DNA of 21,488 nucleotides from a virus, in the IMG/VR virus record IMGVR_UViG_3300008113_000511, positions 1-21,488 of that record. One strand, 5' to 3'. Below, one piece after another: positions 1 to 21,488 of the stretch; position 1 is the stretch's first letter; every line of letters begins with the position of its first letter. The position numbers and the translations under genes are program-made. The notes beneath the pieces were generated by a model, which was not told the DNA's origin, did no database searches, and saw only the letters and a program-made list of their open reading frames with translations.

Positions 1-1550
1 AACAGCCATTACTGTTCCGACTTCGTAATCTTTATCTGCAAGATAATTTTCTGCAAGGTCAGCGTATTGAGCGCTTGTTGCAGTACCGTTAAAAGTTGTT
101 GCGAATACTGTCGCAAATTTAAGTGTAGAAGAACCAAGGTTATAAACGTTAGTCGTATCTGGAAGTGCTGTGCCGCTATAGCGAAGCGTTGGGAACGTCT
201 TTGTACCAGAGAGAGTTTGGGTACCGGTTGTACGTATAACGGTCGAATCGACTGCAAAGCTTCTATCTGCAGTTAGGTCGCCGCCACCGCTTAAACCATC
301 TCCTGCTGCAATATCTCTTGAAGTTCTTACAAGAGTGGTTGCTATTCTTGCATCAGCAACAGTTCCAGAAGAGATATTTGAACCGTTAAGCGATGTAAGT
401 GATGCACCAGAACCAGAGAAGGCTACAGCAGTAATCGTGTTTGCTGCAAAGTTACTCGATGCATCTCGAGCTACAACCGTTCCGGCCGTTGCAAGGTTAG
501 TTGCATCTACGTCCCATGTTACTGCAGCAGAGCCATTGAAGTTTGATCCGGTGAGATAGTTACCGGCAGTATGCGCTTGGTTTGTATTTGCAGTAATTGT
601 GATATTCGCTGAACCGTTAAACGATACGCCATTGATTGTTCTTGATGTCTGAAGCGTCGTTGCAGTTGATGCGTTGCCAGCAAGAGCAGCGGTAATGGTA
701 TTCGCTGCAAAGTTTTGGGCCGCATCCCGAGCAACTACCTTATCTGCTGTAGACGTTGTGGTTGCATCAACAGCCCAAGTAGTAGCCGCTCCACCATTGA
801 AGTTTGAACCGGTGAGATATGTACCACGAGTGAGTGTATTTGGTGTATTTGCTGTAATTGTAATTGCAGCAGAACCATTAAAGTTAACACCATTAATTGC
901 TCGGGCTGTAGCAAGAGTAGTGGCTGTAGACGCATTACCTACAAGATCTGCCGTAATCGTGTTTGCTGCAAAGTTACGAGATGCATCTCTTACTACAACC
1001 TTGCTAGCAGTCGATGCGTCTGTGGCATCAACCGCCCATGTAGTTGCGGCTGAACCGTCAAAGTTCGAACCGGTAAGGTACGTACCACGAGTAAGAGTGT
1101 TATTCGTATTTGCAGTTACAACAATATTTGCTGAACCGTTGAATGATACTCCATTGATTGTCCGTGCGGTCTGTAAAGTAGTAGCTGTTGAAGCATTACC
1201 AGTCAACGCTGCAGTGACTGTTGTTGCAGTCACTGTGTTTGCAGTTACGTTATTCGCAAACACTTGATTCCAACGCATAAGGTTGGAGCCAACTGAATAT
1301 GAAACGTTAGCTGAAGGAATCAGATTTGAACCTACAGAATCTGTAGTAAAACTAATAAGGGCTGCGGTATTTGCAGTTACGTTATTCGCAAACACCTGAT
1401 TCCAACGCATAAGATTAGAGCCAAGAGAGTATGAAACATTTGCTGTAGGCAGAGCATCAGTATCAAAGCCCGCGCCACCTATAAAGGACAAGGTGGTCAA
1501 AACGTTTAAATCATTGATATTTGATGTATTGAAGATATAATGAGCGGAGT
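1..1550 (-). CDS. C-terminal tail fibre segment with tandem repeats (partial)
   Basis: This is a third frame, open for about 515 codons to the window edge. It begins in meaning near NTSNINDLNVL. The first ATG in frame is at 1410, and no convincing ribosome site precedes it. In order it holds: two copies of a SNLMRWNQVFANNVTANT module; three 87-residue repeats (GNASTATTL, then TINGVSFNGSA, YLTGSNFNGSA, DASRNFAANTIT); a segment SGSGASLTSLNGSNISSGTV common in phage fibres; SGGGDLTADRSF; and a final NLGSSTLKFATVFATTF region followed by QYADLAENYLADKDYEVG. The last two are typical of the region just before the C-terminus of long or side tail fibres. The long open frame and ordinary codon use argue that it was under selection until recently. 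The stop codon and any C-terminal chaperone or peptidase domain lie outside the window. Confidence 0.75.
424..1206 (-). repeat. Three tandem 261-base fibre repeats
   Basis: Three contiguous units lie at 1206-946, 945-685 and 684-424, each 261 bases or 87 codons, so the frame is kept. The spacing is exact: the sequence GCTGCAAA on the plus strand recurs at 443, 704 and 965. Each unit encodes GNASTATTL, a T-I/A-R-x-I-N-G-V turn, FNGSA, an ANT stretch, YLTGSNF, TW-x-VDAT, a VV-x-RDA segment and FAANTIT. Units one and two share TLTRGTYLTG; unit three differs there (AHTAGNYLTG). The copies have diverged at many bases, so they are not a recent duplication, but they could still recombine and change fibre length in steps of 87 residues. 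Confidence 0.93.
1239..1443 (-). repeat. Two 132-base-spaced copies of an RWNQVF module
   Basis: Two nearly identical segments at 1371-1443 and 1239-1311 lie exactly 132 bases apart (44 codons). Each encodes SANVSYS(L/V)GSNLMRWNQ or close to it, followed by VFANNVTANT. A more distant third form appears near 130-190 (NVYNLGSSTLKFATVFATTF). The module recalls the short beta-turn unit that in many fibres comes before the C-terminal domain. Confidence 0.85.
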
Positions 1551-1985
1551 AATAGTGGCTGATGTATTTGCAAGACTTAAATTGAGCGAATACAAAGTAG
1601 AATTTGTGCTCTGAGTCTTCACAGTTCTTGCGCTTGTACCTTTGAGTCTTACTTCACCAGTAGCTTCAAGAGCAGTGACTGTAGTGTTTGATCCGGTAAA
1701 CGCAGCATTCGCAGTTACTGTGAGAATACCATCGATATTCGTATTCGAATTAAAATCAGCTAAGCTATTTACTACAAGAGAATCTGAAGCATTGAATCCG
1801 AGCGTGATTACATCGACGTTAGCGTTGAGAGAAGCAGCAGTTACTATTGTGTTTGAAGTAACATCAAAGGTTGTACCATCGATATCAACTCTCGCTCCGG
1901 TAAACTCGGAGCTTGTACGTACAAACAATTGCCCAGCATTAATGGTTGTATTTGCAGCAGAAATTAGAACTATCCTCCAACCGTC
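1506..1985 (-). other. Middle fibre segment in second frame
   Basis: This frame carries about 145 fibre-like residues (NTTINAGQLFV, VTSNTIVTAASLNANVDVITLG, LTVTANAAFTGSNTTVTALE) rich in Thr, Asn, Ser and Ala, like the segments on each side. It has no ATG near its beginning; the first alternative codon is a TTG at 1928 without a ribosome site at a suitable distance. Its final residues before the stop (SSIHQISMI) do not look like fibre sequence, so the meaningful part probably ends near 1550. It is best read as the middle part of the frame-broken fibre gene. Confidence 0.6.
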
Positions 1986-2131
1986 ACGTTCGGCTGTGGT
2001 TGGGTCACTGATGTGAGTACCACCGTTCCCATATCGAATACAAGAGCGTTGGTTGTGTCAATCCATGAGGCGAAAGTATCCGTTGCCTCAACGTTTGCAC
2101 CTGCAGCTAAATAGATGTGTGCCTTTGCCAT
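1970..2131 (-). CDS. N-terminal fragment of the fibre gene
   Basis: This 53-codon open frame starts with MAKAHIYLAAGANVEA and includes TFASWIDTTNALVFDMG, a virion-attachment-type N-terminus seen in fibres of marine T4-like phages. It ends at TAG right after VGG, whereas the fibre-like sequence continues one frame over. If translated alone, it would yield only the attachment module. Just before the stop the mRNA reads GGAGGA, a ribosome-site-like sequence. Treat it as the first exon-like part of the broken fibre gene rather than as a separate gene, unless expression shows otherwise. Confidence 0.6.
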   Translation of the reverse strand: MAKAHIYLAAGANVEATDTFASWIDTTNALVFDMGTVVLTSVTQPQPNVTVGG

Positions 2132-2346
2132 TACTGCTTACTCGCTCCTAATTCTCGTACCGCTTGGCGGATGTCTAACATCATAGCCATTATGTCCTGC
2201 ACATTACGCTCAAGTTTATCTAGACGTAATGCATCTTCTTTCTTTCGCTTGTGCTCTGCGAGAGCTCTTCTATTTGTATTTATTAGAGCTCTCGTAGTAA
2301 TGTCGCGAGAATAGTCTTTTTCTTCGGTTTGGATACGTTCTTGCAT
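2131..2346 (-). CDS. Small helical protein of unknown function
   Basis: This 71-residue protein starts at the overlapping stop of the giant gene (TAATG), and its own stop overlaps the next fibre start in the same way, so it is firmly held in the operon. It is charged and helical throughout. Residues 1-25 (EEKDYSRDITTRALINTN) are followed by a basic patch (AEHKRKKEDALRLDKLE) and a heptad-like stretch (VQDIMAMMLDIRQAVREL) suggesting a short coiled coil. No membrane segment or enzyme motif is seen. Small charged proteins of this type often follow the DUF4815 gene in related phages, as far as I can recall. A fibre chaperone, an assembly factor or a small coiled-coil linker would fit its position, but nothing in the sequence decides between them. 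Confidence 0.75.
   Translation of the reverse strand: MQERIQTEEKDYSRDITTRALINTNRRALAEHKRKKEDALRLDKLERNVQDIMAMMLDIRQAVRELGASKQ
2277..2284 (-). promoter_or_regulatory. Possible late promoter element before the fibre gene
   Basis: AATAAATA followed by C occurs on the minus strand inside the 71-residue gene, 146 bases upstream of the fibre start. The leader would be longer than usual for T4 late transcripts, so this is the weakest of the three candidates. Confidence 0.22.
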
Positions 2347-5300
2347 TATGATAGCGCCAATACTCTAAGATCTTTCAGACGAGGTACTAAGCTATAAGAG
2401 TTTGCAAGAAGTACAATCTTCACCGCAAAGTACTTATAGTTAGTGTAAAGCGCACCATCTGGATCTTTATAGTTGATTGTATCTGCATTCAGATAGGCGC
2501 CTAGACCATTTCCAAGTGTAGTAGTACCAAGTTGATATTCAAACTCGCGATAATCTTCACGGTTAACAGAAGATGATGTTGAATCTGTTTCAGGCTTGAT
2601 ATACAATCTTGTCCATTCAACTTCTTTAAAGTTACGCGAATCGGTAGAAGACAAGAACTTTGCATAAACCCGAATATCTGTACCAGTTGGTCGATATGCG
2701 CCAAGTAGAACACGAATATCGTCGGCATCCATACCATCTGCAAGCTGAATCATTCTTGAGACATATTTGGAATCAGCATCGCCAAGACCAATTCTTTCTA
2801 GACTATCGGTAACAGTGTTATTCACCATATATTCACCAATCATAACAGATGATGCATCTAGATTAATGAGAGGAGAAGTATCTCTAGTTGTAGTAGAGGT
2901 ATTTAACATATCCACTGTAAGAGTAAACGAGGCTGTACCGGTGTTGTTGCTTCTACTTTGAATAACGTATGAGTCATTTGTCAAATAGTTAATAGCATTA
3001 AAGGATATGTCCCGCGCCGCGGTTGTAGTACCATTATACAACTTACTCGCATTAAGACTTGTACGAGTCTTTGAGAAGTTTGCTCGGCTAATCATTGGCT
3101 GCATGTAGCTTATGTTTAGATCATCAACACTTACTACATTCACAGTAGCACCCGATGTTTCACCGCGTAGAGTGTCTCCTGCTGCAAAGATGAATCCAGC
3201 TTTTGCAGTGGATCCTTCAAGGATCATCTTTGCTGGTTCACCCGCGTTAAAATACATCATTCTACCAACTGGAGAAGTATAATGCTCGGCAATTGTGGAT
3301 ACTGAATAACGTGATGGCTCAAAGAGAGTCATTTGAGTATTACTATTAATCGTTTTAATTTTAAGGGTCTGATATGTAGACCCATTGTATGTAACGATAT
3401 GACTATTCACAGTATAATCAGTAGTAAACGCCGTACCGGTACCCGTTACGATGTTACTTCCGTCAACAAGTGTTACTGTACCTGTCAGGAAAGAAGCTTT
3501 TTCAATAAACACTTCTTCTGCATCACTAAACGTACCAGTAAGATCAGTGATCGTAAAGAATTCGTGGTTGTCATTTGTAAGCGTCGCGGCTCCAGATGCA
3601 GTGCTGAATCTTGCTGCATAAAGAGTAAACTTTAGATTTTCATTCTGATAAGGTGTCCAAGTTCTTGCATTAGTAGAAGTAAATAGAACCCCAGCATTTG
3701 TATCTGAAGTAACCGCTACGTTCGTGTCAACATCTCTTTCACCTGTACGAGAGATCCATACAAGGTAGTCTGGATCATTGCCATCAGGAGCAATAACAAC
3801 GGCGTATTCAATATTTGTACGTAGAGCAACTGGCGCTTCGAAAGTTATTGTAGTTGCAGTTAGTGCGTTTGAAGCGGGAGTGGTTGTTCCAGCATTCACT
3901 TGGCTTGCATTCAGATAAACTGATGCAAAAGGTAGTGCAGGTCCTGTTGGGAATCCGTTTTGCACTTCTCTGATTTGAATACCTACACCTTTACCAGCTC
4001 TGCTCTTTTTTGCGAAGTACAGATCGAGCTTAGTGATATAGACGTTAGTGTCTGACGAAGCATCTGGATCGATAATGAAAGTTTGTGCAAGAGGATCGGA
4101 ACCTCTACTACGAGTTTCTGTAGTAACAGTTGTGTCAAGATCAAACTGTGGATGAACTGTTGTTGTTGATAAACTTGTTTTAGTTACAGCAAAGTTGAAG
4201 GCGCTGTAGTTCGTAGATGAATAAGAAGTTGCTGCATCCTTATCAGCAATATCTGGAACGTCAAGAATTTCAAGCTTTCTATCACCAACAAAGAATGTAT
4301 TTGCTGGAATTTTAAAGACTGCACGTAGAACACCATCCGAATCAGACTGAATTACTCTAGCACTTCCACTAAATGATTGTGTGCGTGCAACAATAATGCC
4401 ATCAGCAAGCTGTTCAGCATCAGCGTCGGCTCCGTTTACTACATGGTTGTTAACGTCAACCCCATCGAAGAAGAAGAAGAATCGAGTATTTGGTCGTAAG
4501 CTTACGACACGAATCTGAATTTGGCGGCTTCTCATATAAGGAAGAAAGTTTACATCAGTAACAAAATCACCAAGATTTTGTTTAGTCGTCTCACCCTCGC
4601 TAACGTCAAGCTCTGTTGTAGTAATCTGAGTTACTCTATTAGAGAGCCGAGTGCGCTCCACCGAGGTAAGAGGTACAAATTCACTAAGTGCTTCTGTAAA
4701 TTCAATGAATGGAGTAGCTAAATCAGTTTCAAAATTCACTGCAGGAGCGCGTACGGTGTCAGGACCAGTGTCATATGTAGGATTGATTTGCATCTTACCA
4801 ACATAATTGTAGAAACTTGTTGTACAGTTTTTCAGAGCAGTAGCATATGGCTGAGAAGCAGATTCGAGAACATAATCGGTCTTATTTAGAGTTACTGCTT
4901 TATTTCCGAACTTTGTAACGTTTGTCCCTGTAGAATATTTCAGATTAAGATTATACTGGCGAATCTTTGGAGTGATATTATCAAGAGTCTGGTCAATGGC
5001 TGCAGCAAACTCTCCTCCATTGACATCAGCTAATATCAAGTTCTTAAAATTATCTACAAAAATACCGTTTTTAAATCGATCAGCACCAGTCGCATCAGTT
5101 ACGAGGAAGTCTTTTGCTTTATTCTCAAGAAGTGATAGTGAAGTATAGTACTCGAGATTTGAAATGCGCTTATCGATACCGCCAATATCTTGCATGGTAT
5201 ATCGACGAGTTTGATTCGATTGGATTTTTACACCATACTCAGGTTTACCGATTCTATTTGCGCTATTTGTATCAAGTGTTGGGAACGGTGGAACATCAAG

Positions 5301-7805
5301 TCTCGCCAACAACATACCCTTTGTTGGTTCTGCTGGGTATGAAGAGTTTTCAGCTGGCACACCTTTGATTAACTCAAAGTCACCATTCTGATCGATAACA
5401 AGAAGATCTTTTCTGCTTAGGTAATAAGAATACTTCGTATTGATCTTTTGTCTTGGAGCAGGGAATTCAAGATTTGCGAATGTTTCAGTGAGTGAAGGAT
5501 TGATTGTAGCACTTGACGCTGTTTCAGAATACGCTGCTGTATTTGAAGCATATGGGCGAAGATCGATTACGTCTCTGAGATAGTACTTATTACCGTCAGC
5601 TGCTGTGTAAGATGGAATGCTTTCTGTACGAATAGCATTCGCTGCGAGTGTAGTTGACACATCGTCAACTGGATAGCTGTCAACCGTAAAGAAGTGACCT
5701 GTTGCGTCACTTTTCTTGAAAACTTTTACTTTTACTACAAGTTTGTCATTTGCACCGACAGTAAACGTTTTCTTTTTACGGATTCTTGATAATCCATAAT
5801 AATCGTCATATTGATTTGTAAGAAGATCAAATTGTGTCGATACATTATTTGTTGCGCTGTTATCTGTCGCGTTAGTTTCAAGGGTAGCCCATGCTGTTGC
5901 GCTAGTACCTCTCCAGACACCTTCAACCGAGTACACATCTGGCAGACCTAATGAATAGTTACCCGTAACACCGCTTGCGTTCGTATTTGCTTGAACTTTT
6001 ACATATACTGTTCTGAGTAGTTTATCATCAAATGCGACTGGTGTTCTTTGCGCGTTGAAGTAAATCGAAATTGGCAAAGACGTACCAGGATTCTTGACTA
6101 AGTTAATAGTAATAGTGTTTAAATTCGAATCAAGCGTAGCTGAAGAAATTTCCAGAATTTCAGCATTCGCGACCACAACACCTGCAGCTGCTTTTGCGCT
6201 GATTATGAAGTCAAAGAGATCATCACTCGGCAGCGCACCACTTGCATAAGGGAAAATATCAGCTGTACTAAAGCTAAACGTATTTGTAGTAATCGTAATA
6301 TCAGTCGACGTTCTGTAAATAAAGCTAGTTTCAGTTTCATCTACAGATTTGATAAATGATTTGCCGATAGGGAAGAACAGTTTATTAAATGTTGCATCGA
6401 CGAGAACTGCATTACCACTCACGAGAGTAACCGTTGCTGATCCGAGCGCAGATGCGATAGTACGAGTATCCTTGAACGAATAAGTTGATCCCATTTTAAT
6501 TGCAAAGATATACAGACGGTATGCAGTTGCGCTTTCTTTTGTAACGGCGCGAACACGAGCTGTACCAATGGTAGTACCACCAGTATTCTTTAGGTTAACT
6601 TGTTCGAATGTTGTAAAATCAAATCTACCGGTGTAGCTTGTAACGTTTACATACATTCCGTAGTTAGTATTAATGTCTTGGTTTTCAACAGTACTAAAAG
6701 TATTTGCTTCATCAATCGGAAGCTTAATCTCGTTGAGAAGTTCGACACGCTGCCCATCGACATACGCAAGGCCAGCGCTTACATACGCGTTGATGTTAGT
6801 CGAAATGACTGGGTCTCTATCAGATCTAATTTTAAACTTTGAAACTACGTAATCGCCCGATTCTTCTGCAGTACGACGCTCCATTTCTTTTTCAATCGTA
6901 CTATACTGAGTCTGCAGTCTACGACGTACTACTTTACCATTTGCATATTCTTGAATAGCAAAGAATGTTTCGTCAGCTTTTGCTTCAGCAATAGTTTTAA
7001 CCACGAGAGAAGGGGTTAATTGTAAGCGATCAGCACCAGGAGCATTGAAGTTATTAAAGCCATTTGCGTTGTCAAGAAGAGATGAATCTTCATTACTATC
7101 AACGATAATTTCAGTGGTCTGAAACCCTACGACAACGCCATCTGGCGCGCTTGAGTACTTTGAAACAATTGTAAGAGCATTTTCAAAGCGAACAAAGTGG
7201 CCTTTTTGGTAAATAATGCCTTCGCCACATCTTACACCATAACCAGTTCCGATTGGGTTCGCATCAACGGTTGTCGGAGCAACAGTAACAAGATGAAAAT
7301 CTGTGACATAATCGCCACTCGCATCTGCGGCCTTCAACTGAATTTCTTCACCTGCAGCAAAGGTTTTCACGTTAGTATTTGCTACAACGTTACCCTTTGT
7401 GTATTTTAAGAAAAGAGTACTTAGGTTTGGTGACTGAGATTCTAAACCATATTCTGTAGCAATAACAATCGCTTCTACACCAGTTTGCTTACCAACAGCT
7501 TTCATGCCTACATACTGATTGACATCAGTTGCTATTTCTGCGCCGGTTGTATTTTTTGCAATGTCAAGTAATTTTGCATAAGCAAGCTTCTTTTCTTCGA
7601 CAAAGTTACCACCTTGAACAATAGTTCCTTCGGTAAGAATATTGTCACCGAATCTTTCGATTTGATTTTGAAGTATGGTTTGCAATTGTGTAAGTTCGCG
7701 TGCTTGCACCGCGACTGCAGGCTTAAACAAAACCCTATGAAAGTTTTTTGCTTCATCAAAATCGTCAAAGTACGGCGATTGATTAAAGTCGGTGTTAAGA
7801 CCCAT
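2346..7805 (-). CDS. Giant DUF4815-type virion structural protein
   Basis: This is the largest gene here: 1819 residues without a break. The N-terminus (LNTDFNQSPYFDDFDEAKNF, then VLFKPAVAVQARELTQLQTI and RFGDNILTEGTIVQGGNF) is the recognisable start of the DUF4815 family found after gp8 in many marine T4-like phages. Further hallmarks are VKVFKKSDATGHF, YYLRDVIDLRPYAS, the segment SLRPNTRFFFFFDGVDVN near residue 1105, where a run of five Phe is encoded by a TTC repeat, and a C-terminal DTINYKDPDGALYTNYKYFAVKI. Near residue 1550 a GDTLRGETSGATVNVVSVDD module resembles those in the gp7- and gp8-like proteins. Its place suggests a peripheral baseplate or tail-pin role, where T4 has gp9 to gp12, but no T4 equivalent is evident. 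The ribosome site is GAGG 9 bases before the ATG. The stop overlaps the next start. Structural role likely, exact role unknown. Confidence 0.82.
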   Translation of the reverse strand: MGLNTDFNQSPYFDDFDEAKNFHRVLFKPAVAVQARELTQLQTILQNQIERFGDNILTEGTIVQGGNFVEEKKLAYAKLLDIAKNTTGAEIATDVNQYVGMKAVGKQTGVEAIVIATEYGLESQSPNLSTLFLKYTKGNVVANTNVKTFAAGEEIQLKAADASGDYVTDFHLVTVAPTTVDANPIGTGYGVRCGEGIIYQKGHFVRFENALTIVSKYSSAPDGVVVGFQTTEIIVDSNEDSSLLDNANGFNNFNAPGADRLQLTPSLVVKTIAEAKADETFFAIQEYANGKVVRRRLQTQYSTIEKEMERRTAEESGDYVVSKFKIRSDRDPVISTNINAYVSAGLAYVDGQRVELLNEIKLPIDEANTFSTVENQDINTNYGMYVNVTSYTGRFDFTTFEQVNLKNTGGTTIGTARVRAVTKESATAYRLYIFAIKMGSTYSFKDTRTIASALGSATVTLVSGNAVLVDATFNKLFFPIGKSFIKSVDETETSFIYRTSTDITITTNTFSFSTADIFPYASGALPSDDLFDFIISAKAAAGVVVANAEILEISSATLDSNLNTITINLVKNPGTSLPISIYFNAQRTPVAFDDKLLRTVYVKVQANTNASGVTGNYSLGLPDVYSVEGVWRGTSATAWATLETNATDNSATNNVSTQFDLLTNQYDDYYGLSRIRKKKTFTVGANDKLVVKVKVFKKSDATGHFFTVDSYPVDDVSTTLAANAIRTESIPSYTAADGNKYYLRDVIDLRPYASNTAAYSETASSATINPSLTETFANLEFPAPRQKINTKYSYYLSRKDLLVIDQNGDFELIKGVPAENSSYPAEPTKGMLLARLDVPPFPTLDTNSANRIGKPEYGVKIQSNQTRRYTMQDIGGIDKRISNLEYYTSLSLLENKAKDFLVTDATGADRFKNGIFVDNFKNLILADVNGGEFAAAIDQTLDNITPKIRQYNLNLKYSTGTNVTKFGNKAVTLNKTDYVLESASQPYATALKNCTTSFYNYVGKMQINPTYDTGPDTVRAPAVNFETDLATPFIEFTEALSEFVPLTSVERTRLSNRVTQITTTELDVSEGETTKQNLGDFVTDVNFLPYMRSRQIQIRVVSLRPNTRFFFFFDGVDVNNHVVNGADADAEQLADGIIVARTQSFSGSARVIQSDSDGVLRAVFKIPANTFFVGDRKLEILDVPDIADKDAATSYSSTNYSAFNFAVTKTSLSTTTVHPQFDLDTTVTTETRSRGSDPLAQTFIIDPDASSDTNVYITKLDLYFAKKSRAGKGVGIQIREVQNGFPTGPALPFASVYLNASQVNAGTTTPASNALTATTITFEAPVALRTNIEYAVVIAPDGNDPDYLVWISRTGERDVDTNVAVTSDTNAGVLFTSTNARTWTPYQNENLKFTLYAARFSTASGAATLTNDNHEFFTITDLTGTFSDAEEVFIEKASFLTGTVTLVDGSNIVTGTGTAFTTDYTVNSHIVTYNGSTYQTLKIKTINSNTQMTLFEPSRYSVSTIAEHYTSPVGRMMYFNAGEPAKMILEGSTAKAGFIFAAGDTLRGETSGATVNVVSVDDLNISYMQPMISRANFSKTRTSLNASKLYNGTTTAARDISFNAINYLTNDSYVIQSRSNNTGTASFTLTVDMLNTSTTTRDTSPLINLDASSVMIGEYMVNNTVTDSLERIGLGDADSKYVSRMIQLADGMDADDIRVLLGAYRPTGTDIRVYAKFLSSTDSRNFKEVEWTRLYIKPETDSTSSSVNREDYREFEYQLGTTTLGNGLGAYLNADTINYKDPDGALYTNYKYFAVKIVLLANSYSLVPRLKDLRVLALS

Positions 7806-7820
7806 TATTACTTACCTCTA

Positions 7821-9902
7821 TTAAAATTCGATGACGAGTTTAATTCTTTCAGTTTGATCAGTATCTCGTACGATCGGCGAGAAATTTTCAACATACATGA
7901 TTTCACCGCTACCGTCTACTAATTTATTCTTACTTGAATCAATACCTGTCAATGATGCAATTGCTTGTGATGTTTGACCCTTAAAGCTATTTATGGTGTT
8001 TGTCTCGTCATCACTTAAAAGAAATGCACTATGTCCGCCTGTTACTGCAATCGTGCCGACAGTACCAGATATATTGACTTCATGCACAATTGCAACCGCA
8101 GTTGCATCTAACGTATTGTCATAATCAGTTACTGTTGCAGTTGCACCAGATGTTAGTCCGGTAATTGCGTTGTTGACCGTAAAGTAACTTGTCGGAGAAG
8201 AAATAGTCAAGATATTTGTGTATCTTGCAACAATCGTGCCAGTTGCAGTAATCGGGCTATTATTTTGTGATACCGTTTCGCCGTCAACGAAAGCATAAGC
8301 AGTATCAACACCGGAAAGTCTTAGTTTAATTATGTTTGTCGAGAGAGTCTGAGATAGCCCGGATTGTATAACGGTCTCGTCTTCAATAAACCCGCCATAA
8401 ACTGGAAGCCCCGCGTCAATGATATCTACCGAATAAATGTCTCTTTGGTCAAATGTTTCAAATGACCGGTCAATTGATTCTATAGATCCAGTGCCACCAC
8501 TCGTAGAACCAATAATACGAGTATCATCTGCTCCTACTTCAGATGTCTCAAAGAATCCACGAATATCAGTTAGAGACACAGTATTCGCAGAAACACCAGT
8601 AATTGTTGCGTACGCTCCTGTTGATTCCTGACTAATTATTTCTCCAACTTGTAATCCAGTGGATGCAACAGTCGTCGTAAGCTCTAAATCTCCGTTTTTA
8701 AATAACGGATCTTTAATAAGAGAAATTTTTCTATAATCGTTTTCGACTGGAATAGTGTTGCTTTCGGATCCGGCGAAGGCTACTGATATTCCAACTTTAC
8801 TTGCATAAAGTTCGTTAATTATATCACCACCATGACCTTTTGGCGGAGAAATAACTGCTCTAGCTACGGCGGAAGCTGTAGTTGCAACAGCTGTAGTTCC
8901 GGTATTTCCGACTACTTCGACTGAAGCAAATGTATAATCAGAACCACGATTAATAATTTCAATAGTAGATATTGACCCGTTGTCTGTATTGACTACTGCT
9001 CGAGCTTTCGCGTTCGAACCGTCTCCGCCAATAAAAACACGAGGAGCAATAATAAAAGTACTCGTTCTGTTTGGAACAGTTTCAAAAGGATGGTCAATAA
9101 CGATAGTGCGTTCGCCACCTGTTGTAAAATAGTCAATAATTGTTCTTATTTCACCATCGCCTGGTCCGCTATCGATATAGATAGAGCAGTTCTCATAAAA
9201 GCTGTCATTTGCAGATAGCGTAATCTCAGAGCTTTCGAGAGTGTAATAGAGTGGATCACCTCCGATAGAAGCGTCTTTAATATTACCCGTTGCATAACTA
9301 CGATAAGAAGATCCGCCGCTTTCTATAACAATCGTGTCAATTGATCCTGGCACAGCATTTGCAGTTACATCTGCGTTAACGAACACTGGAGCATAATCAT
9401 TTGTAGCAAATTTAAACCATTGAGATGATGTAATGGTGTACATATATTTCCATTGGTATCCATCAGCAGTAACATAAAAATCATCATCAGGCGCAGTTTC
9501 TGAACGTCTCGGCTGTGACGTAGATGCAACACCGCCATTATTGTTTAAACACTTAAATACATGGTATTCATTTGATTCTTGTGATATTACATAAAAATTA
9601 GTTAATTCGAGGTCTGAAGTCTGAGGGTCGTACATGTCATAGACAGTACCTGATAACCACTGTGCATTTCGAATCATATGCACAACATCAGAACTTAATA
9701 CATGTTTACCAAAGATTAATTCGTCATACATATCATAATGCGAAGCTGAAACACTATTCACTGGAGTCGGCGGAAGTGAATCACTTGGAAATGGTGTGCT
9801 TCTATGCGCGCCAAGATAATAAATCGTATTCTGTGGTTCTGTTAAAGATTCCACAAACTGTTTAGCAGAATGAGTTCTAAACTTATTGGTAATCAGTTTC
9901 AT
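7821..9902 (-). CDS. 8: Baseplate wedge subunit gp8, enlarged
   Basis: T4 gp8 has 334 residues; this protein has 693. The family ends are clear. The N-terminus has the gp8 pattern (FRTHSAKQFVESL, then TIYYLGAHRSTPFPSD, SHYDMYDELIFGKH and IRNAQWLSGTVYDMYD up to residue 92). ADGYQWKYMYTIT at 146-158 is also typical. Near residue 353 PPKGHGGD is followed by ELYASKVGI, a gp8 hallmark. The last 32 residues (SGEIMYVENFSPIVRDTDQTE, then KLVIEF) are the gp8 end. Between 410 and 650 lie extra repeated beta modules with a GE-x-(I/V)-x-Q/E-x-S-(G/P)-A-type turn that explain the added length. gp8 is a wedge protein that joins gp7 and gp10 in T4. The start is set by an AAGGA site and follows the fibre gene by 9 bases. 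No frame break is seen. Confidence 0.9.
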   Translation of the reverse strand: MKLITNKFRTHSAKQFVESLTEPQNTIYYLGAHRSTPFPSDSLPPTPVNSVSASHYDMYDELIFGKHVLSSDVVHMIRNAQWLSGTVYDMYDPQTSDLELTNFYVISQESNEYHVFKCLNNNGGVASTSQPRRSETAPDDDFYVTADGYQWKYMYTITSSQWFKFATNDYAPVFVNADVTANAVPGSIDTIVIESGGSSYRSYATGNIKDASIGGDPLYYTLESSEITLSANDSFYENCSIYIDSGPGDGEIRTIIDYFTTGGERTIVIDHPFETVPNRTSTFIIAPRVFIGGDGSNAKARAVVNTDNGSISTIEIINRGSDYTFASVEVVGNTGTTAVATTASAVARAVISPPKGHGGDIINELYASKVGISVAFAGSESNTIPVENDYRKISLIKDPLFKNGDLELTTTVASTGLQVGEIISQESTGAYATITGVSANTVSLTDIRGFFETSEVGADDTRIIGSTSGGTGSIESIDRSFETFDQRDIYSVDIIDAGLPVYGGFIEDETVIQSGLSQTLSTNIIKLRLSGVDTAYAFVDGETVSQNNSPITATGTIVARYTNILTISSPTSYFTVNNAITGLTSGATATVTDYDNTLDATAVAIVHEVNISGTVGTIAVTGGHSAFLLSDDETNTINSFKGQTSQAIASLTGIDSSKNKLVDGSGEIMYVENFSPIVRDTDQTERIKLVIEF

Positions 9903-9911
9903 TTATTGTCC

Positions 9912-11165
9912 TTACGCCATCGCTGCAGTTCTGCTTGCTTCAATCATGGATGTACCGTCTGAAATGAATTCAACTACAAACGTTCTTGCTGTTGTTGTAC
10001 CAGTTGCGAGTGTGCCAGTTGTTTTAAATCCTGTTCCGAAGGTAATAGTATAAGAAGTAGTACCACTCGTTAGGATAATGACTGATGCTCGAGAACCTGC
10101 AGGAGCTACGGTTGTAGTAAATGTCGCGGTGGCAGTCGGTGTTACTTTTACCGCAGTATTTGTTCCAAGCGCCATTGCGGTAGTACCACTTGCATGAGCG
10201 GTGTATCCACCATAGATTTGTTGACTGGACTTAATATTACCTACTACGTCAAGCTTCTCTGTAGCAGATAGATTATTAACACCGACGTTACCTAAGAAAT
10301 AACTAGGAGCAGTGCCACCAGCATAGAAGTTCCATGATGTACCCCCGCCTGTCGCAATTGGGTTATCACTACGAACACCAAATGTTGTTTTTCCAGTCAC
10401 AATAGTTGAAGCTGTTGGTCCAGCCACATACACACCGTAGTTATTATTTGCGCCTATTAACGCATTCGAAATAAAGCCGTATTGATTTGTAACCGTTGCT
10501 GCTGCTCCAATTGTTCCTCCCGTAGCTCCGTAATGGGCTAATGTCGGAAGAGTAAAAGCAGAGTCTGCTACTCTTGGAGCAGTTCTAAATCCATATGCTG
10601 CAGTGGTTACATCACTTTCAATTTCAGAAATTAAATATGCGCCGTACGAAGTCGCGCCGCCAGTAATATCTTTGCGAAGATACAAACCAACTGTGGCAGC
10701 TGCAGCGCCTCCAAGTCCAATTCCGCCATCCTGTCGCACTACTAATCTTGTAGCAAAAGTGCCTGCATTCCTGGTGCTAATATTTATGGAGCCACTTTCT
10801 GCAGAGCCTGTTACTGTTGTAGCTTCAGTCCAAATTTGAGCATAGTCTACTGCATCACCAGCACTGTTTTTACCTCTAAAGGTAATACTACCGAGATCAT
10901 CTCCATTTGCTGGAGAAGCGCTGTTTCGATAGAACACAATATCGGGCGCGCCAGTTGCACCAGAGTCTGTACTTGTCACTACAAGAGCATCACTTGCCGA
11001 AGATGTTGTAAAGGTAAATGAACCATTACCAACCATGCTTTTTAATTCAGCAGATGTGATCTGCTTTTCGGTATTTGCGCTCACATCGTAAATTATGAAT
11101 GAGTCAGTCGCAGCTACATCAGTACCTACGATAGGTGTTAATTGGCTTATTGTTGTATTTGCCAT
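9912..11165 (-). CDS. Fibre-like structural protein between gp7 and gp8
   Basis: This 417-residue protein has fibre features and no enzyme motifs. Residues 1-45 (ISQLTPIVGTDVAATDSFII, then TEKQITSAELKSM) match the short N-terminal module common to many phage fibre and adhesin-like proteins. Residues 45-330 are Gly/Ala/Thr/Ser-rich beta sequence with recurrent phrases such as LVVRQDGGIGLGG and FLGNVGVNNLSATEKLDVVGNIK, which are typical of trimeric fibre shafts. The last 90 residues (VKVTPTATATFTTTVAP, then SYTITFGTGFKTTG and ISDGTSMIEASRTAA) resemble a C-terminal domain found in other phage tail or head decoration proteins. It starts at the overlapping gp7 stop (TAATG) with an AAGGAG site. In T4, genes 7 and 8 are adjacent, so this gene is an insertion relative to T4. 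Receptor binding or decoration is inferred from composition and place only. Confidence 0.7.
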   Translation of the reverse strand: MANTTISQLTPIVGTDVAATDSFIIYDVSANTEKQITSAELKSMVGNGSFTFTTSSASDALVVTSTDSGATGAPDIVFYRNSASPANGDDLGSITFRGKNSAGDAVDYAQIWTEATTVTGSAESGSINISTRNAGTFATRLVVRQDGGIGLGGAAAATVGLYLRKDITGGATSYGAYLISEIESDVTTAAYGFRTAPRVADSAFTLPTLAHYGATGGTIGAAATVTNQYGFISNALIGANNNYGVYVAGPTASTIVTGKTTFGVRSDNPIATGGGTSWNFYAGGTAPSYFLGNVGVNNLSATEKLDVVGNIKSSQQIYGGYTAHASGTTAMALGTNTAVKVTPTATATFTTTVAPAGSRASVIILTSGTTSYTITFGTGFKTTGTLATGTTTARTFVVEFISDGTSMIEASRTAAMA

Positions 11166-14100
11166 TATACTGTAGTCTCCTTGCGGACTGTTAAGTTATC
11201 TCCAGATTGTGTAGTTAATACTAGTCCTGATTGAGTAACTAGTTGATTCACAACCGGCATTGTTTTTGTAATACTGCTTTCAACGATTGTAGTCGGCGTA
11301 AGTATATGTGAGCTCTTTACCACGCTACCAAACATTCTTGTTCCGGCAACATGGAAAACTTTCTTTAATATACGTTCATAACGATTCAGTGATAAGCCCG
11401 ACAACACGTCATAAGAGTATTCTTGATAGTATTTATTGTCATGAATTTTCTTCTCGGAGTTCAGATGAGAATTTGTTGTTCTCCAATAACCTTGGCTTGT
11501 TCCTTGACGTTGTGTTCTCGTTGTCGCTGTAATAATGAATTGATTGCCTTCTCTCTCAAGAGTAACCGCGCCATCATTAATGTAACCGAACCCAGAGTCA
11601 ACTACTTCAAGTCCGGTAGCAACACCAGAGGCAGAAATTGCTTCGTCAAAAATGACCGCGTTGTATCCTATTGGGTTAGTTGTTTCATCCGTAACTGCTT
11701 CTGCGAGTGTAGCCCGAGCTCCTGTGACGCTACCGATTAACTCATAGCCTTCACTAAACGCAATCGCAATAGATTTTCTTTTAAGATATATATCGCCAGC
11801 GCCATTTGTAATATCAACAGCGCTAATGGTACCTTTTACGAAAGTAGAACTTCCGATTACTTGCGTAATTTCTTCGCCTATTGCAAAAGAGCCATTTGTA
11901 ACTCCGGTTACTCTTAAGATTAAGTCTCTTCGACCGTAAGCCGAAACATATCTATTACGCACGTCAATGAACGGAGCAGCGGTGTATTCAGTTCCAGGGT
12001 TAATTCTTGACAGGAGTGATATTCCGCCAACATCCATCGTTACGACATCGAGGGTATCTGCAATTAGGTTACCGAATTCAGCATTTGGATTCTTTGGGAA
12101 TCCATAACCAAAATCCATTTCTACTGCAAGAACAGCATCAGTGCCGGCGCCGTTGCCAGGAAGTGATAGTGTTGGCGCTTGATAATATCCAGATCCGGGT
12201 ATGTCAACCGTGATAGATGTTATAGTGCCACTTCCATCGCACGTAATGAAGGCTCCGGCCGGATTCGTAGGAGTGCCATTTGCAAATCCACCACCTAAAA
12301 ATTCAATTCGATCGTTGGTAGTGTATCCGGTGCCACCACTAGTAATATCAACACCACTTACTAAACCGAAGCCAGAGCTCTGACCGTTAATTTGAATTTC
12401 TGTATACGGAACTCCTGCAACGTTTGTACCGCCAATGATATCACTATATATTGTGACGTTTTCTTCTTTATCAGATAGCGCTCCAATTTCAAAGTTTGCG
12501 CCTCTACCACCAGCTATTCTTGTAATTTCTGCTTGAATCTCTATAATAGTGTTATTTGAGTCTCGAGGAGGAGAAAGTAAATCTTCACGCTTTGTATACA
12601 CGTAAGATGTGTATGTGTTCGAATAAAAGAATGGAGAGGTATTTCCGTAAACGCCGATGGAAGTAGTATTTTGCCCTATTATGATGCCTTCAACATGCTC
12701 AGTATTTGCTAGACTAATAATACCGTTAGCGTCATTGTTTGCTTCTAGATATACAGTAAATGCACCAGCAGCATCGTTTGTATTTACCGTATATATTAAG
12801 TTTGACTTGTCACCCTTAATTTTTTTAGTAATATCAAAATCTCCAAACACCACGTCGACTATTATTGTATTCGAAGAGTTGTTAACACTTGTGACTCTAC
12901 CGCGAGCTCCAATCGAAGTGTTTGGAATATTAACCGAAGTTGGAAGTGCTTCTGCAGAACTTGTTGCGCCAATGAGAATAGTATTCGCGGTTGTACTAAA
13001 AGTGCCCCAAGAAGGTTCGAGCACAATAAAACCAGTATTCGATTCAGCCGCCACGTAATTACCAAACGAATAATTTGTTAGTACATCAAATTGATTTGCT
13101 GTAAATGTAATTGATCCTGCAGTCAAAGGAGTCTTATTCAGTTTGATCTGTGTAGCGCTAAGAACACTTGAAATGCGAGTACCCGATTTAAACGCGCCAG
13201 TTCCAGCTGTTTGAGTTAATGGTTGGCCGGCTATTAAGTTACTTGTAGAAGTAACTGTTATAGTGGTGCTACCAAGAGTAAGTGTTGAGGTTAGCCCTGC
13301 TACAACTACACCATACGTCTCATATATAGATTGCTTTACCGTTTCTCCATCTGTAAACACACCGGTTAAATTAGTGATACCGATAATGTTTTTACTTTCT
13401 TCTGTGATAGTTTCGCCTACAGAGTATCCAATGTTATTACTACTCAAAGTAAGAGCACGCTGGGCTGCAAAAGTACCCGAATTTGTTAAGATTTTGATAA
13501 TACCATTACTTGAAGCAGATTGAGTAACTACAGTATTAGATCCGTCTGTTATAGTGTTTGATGTAGCAACAATGATACCGTTTGCAACAAGAGTGCCTGA
13601 GCTTGTTCTGCCAACAATATACTTTCCAATTAAACCATTCGCTGAAAGTATATCACCGGCGCTTTGAATGTTAATGACTTCAATCGGCTGATATACCTTT
13701 TCGTACTGAAGATAAGACTGCGTTGGGTTATTAACGAACAAGATGGCATCAGAAAGATAAACATCTGTAAGGCCATCAGTTGAAAAGCCCCAGCCTCCAT
13801 CGAGTATTTCAAAGTCGACTCGGCCAGTTGCACTAACAACCTCAGTTACTTTTACAAGACCTTGCTTACCTTCTTCAGTGACAACGTTAAAAACATCACC
13901 AACAGCGTTATTCCGGCCCCCAAGAATAACCTCGAGGGAAGTCATCGATCCTTTGATTCGAGGAGATCTCGCGATGACTCCGTTGTCAGTTACTCTTTCA
14001 CCGGTTCTAAAATTTCCGCGTAATCCACTTAGATAAAATACATCAAAGATCTTACCTTTAATTCTTTTGCGAACAATGCTTTCAACAAAAGCCTTTGCAC

Positions 14101-14590
14101 CAGATCTTACGCCAGTGATTTCTTTATTAAGAAACGACGCATTGCGAGATGAAATGGTTACTTCAAGATAAGAAGGCTTATACCAATCTGAATCAGACGG
14201 TTTAAGAACGTCTTCGCCTGGATAATATACATTCACATCTTCTTCAAATAAAAGCTTCATTAAAAGAGATAGAGATTCTTTTGAACCTTTTGAGCGATAG
14301 TAATTTACAATATTCTTAATTGCAAACTTAGTATCATTTCTAAATTTAAACGGAAAATCTGCTAAATATGTTTCCTTGAATGATTTTAAAAAGTCATCCA
14401 TCGACGTATCAATATCGCGCATATCAAACATTTGGCGTGATATTTTAGAAGCGTAGCGGTTGTCTGATTCTAAAAACTCGTAATAAGCTTTTGTGAAAGC
14501 AACTAATGCTTCGCCTTCTTCACGATAAATATCAGGAAATTGTGTCTCAATTAATTGAGAGATATCCTTAGTGAAGTTAATCATATTCAT
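11165..14590 (-). CDS. 7: Baseplate wedge initiator, gp7-like, large
   Basis: At 1141 residues it is close to T4 gp7 (1032), the protein that starts wedge assembly and bridges to the periphery. Position after gp6 supports this. Residues 1-145 are helical and acidic/aromatic (PDIYREEGEALVAFTKAYYEFLE, then IVNYYRSKGSKESLSLLMKLLF and YYPGEDVLKPSDSDW), as in gp7-like proteins of marine T4-like phages. The middle consists of repeated beta modules: GERVTDNGV near 197, many Ser/Thr/Asn-rich stretches, and several GxGY turns (GGWGFSTDG near 265, GGTGYTTNDR near 753, GSGYYQAPTLS near 800, SGFGYINDG near 1000). The C-terminal part (YYQEYSYDVLSGLS, RILKKVFHVAGTRMFG at about 1055-1090) is again conserved-looking. 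Two ATGs lie six bases apart; the first is taken because it has a GGAG site 10 bases upstream and overlaps the gp6 stop. Identification as gp7 rests mainly on order, size and the terminal regions. Confidence 0.8.
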   Translation of the reverse strand: MNMINFTKDISQLIETQFPDIYREEGEALVAFTKAYYEFLESDNRYASKISRQMFDMRDIDTSMDDFLKSFKETYLADFPFKFRNDTKFAIKNIVNYYRSKGSKESLSLLMKLLFEEDVNVYYPGEDVLKPSDSDWYKPSYLEVTISSRNASFLNKEITGVRSGAKAFVESIVRKRIKGKIFDVFYLSGLRGNFRTGERVTDNGVIARSPRIKGSMTSLEVILGGRNNAVGDVFNVVTEEGKQGLVKVTEVVSATGRVDFEILDGGWGFSTDGLTDVYLSDAILFVNNPTQSYLQYEKVYQPIEVINIQSAGDILSANGLIGKYIVGRTSSGTLVANGIIVATSNTITDGSNTVVTQSASSNGIIKILTNSGTFAAQRALTLSSNNIGYSVGETITEESKNIIGITNLTGVFTDGETVKQSIYETYGVVVAGLTSTLTLGSTTITVTSTSNLIAGQPLTQTAGTGAFKSGTRISSVLSATQIKLNKTPLTAGSITFTANQFDVLTNYSFGNYVAAESNTGFIVLEPSWGTFSTTANTILIGATSSAEALPTSVNIPNTSIGARGRVTSVNNSSNTIIVDVVFGDFDITKKIKGDKSNLIYTVNTNDAAGAFTVYLEANNDANGIISLANTEHVEGIIIGQNTTSIGVYGNTSPFFYSNTYTSYVYTKREDLLSPPRDSNNTIIEIQAEITRIAGGRGANFEIGALSDKEENVTIYSDIIGGTNVAGVPYTEIQINGQSSGFGLVSGVDITSGGTGYTTNDRIEFLGGGFANGTPTNPAGAFITCDGSGTITSITVDIPGSGYYQAPTLSLPGNGAGTDAVLAVEMDFGYGFPKNPNAEFGNLIADTLDVVTMDVGGISLLSRINPGTEYTAAPFIDVRNRYVSAYGRRDLILRVTGVTNGSFAIGEEITQVIGSSTFVKGTISAVDITNGAGDIYLKRKSIAIAFSEGYELIGSVTGARATLAEAVTDETTNPIGYNAVIFDEAISASGVATGLEVVDSGFGYINDGAVTLEREGNQFIITATTRTQRQGTSQGYWRTTNSHLNSEKKIHDNKYYQEYSYDVLSGLSLNRYERILKKVFHVAGTRMFGSVVKSSHILTPTTIVESSITKTMPVVNQLVTQSGLVLTTQSGDNLTVRKETTV

Positions 14591-16380
14591 TAATCGCTAA
14601 CTCCAACTACATTAACGTTAATATCAGATGTATCTGCGCGGATGGAAAGAATGCGAGACTTTGGAGCTGTGATCGTTTGTGCAACTGGTCGTCCAAACAA
14701 TTTAATCTCAGAGCCAATGTATGAACTTACATTTAAGTTTCGAATAATAACTCTGCCGGTATCGTAATTGACACTTCCGATATTTCCGTTAACAACGACG
14801 AACGATTCACCTTGTAGACGAATAATTCTAAGTACGCCAAAGCCGTTATCTTTAATAAGACACGAAGCTCCTCGATATGTAAACGTAGAAGATCGAATTG
14901 CAGGCTTATGAGTAGCATACACTTCGCCTGGTTCAATATGTTGATCTCGAATCAGCTCGTTGCCAAATGATATATCAAAGTTATTTGCAACATTCAGCGC
15001 TGGATTCAGAGGAATGATTGGTAACACTTCAATGTCGTTTGAAAGTATATTTGGATCTGCTGCGTCGATAGCAGAAGAAAGATTCGACTGTTTAAAGCGA
15101 ACCTTAAAGTCGTTCAAATATGTGTCACTGTAGTTTTGAAGAGCTGTAGTTACCTTTGAGCGAATATCTGTTTCACCAAGAGCAGTTGTTTTTGTGTTAA
15201 AGTAGACTGTTGTATTAACGGAAAGATACATAAAGTCTGGAGAAATAACCAAAGGTTCAATACTTACTGGTGATCTTTCTCTTAAGAATGCTGCATATGT
15301 TCTCTTGTTATTTTCTGATACGCCATCAGCGTCTTGAACATCGACTGCAATTACAACACGGCCATAACGTGGAGGATTTAATTCTTCGCCTCCATACACA
15401 GAAACCGCTTGAATTTCTGGATAACGAGTCTTAAGCAGCACCTCGTAGTCGGAAGCTGTTACTGCTCTGTCCTGAACCTGAATCGACCGAGGCGCGTAGT
15501 ACTTGATCGATTCAATCGATTCACGTTCAGCCCCACCTTCAGACCCAACTGAAAGCGTAACTGTGGTTGGGTATCCGTGAATATTCTCAGGAATAGCAAA
15601 GCTTGTGATACCGTTTGCTTCATCAGCGTTTGTAATCATGTATTCGACATTCAGTACATTACCAGAAACCGGTTGTGTACCAAAGCTATCTTTACCAAAT
15701 ATGATCTCGTACTTGTTATCTTCTGCTGCTTGTATGTAAAAGACTTTTGCGTCAGTTTCAACACCAAAAATTGAATTTCTTAAAACATATTCGGTAGAAG
15801 TAGTTGAAGTACTATTTTCTTTTACGTACACTCTTACAGTGCCAGTATTAACAGTATCATTGGATAAGATAAATCTTTCATTTAAGTCGCCTATGACTTC
15901 AAATGATTCGTTTACCCACGATCCTTCAATAATTTCAAGATTGCTATAAGAATAAGCATTATTCAAAGGATATATTGTTACGGCCGATGTGTTATAGAAA
16001 TTAAAAGTTTTTGATCCGCATTGAGCGGTGAATTTCGTCTTTGAAGGAATAGTTACGAATGAAGGGTTATCATTTACACTAAGAGTAAGGTTCACTCGAG
16101 CTCTTGCACCGGTACGAGAGCGAGGAATATAGTTAAGCCCTTTTGCGTGAGAAACAACTGACTCGCGCAATTGCGCAGAATCAAGAAACATCTCATTAAT
16201 TGCCATGTTTGCATAAAAGTTGTTTTGAAAGGTATTGTACGCTAGAACGTCAAGTAAGACGTTCATGTTTGAGCCTTCAAAGTTGTAGTCTTTAAAGCGG
16301 TCCTGCCCTTGCAAAAAGGTTTTCAGATTATCTTTGATCTGAGAAAAATCTAATTCAGTAATAGATGTTTGGACTGCCAT
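14590..16380 (-). CDS. 6: Baseplate wedge subunit gp6 (baseplate J-like)
   Basis: At 596 residues it is slightly shorter than T4 gp6 (660). gp6 dimers form the continuous ring that links the wedges and changes shape when the sheath contracts. The N-terminus has the usual gp6 pattern: FEGSNMNVLLDVLAYN at 34-49, then NEMFLDSAQLRESVVSHAK at about 62-80, followed by the LNYIPRSRTGARA segment. Residues 295-350 carry the baseplate J-like core (YYAPRSIQVQDRAVTASDYE, then YPEIQAVSVYGGEE and RYGRVVIAVD). The last 120 residues (SSTFTYRG, FGVLRIIRL, IGSVNYDTGRVIIRNL) form beta-strands ending in a short tail. It starts at the overlapping stop of gp25 and its own stop overlaps the gp7-like start, both as TAATG. 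A late-promoter-like element lies 47 bases upstream inside gp25. Confidence 0.94.
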   Translation of the reverse strand: MAVQTSITELDFSQIKDNLKTFLQGQDRFKDYNFEGSNMNVLLDVLAYNTFQNNFYANMAINEMFLDSAQLRESVVSHAKGLNYIPRSRTGARARVNLTLSVNDNPSFVTIPSKTKFTAQCGSKTFNFYNTSAVTIYPLNNAYSYSNLEIIEGSWVNESFEVIGDLNERFILSNDTVNTGTVRVYVKENSTSTTSTEYVLRNSIFGVETDAKVFYIQAAEDNKYEIIFGKDSFGTQPVSGNVLNVEYMITNADEANGITSFAIPENIHGYPTTVTLSVGSEGGAERESIESIKYYAPRSIQVQDRAVTASDYEVLLKTRYPEIQAVSVYGGEELNPPRYGRVVIAVDVQDADGVSENNKRTYAAFLRERSPVSIEPLVISPDFMYLSVNTTVYFNTKTTALGETDIRSKVTTALQNYSDTYLNDFKVRFKQSNLSSAIDAADPNILSNDIEVLPIIPLNPALNVANNFDISFGNELIRDQHIEPGEVYATHKPAIRSSTFTYRGASCLIKDNGFGVLRIIRLQGESFVVVNGNIGSVNYDTGRVIIRNLNVSSYIGSEIKLFGRPVAQTITAPKSRILSIRADTSDINVNVVGVSD

Positions 16381-16787
16381 TATCTTACCCTATCGAGTGT
16401 GAGTGTGAGAACTACTGGTTCTTCTCTATTTATTATATTAAACGTGATTATAATACCAACATCATTTGAATCAATCGACGCCAGTATGTCTATTCCAATT
16501 ATGCTACATCTCGGCTCATAATTTTCGATGGTAGTACGAATCAATTCTTTTGCTATTATGATCGTATCAGCCGAAATGTTTTCAAACAATAGCTGGCGAA
16601 TATCACATCCAACATCTGGTTGAAATAATCTTTCACCTCTATTTGTAAGGATTAAATTGCGAATAGATTCTTTTACTGAATTCTCGTCTATCTTACGAGC
16701 AAGATCTGCGTTAACAAGACTTTGAGTCATGTCTTTAAAGAAGTCAGAATACGTTTCTGTTCTTCGTGAAAGTGGTGTAATTGCCAT
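16380..16787 (-). CDS. 25: Baseplate wedge subunit gp25
   Basis: This 135-residue protein has the normal size for gp25, the small wedge protein that joins the hub region to the first sheath ring and nucleates sheath assembly. The family core is visible: ESIRNLILTNRGERLFQPDVGCDIRQLLFE at about 40-69 (shown as hallmark residues R, N-R-G-E-R, P-x-x-G), and an EPR motif at 91-93. The EPR triad is conserved in gp25 and in the type VI secretion homologue TssE, where it contacts the core bundle and sheath. A conserved basic end (LDRVR) follows. The start has a good AAAGGA ribosome site. An AATAAATA element lies 20 bases upstream of the ATG. The stop overlaps the gp6 start as TAATG, so the two wedge genes are probably coupled in translation. 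The old label 'gp25 lysozyme' for this family is not supported by any catalytic motif here. Confidence 0.94.
   Translation of the reverse strand: MAITPLSRRTETYSDFFKDMTQSLVNADLARKIDENSVKESIRNLILTNRGERLFQPDVGCDIRQLLFENISADTIIIAKELIRTTIENYEPRCSIIGIDILASIDSNDVGIIITFNIINREEPVVLTLTLDRVR
16427..16434 (-). promoter_or_regulatory. Possible late promoter element before gp6
   Basis: A second AATAAATA on the minus strand lies inside the end of gp25, 47 bases upstream of the gp6 ATG, in an AT-rich context (TATAATAAATAGAG). It would let gp6 and later genes be transcribed without gp25. Same caution as for the site before gp25. Confidence 0.35.
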
Positions 16788-16806
16788 GACCCTATCCTTT
16801 ATTCAG

Positions 16807-16814
16807 TATTTATT
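16807..16814 (-). promoter_or_regulatory. Possible late promoter element before gp25
   Basis: The minus strand reads AATAAATA here, one base from the T4 late promoter element TATAAATA. It overlaps the stop codon of the M15 gene and lies 20 bases upstream of the gp25 ATG, with an AAAGGA ribosome site between. T4 late promoters need only this -10-type element. The match is short and AT-rich, so it could be chance. Confidence 0.4.
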
Positions 16815-18396
16815 GAGCATTGCTTGGTGCCATGGCTGGACCAGATGGCAATTTATTAATTTCGTCTGGAGTAAATCTTGGATTAGCGCCTGATACGTGA
16901 TCTGCAATTGCAGCAGCAATAAGTTGTGGATTGCCACCGCCCCAAGTACGAGTATTTGCTAGATCGATATGTGTGAACTTTGTATTACTATTTGGGTAAT
17001 GACCAATACCGCCAACACCTTCTCTGCTTGCAAGCTTAACAAGGAATGCTCTTTCTTCTGCAGTTAAATTTGCGCCAGAAATATCAAGAGCCATACCTCT
17101 CATATGAAAGCTATTCTTTGCAACACCTTTTGTACTCTTTGCGAGTTCAGCATTCTTTTCAGGTGATCGATAAGCGCTATTAATAGTAAGAGGTTTACCG
17201 ATTGCTCTCGCAATTCGGAATGCGATTACATAAAGCATTGGATGATGGTTAATAACATAAGTCCATCCACCGCGGCCTGACTGTTGATCCGCGACGGGAG
17301 TAGCAGCGTGCGTAATCGTAACATCTCCAATACTCACACTTCCGCTTGTAGAATTGAATAGCTGAGTGAGGAATGTGCGTTCATCGTTGCTTATCACTGG
17401 ATCACGAAGCTTACCATTTCTTTGCGCAGCTTCCTCAGTAACAAGTCGAGGAGTTTCAGGCGCCATTCTTGGCAAACCGGCTTCAACTGACTTTGCTGTT
17501 CGCTCGTTTGACATCTGCTTAATACCGTACTCAGCTAAAGCAAAGTTGTTAAACATACTCTTCAAAGAATCGAGTGGTGATTGCATAAATGATGTAATAC
17601 TATCTGAAAGTTGGCAAATTATCATTAAAAGATGAGCCAGCGCCTCAGGAGTTAATTCTTCGAATTGACCAGCAACCTTTGCAATGATTTCTTCAATTTT
17701 ATCTTTAATTGATTGAATACTTAAATCCGATAAGAATTGTTTTACTCTTTCAACTCTCTTCATGAATCTACCAAAAGCTGCTTGTATCTGAAAAGCATAA
17801 GCTTTAATTTGGTCGACAAAATTATTGATCATTGAAAGTATTCTATCTTTCAACTCATCAACCATTTCTTGAAGCATTAACTTCCAAGCATTTAATCTTG
17901 CGATTATGCCCGCAAGAGAAAAGTTTTTCAGTTCATTGATAAGCTTAGCACCAGCAGACAAAAAGCCAATAATTTGGGCCAGCTTATTTACAAGGCCAGC
18001 ACAACTATTTCCTGTCGCTCTTTTCGCAAAATTCGGATCAAGATAATACTCCATGATATCAAACACGGTTATTACTTGTGGAGAAGGAAGTGGAAGTAAA
18101 CTAATTTGATAGATATCGTTGTCAGTGTATCCGGCAAATTCTACAAATTCAGCAAAATCTCTCGGAGTTAATGGCTCCACTAATTGTCGAGCAGTAATAA
18201 TCGGGTATGTTGTTGGGAGTTTCGCTATTAAATTATTTAATGAAGACGCCATTAGCGAAACGTTATGACGAGCTAATGCATCGCCGTCGTACGATATGCG
18301 TTGATCGACGCTTAATACTCGCTGAAGTGCTTGCTCAGGAGTAAGTATACGCGGAGAAAATTTTGAACCGATAGAATCAAATGTATTACAAGACAT
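16810..18396 (-). CDS. Baseplate-associated protein with C-terminal M15 peptidase domain
   Basis: This 528-residue protein has two parts. Residues 1-330 are mostly helical. A long amphipathic stretch at about 135-300 (e.g. LQEMVDELKDRILSMI, IKDKIEEIIAKVAGQF) probably forms coiled coils or a helical bundle, and I recognise no family there. Residues 340-490 look like a zinc D-Ala-D-Ala peptidase of the M15 group: SAYRSPEKN at 407-415, then NSFHMRGMALDIS with His431 and Asp438, and FTHIDL with His476 as the third likely zinc ligand. Such domains cut peptide stems of peptidoglycan. The gene sits between the spike and gp25, so the product is probably virion-borne and near the hub, where T4 places gp26/gp28/gp29-type proteins. 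The start has an AGGAAG ribosome site. The stop overlaps a late-promoter-like sequence for gp25. The C-terminus is Pro/Ala-rich. The enzyme domain is well supported; its position in the particle is inferred. Confidence 0.8.
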   Translation of the reverse strand: MSCNTFDSIGSKFSPRILTPEQALQRVLSVDQRISYDGDALARHNVSLMASSLNNLIAKLPTTYPIITARQLVEPLTPRDFAEFVEFAGYTDNDIYQISLLPLPSPQVITVFDIMEYYLDPNFAKRATGNSCAGLVNKLAQIIGFLSAGAKLINELKNFSLAGIIARLNAWKLMLQEMVDELKDRILSMINNFVDQIKAYAFQIQAAFGRFMKRVERVKQFLSDLSIQSIKDKIEEIIAKVAGQFEELTPEALAHLLMIICQLSDSITSFMQSPLDSLKSMFNNFALAEYGIKQMSNERTAKSVEAGLPRMAPETPRLVTEEAAQRNGKLRDPVISNDERTFLTQLFNSTSGSVSIGDVTITHAATPVADQQSGRGGWTYVINHHPMLYVIAFRIARAIGKPLTINSAYRSPEKNAELAKSTKGVAKNSFHMRGMALDISGANLTAEERAFLVKLASREGVGGIGHYPNSNTKFTHIDLANTRTWGGGNPQLIAAAIADHVSGANPRFTPDEINKLPSGPAMAPSNAQ

Positions 18397-18407
18397 TTAT
18401 TCTTCCT

Positions 18408-19370
18408 TTAATTTGAGTCGTCAACATCGGTGGCAGATATACCACCTGCCGAATACGTAACAGGTTGTTGTGAATCAACAACGTATGCAGGAGGTGCTCC
18501 AAGAGCTGTTTTATTTGCAGGTTTTGCTTCTGCAGCTGAAACAGACTTTCCTGGTGAGTTGAGGTCGATGGTCGAGCCAACTACAACGATAGGCGATCCT
18601 CCTCCACTAAGCCCAAGTCCCTTGCCTTGAATATTCATTTCTTCTGAGCTTAAGATATCAGCGCTCTTACTTGTGACGCTAAGTGATTCACCGCTCTTAA
18701 CGTGCATCTCAGTAAGACTTTCAATCGAAAGCTTTCCTTCAGCGTAAAGATCGATTGTGTCTACCTTTGCAGTCAATGCAATTCTTGATGTTGCTAGATC
18801 AATACCATTTCCAGAATTCAGATTAATCGCCCCACCTGCTAGGAGGTTGATGTCTTGTCCAGAGATCAGATCTATGCTTGACGCACTATTGATTACAGTC
18901 TTACCACCAGATACGCCAATTGTATATCCAGCTTTATACATGCCTTCTTTCGCACCGTCAAACACTTCGATTGAGTTATCGTCTGAAGTGAGTACGATGT
19001 CACCAGCAGAACTAATCGTGATTGATCCGTCTTGTGCGATGGTGATACGGCTTCCAGATTGGTGAATGATGTTAATAAATTCTGCATTCGAGCCACCACC
19101 AATCTCGACATAGCTGCCGCCATATCTTGCTTGCCACACAGTACTTTGAGTGGAGCCGGAGAATGGCACTCCAGGTTCACTCCAGGTGTTTCCAGAAGGC
19201 ATGACAACATCCTTCTTAGCCATACCAACGGCATTTAAATACGGCGTTCTCTCAAGGCCCTCTCCGTTCATTTGAGCAGGTAGTGATGTGCGGCCATAAT
19301 TATTAATGACTTCACTTACACCTGGTTGTACGGCCGGATTTGCATCTTCTGCTATGTTATACGTTGCCAT
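18408..19370 (-). CDS. Spike beta-helix (needle) protein, gp5 C-terminal-like
   Basis: This 320-residue protein corresponds to the C-terminal part of T4 gp5, the triple-stranded beta-helix that forms the needle. Residues 62-120 carry the usual lead-in (NTWSEPG, SYVEIGG, IIHQSGSRITIAQDGSITI). Residues 105-270 are a run of short beta-repeats alternating polar and hydrophobic residues with G/S/N turns (INSASSIDLISG, DINLLAGGAINLNSG, KLSIESLTEMHVKSG). Residues 275-320 are a low-complexity tail that may interact with a tip protein or a neighbour. In T4 the same region is part of gp5 and is released by cleavage; here it is a free gene with its own ATG and a GGAG ribosome site 7 bases upstream. The next gene starts 11 bases after its stop. 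The beta-helix assignment is confident. How it attaches to the lysozyme protein is inferred from T4. Confidence 0.83.
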   Translation of the reverse strand: MATYNIAEDANPAVQPGVSEVINNYGRTSLPAQMNGEGLERTPYLNAVGMAKKDVVMPSGNTWSEPGVPFSGSTQSTVWQARYGGSYVEIGGGSNAEFINIIHQSGSRITIAQDGSITISSAGDIVLTSDDNSIEVFDGAKEGMYKAGYTIGVSGGKTVINSASSIDLISGQDINLLAGGAINLNSGNGIDLATSRIALTAKVDTIDLYAEGKLSIESLTEMHVKSGESLSVTSKSADILSSEEMNIQGKGLGLSGGGSPIVVVGSTIDLNSPGKSVSAAEAKPANKTALGAPPAYVVDSQQPVTYSAGGISATDVDDSN

Positions 19371-19382
19371 AATATATCTCCG

Positions 19383-20177
19383 TTATTGTTGGCCAGAGCC
19401 GCTCGAGCATTGCGCAATTTGTGCTTCATATGATGAAACCAATGCAGCGTTGCCTCCGCCATTGATGTATTGTTCTTGAATGTCTTCTCTTGGGTTTTCA
19501 AAATACCGAGTGAAGTAATTTGCTGCTTCGGTCGCACTCGTAAACGATCTGTTAGCAAACTTAACGCCTTCAGGATCACTATTGATCGCGTACCGGACTT
19601 GTCCGGTTGGATTTGTCTGCCAATCGGGAACCGCCGCAATAAATGCTTCTTTGCGTGATGGGAATGTGTATTGGAACAATCCAACACCGCCTCCTCCGCC
19701 AACCTCCAGTACACCTGGGTTGAATCCCGATTCTCTATGAATATTTACAAGCGCGCCGATTGCGTGATTATGGCTCAGACCACTATTTCTTAGATCCGCA
19801 TACGCTGCGCATGGATCGTATGTAGTATTTGTTACTGGGGTCGTGTCAAAGTCTTGAGTCACACCGGTTACGTCTCTTGGAAGAGAAGTGTACAGACCGC
19901 CACTAATCGATCCAATCACAAATGGATGCTGAGCATCTCTTCCATCCATAAAGAATCCAAAAACAAGTGTACCTCTTTCTGGCCAGTTAAACATTCTATT
20001 GAAGTTGCCATTGACTACATACGCCCATGGCAAGTCGTCGGTTGTTACTGTATCAAGAGAAGTATCTGTAGGGTGATAACCAAAGCATCTTACTTTCAGC
20101 CGACCGTCTCCAGCAGCTTCTACCTGTTCAACTATTCCGATGAACCAATGTGGATTAAAACCTCTTTCACTTATCAT
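19383..20177 (-). CDS. Central spike protein, gp5-like: OB-fold plus tail lysozyme domain
   Basis: This 264-residue protein matches the front two-thirds of T4 gp5, the membrane-puncturing spike bound to the hub. Residues 10-95 look like the gp5/VgrG OB-fold (GIVEQVE, GRLKVRCFGYHP, LPWAYVV, GTLVFGFFMDG, PFVIGSISGG). Residues 120-240 look like a transglycosylase-like phage tail lysozyme domain. The segment IHRESGFNP has the likely catalytic Glu at position 149, VGLFQYT follows at 165-171, and NYFTRYFENP at 220-229 fits the helical end of such domains. The lysozyme is not of the T4 gp5 (phage T4 lysozyme) type, so the domain appears to have been exchanged. No beta-helix follows in this frame; that part is the next gene, 12 bases downstream. 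The start codon overlaps the hub stop and lacks a strong ribosome site, suggesting coupling. The last 15 residues are Ser/Gly/Gln-rich. Confidence 0.85.
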   Translation of the reverse strand: MISERGFNPHWFIGIVEQVEAAGDGRLKVRCFGYHPTDTSLDTVTTDDLPWAYVVNGNFNRMFNWPERGTLVFGFFMDGRDAQHPFVIGSISGGLYTSLPRDVTGVTQDFDTTPVTNTTYDPCAAYADLRNSGLSHNHAIGALVNIHRESGFNPGVLEVGGGGGVGLFQYTFPSRKEAFIAAVPDWQTNPTGQVRYAINSDPEGVKFANRSFTSATEAANYFTRYFENPREDIQEQYINGGGNAALVSSYEAQIAQCSSGSGQQ

Positions 20178-21488
20178 GATAACTTAATACCGCCTCGTGT
20201 TAATTTAAGTTGCTGCTTAAAAACATTACCATCAAATACAGAGTTAACTGATTCGACTAAATACATACCATTGAGACGCTCTTCTTCCTCGGTCGTCTTT
20301 TGATATGCGTGCTTATATAATGTGATGTTGATGTAAGATCCAGCGAAAATGTCGTTTCTTCCGTACACCGTTACATTCAGTGTATTCATATTGTGGTTAT
20401 AGAAATGTGCAAGCTTTTTTGTGTATAGATCTGAGTAATGCGGATCTGGCCGTATTCCTTCACCGCCTGGGACACCGGGGCCGGACCAATCTCTAAAAAC
20501 GTGATATTCCTTTTCGCGGGACATCTTTTCGCGAATAAACAGTTTATCATGAATAGGATTTAAATCGGGATCGTGATTTTCTTCTTCGGTATAATCATAC
20601 GATTTTGAATCAATATTCATTGTAAGCAAGTTGAATTCATAAACTATTCTGCGATATCCACCTTGTGCAATCGTATCGATTGTATTCACACGTGTGCCAA
20701 AATTAACATCAAGTATTTCAGTCATTGCAGAATATTGTGAATCAGCACTAATTGACCCAGCATAATTGCGTTTGTAATCAATTACTGGTCTTTGAATTAA
20801 ACTATTATCAGTTCCAGATGTAATCGCCCTTTGTTGCATAAATTCGTTTGTAGCAAAAAAGAACGCATCTCTTGCTTCAAAGAATCTAAACGTTTGAGAA
20901 GGAGTCATTCCGTTATTAAGAGGATTCTCATCTGAATATGCGTTTCTCACGAACATATTCATTGCTTCCTCTGGGCTATATTTTGGAATAACAAGTTTTT
21001 GGCGATTGGTTGTTTTTTCAGCAATCAAAAACTTGAGCTTTTTGCCAAATAGTTCTTGAACTGGTCGTTGATAATACTCATCAAAAGCGTCAGTTGCGTA
21101 ATCACTAATAAGCTGTGTACCAGCAATTGATTCGGTGTAAGCTCTTTGGAGATATGCATTTTCTGACAGAAACTTATAAGGAGAAGTAAAGTTTAGAGTA
21201 TATTGAACAAAGCTTGGATTCTTTTCATCGCCATAAGATACGTTATCCACTGCATACACAAAATAGTATTCGGTTCTTTCATTATCAAACCAGTCTGCAT
21301 ATGTTACTTTAATAAACTCTTGGCCCCGAATAGGAAATTCGTTGAGAATATCGTATGATTCGAATATAGTTGCACTGCCACGAATTGCACCGTTGTTCAT
21401 GGACTCGAGGATATTAAAACTTCCAACAAGACCAAGCATATTGCGCTCAACATTCAACGATTTGTTGAGAAGCGTAAACTCACGCAGT
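20174..21488 (-). CDS. Baseplate hub protein, gp27-like (5' end outside window)
   Basis: The reading frame is open to the right edge, so the start lies outside the window. About 437 residues are visible. Hub proteins of this type form the trimeric ring at the base of the tail tube and carry the central spike. The C-terminal part reads VTVYGRNDIFAGSYINI, then NGMYLVESVNSVF, and ends KLTRGG. A glycine-rich strand followed by an LVESV-type strand and a basic end is typical of tail hub proteins of the gp27/gpD group. The stop overlaps the start of the spike gene as ATGA, the neighbour expected for a hub. The N-terminal part (NGAIRGSATIFES, then FPIRGQEF) fits the first hub beta-domain. The gp27 assignment rests on gene order and general pattern, since gp27 sequences diverge strongly. 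An internal TTG at 21457 could be miscalled as the start, but the frame continues upstream of it. Confidence 0.72.
   Translation of the reverse strand, partial: LREFTLLNKSLNVERNMLGLVGSFNILESMNNGAIRGSATIFESYDILNEFPIRGQEFIKVTYADWFDNERTEYYFVYAVDNVSYGDEKNPSFVQYTLNFTSPYKFLSENAYLQRAYTESIAGTQLISDYATDAFDEYYQRPVQELFGKKLKFLIAEKTTNRQKLVIPKYSPEEAMNMFVRNAYSDENPLNNGMTPSQTFRFFEARDAFFFATNEFMQQRAITSGTDNSLIQRPVIDYKRNYAGSISADSQYSAMTEILDVNFGTRVNTIDTIAQGGYRRIVYEFNLLTMNIDSKSYDYTEEENHDPDLNPIHDKLFIREKMSREKEYHVFRDWSGPGVPGGEGIRPDPHYSDLYTKKLAHFYNHNMNTLNVTVYGRNDIFAGSYINITLYKHAYQKTTEEEERLNGMYLVESVNSVFDGNVFKQQLKLTRGGIKLS

Follow-up and report, generated by a model that had tools for sequence, protein, structure and literature searches.

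How a phage tail fibre comes to be spread over three reading frames is the question raised by one end of the IMG/VR virus record IMGVR_UViG_3300008113_000511, of which positions 1-21,488 (21,488 bases, here called the window) were analyzed. An earlier note on this DNA described two frame breaks in the same direction, and both are seen: the frame that opens at ATG 2131 stops at TAG 1972-1970 and is succeeded by a second frame and then by a third. The last was said to remain open for more than 500 codons, as it does, over 1-1500 together with a short lead-in to about 1529. Judged against its relatives, in which it is continuous, the locus is one ordinary predicted tail-fibre gene of a T4-superfamily myovirus, from which the record lacks two predicted coding stretches of 229 and 205 bp, each loss shifting the frame by one. 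Its apparent spread over three frames probably does not reflect the biology of the phage.

Genomic context

The record is classed as linear in IMG/VR, and the window is probably a fragment. On the strength of PHROG and Pfam matches, it is assigned to the baseplate/fibre cluster of a T4-superfamily myovirus. Genes matching baseplate wedge subunits (phrog_219, 261, 17744 and 438) are collinear and adjoin the fibre, and further matches within the cluster are to phrog_430 (hub/lysozyme) and Pfam Phage-Gp8. The DUF4815 protein encoded upstream of the fibre (Table 1) is 40.7% identical to a protein of Sinorhizobium phage phiM7, and through it the nearest cultured relatives are Sinorhizobium phages phiM7, phiN3 and phiM12, at ~40% identity. 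A search with the upstream protein retrieved 15 related viral loci.

Three other proteins of this neighborhood may be recorded. A 417-aa intact protein amid the baseplate genes (9912-11165, minus strand) has no match in PHROG or Pfam, and a 320-aa intact protein of the cluster (18408-19370, minus strand) has none in PHROG. The C-terminal part of a 528-aa protein inside the cluster (16810-18396, minus strand) matches the peptidase/endolysin families phrog_17373 and phrog_894.

Two coding stretches are absent from the record

The decisive comparison is with a near-identical locus, L003, and its full contig L026 (IMGVR_UViG_3300008450_000748), which are 99.83-100% identical to the window over 13.6 kb. 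L003 carries one intact fibre gene. Its gene order is that of the window and the same sequence flanks both junctions, but it retains the 229-bp and 205-bp stretches and reads as a single ORF of 950 aa, which the window does not. The missing stretches encode ~77 and ~68 fibre residues, respectively, or ~145 codons in total. The earlier note had taken each change of frame to equal one lost base, and in this it was mistaken: because 229 and 205 are both 1 mod 3, each loss mimics that of a single base. Losses of such length rule out single-base sequencing error. Reads with one extra base at each site, and a continuous frame as the result, were the earlier note's first test against its own reading; the near-identical contig does have the continuous frame, with long stretches extra instead of one base.

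Table 1. Coordinates of the fibre remnants, their junctions and the adjoining genes in the window
Feature	Position	Strand	Description
3' fibre fragment	1..1529	-	Third frame, with repeats, open to the window end
Junction 2	1529..1530	-	205 bp (L003:9048-9252, fibre codons 278-346) absent; 2-bp overlap 'AA'
Middle fibre fragment	1530..1970	-	Second frame; same sequence as codons 131 to 277/278 of the L003 fibre
Junction 1	1970..1971	-	229 bp (L003:8377-8605, fibre codons 54-130) absent; 1-bp overlap 'A'
5' fibre fragment	1970..2131	-	ATG 2131, 53 codons; TAG 1972-1970 made by the junction
71-aa gene	2131..2346	-	Small, intact; start and stop overlap neighbors (TAATG); read from sequence
DUF4815 / 'VrlC-like' virion structural protein	2346..7805	-	1819 aa, intact, upstream of fibre; PF16075, phrog_358

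What remains of the gene is homologous to fibres, as seen from its 100% identity to the corresponding parts of L003 and from the tail-fibre PHROGs on its third fragment. The 5' fragment, 100% identical to L003 codons 1-53, matches PHROG 25747 (tail fiber protein; E=1.5e-4). The second frame is fibre-like down to ~1530 and meets its stop at 1508-1506 on the minus strand. The 3' fragment, cut by the contig end ~95 codons short of the fibre stop codon, matches tail-fibre PHROGs 6722, 1833 and 20242 as well as minor tail protein PHROG 356. A nucleotide search of annotated phages gave only short matches, which lie in the first and the repetitive third parts. The conserved N-terminal region (MAKAH..., GNAH..GI.SANT...LRGG) is not in one frame in the window, where only its first 53 residues are kept and the GNAH...LRGG part falls in the missing segment.

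Outside the fibre the two sequences differ as strains do. Between 1971 and 13625 the window and L026 are 99.83% identical, with 20 substitutions and no indels, and the portions 1-1530 and 1529-1971 are each 100% identical; 16 of the 20 substitutions are silent, which indicates ordinary strain divergence. Half of the substitutions (10/20) cluster within 0.85 kb at 11851-12701, in the large baseplate wedge gene at 11165-14590, perhaps as a small recombined patch. That no comparable break occurs elsewhere, as the earlier note had held, is borne out by collinearity with L026 (1971-13625) and with L031 (12173-21435), in both cases with substitutions only. Over the part of the window that could be compared (1-21435), no indels are seen apart from the two fibre losses, whose junctions lie 0.44 kb apart, both less than 2 kb from the contig end.

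The missing stretches are conserved among relatives

The 5' region of the fibre is in one open frame in all 10 relatives inspected, nine of them aligned and one (L013) viewed separately. L005 and L006 retain both segments, and L004 retains the first and then diverges. A homologous first segment, in frame and with the conserved GN.H..G..SANT...LRGG stretch, is found in L007, L008, L010, L011 and L014, and L013 is likewise open across it. Synonymous and nonsynonymous codon differences in the first segment number 12:1 against L005, 35:5 against L006 and 33:11 against L004; in the second they number 23:12 against L006. Since the stretches are kept in frame in relatives, and since the differences in the first are mostly silent, they are best regarded as old, conserved coding sequence.

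This conservation reaches cultured phages. The tail fibres of Sinorhizobium phages phiM7, phiM12, phiM19 and phiN3, members of the T4 superfamily, match the N terminus through residue 93, which is inside the first missing segment, and are 44-45% identical over these ~93 residues; beyond them, up to residue 351 of the query, no similarity is detectable. As in the window, these fibres adjoin a DUF4815/VrlC-like gene, and they are intact. PHROG 25747, to which the N-terminal fragment of the window is weakly matched, also weakly matches the intact L003 fibre over residues 10-265; the window copy of this fibre is interrupted after codon 53.

The junctions and their surroundings

No notable direct or inverted repeat was found at the junctions. 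Within 12 bp of their ends, direct matches reach 3-4 bp at best and inverted matches 5 bp. When all positions of the fibre gene were scanned at equal spacing, direct matches of 3-4 bp occurred nearly everywhere and inverted matches of at least 5 bp at ~28% of positions. The matches at the junctions are no longer than those common by chance, and repeat-mediated deletion and hairpin skipping were rejected on this ground. A 5-bp CAGCG/CGCTG pair sits at the ends of the 205-bp stretch and is not counted as evidence. A slippery site or strong structure was found at neither junction, and a search of the window for relocated copies of the missing segments returned just chance matches of 11-15 bp. Scans of IMG/VR, leaving out the window's own record, found neither junction in any other contig.

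Across ~50 near-identical contig pairs, which are not independent and cover mostly baseplate genes, ~436 kb of alignment contained no indel of at least 20 bp; this total leaves out pairs with the window, self pairs and two pairs at 97-98%, and it includes almost no fibre genes (only L010/L011). The fibre remnants carry no substitution in 1,973 bp against L026, where 3.4 would be expected (P ~0.03). There is thus no sign of decay, although any inactivation would be too recent for relaxed selection to show.

Origin of the breaks

Several readings of the locus founder on the relatives. A comparison of two contigs alone cannot separate loss from gain, and the window could on that basis be ancestral, with L003 and its relatives having gained two segments. 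We regard this as wholly improbable, given that homologues of the first segment are in frame in relatives down to ~55% identity, with similarity reaching the cultured Sinorhizobium phages, that L003, L005 and L006 have the second in frame, and that the window's own frame is broken without both; insertion in the relatives is refuted by these in-frame segments. Programmed recoding (frameshifting or bypassing) or a phase-variable switch might be thought to yield a full fibre from three frames, and both shifts do run in the same direction. However, each shift removes 205-229 bp of coding sequence that is conserved, the sites lack a slippery sequence, repeat or strong structure, and no relative has the shifts; the probability of this reading is negligible, and as a cause of the breaks recoding is refuted by the continuous frame of L003. 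Three open frames in succession might equally be three separate small genes. This too is hardly credible: only TTG codons serve as the listed starts of the second and third frames, the relatives have a single gene, and none was found with the parts as separate genes.

The earlier note had proposed that the gene might be a recently inactivated receptor-binding protein, might be a switchable adhesin or might contain two local errors. The last fits best, provided that each error is understood to have removed a whole stretch (229 and 205 bp) and not a single base. The adhesin finds no support: ~145 codons are gone, neither site has an inverted or slippery repeat, the junctions occur in no other contig, and the relatives display no alternative state. 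Inactivation would mean that a subpopulation of the phage has truly, and very recently, undergone both deletions, leaving a fibre-null, defective genome maintained by complementation or through another adhesin. We hold this to be a genuine possibility, though not the expected one. The junctions are clean and their flanks identical, the fibre genes of the group differ greatly in module content and in length (950, 1096, 1819 and 1929 aa), the lack of substitutions in the remnants agrees with an event of very recent date, and the first loss ends translation after 53 codons, so that the second could be neutral. Against this, two independent out-of-frame losses lie close together with no other lesion, the junctions have no second sighting in IMG/VR contigs, their ends lack direct repeats, the fibre is intact in all relatives inspected, and simple loss of the fibre should come at a cost to infectivity. 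That a natural subpopulation with two such fresh deletions should persist without a fibre, by complementation or by means of another adhesin, seems to us rather unlikely.

We favor, with moderate confidence, an assembly or library artefact as what broke the fibre in this record. The reasons are that two independent, nearly blunt, frame-breaking losses stand 0.44 kb apart in a gene that the phage apparently needs, that 21.4 kb of comparison shows no further indel, that both sites are less than 2 kb from the contig end, and that neither junction recurs in another IMG/VR contig. The indel-free contig pairs and the unsubstituted remnants are counted on the same side. Contig ends are reported to be misassembled often, and a tool for viral contigs trims 300-2,000 bp to correct this (PMC11727651). 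The loss would have arisen while the contig was made, through chimeric reads, false merging of reads or a join made across fibre sequence of low coverage close to the contig end. That N runs are generally stripped from scaffolds was also considered as an explanation, but records L055 and L060 of the collection, which keep theirs, weaken it. Against an artefact, an assembler of the de Bruijn type normally requires reads that span a junction, a contig with two junctions of like kind could represent a real molecule, and the overlaps of 1-2 bp are shorter than false merges typically need.

If an artefact is indeed responsible, the phage itself most likely carries an intact fibre gene. Its product, going by the family names, would most likely be a tail fibre with its N terminus on the virion and its repetitive remainder directed towards the host. 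The case is one for caution, as what appeared to be single-base breaks were losses of 229 and 205 bp that became visible only beside a near-identical contig. Seemingly inactivated fibre genes in metagenomic viral contigs should be compared with sibling contigs and with reads before receptor switching or decay is claimed; a search of the literature on structural variants in metagenomic fibres found nothing direct.

Variation among the fibres of the group

The fibres of L003 to L008 have a conserved N terminus and vary widely in length and module content (L003, 950 aa; L004, 1819; L005, 1096; L006, 950; L007, 1929; L008, 1931). The L005 fibre has an additional block that resembles its own adjoining repeat. 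From L013:9431 onward (plus strand), the fibre gene is followed by a 675-aa ORF that by eye is B12-binding radical-SAM-like, an unusual companion for tail genes.
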